A stretch of DNA of 51,272 nucleotides from Verrucomicrobiota bacterium (GTDB lineage: Bacteria > Verrucomicrobiota > Verrucomicrobiia > Chthoniobacterales > SZAS-18): NCBI GenBank assembly GCA_025353105.1, contig JANXRG010000078.1, forward strand, positions 1 through 51,272. Reading direction: 5' to 3'. The position numbers were made by a program, and so were the translations under genes. This document shows positions 1 to 51,272 of the stretch, one piece after another. The stretch's first letter is position 1. Every line of letters starts with the position of its first letter. The notes beneath the pieces are model-generated. The model ran no database searches. It was not told where the DNA came from and worked only from the letters and a program-made list of their open reading frames with translations.

Positions 1-918
1 GATCACGACGCCGCCGAGGAGAAAGCCGTCGCGGTTAAGGATCGAATTTACGAAGAACCCGCCCATGCCGGGCAAATTGAAGATCGATTCCACGACAATG
101 GAGCCCGTCAGGAGATTCGCCGCGAGCGGACCGAGAAACGAAACGACCGGGAGAATGGCGACCTTCAGCGCGTGTTTGTAGACGATGTCGCGCTCCGGCA
201 GGCCTTTCGCGCGCGCGGTGCGGATGTAATCCTGGCCGAGTACTTCGAGCATCGACGTCCGCATCAAGCGCGCGATGTAGGCGACATACGGCGCCGCGAG
301 GACCAGCGCCGGCAGCACCAGGCTCCAGGGTCCATTCAGTCCGCCGACTGGAAATATTGGGATCAGCAGCGCGAAGGCGAGGATGGCGAGTGGTCCGGTC
401 ACAAACGTGGGCACCGAGATCGCGCCCAGCGCGCCGAACATCGCGACATGATCACCGAGCCGATCGCGTCGGACTGCCGCGAAGCAGCCGAGCCAGATGC
501 CGACGGTCGACGCGATAAAAAACGCGAGTCCACCGAGCAGCATCGAGAGTGGGAGAGTCTGCGCGAGGATCTCGTTCACGGAGCGATCGCGGTACTTGGT
601 CGAGAGCCGCAGGTCGCCGTGCAGTAGGTCGCCGAGGTACGAGAAATACTGCTGCCCGAGCGAGCCGGTGTTGCCGAGCGTGACCTTGAGCGACTCACTG
701 AGCCCAAGATTCGCGCCAAGTTTCACGCCCCAGGCGCGGCCCTCGGTGCCGTCGAGCTTGTAGCGCTTGAGCAGTTCCTTCTCGATCGACGCGGGAATCT
801 TGCGCTCGCGATCGAACGGGCCGCCTGGGGTCAGGCGGATCATGAAAAAGGTTAGCGTCACCACCGTCCACAGCACGCCGATGAGGGCGAGCGTGCGGCG
901 GAGCAGGAAGGCGGGCAT
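1..918 (-). CDS. ABC transporter permease, OppB/DppB type (3' end cut by window edge)
   Basis: Inner-membrane permease subunit of a peptide/nickel-type ABC importer. The frame opens at ATG 918 and stays open for 306 codons to the window edge, so the C-terminus is missing. Residues 1-29 form a first membrane segment starting MPAFLLRRTLALIGV and ending in FMIRLTPG, the typical OppB start. Further hydrophobic segments lie near residues 121-147, 160-190 and 199-217. The EAA-type cytoplasmic loop that contacts the ATPase is recognisable at about 232-252 (RTARAKGLPERDIVYKHAL). The region between residues 55 and 95 looks somewhat long for the family. Partner permease, ATPase and binding protein would lie beyond the left edge. 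The family is clear; the substrate is not. Confidence 0.9.
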   Translation of the reverse strand, partial: MPAFLLRRTLALIGVLWTVVTLTFFMIRLTPGGPFDRERKIPASIEKELLKRYKLDGTEGRAWGVKLGANLGLSESLKVTLGNTGSLGQQYFSYLGDLLHGDLRLSTKYRDRSVNEILAQTLPLSMLLGGLAFFIASTVGIWLGCFAAVRRDRLGDHVAMFGALGAISVPTFVTGPLAILAFALLIPIFPVGGLNGPWSLVLPALVLAAPYVAYIARLMRTSMLEVLGQDYIRTARAKGLPERDIVYKHALKVAILPVVSFLGPLAANLLTGSIVVESIFNLPGMGGFFVNSILNRDGFLLGGVVI

Positions 919-982
919 GGCGAGGGAGTCTGACGACTAAGCACAAAGGTGGCGTTGATGTCCAACGGCAACCATCGGGGCA

Positions 983-1082
983 GGCGGAACGCGACCTCCA
1001 GACGCGTTGACAAGGATTTGGCAGTCCGCGGGCGCGGGCTGCATTTGCTTTCGTCAACGCGCCCGGAGGTCTCGTTCCACCT
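983..1082. repeat. Inverted pair of a ~28-bp dispersed repeat
   Basis: Two copies of the same element face each other. Positions 1053-1082 read GTCAACGCGCCCGGAGGTCT and continue CGTTCCACCT; positions 983-1011 are the reverse complement of nearly the same sequence (three or four differences). The pair could fold into a long hairpin around a ~41-base loop. A third copy lies at 10187-10214. The right arm touches the stop codon of the kinase-like gene. This resembles a REP/BIME-like dispersed palindrome; mobility is inferred only from the copy number. Confidence 0.7.
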
Positions 1083-1620
1083 AGTCGAAGTTCAGCGAAG
1101 CCGGCGCTTCCACGCAGCGGCGCAGCGCGGCATCGGGCTGGCAGAGCAACACGTCGAACGGGATGATCCCGCCGTCGCGAACGTGCTTGAGATTTCCCGT
1201 GTGCGCATCGCCTACCAGCACGTTGTCGATCGCGCGGTAGTACGTCTTGTCGTTCACCGCGCGGAATTTGTGCCAGCGGAAGAACTGGAGCACCTCGCGT
1301 TGGGTGGGCGCCGGGCCAGGAAGGTTCGCTTGCGATGTGACCAGCCGCCAGCCGTCGGACGCGTCGATCACGCCCAGAAAGCGGATGTCATCGCCGAACT
1401 TCTCGTTCGCGAGCCGGATGCGCTCGAGATATTCGAGTGGGGTGGCGAGTCGCGACTCGAAATTTCCGACCACGCCTTCGACGGCATCCCGGGCGCGGAG
1501 GACGAAGCCGGCCTTGGCCGCCAGTGTGATCTTGAACCACCGGTCGCTCGTCTGGTCGTAAAAACCCTGATGCTCGCCCTGCTCGAACTGGACGGCGTCG
1601 AGCAGAGAAGGGACGATCAG
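1081..1620 (-). CDS. Polyvalent-protein kinase-like domain protein; start uncertain (CTG or frameshifted)
   Basis: The product resembles the small serine/threonine/tyrosine-kinase-like domain of phage-type polyvalent proteins (Kinase-PolyVal group). Numbered from CTG 1620 (179 aa), a nucleotide-loop-like stretch QGEHQGFYDQ lies at 12-23, a candidate lysine at 30 (RWFKIT), a middle segment ATPLEYLERIRLANEKFGDD at 59-78, a catalytic-loop-like GDAHTGN at 137-143 and the metal-binding-like IPFD at 153-156. No ATG, GTG or TTG opens the frame before GTG 1473, which would remove the ATP loop. Family-like sequence (SLVEWAGQASRLI) continues upstream to about 1653, overlapping the 65-aa ORF in another frame. 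CTG initiation, a -1 frameshift from the upstream ORF or a disabling indel are all possible. Function is unknown; a toxin-like or regulatory role is inference. Confidence 0.6.
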   Translation of the reverse strand: MIVPSLLDAVQFEQGEHQGFYDQTSDRWFKITLAAKAGFVLRARDAVEGVVGNFESRLATPLEYLERIRLANEKFGDDIRFLGVIDASDGWRLVTSQANLPGPAPTQREVLQFFRWHKFRAVNDKTYYRAIDNVLVGDAHTGNLKHVRDGGIIPFDVLLCQPDAALRRCVEAPASLNFD

Positions 1621-1814
1621 TCGGCTGGCTTGTCCGGCCCATTCGACGAGGCTTCGTCCTTGTCGCTGAAGGGTGTCTTCCGCACCGAGGCGAGGCTGGC
1701 GCGCATTTCCGCCTCCGCCTGCGCGGAGGTGCTTTTCGGCTGCGCGGCGCGAATCTTCCGCAACTCCCGAGCGAAATCGTCGGGGGTCTGTAGGAAGTCC
1801 TGCGTCGAATCCAT
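1617..1814 (-). CDS. 65-aa hydrophilic ORF overlapping the kinase-like gene
   Basis: The ORF starts at ATG 1814 with a good GGAGG ribosome-binding site about 9 bases upstream, unusual in this window. The product begins MDSTQDFLQTPDDFAREL and is charged, without membrane segments, ending in DKPAD. Its TGA stop (1619-1617) lies inside CTGA, where the kinase-like frame could begin, so the two are translationally coupled or are parts of one frame-shifted gene. A longer version from ATG 1919 is possible but has no ribosome-binding site and would run into the vapB operator. I do not recognise a family. It could be a partner of the kinase-like protein or its N-terminal portion. Confidence 0.5.
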   Translation of the reverse strand: MDSTQDFLQTPDDFARELRKIRAAQPKSTSAQAEAEMRASLASVRKTPFSDKDEASSNGPDKPAD

Positions 1815-1896
1815 GCCGCCAATCCTCCGATTCCGCGGGCTGCTTTGCAAATGGGGAATCTCTGGAAGATCGATCGCCGCGGATCGGGGGGGTGTC

Positions 1897-1924
1897 TTGA
1901 CAACTAAGTAGGAATTCATACCTT
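1897..1924 (+). promoter_or_regulatory. Predicted vapBC promoter
   Basis: A perfect TTGACA (-35) at 1897-1902 is followed after 16 bases by TACCTT (1919-1924), which keeps the three most conserved -10 positions. A start point about seven bases downstream would fall on or next to the vapB ATG (1931), so the mRNA would be nearly leaderless. Confidence 0.5.
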
Positions 1925-1937
1925 GAAAGTATGAATT
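1913..1937. promoter_or_regulatory. VapB operator palindrome over the vapB start codon
   Basis: AATTCATAC (1913-1921) and GTATGAATT (1929-1937) form a perfect 9-bp inverted repeat with a 7-base spacer. It covers the predicted -10 element and the ATG at 1931-1933. VapB-family antitoxins with an AbrB fold normally repress their own operon at such palindromes, so this is the probable autoregulatory site. Confidence 0.7.
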
Positions 1938-2155
1938 GCGTGGTTTCAGAAAAAGGTCAGACGACCATCCCCAAGGTCTTGCGCGACAAACTCGGCATCG
2001 GGCCGGGCTGCGTGTTGGATTTTACGGCCGTGAACGGACGTTTGGTGGCGGAGAAGGTTCTCGCCAACGATCCGGTCCGGAAGTGGGTGGGCACGGGGCA
2101 CTTGCCCCTGGGCAAGAGTGGCGATGACTATCTCCGGCGCGTGCGCGAGCGATGA
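1931..2155 (+). CDS. vapB: VapB-type antitoxin, SpoVT-AbrB fold
   Basis: DNA-binding antitoxin that would neutralise the downstream PIN toxin and repress the operon. The 74-aa product has the AbrB/MazE swapped-hairpin signature at the N-terminus (VVSEKGQTTIPKVLRDKLGI, residues 4-23), followed by a strand-rich stretch GPGCVLDFTAVNGRLVAEKV. The C-terminal third is basic (HLPLGKSGDDYLRRVRER) and probably wraps the toxin. The stop overlaps the toxin start in ATGA (2152-2155), typical of translational coupling. The start codon sits inside the operator palindrome and no Shine-Dalgarno sequence is visible. Confidence 0.88.
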   Translation: MNCVVSEKGQTTIPKVLRDKLGIGPGCVLDFTAVNGRLVAEKVLANDPVRKWVGTGHLPLGKSGDDYLRRVRER

Positions 2156-2553
2156 TTACGGCGCTGGATACCTCGGTGGCGCTGGACATCTTATTGCCGG
2201 ACTCGGAATTCGCCGAACGTTCGGTTGAGTCCTTCAGTCGGGCCCGAGCTGAGGGCCAGGTGATTGTCTGTGAAATGGTCGTGGCGGAGATCACGCCCGT
2301 CTTACCGCGGACCGCAGATTTCTCGAAGTTGGCGAAGGATTGGTCATTGCGATATGTGCCGTGTGGCGAGGAGGCCGCCATGCTCGCGGGTCGGTGGTTT
2401 CGCTCGTACCTGCAGCGCGGCGGCAAGCGCGGGCGGATTGTGGCCGATTTCATCATTGGGGCGCACGCGATGAGTCACGCCGACCGCCTGCTATCGCGTC
2501 ACGCCGGGTTCGAACGCCGGTCCGTGCCCGGCCTGACGATCTGGTACCCGTAG
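2152..2553 (+). CDS. vapC: VapC-type PIN-domain ribonuclease toxin
   Basis: Predicted Mg2+-dependent RNase toxin of 133 aa. The PIN-domain acidic residues can be seen at D6 (ITALDTSVALD), E46 (VVAEITPV), D99 (RIVADFIIGAHA) and D111 (ADRLLSRH). The ADFIIGAHA stretch is characteristic of VapC proteins. Length and gene order (antitoxin first, 4-bp overlap) are standard for VapBC. The target RNA cannot be read from sequence; the family cuts tRNA or rRNA sites. All catalytic positions are intact, so the toxin is probably active. Confidence 0.9.
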   Translation: MITALDTSVALDILLPDSEFAERSVESFSRARAEGQVIVCEMVVAEITPVLPRTADFSKLAKDWSLRYVPCGEEAAMLAGRWFRSYLQRGGKRGRIVADFIIGAHAMSHADRLLSRHAGFERRSVPGLTIWYP

Positions 2554-2627
2554 AGTAGGCTGGTCGGAGATCGGCAATGCGGGCAATGCGTGTGTATTCC
2601 CGGAGTCGCGACACCACTGGCCCACGA

Positions 2628-2660
2628 AAAAGGGGCGCGAGCCTTTCGACTCGCGCCCGT
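2628..2660 (-). terminator. Intrinsic terminator of pnp
   Basis: GGGCGCGAG (2633-2641) pairs perfectly with CTCGCGCCC (2650-2658) around an 8-base loop. On the minus strand the stem is followed by CCTTTTTC, so it terminates the pnp transcript about 27 bases after its stop. Plus-strand vapC transcripts also meet the stem but with a poorer T-run (GTGAATTTTT). Confidence 0.85.
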
Positions 2661-2684
2661 GAATTTTTCGTTGAGCGGGCTGAC

Positions 2685-4841
2685 TTACGCCTGCGCGGGC
2701 TCTTCGGCGGGCACACCGCTCTTGCCGGCGGCTTGGTCGCGTTCCTTCATCGCGGCGCGGCGGCTGAGGCGGACCTTGCCGTTATCCTCAATGCCGATGC
2801 ATTTGACCCAAATCATGTCGCCCTTGCGCACGACGTCCTCGGTTTTCTGGACGCGGAAATCCGCGAGCTCGCTGATGTGGACGAGGCCTTCCTTGCCCGG
2901 CAGGCACTCGACGAACGCGCCGAACTCTTTCGTCGTCACGACGCGAGCGTGGTAGGTCTCGCCGACCTCGAGCTCCTTGGTCATGCCGAGGATGATTTCT
3001 TTCGCGCGCGCCATCGCGTCGCCGTTGTTCGAGTAGATGTTGATGGAGCCGTCGTCCTCGATGTTAATCTCGGCGCCGGTCTCGGCCACGATGCCCTTGA
3101 TCGTCTTGCCGCCGGGGCCAATGATCAGACCGATCTTATCCTGCGGAATCTTGATCGTCTCGATGCGCGGGGCGTACGGGCTCATCTCGGTGCGCGGGGC
3201 GGCGAGCACGCTGTTCATGACGTCGAGGATCTTCATCCGGGCGTCGCGCGCCTGATGAATCGACTTCGCCATGAGTTCAAGGCTGATGCCCTTGAGCTTC
3301 AGGTCGAGCTGGAATCCGGTCACACCATCGGCGGTGCCGCAGAGCTTGAAGTCCATGTCGCCGAAATGATCCTCGCTGCCGATGATGTCGGTGAGCGTGA
3401 CATGGCGGCCGAGTTGGCCGTTCGCGTCGAACTCGGAGACGAGACCCACGCTGATGCCGGCAACCGGCTTCTTGATCGGGACGCCCGCGTCCATGAGGGC
3501 GAGACAGCCGGAGCAGACCGACGCCATCGAGGTGGAGCCGTTGGACTCCATGATTTCGCTCGAGACGCGCAGGGCGTAGGGGAAATCGGCTTCCGACGGG
3601 ATGACGGCGGCGAGCGAGCGCTCGGCGAGGGCGCCGTGACCGATTTCACGGCGACCGGCGCCGCCGGTCCGGCCGGTTTCACCGACCGAGAACGGCGGGA
3701 AGTTGTAATGCAGGATGAAACGCTTGCGCCTCTCGCCGCCGACGTAGCCGTCGAGGTCCTGCGCGTCCTTGAGCGTACCGAGCGTCGCGAGTGCGACCGC
3801 CTGGGTCTCGCCGCGGGAGAACAGTGCGCTGCCGTGCGAACGCGGGAGCAGGCCGACTTCGGCGGTGAGCTGACGCAAATCGAGGGCGCCGCGGCCGTCC
3901 GCGCGCTTTTGCTTGTCGAGGATGCTGGTGCGGAAGGCCTTCTTCTGCAGGTAATCAAACGCCTGCGAAATCTCGAACTTCCCGGCGGTCGGAAACTTCG
4001 CGAGAACGGCGGCGGAGACTTCTTCCTTCAGGGCGCCGACGGCCTTGTTGCGGGCGGTCTTGCTCGGGGTGTAAATGGCGGCTTCGATGCGGTCGCCGGC
4101 GACTTGGTAGGCGATTTCCATCAGTTCGTCCGACACTTGGAACAGCGTGGGCGTGCGCTTCACGGGCGCGATCTTGGCGGCGAGTTCCTTCTGTGCAGCG
4201 ATGAGCGGCTGGATCGACTCCTGGCCGAATTTCAACGCGGCGATGAAGTCGTCCTCGGCGATCTCGAGCGCTTCGCCCTCGATCATCACGACTTCCTTTT
4301 CGTTGCCGACGTAAACGAGGTCCAGGTCGCTGTTCAGGCGCTGACTGTTCGTGGGATTCGCGACGAATTTTCCGTCGACGCGGCCGACGCGCACGGCGGC
4401 CACCGGGCCGGCGAACGGGATGTCGGAAACGGACAACGCGGCTGAAGCGCCGTTGATGCAGAGCATGTCGGGATCGTTTTCACCGTCGGCGCTGAGCAGC
4501 ACGGCGATGATCTGCGTGTCGTAAAGATAGCCCTTGGGGAAGAGCGGGCGCAGCGGGCGGTCCGTCATGCGGCAGGTGAGGATTTCCTTTTCGCTGGGAC
4601 GGCCTTCGCGCTTGAAGTAACCGCCGGGGAAGCGACCGACGGCGGCCGCCTTTTCGCGGTAATCAACGCTGAGCGGGAACCAATCCTGACCCTCTTTGAT
4701 GGAGGTCGCGGAGACCGCGCTGACCATAATGATGGTATCGCCCTGGCGGACGGTGACGGCACCGTCGGCGAGCTTCGCGAGCTTGCCGGTTTCGATGACG
4801 ATGGGGGTTTCGCCCACATGGGCGGTGGCTTGATGGATCAT
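2685..4841 (-). CDS. pnp: Polyribonucleotide nucleotidyltransferase (PNPase)
   Basis: Phosphorolytic 3'-5' exoribonuclease of mRNA decay, acting in the cytoplasm as a ring-shaped trimer. From ATG 4841 the protein has 718 aa, the normal size. It contains two RNase PH-like halves (the first includes [16 protein letters not shown]; the second [12 protein letters not shown] and [13 protein letters not shown]), then a KH domain with [11 protein letters not shown] and a C-terminal S1 domain ([20 protein letters not shown]). A TTG at 4922 would add 27 residues unlike the family, so I chose 4841. No Shine-Dalgarno sequence precedes it. rpsO lies upstream in the same direction, the classical rpsO-pnp arrangement, with hairpins in the leader that could mediate RNase III/PNPase autoregulation. 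Confidence 0.97.
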
Positions 4842-4860
4842 GTTATCTGACTGAGGCCAC

Positions 4861-4893
4861 GCGTTCGCGGAACGCGGTCCCGCAGTGCGGGAC
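4861..4893 (-). promoter_or_regulatory. Twin hairpins in the pnp leader
   Basis: Two adjacent perfect stems precede the pnp start: GCGTTC/GAACGC (4861-4875, 3-base loop) and GTCCCGC/GCGGGAC (4877-4893, loop AGT). In other bacteria the pnp leader is cleaved by RNase III and then trimmed by PNPase itself for autoregulation. These stems are candidates for that role, but may also simply protect or terminate RNA. Confidence 0.45.
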
Positions 4894-4912
4894 TGACCTG
4901 GATCCCCATCTT

Positions 4913-4958
4913 TAGGTTTCAAAGCTGGTCCCGCGGGGCGAGACAGCGCTGAAACCTA
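4913..4958 (-). promoter_or_regulatory. Long imperfect hairpin between rpsO and pnp
   Basis: TAGGTTTC (4913-4920) pairs with GAAACCTA (4951-4958), and the inner GCTG/CAGC continues the stem after two mismatches. There is no T-tract on the minus strand, so it looks more like an RNA-processing structure than an intrinsic terminator. Confidence 0.45.
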
Positions 4959-5042
4959 CCGATGAAGTGCGGTGGTCAGCGGGAACGGCGGGTGCGCCGC
5001 GTGGTCGTTTGTTTTGGTTTTTTGGTTGTTTCGGGCGGGAAG

Positions 5043-5073
5043 CGAGACGGGGCGGTTTGGCCGCCCCGTCTCG
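5043..5073 (-). terminator. Strong hairpin just after rpsO
   Basis: CGAGACGGGGCGG (5043-5055) pairs perfectly with the segment at 5061-5073, giving a 13-bp GC-rich stem with a 5-base loop, 14 bases after the rpsO stop. On the minus strand it lacks a following T-run, so it may be a partial terminator or a stabilising 3' end that reduces read-through into pnp. Confidence 0.6.
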
Positions 5074-5086
5074 TGAAATTCGTTGG

Positions 5087-5374
5087 TTACTTGCGCAGGT
5101 TGAGCTTGGCGAGAATTGCCTTGTAGCGATCGTTCGCCGTGCGTGCCAGATAGTCGAGCAGGCTGCGGCGACGCGCGACAAGCATGAGGAGGCCGCGGCG
5201 GGAGGCGTGGTCCTTGACGTGGGACTTGAGATGCTCGGTCAGGTGCGCGATCCGCTCGGTGAGGAGCGCAATCTGGACATCGGCGCTGCCGGTGTCCTTG
5301 TCGTGGAGTTGGAGGCCCTTGACGTTTTCGGAGGTAACTTTGACTTCGGAAGCAGGAGTAGTTTCGGTGGACAT
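5087..5374 (-). CDS. rpsO: 30S ribosomal protein S15
   Basis: Primary 16S rRNA-binding protein of the small-subunit platform. The 95-aa product is slightly longer than the usual ~89 aa because of an N-terminal extension ([17 protein letters not shown]). The S15 core is unmistakable: [32 protein letters not shown], and [18 protein letters not shown] near the C-terminus. It lies immediately downstream of a minus-strand tRNA-Gln gene and upstream of pnp. S15 often represses its own translation by binding its leader; I see no obvious pseudoknot in the short leader here. Confidence 0.98.
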
Positions 5375-5476
5375 GTTTTGGGCTTGTTGGAACCACCGGC
5401 CGAAGCCGGAGATTCCGCAATGGCGCGCGACAGCCTATCGCGTCCAGGGGTTTTGGGTGATTTACTCTGATTTTTC

Positions 5477-5550
5477 TGGCTGCCCCGCATGGATTCGAAC
5501 CATGAAAAACGGTTCCAAAGACCGCTGTGTTACCATTACACCACAGGGCA
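5477..5550 (-). tRNA. tRNA-Gln (anticodon TTG)
   Basis: The minus strand from 5550 folds as a complete cloverleaf. The acceptor stem TGCCCTG pairs with CGGGGCA with one G-T wobble, the anticodon loop reads CTTTGGA giving anticodon TTG, and the T-arm contains GGTTCGAATCC. The discriminator base is G, and CCA is encoded in the DNA at 5479-5477. It reads in the same direction as rpsO, about 100 bases upstream of it. Confidence 0.96.
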
Positions 5551-6197
5551 AACTGAGCGCGGAAGGTAGCCGAGAATGGCGGCGGCGCAAGGGATGGGTG
5601 ACCGCGGGGGGGGACGTCGAGACGGCCAGAAGCTCTTTGATGGCCGCCCGGAATTGCGGATTGCGGATTTCGGATTGCTGAAGACCCGCGAGCGCAACCG
5701 GCAAGGAATAGCTCGACGTTGGGAAGTCAGCGAATGAGCGCCGGAGGCGCGAGCCACCGGTGCAGCGCGAAGCGGACCAGAGCCCCAGCGGGGCGACGGA
5801 ACGATTGGTAGTTGCTTGCGCGAGGTTCCAACGCCCCGGCCGGGGCTCGTCTCAGTTTCCGGTTTTGACCCGCAAGATGTGAAGGTCAAACGAGCGGCCT
5901 TGGTTTTCGTTTTAACATGCTGTGGCAAAACCAGGACGCGATGGTACGGGGGCTCCCAAACCCCCGGTATTTTGGAATCACGGAAAGGCCGTCACGGCAG
6001 CGACGGCGCGAACCTTGGGCCTACAAATGGCCAGGCTTTTTTGGACGGGTTTTTGTCCGCGCACAGGAATACATTGGAATTCCAGCTTTTGACTTGAAGT
6101 GCACCCACCAATGCCGAAAGCCTTCGCTTAACTCGCGGTTGGCCTCCCGTTCTTCCGCGAACCGACTTGGGAAACATATCCCGGGCGGAGACACCTC
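5551..6197. other. Gene-free stretch with scattered palindromic repeats
   Basis: No convincing gene is seen over about 650 bases. Short ORFs on both strands overlap one another and lack domains. The stretch holds small GC-rich palindromes of the kind dispersed in such genomes: GCCCCAGCGGGGC near 5783, GCCCCGGCCGGGGC near 5835, and a GGGGG/CCCCC hairpin followed by a short T-run at about 5945-5975. A 10-bp palindrome TGGAATTCCA lies near 6074, upstream of the RND gene, and could belong to its control region, but I see no clear promoter. Confidence 0.6.
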
Positions 6198-8762
6198 ATG
6201 AAACCCTTGTCGGCCCGCGAACGATTCAATATTTCCCGAATCGCGATCGCGTACCCGTGGCTCACAGTCGCGTTCTGGGTTGGCGTGGCCGTGGCGGGGG
6301 TCTTTGCGTTTCGAACGTTGCGCTATTCGCTTCTGCCGGACATCACGTTTCCCGTCGTGGTTGTCAATGCGGCCGGCCCAATGTCGGACGTTACGGAAAC
6401 GGCCGACCAACTTTCCCGTCCGATCGAGGCCCGCCTGAAGTCATTGGAAAACCTGAACGAAGTCCGCGCCTCGATTTACCCCGGCCGCGTCGCGGTCACG
6501 CTTTCGTTCAAGGTCGGAACCAATCTCGGACGCAGTGCGCGCCAGGTGGAGGCGGAACTTGAGTCGCTCAAGCTGCCGACCGGTGCGCAGTGGGAGGTCA
6601 TTGCCCTCAATCTGAACCAGACGTCGGTCGCCACCTACGCGATTTCCGCGTCCGAAAAATCACTGCGCGAGCTGGCCCAGATCGCCCACGAGAAAATTAT
6701 CCCGGCCCTCCAAAAGGCGCCCGGCGTGCTCGAAGTCACGTTGTTGGGTGAGGGCCCCGGGCTTTCCGGGGGTACCGCCGCCCGGCAGGCCCCGACGATC
6801 GTGCGGTTGAACGGGAAGGCGGTGCTCGCGCTCGACGTCATCAAGCGCGGCGACGCCAACACGCTCGACGTCGTTAAGGAACTAAAGGAGGTGGTTGGGA
6901 AACTCCCGGGCGAAATTCCCGGCGTGCAGCTTGCGCTCGCGCGCACGCAGGCCGAGTACATTCGCGAGGCGACCCACTCGACCGTGGAGGCTCTGCTCAT
7001 CGCCGTGGCGCTTTCGGTCCTGGTGATCTTCCCGTTCCTCTGGAGCTGGCCGGCGACGCTGATTTCCGCGCTCGCCATCCCGGCGTCGCTGCTGGGCACC
7101 GCGCTCGTCATGGCGCTTTTCGGATTTGAACTCGACACGATTACGTTGCTCGCTCTTGCGCTCGTCATCGGGATCATCATCGACGACGCGATCGTCGACG
7201 TGGAGAACATCGCGCGACATCTCGAGGACGGCAGCGCGTCGACCCGGAATGCGGCGCTCGATGCCACGCGCGAGATTGGCCTCACCGTGGCAGCGGCTAC
7301 GTTCACGATTGTAGCGGTGTTCCTTCCCGTGGGCTTGATGGGCGGGACGGTCGGTCAGTTTTTCAAACCCTTTGGCGTGACGGTGTCCGCGGCGGTGCTG
7401 ATATCGCTGCTCGTCGCGCGGACTCTCTCACCGATGCTCGCCGTCTTCTGGCTGAAGCCGATGCCGGCGCGCGGCCCCGGCGTAGTTTGGACCGCGGTCA
7501 GCGCCCGTTATCGTCGCACTTTGGAATGGGCACTGCAGCATCGCGGGACGGTCATCGGCCTGGCGCTCGCAAGCCTGGTGGGAGGGCTTGCGTTGGTGCC
7601 GCTCATCCCAAAAGGCTTCATGCCGCGACTCGATCGCGACGAATTCAAGATCGTGTACCACGCGGCGCCTGCGGATCCGGAACCGTTTGGATCCTCGCTA
7701 GCCGCGGCCGCGAAGATCGAGGACTTCACGCGCGCATTTCCCGATGTTGAAAGCCTTTACACCGTAGTTGGCTCGCCCGACGGCGATCCGGGCATTGGCG
7801 TCCTCTATGTCGGTCTGCGGAAGACCCGTCGGCTGCACACGGCGGTGATCCAGGATCGACTGCGGCGGGCGCTGCCCAAAATCGACGGGGTGACCACGAG
7901 CGTGGAGGACATTCCCTTCGTCGAGTTGGGCGATCAAAAGCCGATCGACTTTGCCTTGGTGGGGACGGATCGAGCGACTCTCGATCGGGTGGCCGCTGAC
8001 CTCGCGGCGCGGCTCCGCACCGTCCGGGGTTTCGCGGACGTGACGACCCCGGCTCTCGCCGGCGGCGAAGCACTGCACAACGAACATCTCGACGGGCTCG
8101 ACGCGGTTGGCATCAGCGCAAATCTGAGCGAGGGCCTGAGTCTTGGGGATGCCACGGAGAAGCTGACTGCGATTGCGCGCGAGGTGCTTCCCGCGAGTGT
8201 GTCACTTCAGCTCGGCGGCGATTCAGAAAACGTCGGAAACGTCTTTCGCGCGTTCGCCGTGACGCTTTGTCTTTCGGTCGCATGCATTCTTGCCGTGCTG
8301 CTCTTGCTCTTCCGCAATTGGGTGGACCCGGTCGTGATTGTCCTCTCGTTGCCGCTCGCGATCGTCGGCGCGGTCGTTGCGCTGCTCGTGGTGCGCAGTG
8401 AATTCGGCATGATCTCGCTGCTGGGCATCGTGTTTCTCTTCGGCCTCGTAAACAAGAACGCGATCCTGCTGGTGGATTATGCGAATCAAATCCGGGCCAC
8501 TGGCGTGGGCAGCGTGGAGGCGATTTTGCGCGCCGGCCCGGTGCGATTGCGGCCCATCCTGATGACCACGCTGGCCACGATTCTCGGCATGATGCCGGTC
8601 GCCATCGGGCTCGGGGTTGGCGCCGAGCTGCGCGCGCCGATGGCCATTGCGATCATTGGTGGATTGATCACCTCCACGCTGCTCAGCTTGATCGTCGTGC
8701 CGGTAGTTTATGTTCTGCTCGATCGCTGGCGGCGACGGCCAAAGATCCGTGCCGCTGATTGA
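6198..8762 (+). CDS. RND-family efflux permease, short form (854 aa)
   Basis: Proton-driven inner-membrane exporter of the AcrB/MdtB-like superfamily. Visible are a first TM segment (about 18-40), the periplasmic signature RYSLLPDITFPVVVV, TM2 from about residue 262, and the proton-relay aspartate pair in TM4 (GIIIDDAIVDVENI, about 328). A second TM set begins around residue 690 and contains the repeated LVNKNAILLVDYA motif. At 854 aa it is nearly 200 residues shorter than typical RND pumps; both periplasmic loops are about 210-220 aa instead of ~300, so docking or porter subdomains are reduced. No membrane-fusion or outer-membrane partner lies nearby. The neighbours on the right are on the other strand. 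Substrate unknown. Confidence 0.85.
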   Translation: MKPLSARERFNISRIAIAYPWLTVAFWVGVAVAGVFAFRTLRYSLLPDITFPVVVVNAAGPMSDVTETADQLSRPIEARLKSLENLNEVRASIYPGRVAVTLSFKVGTNLGRSARQVEAELESLKLPTGAQWEVIALNLNQTSVATYAISASEKSLRELAQIAHEKIIPALQKAPGVLEVTLLGEGPGLSGGTAARQAPTIVRLNGKAVLALDVIKRGDANTLDVVKELKEVVGKLPGEIPGVQLALARTQAEYIREATHSTVEALLIAVALSVLVIFPFLWSWPATLISALAIPASLLGTALVMALFGFELDTITLLALALVIGIIIDDAIVDVENIARHLEDGSASTRNAALDATREIGLTVAAATFTIVAVFLPVGLMGGTVGQFFKPFGVTVSAAVLISLLVARTLSPMLAVFWLKPMPARGPGVVWTAVSARYRRTLEWALQHRGTVIGLALASLVGGLALVPLIPKGFMPRLDRDEFKIVYHAAPADPEPFGSSLAAAAKIEDFTRAFPDVESLYTVVGSPDGDPGIGVLYVGLRKTRRLHTAVIQDRLRRALPKIDGVTTSVEDIPFVELGDQKPIDFALVGTDRATLDRVAADLAARLRTVRGFADVTTPALAGGEALHNEHLDGLDAVGISANLSEGLSLGDATEKLTAIAREVLPASVSLQLGGDSENVGNVFRAFAVTLCLSVACILAVLLLLFRNWVDPVVIVLSLPLAIVGAVVALLVVRSEFGMISLLGIVFLFGLVNKNAILLVDYANQIRATGVGSVEAILRAGPVRLRPILMTTLATILGMMPVAIGLGVGAELRAPMAIAIIGGLITSTLLSLIVVPVVYVLLDRWRRRPKIRAAD

Positions 8763-8775
8763 ATGGGACGGCTGA

Positions 8776-10068
8776 CTAGTAGGAGAAATTCGCGTTGGGT
8801 TCGGTCGTGCCGAGCGTACTGGTGGCGCTGAAGCCGTTCACCGTCGAGCTGAGGAAACTTCGGCGGTCAACGATAGGCCCGAAGACGTTGCCAGCGGCCA
8901 GGACCCAATCGGTGGTGTTGCCCGAGCAAGTATTTTTGATGATGAAATTGCCGGCCACATCCACGGTGACGCCTCTGCCGGAGCTGGTGCAGGTGTTCCC
9001 CTCGATGCGATTCTGTCCGCCGGTGGCGTGGATGCCTCCGACACTGCTGACGCTGCCGTTCGACGAGCAGACATTGCCGCGGATCAGGCAGCTGGCCACG
9101 CAGATGATTCCATCGAGGGTGTTGGATTTCGCCGTGCAGTCGGCGACCACGCAGCTGTTGTTCGTGAGGATGCCGTAGCCGAAGTTCTGGTACGCTGAGC
9201 AGTTCAAGATTGTGCAGCCTCCGCCGATATCCATGCCATCCCCGGTGTTCTGGTGCGTCGCAGAGTGGGTCACCGTGCAACCGAAGGCGACGGTGAATCC
9301 GGCGTTGTTGTTGGATTCAGCCACGCAGTTCGAAACTGTGCAGCCGTCTCCAATGGCGAAGCCGCTGCCCAAATTGCTGCTCGCCGAGCAATGCAGGACG
9401 GTGCATCCGGCAATCGTGGTGATGCCGGCGCCGGTGTTTTGCAAAGCCAGACTATTCGAGATCATGCAGCTGGCGTTGGCGGCAATGCCGCCGGCGGAGT
9501 TGCCCGCCGCCGAGCAGTTCAAGACCGTGCAACCAAAGTGCACCCGGATGCCGCTGCCGCCGTTTTCGGTCGCCTGCACGTCGACCACGCGGCTGTTTCT
9601 TGTAAAATTGGTCCGAAGGTCAACGCCATCACCACCCCAGCTGCGCACGGAGCCATTGATCACCGCGATATTTGTCAGGTCAAAGACGGTCGCGCTGACG
9701 CCGTCGAGCGAGCCGGGGACCCCCACCAAGTCGAAGCCGTTGAGATCAAGTGAAACCCCGCTGGAGGCAATGGCGATGCCGTGCTTGCCGCTGATGCCAA
9801 TGATGTTGCCCGTGAGGAAATAAGAGCCGGGCTGGGTGATCTTGAAGAGGCTGATGGCATCGCCGGGCGTGTTGGTGGCGTTGATCGCGATGCGGGACTC
9901 GAGTTTGGCGTCGAGCTTGGCGTCAAGCTGGTCGAGCGTCTTCATGGTCGGCGCGGGGGCGCCGGGCGGAGTGAGGGCGCCCTGGGCGAACAAGGAACCG
10001 GGAAGAAGGTACCAGGAGCAAAGGACGATGAGTGACGCACGCAGGGGCAGGCGGGATGGAGTATTCAT
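8776..10068 (-). CDS. Secreted right-handed beta-helix protein, type A copy 1
   Basis: Exported 430-aa repeat protein. The start at ATG 10068 gives a signal peptide (MNTPSRLPLRASLIVLCSWY.. ending SLFAQG) followed by the family stalk PPGAPAPTMKTLDQLDAKLD. After an N-terminal cap (ITQPGSYFLTGN..GVSLDLNGFDLVG) come repeated rungs of about 23 residues, each with a CTVxNC-like strand (for example CTVSNCVAESNNNAGF, CTILNCSAYQNFGYGI, CLIRGNVCSSNGS), typical of NosD/pectate-lyase-like parallel beta-helices. The tail LAAGNVFGPIVDRRSFLS is shared with the paralogue at 11670-12950. No catalytic residues are evident. It may be a surface adhesin, a polysaccharide-binding protein or a lyase-like scaffold. 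The upstream leader matches its paralogues; no Shine-Dalgarno sequence is present. Confidence 0.85.
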   Translation of the reverse strand: MNTPSRLPLRASLIVLCSWYLLPGSLFAQGALTPPGAPAPTMKTLDQLDAKLDAKLESRIAINATNTPGDAISLFKITQPGSYFLTGNIIGISGKHGIAIASSGVSLDLNGFDLVGVPGSLDGVSATVFDLTNIAVINGSVRSWGGDGVDLRTNFTRNSRVVDVQATENGGSGIRVHFGCTVLNCSAAGNSAGGIAANASCMISNSLALQNTGAGITTIAGCTVLHCSASSNLGSGFAIGDGCTVSNCVAESNNNAGFTVAFGCTVTHSATHQNTGDGMDIGGGCTILNCSAYQNFGYGILTNNSCVVADCTAKSNTLDGIICVASCLIRGNVCSSNGSVSSVGGIHATGGQNRIEGNTCTSSGRGVTVDVAGNFIIKNTCSGNTTDWVLAAGNVFGPIVDRRSFLSSTVNGFSATSTLGTTEPNANFSY

Positions 10069-10084
10069 GGTGAGGAATGAAATG

Positions 10085-10101
10085 TGGAACCCTGCATCGT
10101 A
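10085..10101 (-). promoter_or_regulatory. Family promoter-leader block, copy 1
   Basis: On the minus strand TACGAT (10101-10096) is followed after three bases by GGGTTCCA. The same TANNNN-N3-GGGTTCC arrangement precedes the paralogues, with the -10-like element and the GGTTCC core at nearly constant spacing. Here the distance to the ATG is longer than in the others. Confidence 0.5.
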
Positions 10102-10150
10102 AGGAGGGCAATCCGCCCGCGGCGAGGGCAAAGATCGACCACGCAGATTT

Positions 10151-10174
10151 GGGACGACCGGGGACGGTCGTCCC
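10151..10174. repeat. REP-like palindrome
   Basis: GGGACGACC (10151-10159) and GGTCGTCCC (10166-10174) form a perfect 9-bp stem with a 6-base loop. The same GGGACGAC/GTCGTCCC core occurs inside the coding region at 15528-15546, and a dispersed 28-bp repeat follows at 10187, so this looks like a composite repetitive element. Confidence 0.7.
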
Positions 10175-10186
10175 CACCTACATTAC

Positions 10187-10214
10187 CAACGCGCCCGGAG
10201 GTCGCGTTCCACCT
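10187..10214. repeat. Third copy of the 28-bp dispersed repeat
   Basis: Starts CAACGCGCCCGGAGGTCGCG and ends TTCCACCT. It matches the copy at 1055-1082 except for one base (G instead of T in TCGCG/TCTCG). It lies in the gap between two beta-helix genes. Confidence 0.7.
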
Positions 10215-10246
10215 GCGCAAACATCAATACGAGATGTTCGCCCCCG

Positions 10247-11509
10247 TCACGAATCGGGCCCTACGCCTGAGAGGTACCTGTGCTGCGCACTAAGTATGCC
10301 GGTAAGTCGGCACCCGATGGCTATCTCGGCAACCAGTGCGACGTTACCAGTAGTGTTATTGCCATAGCAGCCGATGGCTATGTTAGAACTCAATCCGACA
10401 CCGGTACTGCCTGAACTGGAGCCAAAGCAGGCGATCGCGATTAAGGCGCTTAGGCCCAAATCGCTCGAGCTTTGGCCATAGCAGTTGCTGGCGTTGGCGG
10501 TCCTCAGGCCGGTGCTGCTCGAGCTTTGGCCATAGGAGTTGCTGGCGACGTTGGCGTTTAGGCCGAAACCGGACGAACTGCTTCCATAACAATTGGAGGC
10601 GCTATCGGCATTGAGACCGGTACCGGAACTGGCGCTTTGACCAAAACAACCGTTGGCGCTGGTCGCGCGCAAACCGATGCCAGTGCCGAAACTATTAAAG
10701 CCGTAGCAGCCGGTGGCGGTGACGGCGTTGAGGCCGGACCCAGGAGACCCTATCGCCGTGCTTTCGCCCCGACAGTTTGTCGCGCTGTCGGCATCCAGAC
10801 CCGTCCCGCTAACGCTAGTGCCTACGCAATTCACGGCGGTTCTCGCGTAAATGCCGCGCTCGGTAGCGCTGCTACCCCCCGAGCTGTTGGCCACCGAAAG
10901 TGCGGAAATTCCCGTGTTGCCGCAGGACTCCGCGACAGAATTGTTCACGCTGCCGCCGGTAATGCCGTCCACACCCACCTGCCTGACCGTGCAGCGATCG
11001 ATCACGATCGATGGAAATAGGCCGAGATTAATCCCGTCGCCCGAACAGCTGGAGACCGATATGCCCTCGACTCGAACGTTCTTCGATAGTCCCAGCGCGC
11101 TGGGAAATCTAATCCCGTGCTGGAAACTGCCGCCGATGTGACCATTCAGAATTGTGATGTCTGTAACCGTACCGCCCACGGCCACTGCGATACCGCCAGC
11201 CGGGCTCGCGCTGGAAGAAATCGTGAAGCCATTGAGGTCGAGGGTTACGGTGCTCACGCTAATCGTGATCGCATTGCCGGTGGTCACGCTGAGATTATTT
11301 GTCAGGTAGTATGATCCCGAGGCGCTAATTGTAATCGGCAGCGTTGATATCGGCGTGCGCGCTTCAATCTGATCGAGCGTCTTCATCGTCGGCGCGGGGG
11401 CGCCGCGCGGAGTGAGTGCTCCCTGCGGGAACACGGAACCGGGAAGGACGAACAGTGAGGAGAGGATGAGGAGCGGCGCGCATCGTCTTAAACGGCTGGG
11501 GGTATTCAT
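10247..11509 (-). CDS. Secreted beta-helix protein, type B copy 1 (18-residue cysteine repeats)
   Basis: Exported 420-aa protein. Signal peptide (MNTPSRLRRCAPLLILSSLF..SVFPQG) and stalk GAPAPTMKTLDQIEARTPIS match the paralogues. The cap contains SGSYYLTNNLSVTTGNAI and TLDLNGFTISSSASPAGG. The C-terminal half has about ten rungs of an 18-residue repeat with the pattern GLNAxxAxNCYGxSxSGxG, for example TGLNADSASNCYGSSSSG and FGLNANVASNSYGQSSSS. The single cysteine sits at the same place in nearly every rung, suggesting a cysteine ladder in the solenoid core. The final AIGC rung precedes a short unique tail. Closest relative in the window is the gene at 16039-17328. No enzyme motif is recognised. 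Confidence 0.83.
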   Translation of the reverse strand: MNTPSRLRRCAPLLILSSLFVLPGSVFPQGALTPRGAPAPTMKTLDQIEARTPISTLPITISASGSYYLTNNLSVTTGNAITISVSTVTLDLNGFTISSSASPAGGIAVAVGGTVTDITILNGHIGGSFQHGIRFPSALGLSKNVRVEGISVSSCSGDGINLGLFPSIVIDRCTVRQVGVDGITGGSVNNSVAESCGNTGISALSVANSSGGSSATERGIYARTAVNCVGTSVSGTGLDADSATNCRGESTAIGSPGSGLNAVTATGCYGFNSFGTGIGLRATSANGCFGQSASSGTGLNADSASNCYGSSSSGFGLNANVASNSYGQSSSSTGLRTANASNCYGQSSSDLGLSALIAIACFGSSSGSTGVGLSSNIAIGCYGNNTTGNVALVAEIAIGCRLTGILSAQHRYLSGVGPDS

Positions 11510-11516
11510 GGCAAAC

Positions 11517-11534
11517 GGGGAACCCGGCAGCGTA
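11517..11534 (-). promoter_or_regulatory. Family promoter-leader block, copy 2
   Basis: On the minus strand TACGCT (11534-11529), three bases, then GGGTTCCCC, then GTTTGCC and the ATG at 11509. The GC-rich segment just upstream (GCTCGCCGCGCG) resembles those of the other copies. Confidence 0.55.
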
Positions 11535-11669
11535 GGGAAGGCAGCGCACGCGCGGCGAGCCCAAAAGTCGCTCCCGCGACGACAACGCTGGCCGGGTCGA
11601 GAGTGTTCTACGATCTTTCAGCACACCGGGCGATTAGGTTGTCCCGGGGCAGCCCGACGCGCGTCGTAA

Positions 11670-12950
11670 TTAGTACGAGAAATTCGCGTTTGGTTCGGTC
11701 GTGCCGAGCGTACTGGTGGCGCTGAAGCCGTTCACCGTCGAGCTGAGGAAACTTCGGCGGTCAACGATGGGCCCGAAGACGTTGCCAGCGGCCAGGACCC
11801 AATCGGTGGTGTTGCCCGAGCAAGTATTTTTGACAATAAAGTTCCCGGGCGCATCCACGGTGACTCCGCGGTCAGCGCCACTGCAGTTATTCCCTTCAAG
11901 GCGGTTTTCGCCGCCGGTGGTGTGGATGCCGGAGCCGAAGCCGGCTTTGCCATTGGACGAGCAGGAGTTGCCACGGATCAGACAGCCGGCAACGCAGATG
12001 ATGCCATCCAGGCTGTTGAAACTGACTGTGGAGTCTGTGATCAGGCAATCGCTGTTCGCGAGGATGCCGTTGCCGAAATTTTCGCGGACCGTGCAGTTTG
12101 AGACTGTGCAACCGGGTCCGGTCCGGATGCCGGTGCCGGCGCCGCTCGCCGCGCAATTTGAGACGGTGCAGCCGTAACCAACGTCGATGGCTGAACTGTT
12201 GAGGTCGGTACTGGACACCGTGCAGTTCAAGACCGTGCAGACGCCACCGGTGGAAATGCCACCGGTTGAGTTGCCAGAAACCACACAATTCGAAATCATG
12301 GCACCGCTGAATGTGACGATGCCGGTGCCGCTGTTGCCGCTCGCCTGACAGTTTGAGATTGCGCCCTCGACTGTCATGATGCCGTTGCTGGCGTTGTTGC
12401 GCGCAGCGCAGTTCACGGCCGTAAGGTCCCTGGCGGCGTGGAGTCCATTCCCTGTGTTGTCGCTGGTGGACACGTCCATGACGCGGCAGTTGTTTGCAAA
12501 ACTGGTGCTGAAGTTGATGCCATCACCGCCCCACTTGCGGACCGTCCCATTCGTCACTGCGATGTTCGCCAGATTCATCACGGTGGAGCTAACACCGTCG
12601 AGCGAGCCGGCGACGCCCACCACCTCAAAGCCGTTGAGATCCAGGGTGACCCCGCTGGAGGCGATGGCGATGCCATGCTTTCCGCTGACCCCGGCGATAT
12701 TGCCAGTCAGGTAGTACGAGCCGGGCTGCGTGATCTTGAAGAGGCTGGTCGCATCGCCGGGGGTATTGGCCGCGTTGACAGCGATACGCGGCTCAAGCTT
12801 GGCGTCGAGTTGGTCGAGCGTCTTCATGGTCGGCGCGGGGGCGCCGGGAGGAGCGAGCGTCCCCTGTGGAAACAGGGAGCCGGAAAGTACAAAGAGGGAG
12901 GAAATGGCCAACACGGAGACAAACGCGCGGCGACAGCTACGGGTATTCAT
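11670..12950 (-). CDS. Secreted right-handed beta-helix protein, type A copy 2
   Basis: Exported 426-aa paralogue of the gene at 8776-10068. The start at ATG 12950 gives MNTRSCRRAFVSVLAISSLF, a signal peptide ending SLFPQG, then the stalk APAPTMKTLDQLDAKLEPRI. The cap (ITQPGSYYLTGNIAGVSGKH) is followed by rungs such as CTVSNCAASGAGTGIRTGPG and CLITDSTVSFNSLDGIICVA. The last ~53 residues, FGPIVDRRSFLSSTVNGFSA and onward, are nearly identical to copy 1 at DNA level, whereas the central rungs have diverged, pointing to gene conversion or strong constraint on the tail. No catalytic signature. Function unknown, probably at the cell surface. Confidence 0.85.
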   Translation of the reverse strand: MNTRSCRRAFVSVLAISSLFVLSGSLFPQGTLAPPGAPAPTMKTLDQLDAKLEPRIAVNAANTPGDATSLFKITQPGSYYLTGNIAGVSGKHGIAIASSGVTLDLNGFEVVGVAGSLDGVSSTVMNLANIAVTNGTVRKWGGDGINFSTSFANNCRVMDVSTSDNTGNGLHAARDLTAVNCAARNNASNGIMTVEGAISNCQASGNSGTGIVTFSGAMISNCVVSGNSTGGISTGGVCTVLNCTVSSTDLNSSAIDVGYGCTVSNCAASGAGTGIRTGPGCTVSNCTVRENFGNGILANSDCLITDSTVSFNSLDGIICVAGCLIRGNSCSSNGKAGFGSGIHTTGGENRLEGNNCSGADRGVTVDAPGNFIVKNTCSGNTTDWVLAAGNVFGPIVDRRSFLSSTVNGFSATSTLGTTEPNANFSY

Positions 12951-12964
12951 GGCGGATGGGAATA

Positions 12965-12982
12965 GGGGAACCAAACACCGTA
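12965..12982 (-). promoter_or_regulatory. Family promoter-leader block, copy 3
   Basis: On the minus strand TACGGT (12982-12977), four bases, then GGTTCCCC and the ATG at 12950. A GC-rich segment CTCGCACCGCGGGCG precedes it, as in copy 1. Confidence 0.5.
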
Positions 12983-13194
12983 GCGGTCGCAACGCCCGCG
13001 GTGCGAGGAGAATCCTCCGGTACGCTCACGTGGAGGAGTTTCAACGTGACTCACACGGCCCTGGGCTACGTTCCGCTCGATCGCTGGCGTCGTCGTCCAT
13101 GGATTGGCTCGCCAACTGTGGGCCGACGCCGGTAAAACCCCACCCGAAGATCTTGTTCCAACCTCTTGGCTCAGGGACAACAGGCGCCATCACT

Positions 13195-13692
13195 GTGACA
13201 TTTCAACATCGCGTATTTGCCGTGGTTCTGACGCTGCCATTAATGGTCACGTCGATGCTTGCCCAGATTTACCTGCCGTCCACCAGCACTCCGCCTGCCG
13301 CACCGCCGCGCGATGAAATCAAGAGTGTCGCGCTCGCGCTGCGCGGCAATCCGAAGACGCTCTCAAAGATGAAACCGACCCCGGAGCAGGTCGCGCAGAT
13401 TGCGGCGACGCCGGAAGATGCGGTGAAGCTCAACGCCTACGTCGAGAAGATCTTCGCCACGATCCCGCCGGCGGGACTCACCGGCTCGCCCGATCAGACC
13501 GAGATTATGGTGAGCGACAGTCTTCCGGGCGGATACGAACGGACCAAGGGCCGGCTGAAGGCAGGCGTCGTCGTCTACGGGTTCAAATACGTCGAACCCG
13601 GCAAGGACGTCGGCATGGCCTTCGACGGTTTGATTAAATTGGGCGACCAATGGATCCTGATCCCCAAGTTGTGGCGCGCCTTTGGTGACTAA
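13195..13692 (+). CDS. Hypothetical secreted protein (165 aa)
   Basis: I do not recognise a family. From GTG 13195 the product begins with a signal peptide (TFQHRVFAVVLTLPLMVTSM, cleavage probably after LAQ or nearby), followed by a proline/threonine-rich linker and a helical segment (LSKMKPTPEQVAQIAATPED). The C-terminal part is strand-rich (GRLKAGVVVYGFKYVEPG, GLIKLGDQWILIPKLWRAFG) and resembles small 'measure and return' domains in which a parameter is assessed, but no motif supports a function. ATG 13243 is an alternative start but would cut the signal peptide. It is the only plus-strand gene within the beta-helix cluster, 244 bases from the divergent copy 2 start. Confidence 0.65.
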   Translation: MTFQHRVFAVVLTLPLMVTSMLAQIYLPSTSTPPAAPPRDEIKSVALALRGNPKTLSKMKPTPEQVAQIAATPEDAVKLNAYVEKIFATIPPAGLTGSPDQTEIMVSDSLPGGYERTKGRLKAGVVVYGFKYVEPGKDVGMAFDGLIKLGDQWILIPKLWRAFGD

Positions 13693-13782
13693 CCGGAGGT
13701 GAGCGCCGCCCCGTAAGGGTGATGTCCGCTACGACGGGAAAATCACTTGCGGTGGCTGTTACAAATTCGCGGCTGACCATGC

Positions 13783-14808
13783 CTACGGCGTGCCGAGAAA
13801 TTTGCCCGCGGCCGTCACGGTGCCGATCCCCTCGCAGCCGATGGCATTCCCGTTCGCCGCATTGATTGCCACCCCACCGTCGCGCCGGCCGCGGCAGAAG
13901 GTCGCGCTGCCACCGGCGGCGATATTGATCCCGTTGGTGCCGGAAGTGCTCACTCCCTGGCAATTGAGGGCGTTGGTCGCGTTGAGGCCGTTGCCGGAGA
14001 TGCTCGTGCCAAAGCTGTTGGTCACTTGTTGACCCTGGAGGCCATTGCCAGAAAGCGAGGTCCCGATGCAATTCTGGACCACGGAAAAGCCGCTCACGCC
14101 AATGGAACTCGCGACGGTTGAGACGGTATCTCCGATGCAATTGATGGCAGAATCAGCGGAGATGGCATTGTTTCCAATCGTCTCCGCGACGCAGTCGCGC
14201 ACCGTGCCCGCGTTGATCCCAAGGTCCCCACAGCCGCTCACCGTGCAACGCTCCACCACGAGCCTCGCGACGGTGTTGAAGCTCAGATTGATCCCGTCTC
14301 CTGCCATGCCGAGCACGCTGACTTCGGAGACCCGGATGTTCGCGCTGGTTGCGCTGATTGAGGTAATTCCGTTGATGAAGCCGCCCGTGGTGAAGGTGGC
14401 GGCAAACGTGGTGGTGCCGCGGATATGACCGTTCTTGATTACGATGTTCCGGCGCGTGCCGCTGACGTTCACGGCAGTTCCCGCGGCCGGGCTTGCCGTC
14501 GACGAAATGGTGAATCCGTTGAGATCAAGGGTCACTTGATCCACGCTGATGGTGATGGCAGACCCGGTGGTGACGGCGAGATTGCCGGTGAGATAGTAGC
14601 TGCCCGATGCATTGATCGTAATTGGAACAATGGAGATGGGTGCGCGTGACTCGAGCTTGGCGTCTACCTGATCGAGCGTCTTCATCGTCGGCGTGGGTGC
14701 TCCGGGGGGCGTCAGGCTTCCCTGCGGGAACAGGGAACAAGGAAGAAGGAACAAGGAGGCCAGGGCGATGAGCGCGGCGCGGCTGCGAAAGCAGGAAGGG
14801 GCATGCAT
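13783..14808 (-). CDS. Secreted beta-helix protein, short type B member
   Basis: Exported 341-aa paralogue. The start at ATG 14808 gives signal peptide MHAPSCFRSRAALIALASLF..LFPQG and stalk APTPTMKTLDQVDAKLESRA. The cap (SGSYYLTGNLAVTTGSAITI, TLDLNGFTISSTASPAAG) is of type B, but only about six loosely conserved rungs follow (for example NGLNATNALNCQGVSTSG), compared with ten or eleven in its relatives. It ends GNAIGCEGIGTV and a short tail KFLGTP. The reduced rung number suggests repeat contraction, or an older member from which the others expanded. No enzyme motif. Confidence 0.82.
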   Translation of the reverse strand: MHAPSCFRSRAALIALASLFLLPCSLFPQGSLTPPGAPTPTMKTLDQVDAKLESRAPISIVPITINASGSYYLTGNLAVTTGSAITISVDQVTLDLNGFTISSTASPAAGTAVNVSGTRRNIVIKNGHIRGTTTFAATFTTGGFINGITSISATSANIRVSEVSVLGMAGDGINLSFNTVARLVVERCTVSGCGDLGINAGTVRDCVAETIGNNAISADSAINCIGDTVSTVASSIGVSGFSVVQNCIGTSLSGNGLQGQQVTNSFGTSISGNGLNATNALNCQGVSTSGTNGINIAAGGSATFCRGRRDGGVAINAANGNAIGCEGIGTVTAAGKFLGTP

Positions 14809-14815
14809 GGCAATA

Positions 14816-14833
14816 GGGGAACCCCGTCTTTTA
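14816..14833 (-). promoter_or_regulatory. Family promoter-leader block, copy 4
   Basis: On the minus strand TAAAAG (14833-14828), three bases, then GGGGTTCCCC-containing sequence, TATTGCC and the ATG at 14808. The stretch AAGACGGGGTTCCCC is shared exactly with copy 5. Confidence 0.5.
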
Positions 14834-15012
14834 GGTGGGCGCCGGGCTCCCAGGCGAGAGGAAATGCCAGTGCCGGCGACTTATCTTGGCCGGCTCTGCG
14901 CTCTGGGCGCGAGCCGGCTTTCTGGCACGCGAAGAAAATTCTCGCCAAGTTCTCGTCATTCCAGAACGAAAGCTCAGGGCCACCCGATTCATCAGGCGCG
15001 CGTGCTGACGTT

Positions 15013-15957
15013 TCAGAACTGCGGCGGCAGGATTTCGTATAAATCTTTGGGCACCGAGAACAAATCCCCAGGGTCGATCTTCTTCCGGTCGATGTGGCTG
15101 ACTTTGAACGACAGGCGCTCCTGGCCGCCGGGTTCGCTGCGCAGGGTGGCTTCGAGCGGGAAAAGCGATTTCCTTTGCAGCAGTTCGACCCATTGCTCTT
15201 CGATCATCTGTGGTCCGAAACGGCGGACGTTGTAGTCGCGTTGCAGCAAACGAAATGGAAATAACGCGGCGTCGTTCGTCGCCCAAATCTCAAAATTTTC
15301 TCCGCGGTCGCTCATCGTGTAGAGCGTGCAATCGAATCCTTGAATCTTTTTTGTCTTCTCTGTTTTCTTCAATTCAGCTGCGCCAAACATTCCCGGCATC
15401 GGCGGCGGCATCATCGGCATTCCGGCTGCGCCCGAGCCTGACGAAGGCATTGGCGGAATCGGTGGCATAGAAGCGATCGGCAGCGGAGTCGGAAATCCTG
15501 GTGGCGGCGACATCTTTGGAGCTGTAGGGGACGACGTTGTCGTCCCTCGGAAGCCAGCGGCTTCCCCTCCAGAATTCGGATTCAGTGGGGGCGCGCCCGG
15601 TTGCGCTCGATCCGGCAGCTGCCGGATTAGATCGACATGTAGGAAGGTCGAGTTGTGCGGGAAAATGATGGTCAGCTTCTTCGCATCAAGATCGACAATG
15701 TTGATCGGCTCGAGCTTGCTCCCGCTGTTCTCAATGCGCAGTTCGTTTTCTTTGCGCGTGAAAAGAAATTGCGTTGTCGCAGCGCCGCTGCGGGTAAGTG
15801 TCGCAGTAACTCTGCCTTCGAACGCAGCGCCCTTCTCCGCGGCAGGAATTTCACGCGATGAAACGGCGCAAGTAAGTGCCAGCGCGATCGCAAAACGTCC
15901 TCTGCGGTTGATTCCAGCAAGAGAAAAAATTCCGAGGATGAGCAAGAACAGAAGCAT
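15013..15957 (-). CDS. Exported DUF4412-like protein with a repeat-derived proline-rich insert
   Basis: A 314-aa protein with an N-terminal hydrophobic segment (MLLFLLILGIFSLAG, then a second stretch FAIALALTCAVSS). The two conserved parts are FEGRVTATLTRSGAATTQFL with IIFPHNSTFLHVDL, and KIQGFDCTLYTMSDRGENFE with FPLEATLRSEPGGQ; these resemble periplasmic DUF4412-type domains, which have no assigned biochemistry. Between them, residues ~120-200 are rich in Pro, Gly and Met (PPPGFPTPLP, MPPIPPMP, MPMMPPPMPG). Part of that linker (GFRGTTTSSPTAP) is encoded by a palindromic repeat pair. No Shine-Dalgarno sequence and no shared leader with the beta-helix genes around it. Confidence 0.65.
   Translation of the reverse strand: MLLFLLILGIFSLAGINRRGRFAIALALTCAVSSREIPAAEKGAAFEGRVTATLTRSGAATTQFLFTRKENELRIENSGSKLEPINIVDLDAKKLTIIFPHNSTFLHVDLIRQLPDRAQPGAPPLNPNSGGEAAGFRGTTTSSPTAPKMSPPPGFPTPLPIASMPPIPPMPSSGSGAAGMPMMPPPMPGMFGAAELKKTEKTKKIQGFDCTLYTMSDRGENFEIWATNDAALFPFRLLQRDYNVRRFGPQMIEEQWVELLQRKSLFPLEATLRSEPGGQERLSFKVSHIDRKKIDPGDLFSVPKDLYEILPPQF
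15528..15565. repeat. REP-like palindrome pair inside a coding sequence
   Basis: GGGACGAC (15528-15535) pairs with GTCGTCCC (15539-15546) and, two bases on, GGAAGCC (15549-15555) pairs with GGCTTCC (15559-15565). The first palindrome core matches that at 10151-10174 in an intergenic gap. Here it stays in frame within the linker of the DUF4412-like gene. Confidence 0.7.
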
Positions 15958-16038
15958 GAGTGAGGGTAAGAAATTTAAAATCCGACCTGAGGCCGCCGAT
16001 CTCAGGTGTTTGATCTCGCGCTTTCGGTTCTCAACCCG

Positions 16039-17328
16039 TTAAGGTGGAAAATAGTTACGGGTGAAAGAGATGGATGTGTATGTGCAGCCGATGGCAGTAC
16101 CTACATTGAGACCCGTGCCGGAAGTGCTGCCCCCGTAACAGCCGGAGGCAAGGTTTGCGTAGAGCCCGAAACTGGACGTGCTGCGTCCGTCGCAGGTGGA
16201 GGCGGAGACTGCGCCCAAGCCAATACCGGAAGTGCTCTGACCCGTGCAGGCGGACGCCACGGATGCGTATAGGCCAAAGCCTGAATCACTGACCCCGCAA
16301 GAAGAAGTGGCCGAGAATGCGAAAAGGCCTTCGTTCGAGCTAGCACTCTGACCGAAACAACCAGTGGCCGTGGTCGCACTGAGACCGGGGCCTGTGTTGG
16401 CGACTCCGTAACAACCAGTGGCCGTGGTCGCATTGAGACCGGTGCCAGTGTTGGCGACTCCGTAACAACCGTTGGCGCTGGACGCGCTCAGGCCGGTGCC
16501 CGTCCCATTAACGTTGGATCCGTAACAGCCAGTGGCGGTGGCGGCGTTGAGACCTGTTCCAGTGGAACTCAGCGCCGTGCTTTCGCCTCGACAACCTGTC
16601 GCACTGTCCGCATCGAGCCCCGTTCCGCTGACGCTGGTGCCGACGCAATTCACGGCGGTGCTCGCGTAAACGCCGCGCTCGCTCGCGCTGGAACTCCCCA
16701 CGCTGTTTGTCGCCGACTTTGCGGTGATCCCCGTGCTGCCGCAGTTCTCCGCCACGGAATTGTTCACGCTGCCGCCGGTGATGCCGGCCACGCCTACTTG
16801 CTGAACCGTGCAGCGATCGATCACGATCGATAAGAAAAAACCGAGATTGATGCCATCGCCCGAACAGCCCGAGACCGATATCCCCTCGACGCGAACATTC
16901 TTCAATAAACCCAACGCGCCGGAATATCTGATCCCGTGCTGGAAATTCCCGACGATGTGGCCGTTCAGAATTGAGATGTCTTTGAGGCTGTTGCCGGTGG
17001 CGATGGCCGTGCCGCCCGCCGGGCTCGCGGTAGAAGAAATGGTAAAGCCGTTGAGATCGAGGGTCACGTTGTTGGCGGAGATGACGATCGCATTCCCTGT
17101 CGTCACCGAAAGGTTCGCCGTGAGATAATAGGAGCCGGGAGCGCTGATCGGAAACGGCGCGGATGAGATCGGCGTGCGCGCTTCGACTTGATCGAGCGTC
17201 TTCATCGTCGGAGCGGGCGCGCCGGGAGGAGCAAGCGGGCCCTGCGGGAACAAGGAACAAGGAAGAAGGAACAAGCAGGAAAGGGCGACGAGCGAGGCGC
17301 GTGGACGAAGGCAGGAACGGGTAGTCAT
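16039..17328 (-). CDS. Secreted beta-helix protein, type B copy 2 (longest cysteine-repeat array)
   Basis: Exported 429-aa paralogue of the gene at 10247-11509. The start at ATG 17328 gives MTTRSCLRPRASLVALSCLF as signal peptide start, ending LFPQG, and stalk APAPTMKTLDQVEARTPISS. The cap has PGSYYLTANLSVTTGNAIVI. About eleven 18-residue rungs follow, including GTGLNATTATGCYGVANT and GPGLSATTATGCFGQSAS, which are encoded by an almost exact 54-bp tandem duplication. The array ends with TAIGC and a tail NYFPP. Regular Cys spacing again suggests a ladder. Many glycine, serine and threonine residues make phase-variable length changes plausible. Function unknown. Confidence 0.83.
   Translation of the reverse strand: MTTRSCLRPRASLVALSCLFLLPCSLFPQGPLAPPGAPAPTMKTLDQVEARTPISSAPFPISAPGSYYLTANLSVTTGNAIVISANNVTLDLNGFTISSTASPAGGTAIATGNSLKDISILNGHIVGNFQHGIRYSGALGLLKNVRVEGISVSGCSGDGINLGFFLSIVIDRCTVQQVGVAGITGGSVNNSVAENCGSTGITAKSATNSVGSSSASERGVYASTAVNCVGTSVSGTGLDADSATGCRGESTALSSTGTGLNAATATGCYGSNVNGTGTGLSASSANGCYGVANTGTGLNATTATGCYGVANTGPGLSATTATGCFGQSASSNEGLFAFSATSSCGVSDSGFGLYASVASACTGQSTSGIGLGAVSASTCDGRSTSSFGLYANLASGCYGGSTSGTGLNVGTAIGCTYTSISFTRNYFPP
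16361..16468. repeat. 54-bp tandem duplication in a beta-helix array
   Basis: Two consecutive 54-bp units, beginning CCAGTGGCCGTGGTCGCA at 16361 and at 16415, are nearly identical over their first 50 or so bases. Each encodes exactly one 18-residue rung, so the protein has gained or can lose whole rungs by unit duplication. Confidence 0.75.
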
Positions 17329-17335
17329 GGCGAAA

Positions 17336-17353
17336 GGGGAACCCCGTCTTGTA
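17336..17353 (-). promoter_or_regulatory. Family promoter-leader block, copy 5
   Basis: On the minus strand TACAAG (17353-17348), three bases, then GGGGTTCCCC-type box, TTTCGCC and the ATG at 17328. It lies about 80 bases from the divergent antiporter start. Confidence 0.5.
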
Positions 17354-17433
17354 GCGGTTGCGCCACGCCGCCGGCCAGCCAATTCGAACATTTCAATTGT
17401 TCGCGATTAACAATACCGATAGGCCAGTCTGTG

Positions 17434-18573
17434 ATGGCTCACGCAACCACCAAGCCCGCTGGCTTCGGCCTAAGCGCCGAATGGCCGCTCGCCGCCAGCC
17501 TGCTGACCGTCGGCGCCTTTTTTGTCTGGGGCGACGCCATCTTTGTCCGCCTCGCTGAACCGCTTTGGTTTAGCCTGAGCTTCGGCCTGCTCTTCGGCGT
17601 CATCCTCGTTTCCGCCTTCGCGATCGTGCGGCATGCGGAATGCCTCGCGATCAAACTCGGCGAGCCGGTGGGCACGCTGATCCTCACGCTCTCGGTCATC
17701 GGCATCGAGGTGATGATGATCTCGGCTTCCATGGCCACGGGCAAAGGCAGCCCGACCCTCGCCCGCGACGCGATGTTCTCCGTCGTGATGATTGTGCTCA
17801 ATGGCCTGGTGGGTTTGTCCCTCCTCCTCGGTGGTCTTCGGCACCGTGAGCAATCCTATAATTTGCAGGGCGCGGGCGTGTATCTCGCCCTGATCGTCCC
17901 GCTTTCCGTGCTCGGTCTCATCCTGCCCAATTTTACGACCACGACCGCAGGCCCCACGCTCTCGACCACGCAGGGCATCCTGCTGGGATTGATGTCGGTG
18001 GTGCTGTACGCGACGTTCCTGTTTGCGCAGACAACGTGGCATCGCGAGTATTTTCTCGATTTGAATCCGGCGGGTGGAATCACGAAGGGGGTGGACGATC
18101 ACGCGGGACTCGTGCTCCAGAGCTTGCCATTCCACGCGGCGCTGCTGGTTTGCTACCTCGTGCCGCTTGTCATCCTGGCGAAGAAACTCGCGATCCCCAT
18201 CGATCATGGCATCAGTGTTCTCGGGGCGCCGCCGGAGTTGGGCGGCTTTATCATCGCCGCGCTGGTGTTATCGCCCGAGGCCTTCAGTGCGCTCCGCGCG
18301 GCGATCCGCAACCAGTTGCAACGCAGCGTGAACCTGTTGCTCGGCTCCGTGCTCGCGACCATCGGCCTGACCATTCCGGCGGTGTTCGCCATCGCTGTGC
18401 TCAGCGGGAAAAGCGTCATCCTCGGCCTCATGCCGGCCGAAATGATCCTGCTCGCGTTGACGCTCGGCGTGAGCTTCATCACGTTCACGAGCCGGCGGAC
18501 CAACGTCTTGCTGGGCGCCGTGCACCTGCTGTTATTCGTTGCGTATTTGATCCTGATCTTCGACGGGCAGTAG
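17434..18573 (+). CDS. chaA: Ca2+/H+ (or Na+/H+) antiporter, ChaA/CaCA family
   Basis: Inner-membrane cation/proton exchanger. The 379-aa product has about eleven hydrophobic segments and the two alpha-repeats of the family: the first near residues 77-100 (GEPVGTLILTLSVIGIEVMM, with ion-binding E92), the second near 262-292 (LGAPPELGGFIIAALVLSPE, with E282). Length agrees with ChaA proteins. I chose ATG 17434; the GTG just before it (17431) is equally possible and in frame. The gene is divergent from the last beta-helix gene and 290 bases upstream of the respiratory operon, so it is probably transcribed alone. Ion preference cannot be decided from sequence. Confidence 0.87.
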   Translation: MAHATTKPAGFGLSAEWPLAASLLTVGAFFVWGDAIFVRLAEPLWFSLSFGLLFGVILVSAFAIVRHAECLAIKLGEPVGTLILTLSVIGIEVMMISASMATGKGSPTLARDAMFSVVMIVLNGLVGLSLLLGGLRHREQSYNLQGAGVYLALIVPLSVLGLILPNFTTTTAGPTLSTTQGILLGLMSVVLYATFLFAQTTWHREYFLDLNPAGGITKGVDDHAGLVLQSLPFHAALLVCYLVPLVILAKKLAIPIDHGISVLGAPPELGGFIIAALVLSPEAFSALRAAIRNQLQRSVNLLLGSVLATIGLTIPAVFAIAVLSGKSVILGLMPAEMILLALTLGVSFITFTSRRTNVLLGAVHLLLFVAYLILIFDGQ

Positions 18574-18689
18574 GACTTAGCCCGGCGTCGATCGCCACCG
18601 AAAATCCCGCCGCCGTGCGGTCGACATCTTGTTGAGACCGCGTCGCGCAAAAAATCGCGCAGATTTTGCGAATTTCGCCGCCGGAAAGA

Positions 18690-18720
18690 TTGACGCGACG
18701 CGCAAGCCCGACACTATTAG
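18690..18720 (+). promoter_or_regulatory. Possible promoter of the respiratory operon
   Basis: TTGACG (18690-18695) and TATTAG (18715-18720) are separated by 19 bases. They would give a leader of roughly 135 bases before actA. The spacing is long and the surrounding sequence is GC-rich, so this is only the best candidate seen. Confidence 0.35.
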
Positions 18721-18750
18721 ATTTCCTAATCACGCGGCACGCGCCGGCAT

Positions 18751-18785
18751 CGACGCGAAAATTTCTTCGGAAATTCTCGTTGTCG
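18751..18785 (+). promoter_or_regulatory. Leader hairpin with TTCG tetraloop upstream of actA
   Basis: AATTTC-TTCG-GAAATT (18760-18775) forms a stem capped by the very stable UUCG loop. It is extended after one mismatch by CGA/TCG and after a small internal loop by CGAC/GTCG. There is no T-tract, so it is not a terminator; it may stabilise or regulate the operon leader. Confidence 0.45.
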
Positions 18786-18863
18786 CCAGAAATGGCACCT
18801 GCTGAAATGCGCGGGCAGCGCGATTAGGCGAAAGCGCGCATTTCCCGTTCAAATTTTCCGGCT

Positions 18864-19541
18864 ATGGCAAACATTTTCCCGAAGTGGACGAACCATCTGC
18901 CCATCCAGATTCTGGTGGCGGGCGGCGTTCTCTTCATCTCGGTGATCGCGGGGATGACCTACTACTTCACGCCGAAATATACGCGCGTGGGTTACCAGCC
19001 GGTGCAGCCGGTCCCGTTCAGTCATTCGATCCACGTGAACCAGCTTGGGCTCGATTGCCGTTACTGCCACAGTCAGGTGGAGAACGCGGCGCATTCGAAT
19101 CTCCCGACGACGCAGACCTGCATGAACTGCCACTCGCAGATCAAGCTGAACAGCCCCAGGCTCGCGACGGTGCGCGACAGCTGGAAAACCGGCCAGCCGA
19201 TTGCATGGGTGCGCATCCACGAGGCGCCGGACTACGTGTACTTTAATCACTCGGCGCACGTGAATCGCGGCGTGAGCTGCGTGAGTTGCCACGGCCAGAT
19301 CAACAACATGGCGGTGGTGTGGCATCACGAGCCGCAGAGCATGGACTGGTGTCTGACGTGCCATCGCGCGCCGGAGAATCATCTGCGCCCGGTGAACCAG
19401 GTGACGAACCTGAACTGGAAGCCCGAGGACGAGGGTCCAGGCAAGGACGGCAAACTGCGCACGCAACAGGAAATTGGCGAACAACTGAAGGTCGCGTGGA
19501 ACGTAAATCCTCCGGTCACGTGTGCGGGCTGTCACCGCTGA
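18864..19541 (+). CDS. actA: Alternative Complex III subunit ActA, pentaheme cytochrome c
   Basis: Periplasmic electron-transfer subunit of the quinol:cytochrome c oxidoreductase that replaces the bc1 complex. The 225-aa protein has an N-terminal membrane anchor (residues ~12-35) and five CxxCH heme sites: C65-H69 (CRYCH), C86-H90 (CMNCH), C139-H143 (CVSCH), C163-H167 (CLTCH) and C220-H224 (CAGCH). Extra histidines (FSHSIH, FNHSAH, WHHEP) are candidate distal ligands. It opens the operon; actB follows after 62 bases. The start codon is preceded by a pyrimidine-rich sequence and no Shine-Dalgarno site. Confidence 0.96.
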   Translation: MANIFPKWTNHLPIQILVAGGVLFISVIAGMTYYFTPKYTRVGYQPVQPVPFSHSIHVNQLGLDCRYCHSQVENAAHSNLPTTQTCMNCHSQIKLNSPRLATVRDSWKTGQPIAWVRIHEAPDYVYFNHSAHVNRGVSCVSCHGQINNMAVVWHHEPQSMDWCLTCHRAPENHLRPVNQVTNLNWKPEDEGPGKDGKLRTQQEIGEQLKVAWNVNPPVTCAGCHR

Positions 19542-19603
19542 TCGCGCGCCAACCCTGATTCCAAGCGGATCCGACGACCCCTCAAACTTTCCCTCCTCCG
19601 AAG

Positions 19604-22600
19604 ATGAAGCACGTTTTCCAGCACCCGCCCGAAGCCCCGAGTCCGACCGGTCGCAAGTACTGGCGCACGATGGGTGAGTTGAACGACACGCCGGAGTTTC
19701 GCGGGTGGCTCGAGCGGGAATTTCCGTCGGGCATCGACGAGATGGAAACCGACGCGCTGTCGCGGCGCAGCTTCTTGCAGTTGATGGGCGGGTCGCTCGC
19801 GCTGGCGGGCCTGGGCATGAGCGGCTGCCGCCGCCCGGAGGCGTTTCTCGTGCCGTTCGCGAAGTCGGCCGAATGGCTGATCCCGGGCAACAACCTGCTT
19901 TACGCGACCTCGATGCCGCGGCGCGGCGGCGCGATGCCGTTGCTCGTCACCACGACGGACGGACGTCCGATCAAGAACGAGGGCAACCCGCTGCATCCCG
20001 CGAGCAACGGCGGCACGGATACTTTTGCGCAGGCTTCCATCCTTGAATTATACGATCCCGAGCGGTCACGGACCTTTCTGCTCGACGGCCAGGCGTCGGA
20101 CGCGGAGGCGTTTGCCGGCTGGATAATGACGCTGCGCGACGAGGCGAAGGCCGACGGTGGCGCGAGCCTGGCGGTCCTGACGGGCGAATCCCACTCGCCC
20201 ACCCGCGAGCGAATTCGCGGGATGCTGCTGCAGCAATTTCCGCAGATGACGTGGTGCGTGTACGAGCCGCTCTCGAACGACAACGAGCGCGAGGCGATGA
20301 AGGTCGCGTTCGGATCCGCGGCGATGAAACTCGTGCCGAAGTTCGCGAAGGCCGATGTGATCGTTTCGCTCGACAGCGATTTTCTGTGCGTGGAAGAAAG
20401 TGACCTCGCAGCGGTGCGGGATTTCTCGAGCAAGCGGCGCGTAGCGGCTGCGACCGACCCGATGAACCGGCTGTATTCAGTCGAGAATCGGTACACGGTC
20501 ACCGGCGGCATGGCGGATCACCGCCTGCGTTGCCCAGCCAGCCAGGTCGGCGCGGTGGCGGTTGCGCTCGCGAAAGCGGTGGCCGATGCGACCGCCAGCG
20601 GACCACTGAGCGACCTGCTCAGCGTGGTGCCCGCGACCGAGTTGACGAAACTCGAGAAGAGCCTGCCCTGGATCAACGAGGCGGCGAAGGATCTCGTGGC
20701 GAATCGCGGCAAGAGCCTCGTCGTGGTTGGTCCGAATCAACCCGCGTGGGTGCACGCGCTGGGCTTCGCGATCAACGGCGCGCTGGGCAGTTACGGCACG
20801 ACGCTCACCGCGGTTGCGGCGCCCGCACCGGTCGGCGTTTCGCTGGGCGCGCTCGCGGAAAAGATGAAGTCGGATGCGGTCAAGACGTTGTTCATTTTCG
20901 GCGGGAATCCCGCGTACGACGCGCCTTCTGATCTCAACTGGCCCGAACTCCAGAAGAAGGTGGCGGTGGTGGCGCGCATTGGACTCTTTGATGACGAGAC
21001 CTCGACCGGCGCAAAGTGGCACGTGCCGGCGGCGCATTATCTCGAGAGCTGGGGCGATGATCGTTCATCCGACGGCACGTACGTGGCGGTGCAGCCGATG
21101 ATCCTGCCGTTGCATGGCGGCGTGTCGGAGCTCGAAGTGCTCGCGGGGCTTGCGGGCCGCGACAAGATCGAGGGGCCGGCGCTGATCCAGGAGACGTTCA
21201 AGACGATCGCGAAGAACGTTTCGGATGACGCCATGGCGTGGAATAGTTTTCTCCGGGACGGCTTCCTCGCGAACTCGGCAGCCGCCGAGGCGTCGGCCAC
21301 CTTTAATCCGGCGGGCGCGAAGGCGTTCGTGCAAACGAATTTCAAGTCGCCGCCGATCCCGACGGTCGACGCGATGGAATTCGTCATCACGCCAGATTAC
21401 AGCGTGTGGGACGGCCGCTACACGAACAATGGCTGGCTGCAGGAGCTGGCCGATCCAATCACGAAGCTGACGTGGGACAACGCCGCGCTGATGAGCAAGG
21501 CCACCGCGACCAAGCTCGGTCTGACGTGGAAGGAAGATGATATTCGCGACGGCAAAGGCACGGGCGTGTACGGCGACTGGATCGAGATCGTGGTCGGAGA
21601 TCGCAAGGTGAGAGCCGCGGTCCTGGTCGATCCGGGTCATGTCGATAATTCGGTGAGCCTCAGCCTCGGCTACGGCCGCGAGAAGGTTGGCCGCATTGGC
21701 CGGGACGCGGGCTTCAACGCGTATCCGCTGCGCACCAGCGCGGCGCCTTATTTTGTCAGCGGCGCGAAAGTTTCCAAAGTCGCTGGCGACGTCTACGTAT
21801 TCTCAACGACGCAGCACCATTACAACATGGAGGGCCGCGCGCTCGTCCGCGAGCTGCCGATCGAGACCTATCGCGCGCACGCGGGCTTTGACGAGGACGG
21901 CAAGAGCTTCGTCCAGAAGTTCGGGATGGATTCGCACATCCCGCCGAATGTCTCGCTTTACAAGCACCCGCCGATGACGGCGCAGCACCAGTGGGGCATG
22001 GCGATCGATCTGAACACCTGCACCGGCTGCAGCGCGTGCGTCGTCGCGTGCCAGAGCGAGAACAACATTCCGATCGTCGGCAAGCATCAGGTCCGCCGCG
22101 GCCGCATCATGCAGTGGATCCGGATGGATCGTTACTACTCGACGATGACCGACAAGGAGGATGACGAGGATCCGCAGGTGATGATGCAGCCGGTGACCTG
22201 CCACCACTGCGAGAACGCGCCGTGCGAAACGGTCTGCCCGGTGAATGCGACCGTGCACAACGAGGAAGGCCTCAACGTGATGGCGTACAACCGTTGCATC
22301 GGCACGCGTTACTGCGCGAACAACTGCCCGTACAAGGTGCGCCGGTTTAATTATTTCGATTACAATTCCCGTCCGCTCGATCAGCTCTACCTTGGCCCCC
22401 TGGCGAAGAAGGGCGTCGCCGAGACCGTCAAGCTCTCGAAGAACCCGAACGTCACGGTCCGCATGCGTGGCGTGATGGAGAAATGCACGTTCTGCGTGCA
22501 GCGCATCGAGGAGGCGAAGATTGGGCAGCTGCGCGTCGCGCGCGATTCCAACAACACGAAGGTGCCGACCGATTCCTTCAAGACGGCATGCCAGCAGGTT

Positions 22601-22813
22601 TGCCCGTCCGAGGCGATCGTGTTTGGCGACATCGCCGATCCGGAAAGCAAAGTCTCGAAGCTGAAAAAGCGGGATCTCAATTACAAGATGCTCGAGTATC
22701 TGAACATTCAGCCCCGCCTCAGCTACCTCGCGCGCCTGCGCAATCCGAACCCGAAGATGCCCGGCGCCGAAGCGGTGGGCATGAGCACGCTCAAGGATTC
22801 GCACGGGCATTAG
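19604..22813 (+). CDS. actB: Alternative Complex III subunit ActB, molybdopterin-like/iron-sulfur protein
   Basis: Large periplasmic subunit of 1069 aa, a fusion of a molybdopterin-oxidoreductase-like part and a ferredoxin-like part. A Tat-type motif SRRSFL lies at 53-58, followed by a hydrophobic helix and a lipobox-like SGC (C75). The first ~750 residues resemble the molybdopterin fold, but no cofactor ligand is evident, as known for ActB. The C-terminal part carries four cysteine clusters: [11 protein letters not shown] (~806), [13 protein letters not shown] (~866), [11 protein letters not shown] (~898), and CTFC with CQQVC (~962-1000). These would bind three [4Fe-4S] and one [3Fe-4S] in known complexes and pass electrons from the quinol site to the hemes. 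Confidence 0.96.
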
Positions 22814-22858
22814 TCGATCGACCGCGCCTTCCCCAACTCTTTAACCCCGCGACTGAAT

Positions 22859-24400
22859 ATGGCCGACACCGCAATCGAGACCGCGCCCCCCGCCGCCCAA
22901 TTTGATCCGGAGATGGTCCGGCAGGTGACGAAGCTCCCGCTCGTCACGAACAACCGCGACTTTCATTGGGTTACGGAAAAAGTGTCGGGCATCGTCGAGA
23001 TGAAGACGCCGGGGTGGTGGTGGATTGCTTTTTTCCCGGCCGCGGTGCTCGCGGGGTGCTGCATCGGCGGCTTCGTTTACCTCATCAGTACCGGCGTCGG
23101 GGTCTGGGGCCAGAACTCGCCGGTGATGTGGGCCTGGGACATCACGAACTTCGTGTTTTGGATCGGTATCGGTCACGCCGGCACGTTGATTTCGGCGATC
23201 TTGTTTTTGACGCGTCAAAAGTGGCGCACGTCGATCAATCGCGCCGCGGAGGCGATGACGCTGTTCGCGGTCATCTGCGCCGGTCTTTATCCCGGACTCC
23301 ACGTCGGCCGCCTGTGGATGGCGTGGTATCTCGTGCCGGTTGGCAACGCGAATGCCATCTGGCAGAACTTCCGCAGTCCGCTGCTCTGGGACGTCTTCGC
23401 GGTCGGCACGTATTTCACCGTGTCGGTCATCTTCTGGTACGTCGGCCTGATCCCCGATCTCGCGACGATCCGCGATCGAGCGACGAACAAGGTGAAGAAA
23501 TTCATCTACGCGCTCCTCGCGCTCGGCTGGCGCGGCGGCAACCGCCATTGGCGCAATTACGAAAAAGCTTACCTCATCCTCGCGGGCATCTCGACGCCGC
23601 TGGTGCTCTCGGTGCACACGATCGTGTCCTTCGATTTCGCCACGTCGATCGTTCCTGGCTGGCACACGACCATCTTCCCGCCGTACTTCGTCGCGGGCGC
23701 CATCTTCGGCGGATTCGCGATGGTGCTCACGCTCATGCTGCCCGCGCGGCACTTGCTCGGCCTGCAGGATCTCGTCACGAAGAAGCACGTGGACGTGATG
23801 ACGAAGATCATCCTGCTGACTGGATCGATCGTCGGTTACGCGTACATCATGGAGTTCTTCATCGCGTGGTACAGCCAGAACCCGTTTGAGCAATGGGCGT
23901 TCCTGCGCAACCGCGTCTCGGCGCCGTTTACCAAGTGGATGTTCGACGTGCCGAACGCGCCGTACTGGTGGGCGTACTGGGCGATGATGAGTTGCAACGT
24001 GATCTCGCCGCAGGTTTTCTGGTTCCGCTATTGCCGGCAGAACCTGTGGATCGTCTTCACGATCTGCATGTGCGTGAACGCCGGCATGTGGTTCGAGCGC
24101 TTCGTCATCATCGTGACGTCGATCGCGAACGACTTCCTGCCCGGCAGCTGGGGCATGTACGCGCCGACCTGGGTCGACATCATAACCTTCACCGGCAGTT
24201 TTGGCCTGTTCCTCTCGCTCTTCCTGCTCTTCTGCCGCTTCCTGCCGATGATCGCGATGTCAGAGGTGAAGGGCGTGCTGCCCGCGGCGGACCCACATTT
24301 CCACCCGCCCGGCCACGACGCGCCCGGCGGCGACGACCATTCCACCGGGTTGGGCGCCGGCGTGCGCATGATCACGCCGGCCCCGAGCACCGGCCATTGA
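22859..24400 (+). CDS. actC: Alternative Complex III subunit ActC, NrfD-like quinol-binding membrane protein
   Basis: Integral membrane subunit of 513 aa with about ten hydrophobic segments, belonging to the NrfD/PsrC family, which forms the quinol site next to the iron-sulfur subunit. A soluble N-terminus ([19 protein letters not shown]) precedes TM1 ([16 protein letters not shown]). The conserved [17 protein letters not shown] stretch is visible near residue 100. The C-terminus is histidine/proline-rich ([17 protein letters not shown]), possibly a species-specific tail. It lies 45 bases after actB and 19 before actD, in the standard act order. Confidence 0.95.
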
Positions 24401-24419
24401 TTTCAAGATCCGAACGACC

Positions 24420-25010
24420 ATGAGCGACACCCTCACCGTCACGAACCCGGCCGCGGCCAGCGCCGTCGCCGAGGCGCCGCGCACCTTTGGCATCGCGGCC
24501 GAATTCTCGAGCGCGGCGGACCTTTACCATGCCGCGGAAAAGTGCCGTGATCATGGTTTCAGGATATGGGACGTGCACACGCCGTTCCCCATCCATGGCA
24601 TGGATGAGGCCATGGGGCTCGGCAACTCAAAGGTCAGCCTCATCGCGTTGGCCGCCGCATGTACCGGCACGGTTCTGGCCCTGATGCTGGAGTTCATTCC
24701 GTCCATTTGGCTTTACCCGTTGGTTGTTCACGGCAAGCCGCTGGACTTTTTCACGGTGCCGGCGTTCTTCCCCGTTATCTTCGAGTTCACGGTCCTTTGC
24801 TGCGCGTTCGGCTGCGTGTTTGGGATGCTTGCGCTCAATCGCCTGCCGCGCTGGAACCATCCGCTGTTCAACTGGGAGCGCTTCGCGAAGTTCAGCGACG
24901 ACGGCTTCTTCCTTTCGATCGAGGCGGATGACCCGAAGTTTCAGGAAACGCGCACGAAAGAATTCCTTGAGGGCATTGGCGCCGAGAACATCACCCTGAT
25001 TTACGAGTGA
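24420..25010 (+). CDS. actD: Alternative Complex III subunit ActD (DUF3341)
   Basis: Small membrane subunit of 196 aa. After an Ala-rich N-terminus comes a soluble domain (FGIAAEFSSAADLYHAAEKC, VHTPFPIHGMDEAMG) and then two membrane helices (LIALAAACTGTVLALMLEF and FFPVIFEFTVLCCAFGCVF), the DUF3341 layout. The C-terminus (GFFLSIEADDPKF, LEGIGAENITLIYE) ends with the family's typical glycine-acidic pattern. In structures of the complex ActD packs beside ActC/ActF; it carries no cofactor. Confidence 0.94.
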   Translation: MSDTLTVTNPAAASAVAEAPRTFGIAAEFSSAADLYHAAEKCRDHGFRIWDVHTPFPIHGMDEAMGLGNSKVSLIALAAACTGTVLALMLEFIPSIWLYPLVVHGKPLDFFTVPAFFPVIFEFTVLCCAFGCVFGMLALNRLPRWNHPLFNWERFAKFSDDGFFLSIEADDPKFQETRTKEFLEGIGAENITLIYE

Positions 25011-25035
25011 TCCCGCTCCCGCTTTCGCATTTGCC

Positions 25036-25701
25036 ATGAAATATTTCTTCCTCGCCTTCGCTGCGGTCGTCCTGGCCGTCGTCTTGATCGCCGGACCGCG
25101 GGGCTACAAGTCGACCAACCGGCCGTTCGAGTTCTTCCCCGACATGGACCGCCAGCCCAAAGTGAAGGCGCAAACGGAAAGCGTGTTCTTTGCGGACGGC
25201 ATTGGTCCACGCCAGGCCGTGCCGGGCACCGTGCCGCTCGGTTGGGACATTCCCGCGAAGGCTGGCGGCGACAAACCGGAGATGCAGCGTGCGACCAATG
25301 GTTACACCGCGGCGCCGGACTATTTCAACACGGGGAAGATGGGTGACCGCTGGGGCGACGGCCTGCCCGTTCCCGCGACCGCGGCGTTGATGAAGCGCGG
25401 CCAGGATCGCTACGTCATCAACTGCCAGATCTGCCACGGCGCGAACGGGGGCGGCAACGGCGTGACCTCGAAGTATGGCTGGGTCGGCATCGCGAACTAT
25501 CACGACCAGCGCATCGTCGACATGGCCGACGGGGAAATTTTCAACACGATCGCCAACGGTAAGAACACCATGTACGGGTACGGCGGAAACATCACCGTGG
25601 CCGACCGCTGGGCCATCGTCGCCTACGTTCGCGCGCTGCAAAAGGCGCAGCTCGGCCGCCCCTCCGACCTGACCCCGGAGCAGCAGGCCAATCTCAAGTA
25701 A
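25036..25701 (+). CDS. actE: Alternative Complex III subunit ActE, monoheme cytochrome c
   Basis: Periplasmic cytochrome subunit of 221 aa with one CxxCH (C130-C133-H134, CQICHGANGGG) and a likely methionine ligand at M179 (NTMYGYG). The N-terminal 20 residues are a hydrophobic helix (YFFLAFAAVVLAVVLIAG) without the lipobox cysteine described for this subunit in some other complexes, so here it is probably membrane-anchored by the uncleaved helix. A typical ACIII sequence GYTAAPDYFNTGKMGDRWGD precedes the heme. It would transfer electrons from ActA to the terminal oxidase or a soluble cytochrome. Confidence 0.93.
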   Translation: MKYFFLAFAAVVLAVVLIAGPRGYKSTNRPFEFFPDMDRQPKVKAQTESVFFADGIGPRQAVPGTVPLGWDIPAKAGGDKPEMQRATNGYTAAPDYFNTGKMGDRWGDGLPVPATAALMKRGQDRYVINCQICHGANGGGNGVTSKYGWVGIANYHDQRIVDMADGEIFNTIANGKNTMYGYGGNITVADRWAIVAYVRALQKAQLGRPSDLTPEQQANLK

Positions 25702-25728
25702 TCCACCCTTCCGATTTTTCCGCCCTGC

Positions 25729-26952
25729 ATGAGCGCCGTCGCCACCATCCCCGCTGCCAAATCGCCGAAGGTTGAATATTTCCAGACCAATAATCTTGGT
25801 CCGGTTTTCTTCCGACTGCTCGCGTTCGGCGCAGTCTCGCTGCTCATCTTTCTGGTCATGACGCTCTTCGCGAGCGATCCGCAAGCCAAGAGGCAGATCC
25901 TGTTTTCGCTGCTCTTCGCGTATTCGTATTTCTTCACGATTACCTCCGGCGCGCTGTTCTGGATTCTGGTGCATCACGCGACGGACGCCGAGTGGTCGGT
26001 CGTGGTGCGGCGCGTGCTTGAAACGATGGCGCAATCGTTTCGTTACGGCTGGGTCTTCTTTCTGCCCGTCGTGATTTTCGCGCCTCAGGTCTACGCGTGG
26101 CTGGATGTGCCGGTCGGACGCGACCCGGTCCTCGATCCCAAGCGCGGAATGTTGAATTACCCGTTCTGGACGCTCCGCGCCTTCGTGATCATCGGCGGCT
26201 TTGCGCTGATCGCGTTCCTGCTTCGCAAATGGTCCGCGGCGCAGGACAGGGACGGCAATCCGCGCTACACGGTCATCACGCGCAAGCTCGTGTTCGCGTC
26301 GATTCCCTTTTTCGCGCTCGGAATCACCTTTGCCGCGATCGATTGGCTGATGAGCCTCGACTACTACTGGTTCTCGACGATGTGGGGCGTGTACATTTTC
26401 GCCGGGGCCTCGTGGTCGGCGATGGCGATGCTGATTGTCATCACCGTCACGCTGCGCAAGAACGGCTACCTCGAGGGCCTGGTGACGGACGAGCACTACC
26501 AGATCATGGGCAAGCTGCTGCTCGCGTTTACGATCTTCTGGGCCTACATCGGCTTCGGCCAGTACTTCCTCATTTGGTACGCGAACATCCCGGAGGAGAC
26601 GTCGTACTTCATCCGGCGCAACGCGGAGCATTGGAACTGGATGAGCACCGGGCTCGTCGTCCTCCACTTCTTCGTTCCCTTCCTGCTGTTGCTCAGCCAG
26701 TCACTCAAGCGCAACCCGGGGTACCTGCGCGGAGTCGCGGTGTACTGCCTGGTGATCCACGCGCTCGACCTCTACATCATCGTGCTGCCGGCCCTGCACT
26801 ACAAGGACGTGTCCTTTCACATTCTCGACCTCGCGGGCCTCGTGATGATCGGGTGCACGCTCGCGTTCTTTTTCCTCAAGAACCTCGCGAAGTTCCCGCT
26901 TTATCCGCTCCGCGATCCGCGCCTGAAACAGTCGATTAACCTCAAGAACTAG
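25729..26952 (+). CDS. actF: Alternative Complex III subunit ActF, second NrfD-like membrane protein
   Basis: Integral membrane protein of 407 aa with about ten hydrophobic segments, the ActF member of the NrfD family. Recognisable parts are YSYFFTITSGALFWILVHH, the loop DPKRGMLNYPFWTLRAFVII, WLMSLDYYWFSTMWGVYIFA and FWAYIGFGQYFLIWYANIPE, all characteristic of this subunit. In known complexes ActF mirrors ActC but its quinol site is not clearly functional; it may help in proton movement. The next gene follows after only 6 bases. Confidence 0.94.
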   Translation: MSAVATIPAAKSPKVEYFQTNNLGPVFFRLLAFGAVSLLIFLVMTLFASDPQAKRQILFSLLFAYSYFFTITSGALFWILVHHATDAEWSVVVRRVLETMAQSFRYGWVFFLPVVIFAPQVYAWLDVPVGRDPVLDPKRGMLNYPFWTLRAFVIIGGFALIAFLLRKWSAAQDRDGNPRYTVITRKLVFASIPFFALGITFAAIDWLMSLDYYWFSTMWGVYIFAGASWSAMAMLIVITVTLRKNGYLEGLVTDEHYQIMGKLLLAFTIFWAYIGFGQYFLIWYANIPEETSYFIRRNAEHWNWMSTGLVVLHFFVPFLLLLSQSLKRNPGYLRGVAVYCLVIHALDLYIIVLPALHYKDVSFHILDLAGLVMIGCTLAFFFLKNLAKFPLYPLRDPRLKQSINLKN

Positions 26953-26958
26953 TCGCGC

Positions 26959-27417
26959 ATGTCCTCACCCGAAGCTCCTGCGGTGTCCGTCCCGGCCCCC
27001 AAGCCGTCCATGTTCTGGACGGTGGTGTGGGGCTACGGAATGCTCCTCGTTTTCGTCGTCCTCGTCATGCTTTTCATTGGCCGCAACGCCATCACCTTTC
27101 AGGACGCGGAGGCCGTTCGCGAGCTGGAGCGCATCAAGATCCGCGACGAGGTGGCCGTGTCCTCAAAGAAGGCACTGGAGGAGGGCCCGAACTGGCTCAA
27201 CAAGGAGAAGGGCGTGGTTCACCTGCCGATCGACCAGGCGATGGCGCTCACCGTTGAGCGCTTGAAGATCAAGAAGCCCCGCGCGGCCAATCCAATTGAA
27301 GTGCCGGCCGCTGTGCCGGCCGCCGCCGCAACGTCTGGCGATGCGACGACCCCCGCCGCTGCGCCCGCGCCTCCGGCCACTTCGCCTGCAGCGGTGTCGC
27401 CTGCGCCGCCGAAGTAA
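26959..27417 (+). CDS. Single-TM protein of unknown function linking ACIII and oxidase genes
   Basis: I do not recognise a named family. The 152-aa product has a Pro-rich N-terminus, one membrane helix (residues ~18-43, FWTVVWGYGMLLVFVVLVML) and a short soluble part with WLNKEKGVVHLPIDQAMAL near residues 73-94. That 'W-xNKxKGxVxxPIxxAM' segment resembles small proteins seen beside ACIII and oxidase genes in related bacteria. The C-terminal ~38 residues are almost only Ala, Pro, Thr and Ser. It lies 6 bases after actF and 18 before ccoS, so it is probably made with the complexes. It could be an accessory subunit or an assembly factor; no cofactor-binding residue is seen. Confidence 0.75.
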   Translation: MSSPEAPAVSVPAPKPSMFWTVVWGYGMLLVFVVLVMLFIGRNAITFQDAEAVRELERIKIRDEVAVSSKKALEEGPNWLNKEKGVVHLPIDQAMALTVERLKIKKPRAANPIEVPAAVPAAAATSGDATTPAAAPAPPATSPAAVSPAPPK

Positions 27418-27435
27418 CCAATTTTTCACGCACCC

Positions 27436-27645
27436 ATGAGCTACACGTATCTCTTCATCGCTGGCGCGATCGCCGCGGCGAGTGTGTTTGCGATCCTCGC
27501 GTTTTATTGGGCGGCGAAACACGGCCACCTCCAGAACGTCGAGAGCGGCGCGAAGATCATCTTTGATGACGGCGAGCCGATCGGCCAGGCCACCGATGCG
27601 TTCCCCGGGCACCAGCCCGGCACCCTGACCAAACTCCGCCGCTGA
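27436..27645 (+). CDS. ccoS: cbb3 oxidase assembly protein CcoS
   Basis: Small single-TM protein of 69 aa. The membrane helix (residues 3-27) is followed by AAKHGHLQNVESGAKIIFDD, close to the CcoS pattern in which an FxDD element follows a short amphipathic part. CcoS is needed for cofactor insertion into cbb3-type oxidase. It sits directly upstream of ccoN. The partners ccoG, ccoH and ccoI (copper pump) are not in this window. Confidence 0.8.
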   Translation: MSYTYLFIAGAIAAASVFAILAFYWAAKHGHLQNVESGAKIIFDDGEPIGQATDAFPGHQPGTLTKLRR

Positions 27646-27676
27646 ATTTTCCGACCCTTCCCTTTCGCCATCGCTT

Positions 27677-29167
27677 ATGAGCCCCGCCGTCGCCGATCTC
27701 CCATCGAAGCCAAGTCTTCTTGAATCCATCTCGCCGACGAGCGTCGAGCCGGTGGAGGACAAAGCGGAGCGCGTCGAGATCGATCGCGCGATGCGCGGGC
27801 CGGTGCTGCTTTTCTTCGGTGCGGCGATCGCATGGCTTCTCATCGGATCGCTTTTTGCATTACTCACCTCGCTCAAGTTCAACCTCCCCGACTTTATCGC
27901 GGATTATGCCCCGATGACGTTTGGCCGCGTTCGTCCGGCGCATTTGAATTCGGTCATCTACGGCTGGTCGGCGCAGGCGGCGGTGGGGGTCGGCCTCTGG
28001 CTCATGGCGCGACTCTGCCGGGTCGCGGTTCGTCACGGAGGCATTCTCTACGCGGCCTGGGCGCTCTACAATTTTGGCGTTCTGCTCGGGGTGCTTGGCA
28101 TCCTGAGCGGGGCGGGATCGTCGGTGGAGTATCTCGAATTTCCGCGGTGGGCGAGCGTCGTGATTTTTGCGGCGTTTGCGCTCATCGCCATTTGGACGGT
28201 CATCATGTTCCGCTTCCGCAAGCCGGGCCATGTCTACGTCTCGCAATGGTTTATCCTTGCCGCATTTTTCTGGTTCCCCTGGCTGTACGCCACGGCGAAT
28301 CTAATTATCTTTTTCCTGCCGGTGCAGGCGGCCGTGCAAGGCCCGGTGAACTGGTGGTTTGGCCACAACGTGCTCGGCCTCTTCTTTACGCCGATTGGCC
28401 TCGCCGCGGCGTATTACCTCATTCCCAAGGTCATTGGCCGCCCGGTGCACAGCTATTACCTCTCCATTCTCGGATTCTGGTCGCTCGCGTTCTTCTATAG
28501 CTGGAACGGCATGCACCACCTGATTGGGGGGCCATTCCCCGCCTGGATGATCAGCGCGAGCGTGGTGGCGAGCTTCATGATGGTCGTGCCGGTGGTCACG
28601 ACAGGCATCAACCATCATTTCACGATGAAGGGAAATTTCGGCGCGCTGCGCTGGAGCCCGACGCTGCGCTTCACGGTGTTCGGCGCGGTCGCCTACACGC
28701 TGGCGAGCTTGCAAGGGAGCAGCATGGCAATCCGCTCGTGGAATCAGATCACGCACTTCACGCACTACACGATTGGCCACGCGCATCTGGGCATGTACGG
28801 CTTCTTCACGATGGTCATGTTCGGCTCGATTTATTACATTGTGCCGCGCCTCGTGGAATGGGAGTGGCCTTCCGCTTCGCTCATCCGGTGGCATTTCTGG
28901 CTTTCCGCAGTCGGCGTCGCTGTCATGTTTGCGTCCTTGAGCGTGGCGGGATTGATGCAGGGATGGGCCCTGGAAAATCCCGACATTCCATTCCTTGCGA
29001 GCACGAATTTCACCCTGCCGTTCCTCTGGATGCGAAGCGTCTCGGGGATCATGATGACCGCCGGACACGTTGCCTTCGCGGCTTCGTTCGCGCTCATTAT
29101 GCTCAAGGCGGGCACGCGCCACACGCGTCCGACCCTGCTCGCCAATCCCGACGAAGCCGCCGCCTGA
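27677..29167 (+). CDS. ccoN: cbb3-type cytochrome c oxidase catalytic subunit CcoN
   Basis: Heme-copper oxygen reductase subunit I of the C family, 496 aa, about twelve TM segments. Active-site residues are all visible: heme b ligand H89 (RPAHLNSVIYGW), Cu_B ligand H230 (WWFGHNVLG), the cross-link tyrosine Y274 in FFYSW, Cu_B ligands H280-H281 (GMHHLIGG), and H368/H370 (YTIGHAHLGMYGF) for heme b3 and heme b. The tyrosine lies in the helix with the HH pair, the hallmark of cbb3 oxidases. The N-terminus has a ~40-residue soluble extension. It would reduce oxygen at low concentrations, taking electrons through CcoO and the following cytochrome. Confidence 0.93.
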   Translation: MSPAVADLPSKPSLLESISPTSVEPVEDKAERVEIDRAMRGPVLLFFGAAIAWLLIGSLFALLTSLKFNLPDFIADYAPMTFGRVRPAHLNSVIYGWSAQAAVGVGLWLMARLCRVAVRHGGILYAAWALYNFGVLLGVLGILSGAGSSVEYLEFPRWASVVIFAAFALIAIWTVIMFRFRKPGHVYVSQWFILAAFFWFPWLYATANLIIFFLPVQAAVQGPVNWWFGHNVLGLFFTPIGLAAAYYLIPKVIGRPVHSYYLSILGFWSLAFFYSWNGMHHLIGGPFPAWMISASVVASFMMVVPVVTTGINHHFTMKGNFGALRWSPTLRFTVFGAVAYTLASLQGSSMAIRSWNQITHFTHYTIGHAHLGMYGFFTMVMFGSIYYIVPRLVEWEWPSASLIRWHFWLSAVGVAVMFASLSVAGLMQGWALENPDIPFLASTNFTLPFLWMRSVSGIMMTAGHVAFAASFALIMLKAGTRHTRPTLLANPDEAAA

Positions 29168-29198
29168 GCCCACGCCGCCGCCCTGCTTTTTTGCCGAC

Positions 29199-29831
29199 AT
29201 GAATCGAATGCCGCTGCTCCTCATCGGGATCTTCCTCACCTTCCTGACCTCTTGGATCGGGCTGGTGGCGACGCCGTATTTCCAAATTGGGCAATACAAG
29301 CCCGAAGTCGACGAGATCACAAAGGATTCTGTTCCGCCCCCGTTCTCGGGCCAAGCCGACCAGGGCAGCGTGGTGTACGCGTCGAACGGCTGCATTTATT
29401 GCCACAGCCAGCAGGTCCGTCCGTCCGAGGCCGGCGCTGACCTCGCCCGCGGATGGGGTGCGCGGCGCACCGTGGCGCGTGACTATATGTACGACAAGGT
29501 GGCCTATTTTGGCACGATGCGGACCGGACCGGATCTTTCAAACATCGGCGCGCGCCAACCGAGCGTGGATTGGCACTACCAGCACCTCTATCAGCCGCAG
29601 GTCGTCTCGCCGGGATCGATCATGCCGCCGTTTCGGTTCCTCTTCGAGAAGCGTCGGATTCTTGGACAGCCCGCGATCGATGCAGTGAAAGTGCTGCCAC
29701 CGGATCAGCCGGAGCCTGGTTACGAAATCGTACCAACCCAGGATGCGCGGGCGCTGGTGCAGTATTTGATTTCGCTCAAACGGAGCAGCTACCCGCTGCC
29801 GGAAGCCCCTGAAGAAACGCCCTCCAAATGA
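29199..29831 (+). CDS. ccoO: cbb3 oxidase monoheme cytochrome c subunit CcoO
   Basis: Membrane-anchored cytochrome c of 210 aa. The start at ATG 29199 gives an N-terminal helix (PLLLIGIFLTFLTSWIGLVA), then the CcoO signature YASNGCIYCHSQQVRP with heme site C65-C68-H69, and PGSIMPPF with methionine ligand M142. The stop overlaps the next start in ATGA (29828-29831), so the two cytochrome subunits are translationally coupled. Confidence 0.93.
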   Translation: MNRMPLLLIGIFLTFLTSWIGLVATPYFQIGQYKPEVDEITKDSVPPPFSGQADQGSVVYASNGCIYCHSQQVRPSEAGADLARGWGARRTVARDYMYDKVAYFGTMRTGPDLSNIGARQPSVDWHYQHLYQPQVVSPGSIMPPFRFLFEKRRILGQPAIDAVKVLPPDQPEPGYEIVPTQDARALVQYLISLKRSSYPLPEAPEETPSK

Positions 29832-30664
29832 GTCAGGACCAAACCGATTTGTCGATGCAGCCCGCGCCGGTGATCCCGAATGCGCACATCATCGAGGAGC
29901 GCTTTCGCGAATCCGAGCTGAGCGCGGACATCGATCTCCGCAAGTTGCACGGCGCCATCCTGCGCGAGATGGCGGATCCGCAGGACGGCTCCGAGCCCAT
30001 TCCGATGTGGATGATGGGCGCCGTGGCGGCGCTCACAATTTTTTGCGGCGCCTACCTCGGCTATTACAGCGGTGGATTCCGCGGCAACGTCTTCAATTTC
30101 ACCCCGGACTTCGGGCCGCGACTACCTGTTTCAACCGGTCCGCCGGACCCCAAGGTGATCGGCAAGAAAGTTTTCACCGCGAATTGCGTCGCATGCCATC
30201 AAAGCACTGGCCTCGGTCAGGCGGGGCAGTTCCCGCCGCTTGTCGGTTCCGAATGGGTCGTGGGCGAGGCGCCGAATCGCAACATTGCGATCCTGCTTCA
30301 CGGCGTCCAGGGCCCCATCAAGGTGAACGGCGTCACCTACAACGGCGCCATGCCGGCGTGGGAAACATTGGGCGACGACAAGATCGCCGCGGTGCTCACG
30401 TACGTTCGCTCCGAGTGGGGAAACAATGCGCCGCCGATTTCCAAGGAGGCCGTCACGTCGATCCGCGAGAAGACCAAGGCGCAACAGGGCAACCCGTGGA
30501 CCGAGGCGCAGCTGCTGGCGATGCCGCCCGATGCGTCGATTCTCAACCTTGGTGGCGCCGCGCCTGCACCTGCGGCCGGTGCGGCTCCCGCCGCCGGTGC
30601 CGCCCCCGCGGCCGCGAATGCCGCCCCAACTCCAGCCGCGCCCGCGACCGCCGCGCCGAAATAG
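29828..30664 (+). CDS. ccoP: CcoP-like cytochrome c with one heme and Ala/Pro-rich tail
   Basis: Third cbb3 subunit by position. The 278-aa protein has a soluble N-terminus, one membrane helix (residues ~59-80) and a single cytochrome c domain with C120-C123-H124 (CVACHQSTGLGQ) and M175 (YNGAMPAWE). Canonical CcoP has two hemes, so this is a reduced one-heme version. The last ~35 residues alternate Ala and Pro and may be a flexible tether. The 4-bp overlap with ccoO and position in the operon support its role as electron entry subunit; the symbol is given by position and domain, not by full-length similarity. Confidence 0.8.
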   Translation: MSQDQTDLSMQPAPVIPNAHIIEERFRESELSADIDLRKLHGAILREMADPQDGSEPIPMWMMGAVAALTIFCGAYLGYYSGGFRGNVFNFTPDFGPRLPVSTGPPDPKVIGKKVFTANCVACHQSTGLGQAGQFPPLVGSEWVVGEAPNRNIAILLHGVQGPIKVNGVTYNGAMPAWETLGDDKIAAVLTYVRSEWGNNAPPISKEAVTSIREKTKAQQGNPWTEAQLLAMPPDASILNLGGAAPAPAAGAAPAAGAAPAAANAAPTPAAPATAAPK

Positions 30665-30706
30665 GATACCCGTCTCCTTCCGCAAAATTTTCCGCCCAAT
30701 CCTCCG

Positions 30707-31609
30707 ATGAAACGCTCGTTCCGCGCCGCCTGGATTCTCCTGGCGTGTTTGTTCCTTCTGGCCCTGGTCCCAGCCGCCTCGGCCGAGATTCGCGACACCA
30801 ATCTCTGGTGGATACCGGAGGTCGTGACCAAGGGCGGCGAGAAGATCGATCGCCTCTTTTACCTCATCTTCTGGCTCACGTTCGCAGTCTTCGTTCTTAC
30901 CCAAAGCGTGTTCCTTTACTTTATCATTGCGTACCGGCGGAAGCGTGGGGTGCCGGCCCATTACAGCCACGGAAACAACCGGCTGGAGATCGTCTGGACC
31001 ACGCTGCCGGCGCTCATTTTCATCGTGCTCGGCGTTTACAGCAACCGGCTGTGGAACCGCGAATTGCGGGCGCCAGCGCCGGCTGACTCGATCAAGATCG
31101 ACATCGTCGCCTACCAATACGGCTGGCACATCCGCAACCCGGGACGCGACGGCAAGCTCGGGGAATTCAGCCAGGCGAATCTCAGCAAGGACAACTGGTT
31201 CGGGCTGACGGAGGGCGACGCGGATGGCAACGACGACTACCAGAGCGAAAACGTGCTCACGATTCCGGTTGGCCGGAACGTGAACATCGTGCTTCGCTCG
31301 CTCGACGTCATCCATGCTTTCTACGTGCCAGTGTTCCGGATGTACCAGGACACGGTGCCGGGCCGGCAGATTGACTGGGTCTGGTTCCAGGCGACCCGGA
31401 CCGGTAATTTTGAACTCGCCTGCAGTCAGCTGTGCGGCTCCGGCCACTACAACATGAAGGCCAAGATCAACATCGTGACCCAGGAGGAATACGACACGCT
31501 TGTGGCGGAGAAGAGCAAAGCGGCCCTCATGCAAAAACTGCAGAAGAATGCGGCGTCGCTCCCGCCGCCGCCGGTCGATGCGCCGCCCGCCGCGGTCGCC
31601 GCGAAGTAG
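30707..31609 (+). CDS. coxB: Cytochrome c oxidase subunit II (Cu_A)
   Basis: A-family oxidase subunit II, 300 aa. A cleavable signal peptide (RAAWILLACLFLLALVPAAS) is followed by two TM helices (~48-75 and ~95-115, the latter with LEIVWTTLPALIFIVLGV) and a cupredoxin domain. Cu_A ligands are visible: H203 (VIHAFYVPVFRM), C239 and C243 (CSQLCGSGHYNM), H247 and M250. There is no C-terminal heme c domain, so this is not a caa3-type fusion; electrons must come from a separate cytochrome or ACIII. The C-terminus is Pro/Ala-rich. Confidence 0.95.
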   Translation: MKRSFRAAWILLACLFLLALVPAASAEIRDTNLWWIPEVVTKGGEKIDRLFYLIFWLTFAVFVLTQSVFLYFIIAYRRKRGVPAHYSHGNNRLEIVWTTLPALIFIVLGVYSNRLWNRELRAPAPADSIKIDIVAYQYGWHIRNPGRDGKLGEFSQANLSKDNWFGLTEGDADGNDDYQSENVLTIPVGRNVNIVLRSLDVIHAFYVPVFRMYQDTVPGRQIDWVWFQATRTGNFELACSQLCGSGHYNMKAKINIVTQEEYDTLVAEKSKAALMQKLQKNAASLPPPPVDAPPAAVAAK

Positions 31610-31648
31610 GAAAGTCTTTCATCCGTAAACCCAACTTTATTCGATCCG

Positions 31649-33427
31649 ATGCAAACGCTGGCCGCACCCCACTCCGTCGTTGAAACCGAGGCCCACGGCC
31701 ATCACGACGGGCACCATCACCCGAGCTTCTTCCGGACATACATCTGGTCGCACGATCACAAGATGATCGCGAAGCAGTACCTCGTGTGCTCGCTTTTCTT
31801 CCTGTTGGTCGGCGGGGCGCTCGCGTTGGGCGTTCGTTATAAGATCGCCTTCCCGGATTCCCCGGTGCCGCTGCTGCAGTATCTGCTGCCCTCGTCGATG
31901 GTGGTGGATGGCGTCATCCAACCGGGCATGTACAACATGCTGCTGACGATGCACGCCACGATCATGGTGTTCTTCGTGGTTATGCCGCTGCTGGTCGGAG
32001 TGTTCGGCAATTTTCTCATCCCGCTGCAGATCGGCGCGCCCGACATGGCGTTCCCGTTCTTCAACGCGCTCTCGTTCTGGCTCTGGACGTTCTCGGGCGG
32101 CCTCATGATTTTCAGTTTCTTCGTGCCGGGCGGCGCGGCGGCGGGCGGATGGACGAGTTACGCGCCGCTTTCCACGACCGCCGCTTATAACGGCACGCAA
32201 ATGGGCCAGAGCCTGTGGGGCGTCGCGATTTTCATCAACGGCCTCGCCTCGATCGCCGGCGCCGCGAACTACATCACGACGGTCATCAACATGCGCGCCC
32301 CCGGCATGACGATGTTTCGGCTGCCGCTCGCGGTCTGGTCGTTGTTCATCACCTCCATCCTGCTTCTGCTGGCCATTCCCGTGCTTGGGGCGGCGGCGGC
32401 CCTGCTCTTCATGGACCTGAACATGGGCACGCATTTCTTTGCCGGATCGAACGGCGGCGATCCGCTGCTCTGGCAGCACCTGTTCTGGTTCTTCGGCCAT
32501 CCCGAGGTGTACATCCTGATGCTGCCGGCGATGGGCCTCGTCTCGGAAATGATGCCAGTCTTCGCCCGCAAGCCCATCTTCGGCTACCGCGCCATGGTGT
32601 ATGCGATGGCGGCAATCGGGCTCCTTGGCTTCATCGTCTGGGGGCACCACATGTTCGTCAGCGGCATGAACCTGACTCTTTCAGCGGCCTTCTCGCTTTC
32701 GACGATGGTCATCGCGGTGCCGTCAGCCATCAAGACGTTCAACTGGCTCGGCACCGTCTGGAAAGGCTCCATCCGCTTTGAGACGCCGATGCTGTTCGCC
32801 CTCGCATTTGTGTCGATGTTCGTCATCGGCGGCCTGAGCGGCATCTTCATGGCCTCGACGCCAGTCGATCTCTTTGTCCACCACACGTACTTCATCGTCG
32901 CGCACATCCACTACGTGCTGTTCGGCGGCTCGATGTTCGGCATCTTCGGCGCGCTCTATTTCTGGTTCCCGAAAATGTTTGGCCGGATGATGAACGACAC
33001 GTGGGGCAAGATCCACTTCGTGCTCATGTTCGTATTTTTCAATCTCACCTTCTTCCCGATGCACAATCTCGGGCTCGGCGGGATGATGCGCCGGATTGCG
33101 GATCCGACGCAGTACGAGCACCTCAAGGCGCTGCAACCGATCAATATCTTTGTCACGATTTCCGCCATTTGCCTCGGTTTCAGCACGATTCCATTTCTGA
33201 TCAATTTCTTCTACTCGATGTACCATGGTCCGAAGGCCGCGATGAACCCTTGGGAGTCCAACACGCTCGAGTGGACGCTGCCCTCGCCGGTGACGCTGCA
33301 CGGGAATTTCGAGAAGACGCCGACCGTCTACAACGGCCCGTACGAATACAGCGTCCCCGGCATGGAGACGGATCATCTCCCCCAGGACATGCCGCCCAAG
33401 CCTGGCGCGCGCATCGCCGCGCACTGA
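31649..33427 (+). CDS. coxA: Cytochrome c oxidase subunit I
   Basis: Catalytic subunit of an A-family (probably A1) oxygen reductase, 592 aa, twelve TM helices. Ligands: heme a H102 (TMHATIMVFFVVMP) and H421, Cu_B H284 with cross-linked Y288 (FFGHPEVYIL), Cu_B H333 and H334 (WGHHMFVSGM), heme a3 H419 (VAHIHYVLFGG). The glutamate in HPEVY is the D-channel residue typical of A1 enzymes. A histidine-rich N-terminal tail (HGHHDGHHHP) precedes the family start and might help copper delivery. ctaA follows after 46 bases. Confidence 0.96.
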   Translation: MQTLAAPHSVVETEAHGHHDGHHHPSFFRTYIWSHDHKMIAKQYLVCSLFFLLVGGALALGVRYKIAFPDSPVPLLQYLLPSSMVVDGVIQPGMYNMLLTMHATIMVFFVVMPLLVGVFGNFLIPLQIGAPDMAFPFFNALSFWLWTFSGGLMIFSFFVPGGAAAGGWTSYAPLSTTAAYNGTQMGQSLWGVAIFINGLASIAGAANYITTVINMRAPGMTMFRLPLAVWSLFITSILLLLAIPVLGAAAALLFMDLNMGTHFFAGSNGGDPLLWQHLFWFFGHPEVYILMLPAMGLVSEMMPVFARKPIFGYRAMVYAMAAIGLLGFIVWGHHMFVSGMNLTLSAAFSLSTMVIAVPSAIKTFNWLGTVWKGSIRFETPMLFALAFVSMFVIGGLSGIFMASTPVDLFVHHTYFIVAHIHYVLFGGSMFGIFGALYFWFPKMFGRMMNDTWGKIHFVLMFVFFNLTFFPMHNLGLGGMMRRIADPTQYEHLKALQPINIFVTISAICLGFSTIPFLINFFYSMYHGPKAAMNPWESNTLEWTLPSPVTLHGNFEKTPTVYNGPYEYSVPGMETDHLPQDMPPKPGARIAAH

Positions 33428-33473
33428 GCGCCGTCCCCGCCGCCGCCGCGCGGCGGGCCGCCGCCACCCGATC

Positions 33474-34508
33474 ATGCGACCGCTCTACCGCTTCGCCTGC
33501 TTCACGGCCGGCGCGACCCTGTTGCTCATCTGCAGCGGCGGTCTCGTCACCAGCACAAACTCCGGGCTCGCCGTGCCCGACTGGCCGAATTCATACGGCT
33601 ACAACATGTTCACGTTTCCGTGGCCGCGTTGGAGCTCGGGGGGCGTTTTTCACGAACACTCCCACCGCCTCATCGCTTCCGGCGTCGGCCTCCTCACCAT
33701 CGTTCTTGCCGCGTGGCTTTGGCTCTCCGAATCGCGTCGCTGGCTCAAGCGGCTGGGCGTCGTCGCCGTCGTCGCCGTGATCCTGCAGGGTGTGCTGGGC
33801 GGTCTCCGCGTCATCGCACTGAAGGATGAGATCGGAATTTTCCACGCCGGCCTCGCGCAGGCGTTCCTTTGCCTGATCTGTTTTATCGCGTTTGCCCTTT
33901 CACGTGCCTGGGATCGACTTGGCTCCACCGCCGGTCTCGACGTGGCCGCACGCCATCGAGTTCGCGCGGTGGTGGTGCTGGTCACCGCGCTGATCTACGG
34001 CCAGCTCATCCTCGGCGCCACGATGCGCCACGCGCACGCCGAACTGTCCGTTCGCGATTTCCCGCTCGCCTACGGGAAAATTTTCCCGCCGCTCGACGAC
34101 GCGTCGATTGCGCGAATCAATCAGGAGCGTCTCGACGTGCTGCATCTGCCGCCAACGACTCGCGTGCAAATCGTCCTGCAGATGCTGCATCGGGCGGGCG
34201 CTTTGCTGGCTGGTATCGGAGTCGGCGTCGTCGCGTTCGTGGCGGCGCGGAGCGGCACGCTGCCCGCGTCCATCCGGCGCGTGGCGTTCGTCTGGCCGCT
34301 GCTGATCGGGGGGCAGATTCTCCTCGGCGCGTACACGATTTGGACACACAAAGCGGCGGACGTTGCCACTGCGCACGTGGCAGTGGGCGCCGCTTCGCTG
34401 GTTTCGGGCGTAATGCTCACCGCGATGTTGAGCCGGTTTGGTGCGGTGGCTCCTTTGCTCGCTCGCCTAGCCCAGCCATCTGCGCGAAGGGTGGAGGTCG
34501 CCGCATGA
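33474..34508 (+). CDS. ctaA: Heme A synthase (COX15/CtaA)
   Basis: Membrane monooxygenase that converts heme O to heme A for the A-family oxidase. The 344-aa protein has about eight TM helices. Near the start lie GGLVTSTNSGLAVPDWPNSY and VFHEHSHRLIASGVG, where E and H residues are conserved heme ligands; a second set appears at QMLHRAGALLAG and in WTHKAADVATAHVAVG. The stop overlaps ctaB in ATGA (34505-34508). Confidence 0.94.
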   Translation: MRPLYRFACFTAGATLLLICSGGLVTSTNSGLAVPDWPNSYGYNMFTFPWPRWSSGGVFHEHSHRLIASGVGLLTIVLAAWLWLSESRRWLKRLGVVAVVAVILQGVLGGLRVIALKDEIGIFHAGLAQAFLCLICFIAFALSRAWDRLGSTAGLDVAARHRVRAVVVLVTALIYGQLILGATMRHAHAELSVRDFPLAYGKIFPPLDDASIARINQERLDVLHLPPTTRVQIVLQMLHRAGALLAGIGVGVVAFVAARSGTLPASIRRVAFVWPLLIGGQILLGAYTIWTHKAADVATAHVAVGAASLVSGVMLTAMLSRFGAVAPLLARLAQPSARRVEVAA

Positions 34509-35461
34509 AAGCAACCTTTGCCGCTCCCGCCCTCGACCGGCCATCGCCGGACGCCGCGGACGTGCTCGCGCCCGACCCGCACGCGACGGATACCAGCGTG
34601 CGACACACTTTATTCTCGGACCTTAGCGAGCTGGTAAAATTGCGGCTTTCGACGCTGGTCGTTGCGACGACGCTCAGCGGCTTTTATCTCGGCTGGGAGG
34701 GCCCGCTGAATGTGCCGCTGCTCCTTCATGCGCTGGTTGGCACCGCCCTGGCGGCGGCCGGAGCGTCCGCGCTCAATCAGGTGTGGGAACGCGCTTTTGA
34801 TGCCAGGATGCGGCGCACGCGCGACCGCCCGATTCCGGCGGGTCGGATGTCGGTCGAGACCGGTCTGATTCTGGGCTGCGCGTTCGCGTTGTTGGGATTG
34901 CTCTACCTCGCGCTTTTCACAAATCTTCTCGCCGCCGTGCTCGCCGCGGTCACGGTCGCGATATACGTTTTCGCCTACACCCCGCTCAAGCGAGTGACGA
35001 CGCTTAACACGCTCGTGGGCGCGATCCCCGGGGCGATTCCGCCGATGATCGGCTGGGCGGTGGCAACGGGCGGGATCAACTACGGCGCGTGGCTGCTCTT
35101 CGCGTTGATGTTCCTTTGGCAGATGCCGCACTTTCTTGCGATCGCCTGGATGTACCGAGACGACTACGAGCAGGCGGGATTTGTGATGCTCCCCGGTCGG
35201 GATCCCGCCGGCTTCTCGACGGGCCGGCAATGTGTTAATTATTCGTTCATCACTTGGATAGTCGCACTGCTGCCCTCGATTGTCGGGCTGACCTCGCCTG
35301 GCTATTTTTTCGCGGCCTTTGCGCTGGGTCTCGGCTTTACCATTGCTGCGGTGCGGTTCCAGTTGGAGCCATCGAATCAGCGCGCCCGCCAGCTCTTTCT
35401 CGCCTCGATTCTCTACCTCCCGTTGATCCTCGCGGGCCTCGCCATTTTCAAACGCCACTAG
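34505..35461 (+). CDS. ctaB: Protoheme IX farnesyltransferase (heme O synthase)
   Basis: UbiA-family prenyltransferase that attaches the farnesyl chain to heme B. The 318-aa product contains the prenyl-diphosphate-binding motif NQVWERAFDARMRRTRDRPI, a second motif around FLWQMPHFLAIAWMYRDDYE, and about nine TM helices. A non-conserved N-terminal ~40 residues precede the family core (LSELVKLRLSTLVVATTLSG). It is coupled to ctaA by overlap and followed after two bases by the 38-aa peptide. Confidence 0.95.
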   Translation: MKATFAAPALDRPSPDAADVLAPDPHATDTSVRHTLFSDLSELVKLRLSTLVVATTLSGFYLGWEGPLNVPLLLHALVGTALAAAGASALNQVWERAFDARMRRTRDRPIPAGRMSVETGLILGCAFALLGLLYLALFTNLLAAVLAAVTVAIYVFAYTPLKRVTTLNTLVGAIPGAIPPMIGWAVATGGINYGAWLLFALMFLWQMPHFLAIAWMYRDDYEQAGFVMLPGRDPAGFSTGRQCVNYSFITWIVALLPSIVGLTSPGYFFAAFALGLGFTIAAVRFQLEPSNQRARQLFLASILYLPLILAGLAIFKRH

Positions 35462-35463
35462 TC

Positions 35464-35580
35464 ATGCCCATCGATCCCCAGATCCGCCGCGCCAACTTTC
35501 GCCTGCTCGTCGCCATCGCGGTGTTCGCCGTCGCGCTGGGAATCACCACCTTCGTGTGGATGCTCATGCGGCAGCAGTAA
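35464..35580 (+). CDS. 38-aa single-TM peptide between ctaB and coxC
   Basis: A very short ORF: MPIDPQIRRANFRLLVAIAV and a hydrophobic helix ending WMLMRQQ. It starts two bases after the ctaB stop and ends 54 bases before coxC. Its basic N-terminus, one TM helix and position match small oxidase-associated peptides (CoxF/CtaG-N-terminal-like), but it is too short for a secure assignment. No Shine-Dalgarno sequence; translation probably depends on coupling to ctaB. Confidence 0.65.
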   Translation: MPIDPQIRRANFRLLVAIAVFAVALGITTFVWMLMRQQ

Positions 35581-35634
35581 TGATTGACCGTCCGCCCTGA
35601 TTCACTAAAACTAAACCCAGCCCCGAACGAAACC

Positions 35635-36261
35635 ATGAGTGCCACCGCCACCGCCGAAATCGCCGACTCCCGCGGGCTGAATCCCGTCGCTCCCCGCGCC
35701 ATCGTGCGCTTCGGGATGTTCACCTTTCTCGCGTCGGAGGTGATGCTCTTTGCGGGCCTGATCGGCGGCTACATCGTGCTGCGCAAGAGCATGGGGACAG
35801 CCTTCGTGCCGGAAGGCGCTCCGCATCTGCCCATCGTGCAGACGGCGTATGCGAGCATTTTCCTGATCTCGAGCAGTTTCACCTGCATCTGGGGTGAGAA
35901 GCGCGTGGTGCAAGGCAAACGCGCCAGCTGGCCGCTGTTCATCACGATTCTCTTCGGCGCGGTGTTCCTCGCCAACCAGGCCCGTGAGTGGATCCACCTC
36001 AAGGAGGAGGGCCTGTGGTTCAACACGTATGGCACGTATGCGTCGACCTTTTTCACCATCACGGGCTTCCACGGTTTCCATGTCTTTGTGGGATTGATCC
36101 TCCTGACGATCACCTGGTTGCTTTCCGTGGCGGGTAAGTTCGATGGGCACAATCACAACTTTATCGATTGCGTGTCCCTGTACTGGCACTTCGTCGACAT
36201 CGTGTGGATTGTCGTCTTCGCGATTCTTTACCTTCCGAAATACGTCCCGTTCCTCACCTAG
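35635..36261 (+). CDS. coxC: Cytochrome c oxidase subunit III
   Basis: Non-catalytic core subunit of the A-family oxidase, 208 aa, five to seven TM helices. From ATG 35635 it reads MSATATAEIADSRGLNP, then RFGMFTFLASEVMLFAGLIG, the conserved first helix with glutamate. AREWIHLKEEGLWFNTYGTY, ITGFHGFHVFVGLILLTITW and YWHFVDIVWIVVFAILYLP are typical subunit III motifs. Its stop abuts the SCO gene directly. Confidence 0.95.
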   Translation: MSATATAEIADSRGLNPVAPRAIVRFGMFTFLASEVMLFAGLIGGYIVLRKSMGTAFVPEGAPHLPIVQTAYASIFLISSSFTCIWGEKRVVQGKRASWPLFITILFGAVFLANQAREWIHLKEEGLWFNTYGTYASTFFTITGFHGFHVFVGLILLTITWLLSVAGKFDGHNHNFIDCVSLYWHFVDIVWIVVFAILYLPKYVPFLT

Positions 36262-36960
36262 ATGCAACCCAGCCCAGCCCCGGTGGCCGGGGCGGGTGGT
36301 CCGCCCGCGGCGACGCCCGTAAACCGGACGCTCCAGGCCGTCCTGTGGGCCCTGCTGGTCGTCGTGATCGTCGGTCTTATCGCGGCCTTCGCGCGTCAGG
36401 AATGGACCAAGGCCATGCGGCGCAGCGCGGTGACGCTCGACCGCTTCAACACCCTGCCGGACTTCACGCTGACCGAGCGCACGGGCAAGGATTTCGGGAC
36501 CAAGGACCTGCGGGGAAAAATCTGGTTGGCGGACTTCATCTTCACCAGCTGCCCCGGCCCATGCCCGAAGATGAGCGAGAAATTTTACGAGATGCAGCAG
36601 GCGTTGAACAAGACCAACGACGTCAAGCTCGTCTCGTTCACCGTCTGGCCGGACTTCGACAAGCCGCCCATCCTGACGACGTACGCAAATAAGTTCAACG
36701 CCTCGCCGGACAAGTGGTATTTCCTCACCGGCAATAAGAAGACCATTTACGACCTCGCCCATAAGGGCTTCATGCTTGGCATCACCGACAAGGAGACGGG
36801 CCGGGAGATTTTAAAAGAAGGGGAATTCGTTCACAGTACGAAGATTGCGCTGGTTGATCGCCGGGGAGTGGTGCGCGGCTACTACGACAGCGGGAACGAA
36901 GAGGTCTTGCAGAAAATTCTCGTCGACGTCGGGAACCTGATGCGCGAACAGCCGAATTGA
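36262..36960 (+). CDS. SCO1/SenC-family copper chaperone
   Basis: Membrane-anchored thioredoxin-fold protein that delivers copper to Cu_A of subunit II. The 232-aa product has a TM helix (residues ~25-44), then the copper site C97-x3-C101 (FTSCPGPCPKM) and H191 (EFVHSTKIALVDRRG). The usual SVDPExD stretch is here SFTVWPDFDKPPIL, a modest deviation. It starts on the base after the coxC stop, so it is certainly co-transcribed. Confidence 0.92.
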   Translation: MQPSPAPVAGAGGPPAATPVNRTLQAVLWALLVVVIVGLIAAFARQEWTKAMRRSAVTLDRFNTLPDFTLTERTGKDFGTKDLRGKIWLADFIFTSCPGPCPKMSEKFYEMQQALNKTNDVKLVSFTVWPDFDKPPILTTYANKFNASPDKWYFLTGNKKTIYDLAHKGFMLGITDKETGREILKEGEFVHSTKIALVDRRGVVRGYYDSGNEEVLQKILVDVGNLMREQPN

Positions 36961-36993
36961 GATTTCGTCCACGCTCCACGACCAGCCCACACC

Positions 36994-38166
36994 ATGAAAC
37001 CCACGATATTTTCCCTCTTCGCTGCGGCGGCCATCCTCGCGTCAGGTGCGTTTGCGGCTGATCCCATTAAGATCGGCGTGATTGGACCTCTCTCCGGCGG
37101 TTCGTCCCCGATGGGAATCTCCATGCGTAACGCCGCCCAACTTGCGGCCCGGGAAATCAATGCAGCCGGTGGCGTGTTGGGCCGACCGCTGGAACTCGTC
37201 GAGCGCGACGACGCGGCGACCAACGAGCGCGGCGCGCAGCTCACCCTCGAGTTGATCGAAAGCCAGAAGGCCGTGGCGATCACCGGCTTCGCGAATACGG
37301 GCGTGGCCAAGGCGAGCGCGCGTTATCCCACGGAGAAGCACGTGCCACTTTTGATCAACGTGACGACCGGCATCATCGTGAATGACTATTTCAAGGACGC
37401 CGACGGCAAAGATCAGGAGAATTACCTTTTCTCCATTACGCTCAACGACACGCTTCAATCGGCGGTATTAGTGCACGAAGTGGTCGATCTGAAGGGCTAC
37501 AAAAACATTGCCCTCCTTTGCGACGATACCGCCTACGGGCAAAGCGGACGAGTCTTCGTCGAGGCGGAATTGAAGAAACGCGGCATCACGCCGGTTTCCG
37601 TCAGCAAGTTCAAGCTCAAGGATACCGACATGACCCCGCAGCTGCAGGAAGCAAAGGCGGCCGGCGCCGAGGTCCTGATTGCGTACGGCATTGGTCCGGA
37701 GGATGCGCAGATCGCCAATGGACGCATAAAGCTCGGTTGGCCCGTTCCAATGTTTGGTTCGTGGGCGATGTCGATGTCGAACTACATCGACAACGCCGGG
37801 CCGAATGGCGACGGGACATTTTGCGTGCAGACCTTCATCCAGGATGATCCGCGGACGGAGAAGCAGAAGAGTTTCCTCGCGGACTACGCCCGGGAGTTCA
37901 AGCCTGACGCGGGGCGCATTCCCTCCGCGATGTCCGCGGCCCAGGGCTACGACGCGATTTACCTGCTCGCGGCCGCGATCAAGCAGGCGGGCAACACCGA
38001 GGGCAAGGCGATCAAGGAAGCCCTCGAGAATCTCAAGACGCCGATCGTTGGCGTGTCGACGACTTATACGACGCCCTTTTCCGCGACCGACCACATCGCG
38101 CTCAAACGCGAGGCCGGTCGGATGGGAATGGTGAAGGAGGGGAAGGTCGTGCCGGCGTCAAGGTGA
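36994..38166 (+). CDS. LivK-type substrate-binding protein (orphan)
   Basis: Periplasmic type-1 binding protein of the branched-chain amino acid/amide ABC transporter group, 390 aa. Signal peptide MKPTIFSLFAAAAILASGAF, then IKIGVIGPLSGGSSPMGISM and NAAQLAAREINAAGGVLGRP, which are the standard LivK opening motifs; later NTEGKAIKEALENLKTPIVG. No permease or ATPase of this type is in the window, and the gene lies inside the respiratory operon, 33 bases after the SCO gene. The ligand is unknown; aromatic or short-chain organic acids are possible as well as amino acids. Confidence 0.88.
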   Translation: MKPTIFSLFAAAAILASGAFAADPIKIGVIGPLSGGSSPMGISMRNAAQLAAREINAAGGVLGRPLELVERDDAATNERGAQLTLELIESQKAVAITGFANTGVAKASARYPTEKHVPLLINVTTGIIVNDYFKDADGKDQENYLFSITLNDTLQSAVLVHEVVDLKGYKNIALLCDDTAYGQSGRVFVEAELKKRGITPVSVSKFKLKDTDMTPQLQEAKAAGAEVLIAYGIGPEDAQIANGRIKLGWPVPMFGSWAMSMSNYIDNAGPNGDGTFCVQTFIQDDPRTEKQKSFLADYAREFKPDAGRIPSAMSAAQGYDAIYLLAAAIKQAGNTEGKAIKEALENLKTPIVGVSTTYTTPFSATDHIALKREAGRMGMVKEGKVVPASR

Positions 38167-38195
38167 TTCAAGATCGAGCGTTGGGGAGTTTCTCC

Positions 38196-38981
38196 ATGCA
38201 ACTTTCCGGCAAACGCGCACTGGTCACGGGCTCCACCGGGGGCATTGGACTGGCGATTGCGCGTGCGCTCGCGGCCGAAGGCGCGGACGTCGCGTTGAAC
38301 GGATTCGGCTCGTCGGAGGATATCCATCGGATCGAAGCCGAGTTGGCCGGAATCCGCGGCGCAAGGGTCGAACATTTTACCGCTGACCTCGCGACCGCCG
38401 ACGCGGTCACCGATCTTGTCCGGCGCGTAGAGGGGGCGCTGGGCGGCGTCGACATCCTCGTCAACAACGCGGGGATTCAACACGTGGCGCCGATCGAGTC
38501 GTTTCCCACCGAGCGGTGGGACGCCGTGCTCGCGGTGAATTTGTCGGCGGCCTTTCATGCGGTGCGCGCGGCCATGCCGGGCATGCGCGCCCGCGGGTGG
38601 GGACGAATCATCAACATCGCCTCCGTGCACGGGCTCGTGGCCTCCGTGCACAAGGCGGCCTACGTCGCCGCGAAACACGGGCTCATCGGTCTGACAAAGG
38701 TCATTGCGCTGGAGACGGCGCGCGAGCCGATCACCTGCAACGCCATCTGCCCGGGTTGGGTGGATACACCGCTCGTGCGCGCGCAGGTTGACGCCCGAGC
38801 CCGGGAATCCGGGCGGAACGCCGACGCGGAAGCCGACGCGCTGATCTCCGAAAAAATGCCGTCCGGCACGTTCGTCACGCCGGAGCAGCTGGCGGCGCTG
38901 GTGATCTTTCTTTGCGGTGAGGCGGCGTCGCAAATCCGCGGGGTCGCGTTGCCGGTTGACGGGGCCTGGACGGCGCAGTGA
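38196..38981 (+). CDS. bdhA: 3-hydroxybutyrate dehydrogenase-like short-chain dehydrogenase
   Basis: NAD-dependent SDR of 261 aa. The start at ATG 38196 has a good GGGGAG ribosome-binding site, rare in this window. The nucleotide motif TGSTGGIG (11-18), NNAG (90-93), and the catalytic set N115, S143, Y156, K160 (IASVHGLVAS, AAYVAAKHGL) are present. The segment CNAICPGWVDTPLVRAQV matches D-3-hydroxybutyrate dehydrogenases closely. It would link ketone-body or PHB turnover to NADH, 29 bases after the binding-protein gene. The exact substrate is inferred. Confidence 0.82.
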   Translation: MQLSGKRALVTGSTGGIGLAIARALAAEGADVALNGFGSSEDIHRIEAELAGIRGARVEHFTADLATADAVTDLVRRVEGALGGVDILVNNAGIQHVAPIESFPTERWDAVLAVNLSAAFHAVRAAMPGMRARGWGRIINIASVHGLVASVHKAAYVAAKHGLIGLTKVIALETAREPITCNAICPGWVDTPLVRAQVDARARESGRNADAEADALISEKMPSGTFVTPEQLAALVIFLCGEAASQIRGVALPVDGAWTAQ

Positions 38982-39090
38982 GCGTCCCTTCCCACCGCGG
39001 GGTGAGCCGGTCCGGGAAAAGGACATTCGTCCACGGCGGAAATCTTTTGCACGAACCGCTTGTCTCGTGAATGATGTAGCCGGCTCGTTT

Positions 39091-39411
39091 ATGACAACCT
39101 TTCGCCACATCTCGACGTTCGTGACGATGACCATGTTTTGCGCGGGGCCGTCGATGGCATTCGCGTGCGAGGGGTGCAAGTCCTCGGCCCAAATCGGGGG
39201 CGCGCCGAATGCGATTGGCGAAGCGTTCGGAATCAGCATTTATTTCATGCTCGCGGTGCCGACCCTTCTCCTGATCGGCTTGGTGCGCATGATGGTCCGC
39301 CAGTGCCGTGCGCTCGACGAACAGCACGCGCGGGTGCTCGCGCCGGTGGCGTCGGAGCGTCCCGACCGCGGGCTTGGAGGAATGGGCGCGGCGATTCCTG
39401 CGCGCTCGTAG
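39091..39411 (+). CDS. Small exported CxxC membrane protein, oxidase-cluster associated
   Basis: Unrecognised 106-aa protein. Signal-like N-terminus (RHISTFVTMTMFCAGPSMAF), then ACEGCKSSAQ with a CxxC pair right after the predicted cleavage site, one TM helix (ISIYFMLAVPTLLLIGLVRM) and a charged tail. Small 'CxGCK..TM' proteins of this layout are found near oxidase clusters and could handle copper or heme, but this is inference. It lies between the SDR and DUF420 genes. Confidence 0.65.
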   Translation: MTTFRHISTFVTMTMFCAGPSMAFACEGCKSSAQIGGAPNAIGEAFGISIYFMLAVPTLLLIGLVRMMVRQCRALDEQHARVLAPVASERPDRGLGGMGAAIPARS

Positions 39412-39471
39412 CGGCGCGCCCGTTCGTGCGGTCCACGCCGGGCCACGCCGGCTCGGCCGGTTTCCGGAATT

Positions 39472-39957
39472 ATGTCGATCGAGAACTTCCCCGCGTTGAA
39501 TGCCACATTGAATGCGGCGAGCACCGTGTTCATCGCTGCCGGCTGGTGGTTCATCCGGCGCGAGCGGAAGTTGCCGCACATCGCGTGCATGCTCGCCGCG
39601 CTGGTCACATCGACCGTTTTCCTGGCCTGCTACCTCATTTATCACTTCAACGTGGGCAGCGTGAGATTCACCGCCGGCGGGGCCGTGCGGTGGATCTACT
39701 ATTTCATCCTGCTGACGCACGTCGTGCTGGCGATCGTCATCGTGCCGATGGTCGTGCTGACGGTCGTTCCCGCTTTGCGCCAGCGGTTCGACCGCCACCG
39801 CCGGATGGGTCGATGGACGATGCCGCTCTGGCTCTATGTTTCGGTCACGGGCGTCGTCGTCTACTTCATGCTCTACCGGTGGTTCCCGTCCAATGAACTC
39901 AAGACGCGGTTCCGGATCCGGACCGCGGAGTTGTCCGCGCCGACGATGCGATCATGA
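39472..39957 (+). CDS. DUF420 membrane protein (CtaM-like)
   Basis: Protein of 161 aa with four TM helices. Typical DUF420 features are NFPALNATLNAASTVFIAAG at the start, HIACMLAALVTSTVFLACYL, LLTHVVLAIVIVPMVVLTVV and HRRMGRWTMPLWLYVSVTGV. Members such as YozB/CtaM are needed for maturation of heme-A oxidases in some bacteria, fitting its position at the end of the oxidase operon. Its 3' end overlaps the convergent kinase gene by six bases. Confidence 0.85.
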   Translation: MSIENFPALNATLNAASTVFIAAGWWFIRRERKLPHIACMLAALVTSTVFLACYLIYHFNVGSVRFTAGGAVRWIYYFILLTHVVLAIVIVPMVVLTVVPALRQRFDRHRRMGRWTMPLWLYVSVTGVVVYFMLYRWFPSNELKTRFRIRTAELSAPTMRS

Positions 39958-40992
39958 TTTTTCGCCGGGATGAAGCACGAGGCGGTGGCTGAGATCCAGC
40001 AGGCGCCGCTTTTCGTCGAGGCCGGCCGCCAGCGGGAGTTGGGCGATGCCGATCAACCGGCGCATGATTTCCGCCCCGGCGAACTGCCGCGCCCGCGCGA
40101 TCGAAAATTCCCCGGCCGGGCGGTAGAGCGACCATGCGCGGGCAATAACCGGTGCGGGTTGCGCCGCGAGATGCAGGTGCGCGACGAGAACACCGACATC
40201 AAATTCCGCTTCACCGGCAAAGCCGAACTCCGGATCGATGATTTTCAGTCCCGTGCTCACACGGAGAAAACTGCCCGGGAAAAAATCGCCGTGGAGCAAG
40301 GTCGGTCCGTCCGCGAGATAGCGCTGGCCCAGCTCCTGCACCGCGGCGACGTATCTTGGGTCCTGCTTCAGCGATTTGGCGACGGCCTCGAGCCCGGGAG
40401 TGAATGCATCCAGCGGGAAGCCGTTGTCCGCGCGCAGCGGAAGATCGAAAATGTGCGCGTGATTCAACTCGCGCATCGCGCGATTCGCCAGCATCGCCCG
40501 CTGGACCGGCGCGAGCGGGATCGCGTGCAACGCGGAAAGGTAGGCAAGTAGTGCGCGCAGCGTTTCTTCGGACAGATCGATGACGCCGCGATAGAGCGGG
40601 AAGAAATCCGCGGCCTCGCCGAGATCCTCGAGCGCGAGCATTCGCGCGCCTTCATCGGTCCAGCGGACGCGCGGCATCATCGACGCGACCCCGGCGGCGT
40701 TCGCAATCGCAGCGTAGAACCGACCCTCCGCCAGCGCGCGATCCCAAGGTGCGGCGATCTGCGGGTACTTTTCCACCCACGGTCGTGATTGTTTCAGGAT
40801 GAAGCTCTGCCGGGTCGTGGTGACCCGGAGCACGCAGTTCATGTTTCCCTCGCCCGCCTGGGCGACGCGCACGACGTGCTCCCCCGGCTCCAACCGGTTG
40901 TGGGACTCAAGATAGGCACTTAACACCCCCGGTTCGGCTGAATCCAGATAAGGGACTTCGGGGTGGTCGCGAACGAAGAATTCCTTTGTCAT
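39952..40992 (-). CDS. mtnK: MtnK-like phosphotransferase (S-methyl-5-thioribose kinase family)
   Basis: Aminoglycoside-phosphotransferase-fold kinase of 346 aa. ATP-binding lysine K67 lies in FILKQSRPWVEKYP, the catalytic loop HGDFFPGS is at 234-241, and the metal site DPEFGFAG at 253-260, followed by EFDVGVLVAHL; these motifs are those of methylthioribose kinase, which starts methionine salvage. It is about 50 residues shorter than typical MtnK, and no other salvage gene (such as mtnA) is near, so a related sugar or amino-alcohol substrate is possible. It faces the porin gene divergently. Confidence 0.78.
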   Translation of the reverse strand: MTKEFFVRDHPEVPYLDSAEPGVLSAYLESHNRLEPGEHVVRVAQAGEGNMNCVLRVTTTRQSFILKQSRPWVEKYPQIAAPWDRALAEGRFYAAIANAAGVASMMPRVRWTDEGARMLALEDLGEAADFFPLYRGVIDLSEETLRALLAYLSALHAIPLAPVQRAMLANRAMRELNHAHIFDLPLRADNGFPLDAFTPGLEAVAKSLKQDPRYVAAVQELGQRYLADGPTLLHGDFFPGSFLRVSTGLKIIDPEFGFAGEAEFDVGVLVAHLHLAAQPAPVIARAWSLYRPAGEFSIARARQFAGAEIMRRLIGIAQLPLAAGLDEKRRLLDLSHRLVLHPGEKS

Positions 40993-41069
40993 CGGAGGGC
41001 ACCGGACCCCAGTTTTGGGGAATTGTTCAAAAAAACTTCAAAAAAGTCACATTCCAGTGATGAAAATGC

Positions 41070-41097
41070 TTGTGTCGGGCCTCAACCCGTCTAGAAA
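41070..41097 (+). promoter_or_regulatory. Predicted promoter of the porin gene
   Basis: TTGTGT (41070-41075) and TAGAAA (41092-41097) are 16 bases apart, giving a leader of about 50 bases before ATG 41153. The sequence around is AT-richer than the window average, and an AAGGA ribosome-binding site lies ahead of the ATG. Confidence 0.45.
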
Positions 41098-41152
41098 CTA
41101 TCGACTTGCAGTTCTAAACCTAACCAAAACCACACAACCAAAGGAATCTGAG

Positions 41153-42685
41153 ATGAATTTCAATCTCCTCCCAAAGGTCGGCATCCTCGCCGCGGTCAGC
41201 TTTATTGCTGGCGGCATCGGTACGGCGACGGCAGCTGATCCCTACGACAAGGCACTTGAGGCCCGCGTCGCTGCTCTTGAGCGCGAGCTGAACCTCATGC
41301 AAGGCGACGACAAGGGCAAAGCGGTCAAGCCGGCCGACGTGCCAACCTTTCTCCGCGCCAAGGGCGCGAACGTGAAGGAGCTCGTGATGTACGGCGACCT
41401 TCGTTATCGCTGGCAGTACACGAACTTCGAAAATCAGCTGTTCACCAGCCCGGTGTACTCCCACGACAACGGCAATTCGCGCAACCGGTACCGCCTGCGC
41501 TTCGGGTTTGAGTATCAGCTGACCGATAACTTCTTCATGGGCTTTGCCCTTGGTTCAGGAGCCGATAACGGCAACGACGGCACGACTGCCAGCTTCACCA
41601 ACGGTTTCTCGAAGCAGTCGATCTGGATCGACAAAGCGTACCTGGGCTACAAATTCAAGGACATCCCCCTGACGATCATCGGTGGTAAGCAAAACTGGGC
41701 GTTCTACGCCCTTGACGACTTTGTCTACAATCCGGCCGATAATCGCCCCGAAGGCTTCACGGAAATCTACAAATTGGACGTGTCTCCGATGACGAGCATC
41801 CAGTTTATCGCTGGCCAGTATATCTTCTTCGACAATAACGAGTTCAACAACTCGGCCGGTCTATCGAAGGGCGTCAAGACCGACGCGTACCTGTTCATCC
41901 AGCAGGTGGTGTTCGAGTTCAAATTTGGCGGCACGGGCGCGTCGACGCGCACGGTGCAGGACGGCAAGACCACGCGCACGGAGACCGTTGCTGGCGCGCC
42001 GGCCATGAGCCTGAAGTTCGGCCCAACGTTTCAGTTTTATCCGAACAACGGCAATGTGACGGTGGCCGGGGCGAACACGAATCCGCTCAACGGCATCACG
42101 AATGTCGCCGGCTTTGGCTCGGCGTATGGCAACGCGACTCGCAACCTGATGGTATTTGACATGCCGGCGGAGTTCAACTTCAAGCTTGGCGGCCTCGCCA
42201 TCAAGCCGTACGCGGAAATCGCGTACAACTTCCAAGGCGGCGCGCGTGCGTATGACGTCTATGGCGTCCGGGCGGACAACTTCACCGACAAGATCGCGTG
42301 GATGGCGGGTGTGAAGTTCGGCGACCTTCGCAAGAAGGGCGACTGGTCCATCTCGGCGGACTACCGTTCGGTTGGGGTCGGCTCCATCGATCCGAACCTC
42401 AATGACCCGAACTGGGCGGGGAGCCGGCTAAATATGCAGGGTCCGAAAATCGCCCTTGCCTATCGCTTCACGAACTGGCTGACCGGCAACGTCAACTTTT
42501 TCTCCGGCTGGAATCTGCGTTCGAACCTCCGCCCGTCGGCGGTCGTCGGCGCAGCAACGAGCCCGGCCATCCTGCCCGCTCCTGGTGCGGCGACTGTGAC
42601 CTTCAAGAATACGAAGGTTGCGATCGTTCCGTTCGACTACAATGCGTCGCAGATTATCCAGGTGGAACTGAACGCCACGTTCTAA
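41153..42685 (+). CDS. Putative outer-membrane porin
   Basis: Predicted outer-membrane beta-barrel of 510 aa. The start at ATG 41153 gives a signal peptide (LPKVGILAAVSFIAGGIGTA) cleaved near TAAD, followed by a short coiled segment EARVAALERELNLMQ, as in trimeric porins with an N-terminal coiled coil. The barrel begins MYGDLRYRWQYTNFENQLF and alternates polar/aromatic strands (FGFEYQLTDNFFMGFALGSG), ending with a strand ...IIQVELNATF whose terminal Phe is a BAM-recognition feature. It has its own promoter and terminator. Substrate specificity unknown. Confidence 0.85.
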   Translation: MNFNLLPKVGILAAVSFIAGGIGTATAADPYDKALEARVAALERELNLMQGDDKGKAVKPADVPTFLRAKGANVKELVMYGDLRYRWQYTNFENQLFTSPVYSHDNGNSRNRYRLRFGFEYQLTDNFFMGFALGSGADNGNDGTTASFTNGFSKQSIWIDKAYLGYKFKDIPLTIIGGKQNWAFYALDDFVYNPADNRPEGFTEIYKLDVSPMTSIQFIAGQYIFFDNNEFNNSAGLSKGVKTDAYLFIQQVVFEFKFGGTGASTRTVQDGKTTRTETVAGAPAMSLKFGPTFQFYPNNGNVTVAGANTNPLNGITNVAGFGSAYGNATRNLMVFDMPAEFNFKLGGLAIKPYAEIAYNFQGGARAYDVYGVRADNFTDKIAWMAGVKFGDLRKKGDWSISADYRSVGVGSIDPNLNDPNWAGSRLNMQGPKIALAYRFTNWLTGNVNFFSGWNLRSNLRPSAVVGAATSPAILPAPGAATVTFKNTKVAIVPFDYNASQIIQVELNATF

Positions 42686-42713
42686 TCGATCCGGACATCG
42701 GATAGTTACTTGC

Positions 42714-42750
42714 AAGACCCCACGCAGCAATGCGCGGGGTCTTTGCTTTG
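42714..42750 (+). terminator. Intrinsic terminator of the porin gene
   Basis: AAGACCCC (42714-42721) pairs with GGGGTCTT (42736-42743); the stem continues inward as CGC/GCG after one mismatch, with loop AGCAAT, and is followed by TTTGCTTT. It lies 28 bases after the porin stop. Confidence 0.88.
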
Positions 42751-43104
42751 AGAGGCGAAATCGCCGTGAAAATGGCCCTCCGATCCGCGCCACCAGCTCG
42801 TCCGGCGCAACGTGTGCCAGCGCTCGCGCGCGGTCATTGCAGCCGGTCTCGCTGAGGGCGTTGGCGGGGAAAACTCGAAGAAAGCTTAAGACGGAAAAAC
42901 GAAGAAAGCGCAAAAGGTCGCCTCGGGGATTTTCACCGTTTCATTCATCTTCGAAGCGTGCTTCGAGTTTCGAGCTTCAAGTTTTCCCTGTCCTCAGGGT
43001 CAGCGACCCCGGCTGGAGCTCTGCGAGCGCTCGGGCGAATTTCGTCCAATTTCGCGAGCACGGTTGCTCCACCATCCCGCTTGGGTGATACCGCGGGCCC
43101 TTTA
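42751..43104. other. Gene-free stretch after the porin terminator
   Basis: About 350 bases between the porin terminator and the minus-strand transporter operon. Short ORFs here lack domains and read through low-complexity purine-rich sequence (GAAGAAAGC runs near 42875-42910). A small hairpin TCGAAG/CTTCGA lies near 42951. I see no clear gene, promoter or terminator for the incoming minus-strand operon. Confidence 0.5.
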
Positions 43105-43920
43105 TCAGCCCTTGATCTCCAACCGGTTGCTGATGAGGGCGAGGATGTAGCAGATCACGAAATAGATCGACGCGATGACGAACAACGTTTCGAGCACGAT
43201 CGGTTTGCCAGCCGTCTGCCCGTAGTACTCGTAAAGCTGGCGGCCGGCGGCGGTCAGCTCCTGCAGCGCGATGATGGACGCGAGCGACGTGTCCTTCACC
43301 AGCGTGATGAGCTGGCTGACGATCGACGGCACCATCCGGCGGAGCGCCTGCGGAAGAATGATGTTTATCACCGTATCGAACGGCTTGAGGCCGAGTGCGT
43401 AGGCGGCCTCCAGCTGGCCTTTCTCCACCGAAAGGATTCCCGCACGGAAGATCTCCGCCATCACCGCGCTCGTGTAGAGCGAGAGTCCAATGATCGCGAA
43501 CCAAGGGGAAGGCAGCTTGATGCCAATCTTCGGGAAGACGATGAAGACGTAGAAGATGATGAGATACGACGGCAGCGCCCGCATCAACTCGATATAGCCA
43601 GCGGACAAGCGGGAGATGAGCTTGTTGTTTGAGAGTCGACCCAGCGCGAGGACGAAGCCGACGATGGTGCTGATCACGACGGAGAACACCGCGACGAACA
43701 GCGTGACCTGCAATCCAACCCAGAGAAACTGCCAGGTCGAGAGCGCACCGAAGGGCGACCAGTTACCGAACCGAACGGCGGGGATGATGAGAAAATAGAC
43801 GAGCAGGCCGAGGATTAACCAGCCCGCGGCATTGAACATCCGCGCAAACGTAAAGACCGGTGCGCGATGGAGCGCCGGAAGTTGCGTCTCGGGGTCTGCC
43901 GAAAGGGCCGTGGAGGACAT
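43105..43920 (-). CDS. Polar amino-acid ABC transporter permease 2
   Basis: Inner-membrane permease of the HisM/GlnP family, 271 aa. After an N-terminal extension and helix (AAGWLILGLLVYFLIIPAV) come LWVGLQVTLFVAVFSVVIST and the ELMRALPSYLIIFYVF segment. The EAA loop is visible as GQLEAAYALGLKPFDTVINI. It is the last of four genes in order ATPase, binding protein, permease 1, permease 2, all minus strand, 18 bases after permease 1. Glutamate/aspartate-type substrate is likely from the binding protein. Confidence 0.92.
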   Translation of the reverse strand: MSSTALSADPETQLPALHRAPVFTFARMFNAAGWLILGLLVYFLIIPAVRFGNWSPFGALSTWQFLWVGLQVTLFVAVFSVVISTIVGFVLALGRLSNNKLISRLSAGYIELMRALPSYLIIFYVFIVFPKIGIKLPSPWFAIIGLSLYTSAVMAEIFRAGILSVEKGQLEAAYALGLKPFDTVINIILPQALRRMVPSIVSQLITLVKDTSLASIIALQELTAAGRQLYEYYGQTAGKPIVLETLFVIASIYFVICYILALISNRLEIKG

Positions 43921-43938
43921 GGGCGGGTACGGGTCCGT

Positions 43939-44700
43939 TCAAATGCGGGCGCCTTGCAAGCGCAACGTCTTTGCGCGCAGCGGATTGTACTTCTTCTCCA
44001 GCCAATGGACGAACCACCCCATCGGCAGCGTGAGCATGAGATAGAAGAACACGACCGAGGTAAACACCTCGAAAGTCTTGAACGTACGGTTGTTGACAAA
44101 GTCCGCTTGGAACATCAAATCCATGACTCCGATGGAGGACAACAGCGCTGAATTCTTCAGCATTGCGCTGTAGAGATTACCTAGGGGCGGGAGGACCAGG
44201 CGAATAGCCTGGGGCAGCACGACTAGGCGGAGGGTTTGTAGCACGGAAAGACCGAGGGAGCGGGCCGCCTCACCCTGGCCCCGGGGAATGGCGAGCAGGC
44301 CGGATCGAATGGCTTCCGCGACGTACGCGCCGGTGTAGAGGCCCAACGCGAGGGTGCCGGCGGAAAACGAATCACCGACCTCGATGCCGAAAAAACTAAA
44401 CTTCAGCTGAATGCCGAGCTTTGGCAGCCCGAAGTAGAACACCAAAACCTGCACGTACAATGGCGTGTTCCGGAAAAACTCCGTGAATGCCGTCGCCACG
44501 ACCTTCAGGCCACCGCTGGGCGTGACGCGCAACACCGCGACCACCAACCCGATGGCGAAGGATACGATCGCCGCCCAGAACGAGATGTTGATCGTCATCA
44601 ACATCCCGCGCAGAAAATACGGGAGGTACTCGACGATGGCCGAACCGAAATAGTCGCTGACGGCCGGCGCCGCGGCGTTCGCTTCGGCCAGCAGGATCAT
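43939..44700 (-). CDS. Polar amino-acid ABC transporter permease 1
   Basis: HisM/GlnP-family permease of 253 aa. Motifs include FLRGMLMTINISFWAAIVSF near the start, TEFFRNTPLYVQVLVFYFGL, and the EAA loop GQGEAARSLGLSVLQTLRLV. It pairs with permease 2 to form the membrane heterodimer. The preceding binding-protein gene is 136 bases upstream, a gap without visible hairpin or Shine-Dalgarno site. Confidence 0.92.
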   Translation of the reverse strand: MILLAEANAAAPAVSDYFGSAIVEYLPYFLRGMLMTINISFWAAIVSFAIGLVVAVLRVTPSGGLKVVATAFTEFFRNTPLYVQVLVFYFGLPKLGIQLKFSFFGIEVGDSFSAGTLALGLYTGAYVAEAIRSGLLAIPRGQGEAARSLGLSVLQTLRLVVLPQAIRLVLPPLGNLYSAMLKNSALLSSIGVMDLMFQADFVNNRTFKTFEVFTSVVFFYLMLTLPMGWFVHWLEKKYNPLRAKTLRLQGARI

Positions 44701-44836
44701 GGCAAGTTGGAAACGGCCGGATGCGGTGAGCGCGCAACCGTGGGGAAAGGAAGACGGGATGCGGCGCGCGACGGCATGAACTCGGGGCGGGTCATCGCCA
44801 AAGTTTCTCGTCGCGCGCCTTGGGAAACTTCAAATC

Positions 44837-45700
44837 CTATTTCGGCGGATCGATGCTCACGCCGCTGACGGGCTTGATGTTCTTGTCGTAGATCGCCTTC
44901 CAGCGTCCGTCCGTCTTCATCTTGGCGAGCTCCGCATTGACGAAGGCCGTCAGGTCCGGCTTGCCCTTCTTGATCCCGATGCCATACGGCTCGGAGGTGA
45001 ACTGCCCGCCCACCATTTCGTACTTGTCCGGCGCGGTGGCCTTGAAACCGAGCAGGATCGCGTCATCCGTGGTCATTGCGTCCGCCTGGCCGTTCTTGAG
45101 AGCCTCGAAGCATTCCGAATAACCCTTGAAGAGCAGTGGCTTGCTGGTCGGTGCCTTTTCGACCAGCGTTTTTTCGCTGGTGGAACCCTGCGCGGTGGCC
45201 ACGACTTTGCCGCCGAGATCGCTCACGCTCTTGATGGGGCTGCCCTTGGGCACGAGGAGCGACTGGCCGGCCACATAGTAAACGTCCGACATATCGATCT
45301 GTTTCTTGCGATCCTCGGTGATGGTCATCGTGCTGGCGACGAGGTCCACTTTGTCCTCCTGCAGGAATGGGACGCGGTTTGCGGAGATGGCTTCGACGAG
45401 TTCCAGCTTGTCTTCGCTGCCGAGGAGCGCCTTGGCGAGCGCGCGGGCGATGTCGGCGTCGAGTCCCTCGACGCGCTTGGTGATCGGGTTGTTCTGGCCA
45501 AACAAAGGCACGTTGAATTTCACGCCGACGACCAGTTTTCCCCGGGCCTTGATGTCAGGGATGACGTTTTTCGCTACGACGGGCGTCGGAGCTGGGGTGG
45601 CGGCCGCAGTGGCGGGCGGAGCTGCGGCCGGCGTCTGGGCGAACAGGCTGCCGGCGGAAAGGGCGATCGCGACAGAGGCGATCCACGGATGAAGCTTCAT
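44837..45700 (-). CDS. Polar amino-acid ABC transporter binding protein (glutamate/aspartate type)
   Basis: Periplasmic type-2 binding protein of 287 aa. The start at ATG 45700 gives signal peptide MKLHPWIASVAIALSAGSLF ending AQT; the longer frame from 45808 lacks a signal. A Pro/Ala-rich linker precedes the core: IKARGKLVVGVKFNVPLFGQ, EGLDADIARALAKALLG, KVDLVASTMTITEDRKKQI and FTSEPYGIGIKKGKPDLTAF, the usual GluB/HisJ-type landmarks. It lies second in the operon, after the ATPase. Confidence 0.92.
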   Translation of the reverse strand: MKLHPWIASVAIALSAGSLFAQTPAAAPPATAAATPAPTPVVAKNVIPDIKARGKLVVGVKFNVPLFGQNNPITKRVEGLDADIARALAKALLGSEDKLELVEAISANRVPFLQEDKVDLVASTMTITEDRKKQIDMSDVYYVAGQSLLVPKGSPIKSVSDLGGKVVATAQGSTSEKTLVEKAPTSKPLLFKGYSECFEALKNGQADAMTTDDAILLGFKATAPDKYEMVGGQFTSEPYGIGIKKGKPDLTAFVNAELAKMKTDGRWKAIYDKNIKPVSGVSIDPPK

Positions 45701-45811
45701 GATTGCAGTTTTGGTTTTGGGTTTCTGGGGAGGCTTTTCCGACCGGCGCGCTGAACCATGGCGCCGGGCGGGAGAGTGGGTTTTGTCGAAAGCGGTGACG
45801 GCTGACAAGGA

Positions 45812-46579
45812 TCAATGTTTGAGAATCTTGCTGAGAAAATCCTTCGCGCGCTCCTCCTTTGGATTGTCAAAAAACTCCGCCGGTGTCCCGCTCTCGCAGA
45901 CCTTGCCGCCGTCGATGAACAGCACGCGATTGGCGACCTCGCGCGCGAAGGCCATTTCGTGCGTCACGATCGCCATGGTCATGCCGGCCTGGGCCAGTCC
46001 GCGCATGACGTCGAGCACTTCCCGAATCATCTCGGGGTCGAGCGCCGACGTCGGCTCATCGAACAACATGATCTTTGGATCCATCGCGAGCGAGCGGGCG
46101 ATGGCCACGCGCTGTTGCTGGCCGCCGGAGAGTTGGATGGGAAAGGCGTCGGCCTTTTCTTCGATGCCCACGCGTTTGAGGAGCTTCAGGCCCTTTTCGC
46201 GCGCCGCATCCTTGCTGATCCCGCGGACCTTCATCGGGGCCAGCATGACGTTTTGAAGCACCGACAAGTGCGGGAACAAATTAAACTGCTGGAAGACCAT
46301 CCCGGTTTCCCCTCGGATCCGGTTCACGTTCGCGTGCGGATCGCCCAGATTGATGCCGTCGACGATCAAATCACCGCCGTCGATTTTCTCGAGATGATTG
46401 ATGCAGCGCAGCATCGTGCTCTTGCCGCAGCCCGACGGCCCGAGGATGACGATGACCTCGCCCTCCATGATCTTCTCGTTGACGCCGCGCAGAATGTGCA
46501 GCTTGCCGAAATGCTTGTGCACTTCGCGAAACTCGATCAGGGGTGTGCGGCCGTTGGGCTGGTCGACGGAAATGCTCAT
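45812..46579 (-). CDS. glnQ: Polar amino-acid ABC transporter ATPase (GlnQ type)
   Basis: Cytoplasmic ATP-binding subunit of 255 aa. Walker A GPSGCGKS (47-54), Q-loop FQQFNLFPH (96-104), signature LSGGQQQR (150-157), Walker B MLFDEP (171-176) and switch THE (206-208) are all intact. The start at ATG 46579 fits the family; the frame extends upstream but without homology. It is first in the four-gene operon. The symbol reflects family, not proven glutamine specificity. Confidence 0.93.
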
Positions 46580-46691
46580 AGATGGCGCGGGGCGCAGTAT
46601 TTCAACCGGTCTGCGGCGTGTCACGCACAGAAGTTTGCTTTCGCCCGGAAAATCCCGTAATCCCTCGACGTCGCGCGCCGCGCGTTCCCCC

Positions 46692-48020
46692 ATGACGGAT
46701 CCGCCGAATCCCTCCCTGCCGCCCGACGAATCCGATCCGACGATTCGTCCGCGCGCCGTTGCCTCCCGACACTTTCGCAAGCCGCCGCAGGATCCTGCTG
46801 CGCCGGCCCCGGTGGAAAACGAGGCCGAGGCGAATTCGGCGGCCCGGACCGCGAGCGAGGAGGAGGAGTTGGAGCAATTGACGAAACAATTCAAGGATCT
46901 CGTCGGGCGGAAGAAATCGCCGTCCGCGGAGCCGCCCGCGGACGAGGAGGCGCGCGCGCGGCGCAAGCCCATGCCGCGCTCGGGCAACGTGAACATGTCG
47001 ATCATGCTCGGCGAGGCACCGGACCCCACGGCGGCGGCATCGTCGGGATCGGCCTACGATTCGACTTCCACCCGGACAGACCCCGCGCACCTCACCTTGC
47101 CTCCGGATTTTGCGCCGCTGGCCTGGAAACTTGGCTCCGTGGCGCTGGTGATGTTCGGGGTTGGCTATATCCTCGCTTGGCTGATTCATCGGCCGCCGCC
47201 GCCGGCGGAGGTTGCCGCGGTTCCGCCGCCGCCGCCCCCCGCGGTCTGGCGGGCGCCCACGATGGACGTGCTCGACCGCGCCCTCGCGGCCGATCAAGCG
47301 GGCGAGCTCAAGACGGCGATTAAACTCGTCACGGAACTCGCAGCGAAGGAGCCGAATCTTCCCGGCCTGGCGCGTTATCTCGCGGTCCTGGAGGTCCGCG
47401 AGGGAAATTTCGTCACCGCGGAAAACGGCCTGCTCGCCCTGGAAAACGCCGGACGCGAATTGCCGCAGGCTTGGTATTTGCGGGCGCTGAACGCGGCCCG
47501 ACAGCGGCACTTTGATGACGCTTACAAGATGCTGCTTTCTTCGCTCGTGCTCGATCCTTTGCCGGCCGACACCTATTATCAGATGGCGGAGGTTTTGCGC
47601 CGGCAGGGAAAGTTGACCGACGCGGTTATCGTTTCGAGGCAGGCGTTGCTGCGAGTCCATCCCGGCTACGGCATCTCGCGGCCGACAATCGCGCTGAAGC
47701 TGCGCCTCGCCCAGATCGAGGGCGGACAGGCGGCCGAAGTCGAAGCGGCGTTGGCCGAGGCAATCAAGGTCCCGCCCGCGGCACCCGAGTGGATGTTCAC
47801 GGCGGCGGCACTCGGTCTCCAGCGGGGGGATCGCGCCGCGGCCGCCGAATGGCTGGGCAAGGCGCGGGCGATCATGCCGCCCGACGAGTTCAGCGCGTGG
47901 GTCGACGATTACTTTTTCCGGCAGCAAACCGCGACCCCGGAACTCGTGGCATTTCGCCTCGCGGAGGACGAACGTCGTCACCGGCGCGCCACGTCGTGGG
48001 AGTTTTTTATCGATCCGTAG
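46692..48020 (+). CDS. TPR-repeat membrane protein of unknown function
   Basis: Protein of 442 aa. Residues 1-140 are hydrophilic and disordered with a charged segment ([20 protein letters not shown]). One TM helix lies at ~145-165 ([20 protein letters not shown]), then a proline linker ([16 protein letters not shown]). From ~180 onward helical pairs of TPR type appear ([60 protein letters not shown]). Topology suggests TPRs in the periplasm. It is divergent from the transporter ATPase and precedes the sigma factor gene by ~220 bases; no functional link is evident. Confidence 0.8.
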
Positions 48021-48238
48021 GCGCGCCCGGCGGGGCCGCAGCGTGAATTCCTGCATCTGCGCGGTCGCCTGGCGGCGCATAGGTGGTCAGAACCCGCGTG
48101 ACAGGTGGGTTTGAAAGCTCCCCTTGCTGATCCATGACCGCTGTGCTTTTCTCGTTTTCGGCCGTTGAGTGGCTGCGTCGGTTCCTCGACGTGCTCTCCG
48201 CGCCCATTTTCCGTTTCAAGAGCCACCCGCGCCGCGCG

Positions 48239-48817
48239 ATGAATTTCACGACCGACGCCCCGACCACGGTGGGACCCGAAGTGGTGCAACGCATCGCGAC
48301 GGGCGATGCGAAGGCGTTTGCTTCCTTTTACGATGCTTTCTCCGGTGCGTTGTACTCGCTGGCCTTCAAGATTCTCGGCAGCGCCGAGGAAGCGGAGGAC
48401 GTGCTCCAAGCCGCCTGCCTGCGGATGTGGGACGACGCCGTCCGGTTCGACGCGCGTCGTGGCACGCCTTTCACTTGGGCCTACACGATTACGCGCTCCA
48501 AGGCGCTCGATCGTCTGCGCCTGCGCCAGCGCCGCGCCCAGCTGATGGAGTCAGGCGGCATGCAGGAGATCATGGCGCAACGCAGCGAAACGCCGTCGGC
48601 CGATAGCGAGTTGGCGACGGGCGAGCGCGCCACCGCCGTGCGCTCGGCGCTCGGCACGTTGCCGGAGGATCAGCGTGAGGCCATCGAGCTCGCGTTCTTC
48701 AGCGGCCTGACGCAGCAGGAAATCGCCACGCGCACGGGCGAGCCGCTTGGGACGATTAAGGCGCGCATCCGCCGCGGCATGATGAAACTCAAGAGTCCGC
48801 TCGCGAAATTTGTATGA
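48239..48817 (+). CDS. ECF sigma factor (SigK-like)
   Basis: Alternative RNA polymerase sigma factor of 192 aa. Region 2 is seen at about 25-95 (FASFYDAFSGALYSLAFKIL, EEAEDVLQAACLRMWDD, GTPFTWAYTITRSKALDRLR) and region 4 at about 137-188 (LGTLPEDQREAIELAFFSGL, TQQEIATRTGEPLGTIKARI). An upstream in-frame ATG (48134) would add 35 residues with a hydrophobic, basic character not typical of the family, so 48239 was preferred. The stop overlaps the anti-sigma gene in ATGA, the normal arrangement for a sigma/anti-sigma pair. Confidence 0.92.
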   Translation: MNFTTDAPTTVGPEVVQRIATGDAKAFASFYDAFSGALYSLAFKILGSAEEAEDVLQAACLRMWDDAVRFDARRGTPFTWAYTITRSKALDRLRLRQRRAQLMESGGMQEIMAQRSETPSADSELATGERATAVRSALGTLPEDQREAIELAFFSGLTQQEIATRTGEPLGTIKARIRRGMMKLKSPLAKFV

Positions 48818-49716
48818 ACGCCCAGCCCGAATTTGACGAACAAACGCAGGAGCGCGCCGCGCTTCATGCGTTGGGGCTGCTGGCGCCGGACGAGACCGCC
48901 GAATTCGAACGCGAGATGTGGACACGGCCGGGGTTGCGCAATCTCGTCCAGGAAATGCGCATTGGCCTCGAAGCGGTGGCGCGCACCGAATCGAAACGGG
49001 AAGCGCCGCGGCACCTGCGCGAAACTTTGATCGAGCAGGTCTCGAACCGTCCAGCGTCGAATCCGCCGATCACCTTTCCCGCTTACGTCCCGGAAACCCC
49101 CGTCGCGTCACGCCCGACCAACATCGTGTGGCTGCCCTGGGCGGCGGCGGCGTCGTTTGCACTGCTCGGCTCGATTTTCTTTTTCCAGCGCAACGCCGCG
49201 CGCACGGAGACGAAGACGGAGATGGTGAAGGCGGGCGAGGCCACGCAGCAGCTTTCTCTCGCGACCTCGCAGACGGTGGGGCTCAACCGCCGCCTCGCGG
49301 ATCTCGAGGCCGAGACCGCCAAGCTGCGCGCGGAGACGTCGCGCCTCGCCCAGACGCAGGCGGCCTCATGGTCGAAATTACGCGTCGCGGCGCTGCGCAC
49401 GACTCCCTCGGCAAATCCGGCATCGCTGGCCGGCGGCCTGGTCCTGTGGGACGCGGACCAGGGCACGGGCATGTTGAACGTGCGGAATCTGCCGCCCGCG
49501 CCGGCGGGCAAGGACTATCAGCTCTGGGTGGTCGATCCCTCGCAGCCGAAGCCGCTGAACGGCGGCGTCTTTAAAACGAACGCTGACGGCACGGCCCAGA
49601 TTTATTTCCGCCCCACGTCCACGACGACGGTCCGGGCGGACAAATTTGCCATCAGCCTTGAGCCCGAGGGCGGCCGCCCGGTCGCCGAGGGTCCGATCTT
49701 CATGGCGGGCGATTAG
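48814..49716 (+). CDS. RskA-type anti-sigma factor
   Basis: Membrane anti-sigma factor of 300 aa. The N-terminal ~60 residues (ERAALHALGLLAPDETAEFE) bind the sigma factor and lack the HxxxCxxC zinc motif. One TM helix lies at ~104-124 (IVWLPWAAAASFALLGSIFF), then a coiled coil (~145-183, NRRLADLEAETAKLRAETSR) and an RskA C-terminal domain (GGLVLWDADQGTGMLNVRNL, PAGKDYQLWVVDPSQPKPLN). The signal would be sensed in the periplasm and released by proteolysis in the family. Its TAG overlaps the convergent cca stop. Confidence 0.9.
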   Translation: MNAQPEFDEQTQERAALHALGLLAPDETAEFEREMWTRPGLRNLVQEMRIGLEAVARTESKREAPRHLRETLIEQVSNRPASNPPITFPAYVPETPVASRPTNIVWLPWAAAASFALLGSIFFFQRNAARTETKTEMVKAGEATQQLSLATSQTVGLNRRLADLEAETAKLRAETSRLAQTQAASWSKLRVAALRTTPSANPASLAGGLVLWDADQGTGMLNVRNLPPAPAGKDYQLWVVDPSQPKPLNGGVFKTNADGTAQIYFRPTSTTTVRADKFAISLEPEGGRPVAEGPIFMAGD

Positions 49717-51065
49717 CGCACCGCGTGTGCCTCCCGCAGCCACGCGAGCGCGGCCTCGCGATCGGCAAACACGCCTTCCAGTTGGCGGTTCTGCGCGCCT
49801 TCCAGAATCGCCTTGAATTCCGGGCCCGGCTTCAGCCCCAGCAGAATCAAATCGTGGCCCGTGACGAATGGCTTGGGAATCAGCGGCTCGCTCGAGAACT
49901 CCACCTGCTTCGCATGGAGAAAATCATAGTTGTCGAGCATCGCGTGGCTGCCGAGGCAATCGGCCCGGTGCAGTTCCAGTTCGTCGCCGAAGCCCGGCCG
50001 CGCGAGAAAGCGCTTCAGCTTCGCGACGCGCATCTGCTGGACGTCCTTGAAGGCCATGTGATTTCGCACGGCCTCGGTCGTGGCTTCAATTTCGTGGTTC
50101 GAAAACCGCAGACGGCGCATGACCTTCGCCGTCATCTCGGCGCCGACGTGCTCGTGCCCGTTGAACCGGATGCGGCCGCCGTCTTCCACATCAACGCGCG
50201 CACAGGCGGGCTTGCCGATGTCGTGAAACAGCGCACCGAACGCGAGCGGCACCGATACCGTCTCCGCCGGCAGCAACGAGAGTACGAGTCGCGTGTGCAC
50301 GAAGACGTCGCCCTCCGGATGGAATTGCGGCGGTTGCTCGCAGCCCTTGAGCGTTTCGAGTTCGGGCAACACCTCCTTCATCAGGCCGCTGGCATCGAGG
50401 AGATCCCAGCCGCGCACGCGGGTCGACGCGGTGAAAACTTTCACGAGTTCGTCGCGGATCCGTTCCGGACTGATCGCGTGAATCTCGCCGGCCGCCACTC
50501 GCACCGCTTCCCAGGTGGCGGGCTCGATTGCAAAATCGAGCGTCGCGGCGAACCGCACCACCCGCAGCATCCGCAGGCGATCCTCCGCAAATCGCGCCGC
50601 AGGGTCGCCGATCGCCCGCAGGATCCTTGCGTCGAGATCGGCCCGGCCGCCGACGTAATCGATGACCTCGCCGCCGCCCGAGCCGGCCAGTGGGTCAAAG
50701 AACATGCCGTTGATCGTGAAATCGCGTCGCGCGGCATCCTCCCGGGCGTTCGTGAACCGCACGGTCTCCGGTCGGCGACCGTCGATATAAACGCCATCGG
50801 CCCGGAAGCTGGCGACCTCCAGCGAGTGACCGCCCTCGAGCACGACCACCACCCCGAAATGCGCCCCCACCGCGACGTGGCGGGGGAAAAGTTGCTGGAC
50901 ATCCTCGGGGGTGGCATCGGTGGCCACATCGAAATCCTGGGGCTCCTTGCCGAGCAGCATGTCGCGCACGCAGCCGCCGGCGAAATAGGCGGTGAACCCG
51001 GCGTCCCGCAGGCGTCGCACGATGTTCCGGGCGGCATCTTCCAAGGGGGTGGAGGCGGGCTTCAC
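49713..51065 (-). CDS. cca: CCA tRNA nucleotidyltransferase with HD domain
   Basis: Adds or repairs the 3'-terminal CCA of tRNAs. The 450-aa class II enzyme has the GG motif (FAGGCVRDML, 29-37), metal-binding D44 and D46 (QDFDVATDA), RRDFTING (113-120), EDRLRMLRVVRF (161-172) and an HD domain with H281-D282 (GALFHDIGKPA). The HD part suggests extra phosphohydrolase activity or tRNA-quality functions. The tRNA-Gln in this window already encodes CCA, so repair may be a main task. Start ATG 51065; upstream sequence is A-rich on this strand's complement. Confidence 0.94.
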   Translation of the reverse strand: MKPASTPLEDAARNIVRRLRDAGFTAYFAGGCVRDMLLGKEPQDFDVATDATPEDVQQLFPRHVAVGAHFGVVVVLEGGHSLEVASFRADGVYIDGRRPETVRFTNAREDAARRDFTINGMFFDPLAGSGGGEVIDYVGGRADLDARILRAIGDPAARFAEDRLRMLRVVRFAATLDFAIEPATWEAVRVAAGEIHAISPERIRDELVKVFTASTRVRGWDLLDASGLMKEVLPELETLKGCEQPPQFHPEGDVFVHTRLVLSLLPAETVSVPLAFGALFHDIGKPACARVDVEDGGRIRFNGHEHVGAEMTAKVMRRLRFSNHEIEATTEAVRNHMAFKDVQQMRVAKLKRFLARPGFGDELELHRADCLGSHAMLDNYDFLHAKQVEFSSEPLIPKPFVTGHDLILLGLKPGPEFKAILEGAQNRQLEGVFADREAALAWLREAHAVR

Positions 51066-51134
51066 GACCGAAGGGTAAGCCCGACCGAAAAAAAACCAAA
51101 AAATCGTCTGACAAATTGAACGGGCCCCTTCCCT

Positions 51135-51250
51135 CCGGGTCTAATCTATCAGGTTAAGGTGATTCGGGTCCGCGCACGTTTGCTTCGTGAGATTCCTTGG
51201 CGTGCGCGGCCCGAATTGTTTTTTGTCGGGGTGTTCCCTCTGTAGACCGG
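51135..51250 (+). ncRNA. Structured RNA or terminator-bearing leader at the window edge
   Basis: A long stem ATTCGGGTCCGCGCACG (51162-51178) pairs with the segment at 51201-51216 (one bulged T) around a 22-base loop, followed immediately by TGTTTTTT (51217-51224). Outside it CCGGGTCTA (51135-51143) can pair with TAGACCGG (51243-51250). The stem plus T-run is a strong plus-strand intrinsic terminator, yet no plus-strand gene lies upstream. It may end a small RNA, act as an attenuator for a gene beyond the edge, or be a riboswitch expression platform; no known RNA family is recognised. Confidence 0.4.
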
Positions 51251-51272
51251 CTTGTCACAGAAAATTCACTTG

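Follow-up and report, generated by a model that had tools for sequence, protein, structure and literature searches.

Closest described systems

Right-handed parallel beta-helix proteins are represented by the Pfam profile PF13229 (Beta_helix) and by NCBIfam TIGR03804. A second group, the unnamed QGxLTPPGAPAPTMKTLDQ stalk family, is found in Verrucomicrobia and Planctomycetota, where signal peptide, stalk and body follow one another at many loci; a search of genome contigs gave 354 related stretches, and the best 80 of them come mostly from Phycisphaerales and Verrucomicrobia. The chlamydial Pmp proteins, from the same superphylum, are likewise multicopy, secreted and beta-helical (PMC10715098). 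Pmp proteins are autotransporters with FxxN/GGAI repeats; no autotransporter domain match was obtained for the proteins studied here. Concerning translation, a published survey reported 10% Shine-Dalgarno use in Spartobacteria, a class of Verrucomicrobiota (PMC10783764). A description of the upstream block presented below was not found in the literature.

Five paralogous genes in the window

The window, that is, the whole stretch of 51,272 nucleotides analysed, is one contig (C17) of an assembly of 3.72 Mb in 121 contigs. It contains five paralogous genes, here called A to E, all on the minus strand, spanning 8776-17328 and with products of 341-430 aa (Table 1). Each encodes a signal peptide (judged by eye), a stalk of the form QGxLxPxGAPxPTMKTLDQ and a repetitive body, the layout of the stalk family, of which a profile search found 12 members in the genome. 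A 175-nt stretch comprising the upstream block, the signal and the stalk occurs five times, with 61-81% identity to one reference copy. The first-pass annotation had described five genes with a common signal/stalk module and had listed a TA-rich hexamer for each, and all of these were confirmed.

Likeness to the right-handed parallel beta-helix proteins lies in the profile match of C (51.4 bits against a gathering cut-off of 25.9) and in the AlphaFold model of E, a repetitive all-beta solenoid with a mean pLDDT of 83.5 and repeating strands at 51-422. The model has the regular solenoid of short beta strands that characterizes the beta-helix fold, handedness not being part of this result. On the other side, A, B, D and E had no Pfam match at E <= 0.01-0.1, a sequence search of solved structures with C found no match, and the structures nearest to the model of E, beta-helix proteins that include alginate epimerases and tailspikes, match it weakly (best E 1.2e-4, TM about 0.23-0.36), so that no enzyme activity is implied. 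Four neighbouring frames were scanned against Pfam; the one at 13195-13689 had no match, and the neighbours suggested no pathway for the beta-helix family.

Table 1. Genes, upstream blocks and neighbours in the window
Feature	Coordinates	Strand	Description
Gene A (P0005, 430 aa)	8776..10068	-	Signal peptide, stalk, beta-helix type body, C-terminal PNANFSY
Gene B (P0001, 420 aa)	10247..11509	-	Signal peptide, stalk, body with short Cys-containing beta-helix coils; subfamily 1
Gene C (P0002, 426 aa)	11670..12950	-	Pfam Beta_helix PF13229, E 1.2e-13
Gene D (P0003, 341 aa)	13783..14808	-	Subfamily 1
Gene E (P0004, 429 aa)	16039..17328	-	Subfamily 1; AlphaFold all-beta solenoid
Block of A	10080..10134	-	CTCGCC 10121-10126, TACGAT 10096-10101, GGTTCCAC 10084-10091; TA to ATG 33 nt
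Block of B	11513..11567	-	CTCGCC 11554-11559, TACGCT 11529-11534, GGTTCCCC 11517-11524; TA to ATG 25 nt
Block of C	12961..13015	-	CTCGCA 13002-13007, TACGGT 12977-12982, GGTTCCCC 12965-12972; TA to ATG 32 nt
Block of D	14812..14866	-	CTCGCC 14853-14858, TAAAAG 14828-14833, GGTTCCCC 14816-14823; TA to ATG 25 nt
Block of E	17332..17386	-	CTGGCC 17373-17378, TACAAG 17348-17353, GGTTCCCC 17336-17343; TA to ATG 25 nt
AcrB-type efflux pump	6198-8759		Upstream neighbour; Pfam scan
DUF4412 protein	between D and E		Pfam scan
Sodium/calcium exchanger			Divergent from E; Pfam scan

Repeats were also observed within the coding regions. At their 3' ends A and C (8777-9076 and 11671-11970) are 85% identical across 300 nt; the final two 90-column stretches of the pair reach 98 and 92% identity and the middles 54-59%, a pattern suggestive of local gene conversion. 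Imperfect tandem repeats of a 7-nt unit (GGAACAA, about four copies) lie in the signal-peptide coding part of D (14727-14757) and E (17247-17275) and, since the unit is not a multiple of three, slippage there would shift the frame. In gene E a 54-nt tandem repeat (16352-16500, 2.8 copies) falls in the region of the beta-helix coils.

Architecture and conservation of the upstream block

Read on the coding strand, the block consists of a CTCGCC-like, -35-like box, 19 nt, a TA-NNNN hexamer, exactly 4 nt and a conserved core, GGTTCCCC in four of the five window genes. The upstream box, more fully (TT)NNN-CTCGCC, keeps a fixed distance from the hexamer. Two further family genes, on contigs C85 and C105, also carry the block, the second with the core GATTCCCC. 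The geometry from the CTCGCC box to GGTTCC is constant in all seven copies, while the distance to the start codon varies: from TA to ATG there are 25 nt in B, D, E and the C85 gene, and 32-33 nt in A, C and the C105 gene. The succession of a TA hexamer and GG(G)TTCC, as proposed in the first-pass annotation, is therefore present in all five window genes, but with a spacing of always 4 nt instead of 3-4, and the idea that the start codon follows at a fixed distance did not hold.

Pairwise identity among the copies is 0.26-0.31 beyond position -33 from TA, 0.65 at -24 to -12, 0.71 in the hexamer, 0.42-0.56 between boxes and 0.93, its peak, in GGTTCCCC, so that conservation drops sharply to background about 33 nt upstream of the hexamer. 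Because the block model was built from the seven copies themselves, leave-one-out scoring served as the independent test: using a 55-nt window, every member scored higher than any of the 876,268 background positions, the background statistics being those of a 448-kb genome sample. A chance origin of the block is excluded. With the 33 nt upstream of TA alone D and E cannot be separated from the background, and the evidence for these two consequently rests on the part from TA to GGTTCCCC. We also considered a palindromic operator, GGGG-TT-CCCC, and rejected it, since its left G's vary and its right C's are nearly invariant, which makes the sequence not symmetric.

A probable promoter rather than a translation signal

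In about 150 sampled ORFs of this genome, TANNNT is commonest 10-24 nt before ATG, indicating that short leaders are normal here, and Shine-Dalgarno-like words before ATG show no excess over control stretches. Compared with a sigma-70 promoter (a -10 box TANNNT and a -35 box separated by 16-19 nt), five of the seven hexamers fit, and equally fit the ordinary TANNNT of the genome; the box lies 19 nt upstream and reads CTCGCC, not TTGACA. Two observations speak against a plain core promoter: the hexamers of D and E (TAAAAG and TACAAG) do not end in T, a base that is important in a sigma-70 -10 box, and GGTTCCCC exceeds both promoter boxes in conservation.

Weighing these data, we favour, with a probability of roughly 0.7, the reading that the block is a core promoter together with the 5' end of the mRNA, belonging to a promoter/signal/stalk module that has been passed among paralogs with its boxes under selection. 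The block would then define one class of promoters within a multicopy family whose members are secreted right-handed beta-helix proteins, and RNA polymerase would read the -10 hexamer (TACGAT and its variants) and the CTCGCC box of the -35 region 19 nt upstream. Transcription would start about 10-12 nt after TA, and GGUUCCCC would accordingly form the first stretch of a leader of 15-23 nt that has no Shine-Dalgarno sequence. Promoter activity, a transcription start near GGUUCCCC and recombination as the route of sharing are what we infer from the sequences.

GGTTCC had previously been noted to sit where a ribosome-binding site would be expected. It is true that it lies 15-23 nt before ATG in an organism with no Shine-Dalgarno signal, and it might be imagined to act as a substitute for a ribosome-binding site; this is very improbable, because the distance from GGTTCC to ATG varies by 8 nt whereas that to the TA hexamer is fixed, and because GGTTCC occurs at that place in about 1% of the sampled genes, the same as in the control. 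Tied as it is to the hexamer and not to ATG, in a sample with no Shine-Dalgarno enrichment, it does not behave as a ribosome-binding site. Nor does the block offer a purine-rich match to the anti-Shine-Dalgarno sequence with a constant spacing to the start codon. No Shine-Dalgarno-like sequence was seen in the leaders of the block-bearing genes, and a 16S rRNA for checking the anti-Shine-Dalgarno sequence was not found in this assembly.

Distribution of the block and the question of a regulator

The first-pass annotation proposed a whole-genome scan, with the block shared by most family members as support. The model search of the genome recovered the seven copies only (E <= 2e-9; the next match had E = 3.6). 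The scan thus added two family genes, but five of the 12 members (on C115, C27, C67, C29 and C2) and all non-family genes are without the block, and it is not general to the family. As a candidate genome-wide regulon we inspected the other matches to TANNNN-N3-6-GGGTTCC with their downstream frames, and rejected it: the only family members downstream of such a match are those that bear the block. Searches of two congeners gave nothing of note, and across 38 genomes of the order (37 relatives) the one other match at E <= 0.01 was weak and partial. Upstream regions of stalk-family genes in Phycisphaerales, inspected by eye, differ in that they have no block and many have purine-rich, Shine-Dalgarno-like stretches.

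In one of the congeners, G001, four family members are preceded by another block, TGTCGTATT-N21-TA, which has six matches genome-wide in total; its internal spacing is fixed and its distance to ATG is variable. Three further loci of this congener (L072, L079, L205) show, by eye, GTAAC(C), then after 15-17 nt TTTAG or TACGAG, before family members, possibly a further promoter class. In the genome of the window two block-lacking genes, L036 on C27 and L038 on C29, have in common another conserved leader, CGGCCACTTCAnCTCCGGAG..., before ATGAAAA, which is perhaps a second promoter class.

It had been suggested that conservation of the block points to one regulator or one sigma factor. What stands of this is that the block is promoter-like, family-specific and constrained, with flanks at background identity; a dedicated factor is not required. 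An alternative sigma factor or a transcription factor could run the seven genes as a regulon, with CTCGCC and/or GGTTCCCC as its site, and such a factor would account for boxes far more conserved than their spacers and confined to this family, for the near invariance of GGTTCCCC and for a congener having its own family-linked motif at a fixed position. We consider this unlikely. Most hexamers resemble the ordinary -10 boxes seen before other genes and call for no dedicated sigma factor; descent together with 5'-end exchange among paralogs already explains the sharing of the block without requiring a regulator; moreover, five members lack the block, and a regulon would be expected to include sites at genes outside one homologous family, while the block occurs only upstream of the seven homologs. 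Co-expression of the seven genes is likely, and co-regulation by a dedicated regulator is possible. The block is probably neither a ribosome-binding site nor the mark of a genome-wide regulon; it looks like an ordinary type of core promoter and mRNA start, specific to the family and under constraint.

History of the 5' module

In the tree of the bodies a single clade of block-bearing genes is strongly rejected (delta lnL 105, p-AU 1.2e-49), and block-lacking and congener genes fall inside both body groups; of the three congener members with TGTCGTATT-N21-TA that could be placed, L207 and L209 are in one group and L062 in the other. The tree of signal and stalk, in contrast, groups the seven (support 86/90), and these N-terminal data, 48 columns in all, weakly reject the body groupings, which were named after the trees were seen (p-AU 0.011-0.018). 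This conflict favours exchange or homogenization of 5' ends among paralogs.

Leader length tracks body lineage (long in A, C and the C105 gene, short in B, D and E), and this fits equally well a vertical descent with two losses. The block could then be ancestral in the lineage, inherited with no exchange, and lost with the signal peptides in C115 and in C2/C27/C29/C67; by our own reading of the 12-gene tree two losses suffice. We hold this to be rather doubtful, given that congener members without the block are nested in both body clades, that the 25-row tree calls for five changes or more, and that the N-terminal data weakly reject the body groupings. Under the favoured reading, promoter, signal peptide and stalk would make up a 5' module that moves as a unit between paralogs whose bodies belong to different lineages; duplication would be followed by recombination or gene conversion, and selection would then maintain the three boxes.

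Implications

A more speculative and quite improbable reading is that GGUUCCCC is a 5' mRNA tag for a dedicated factor or small RNA, and the 5' module an exchangeable cassette, one per species; if true, different beta-helix bodies would be placed under one control in a bacterium that makes no use of Shine-Dalgarno sequences. The preferred reading, that of a core promoter shared among paralogs, gives a little-studied, Shine-Dalgarno-poor lineage a concrete and testable promoter for one of its multicopy families of secreted proteins, and suggests that the promoter-signal ends of paralogs may be swapped separately from the bodies. Confirmation by 5'-end mapping would make it useful for annotating promoters and short leaders in such genomes.
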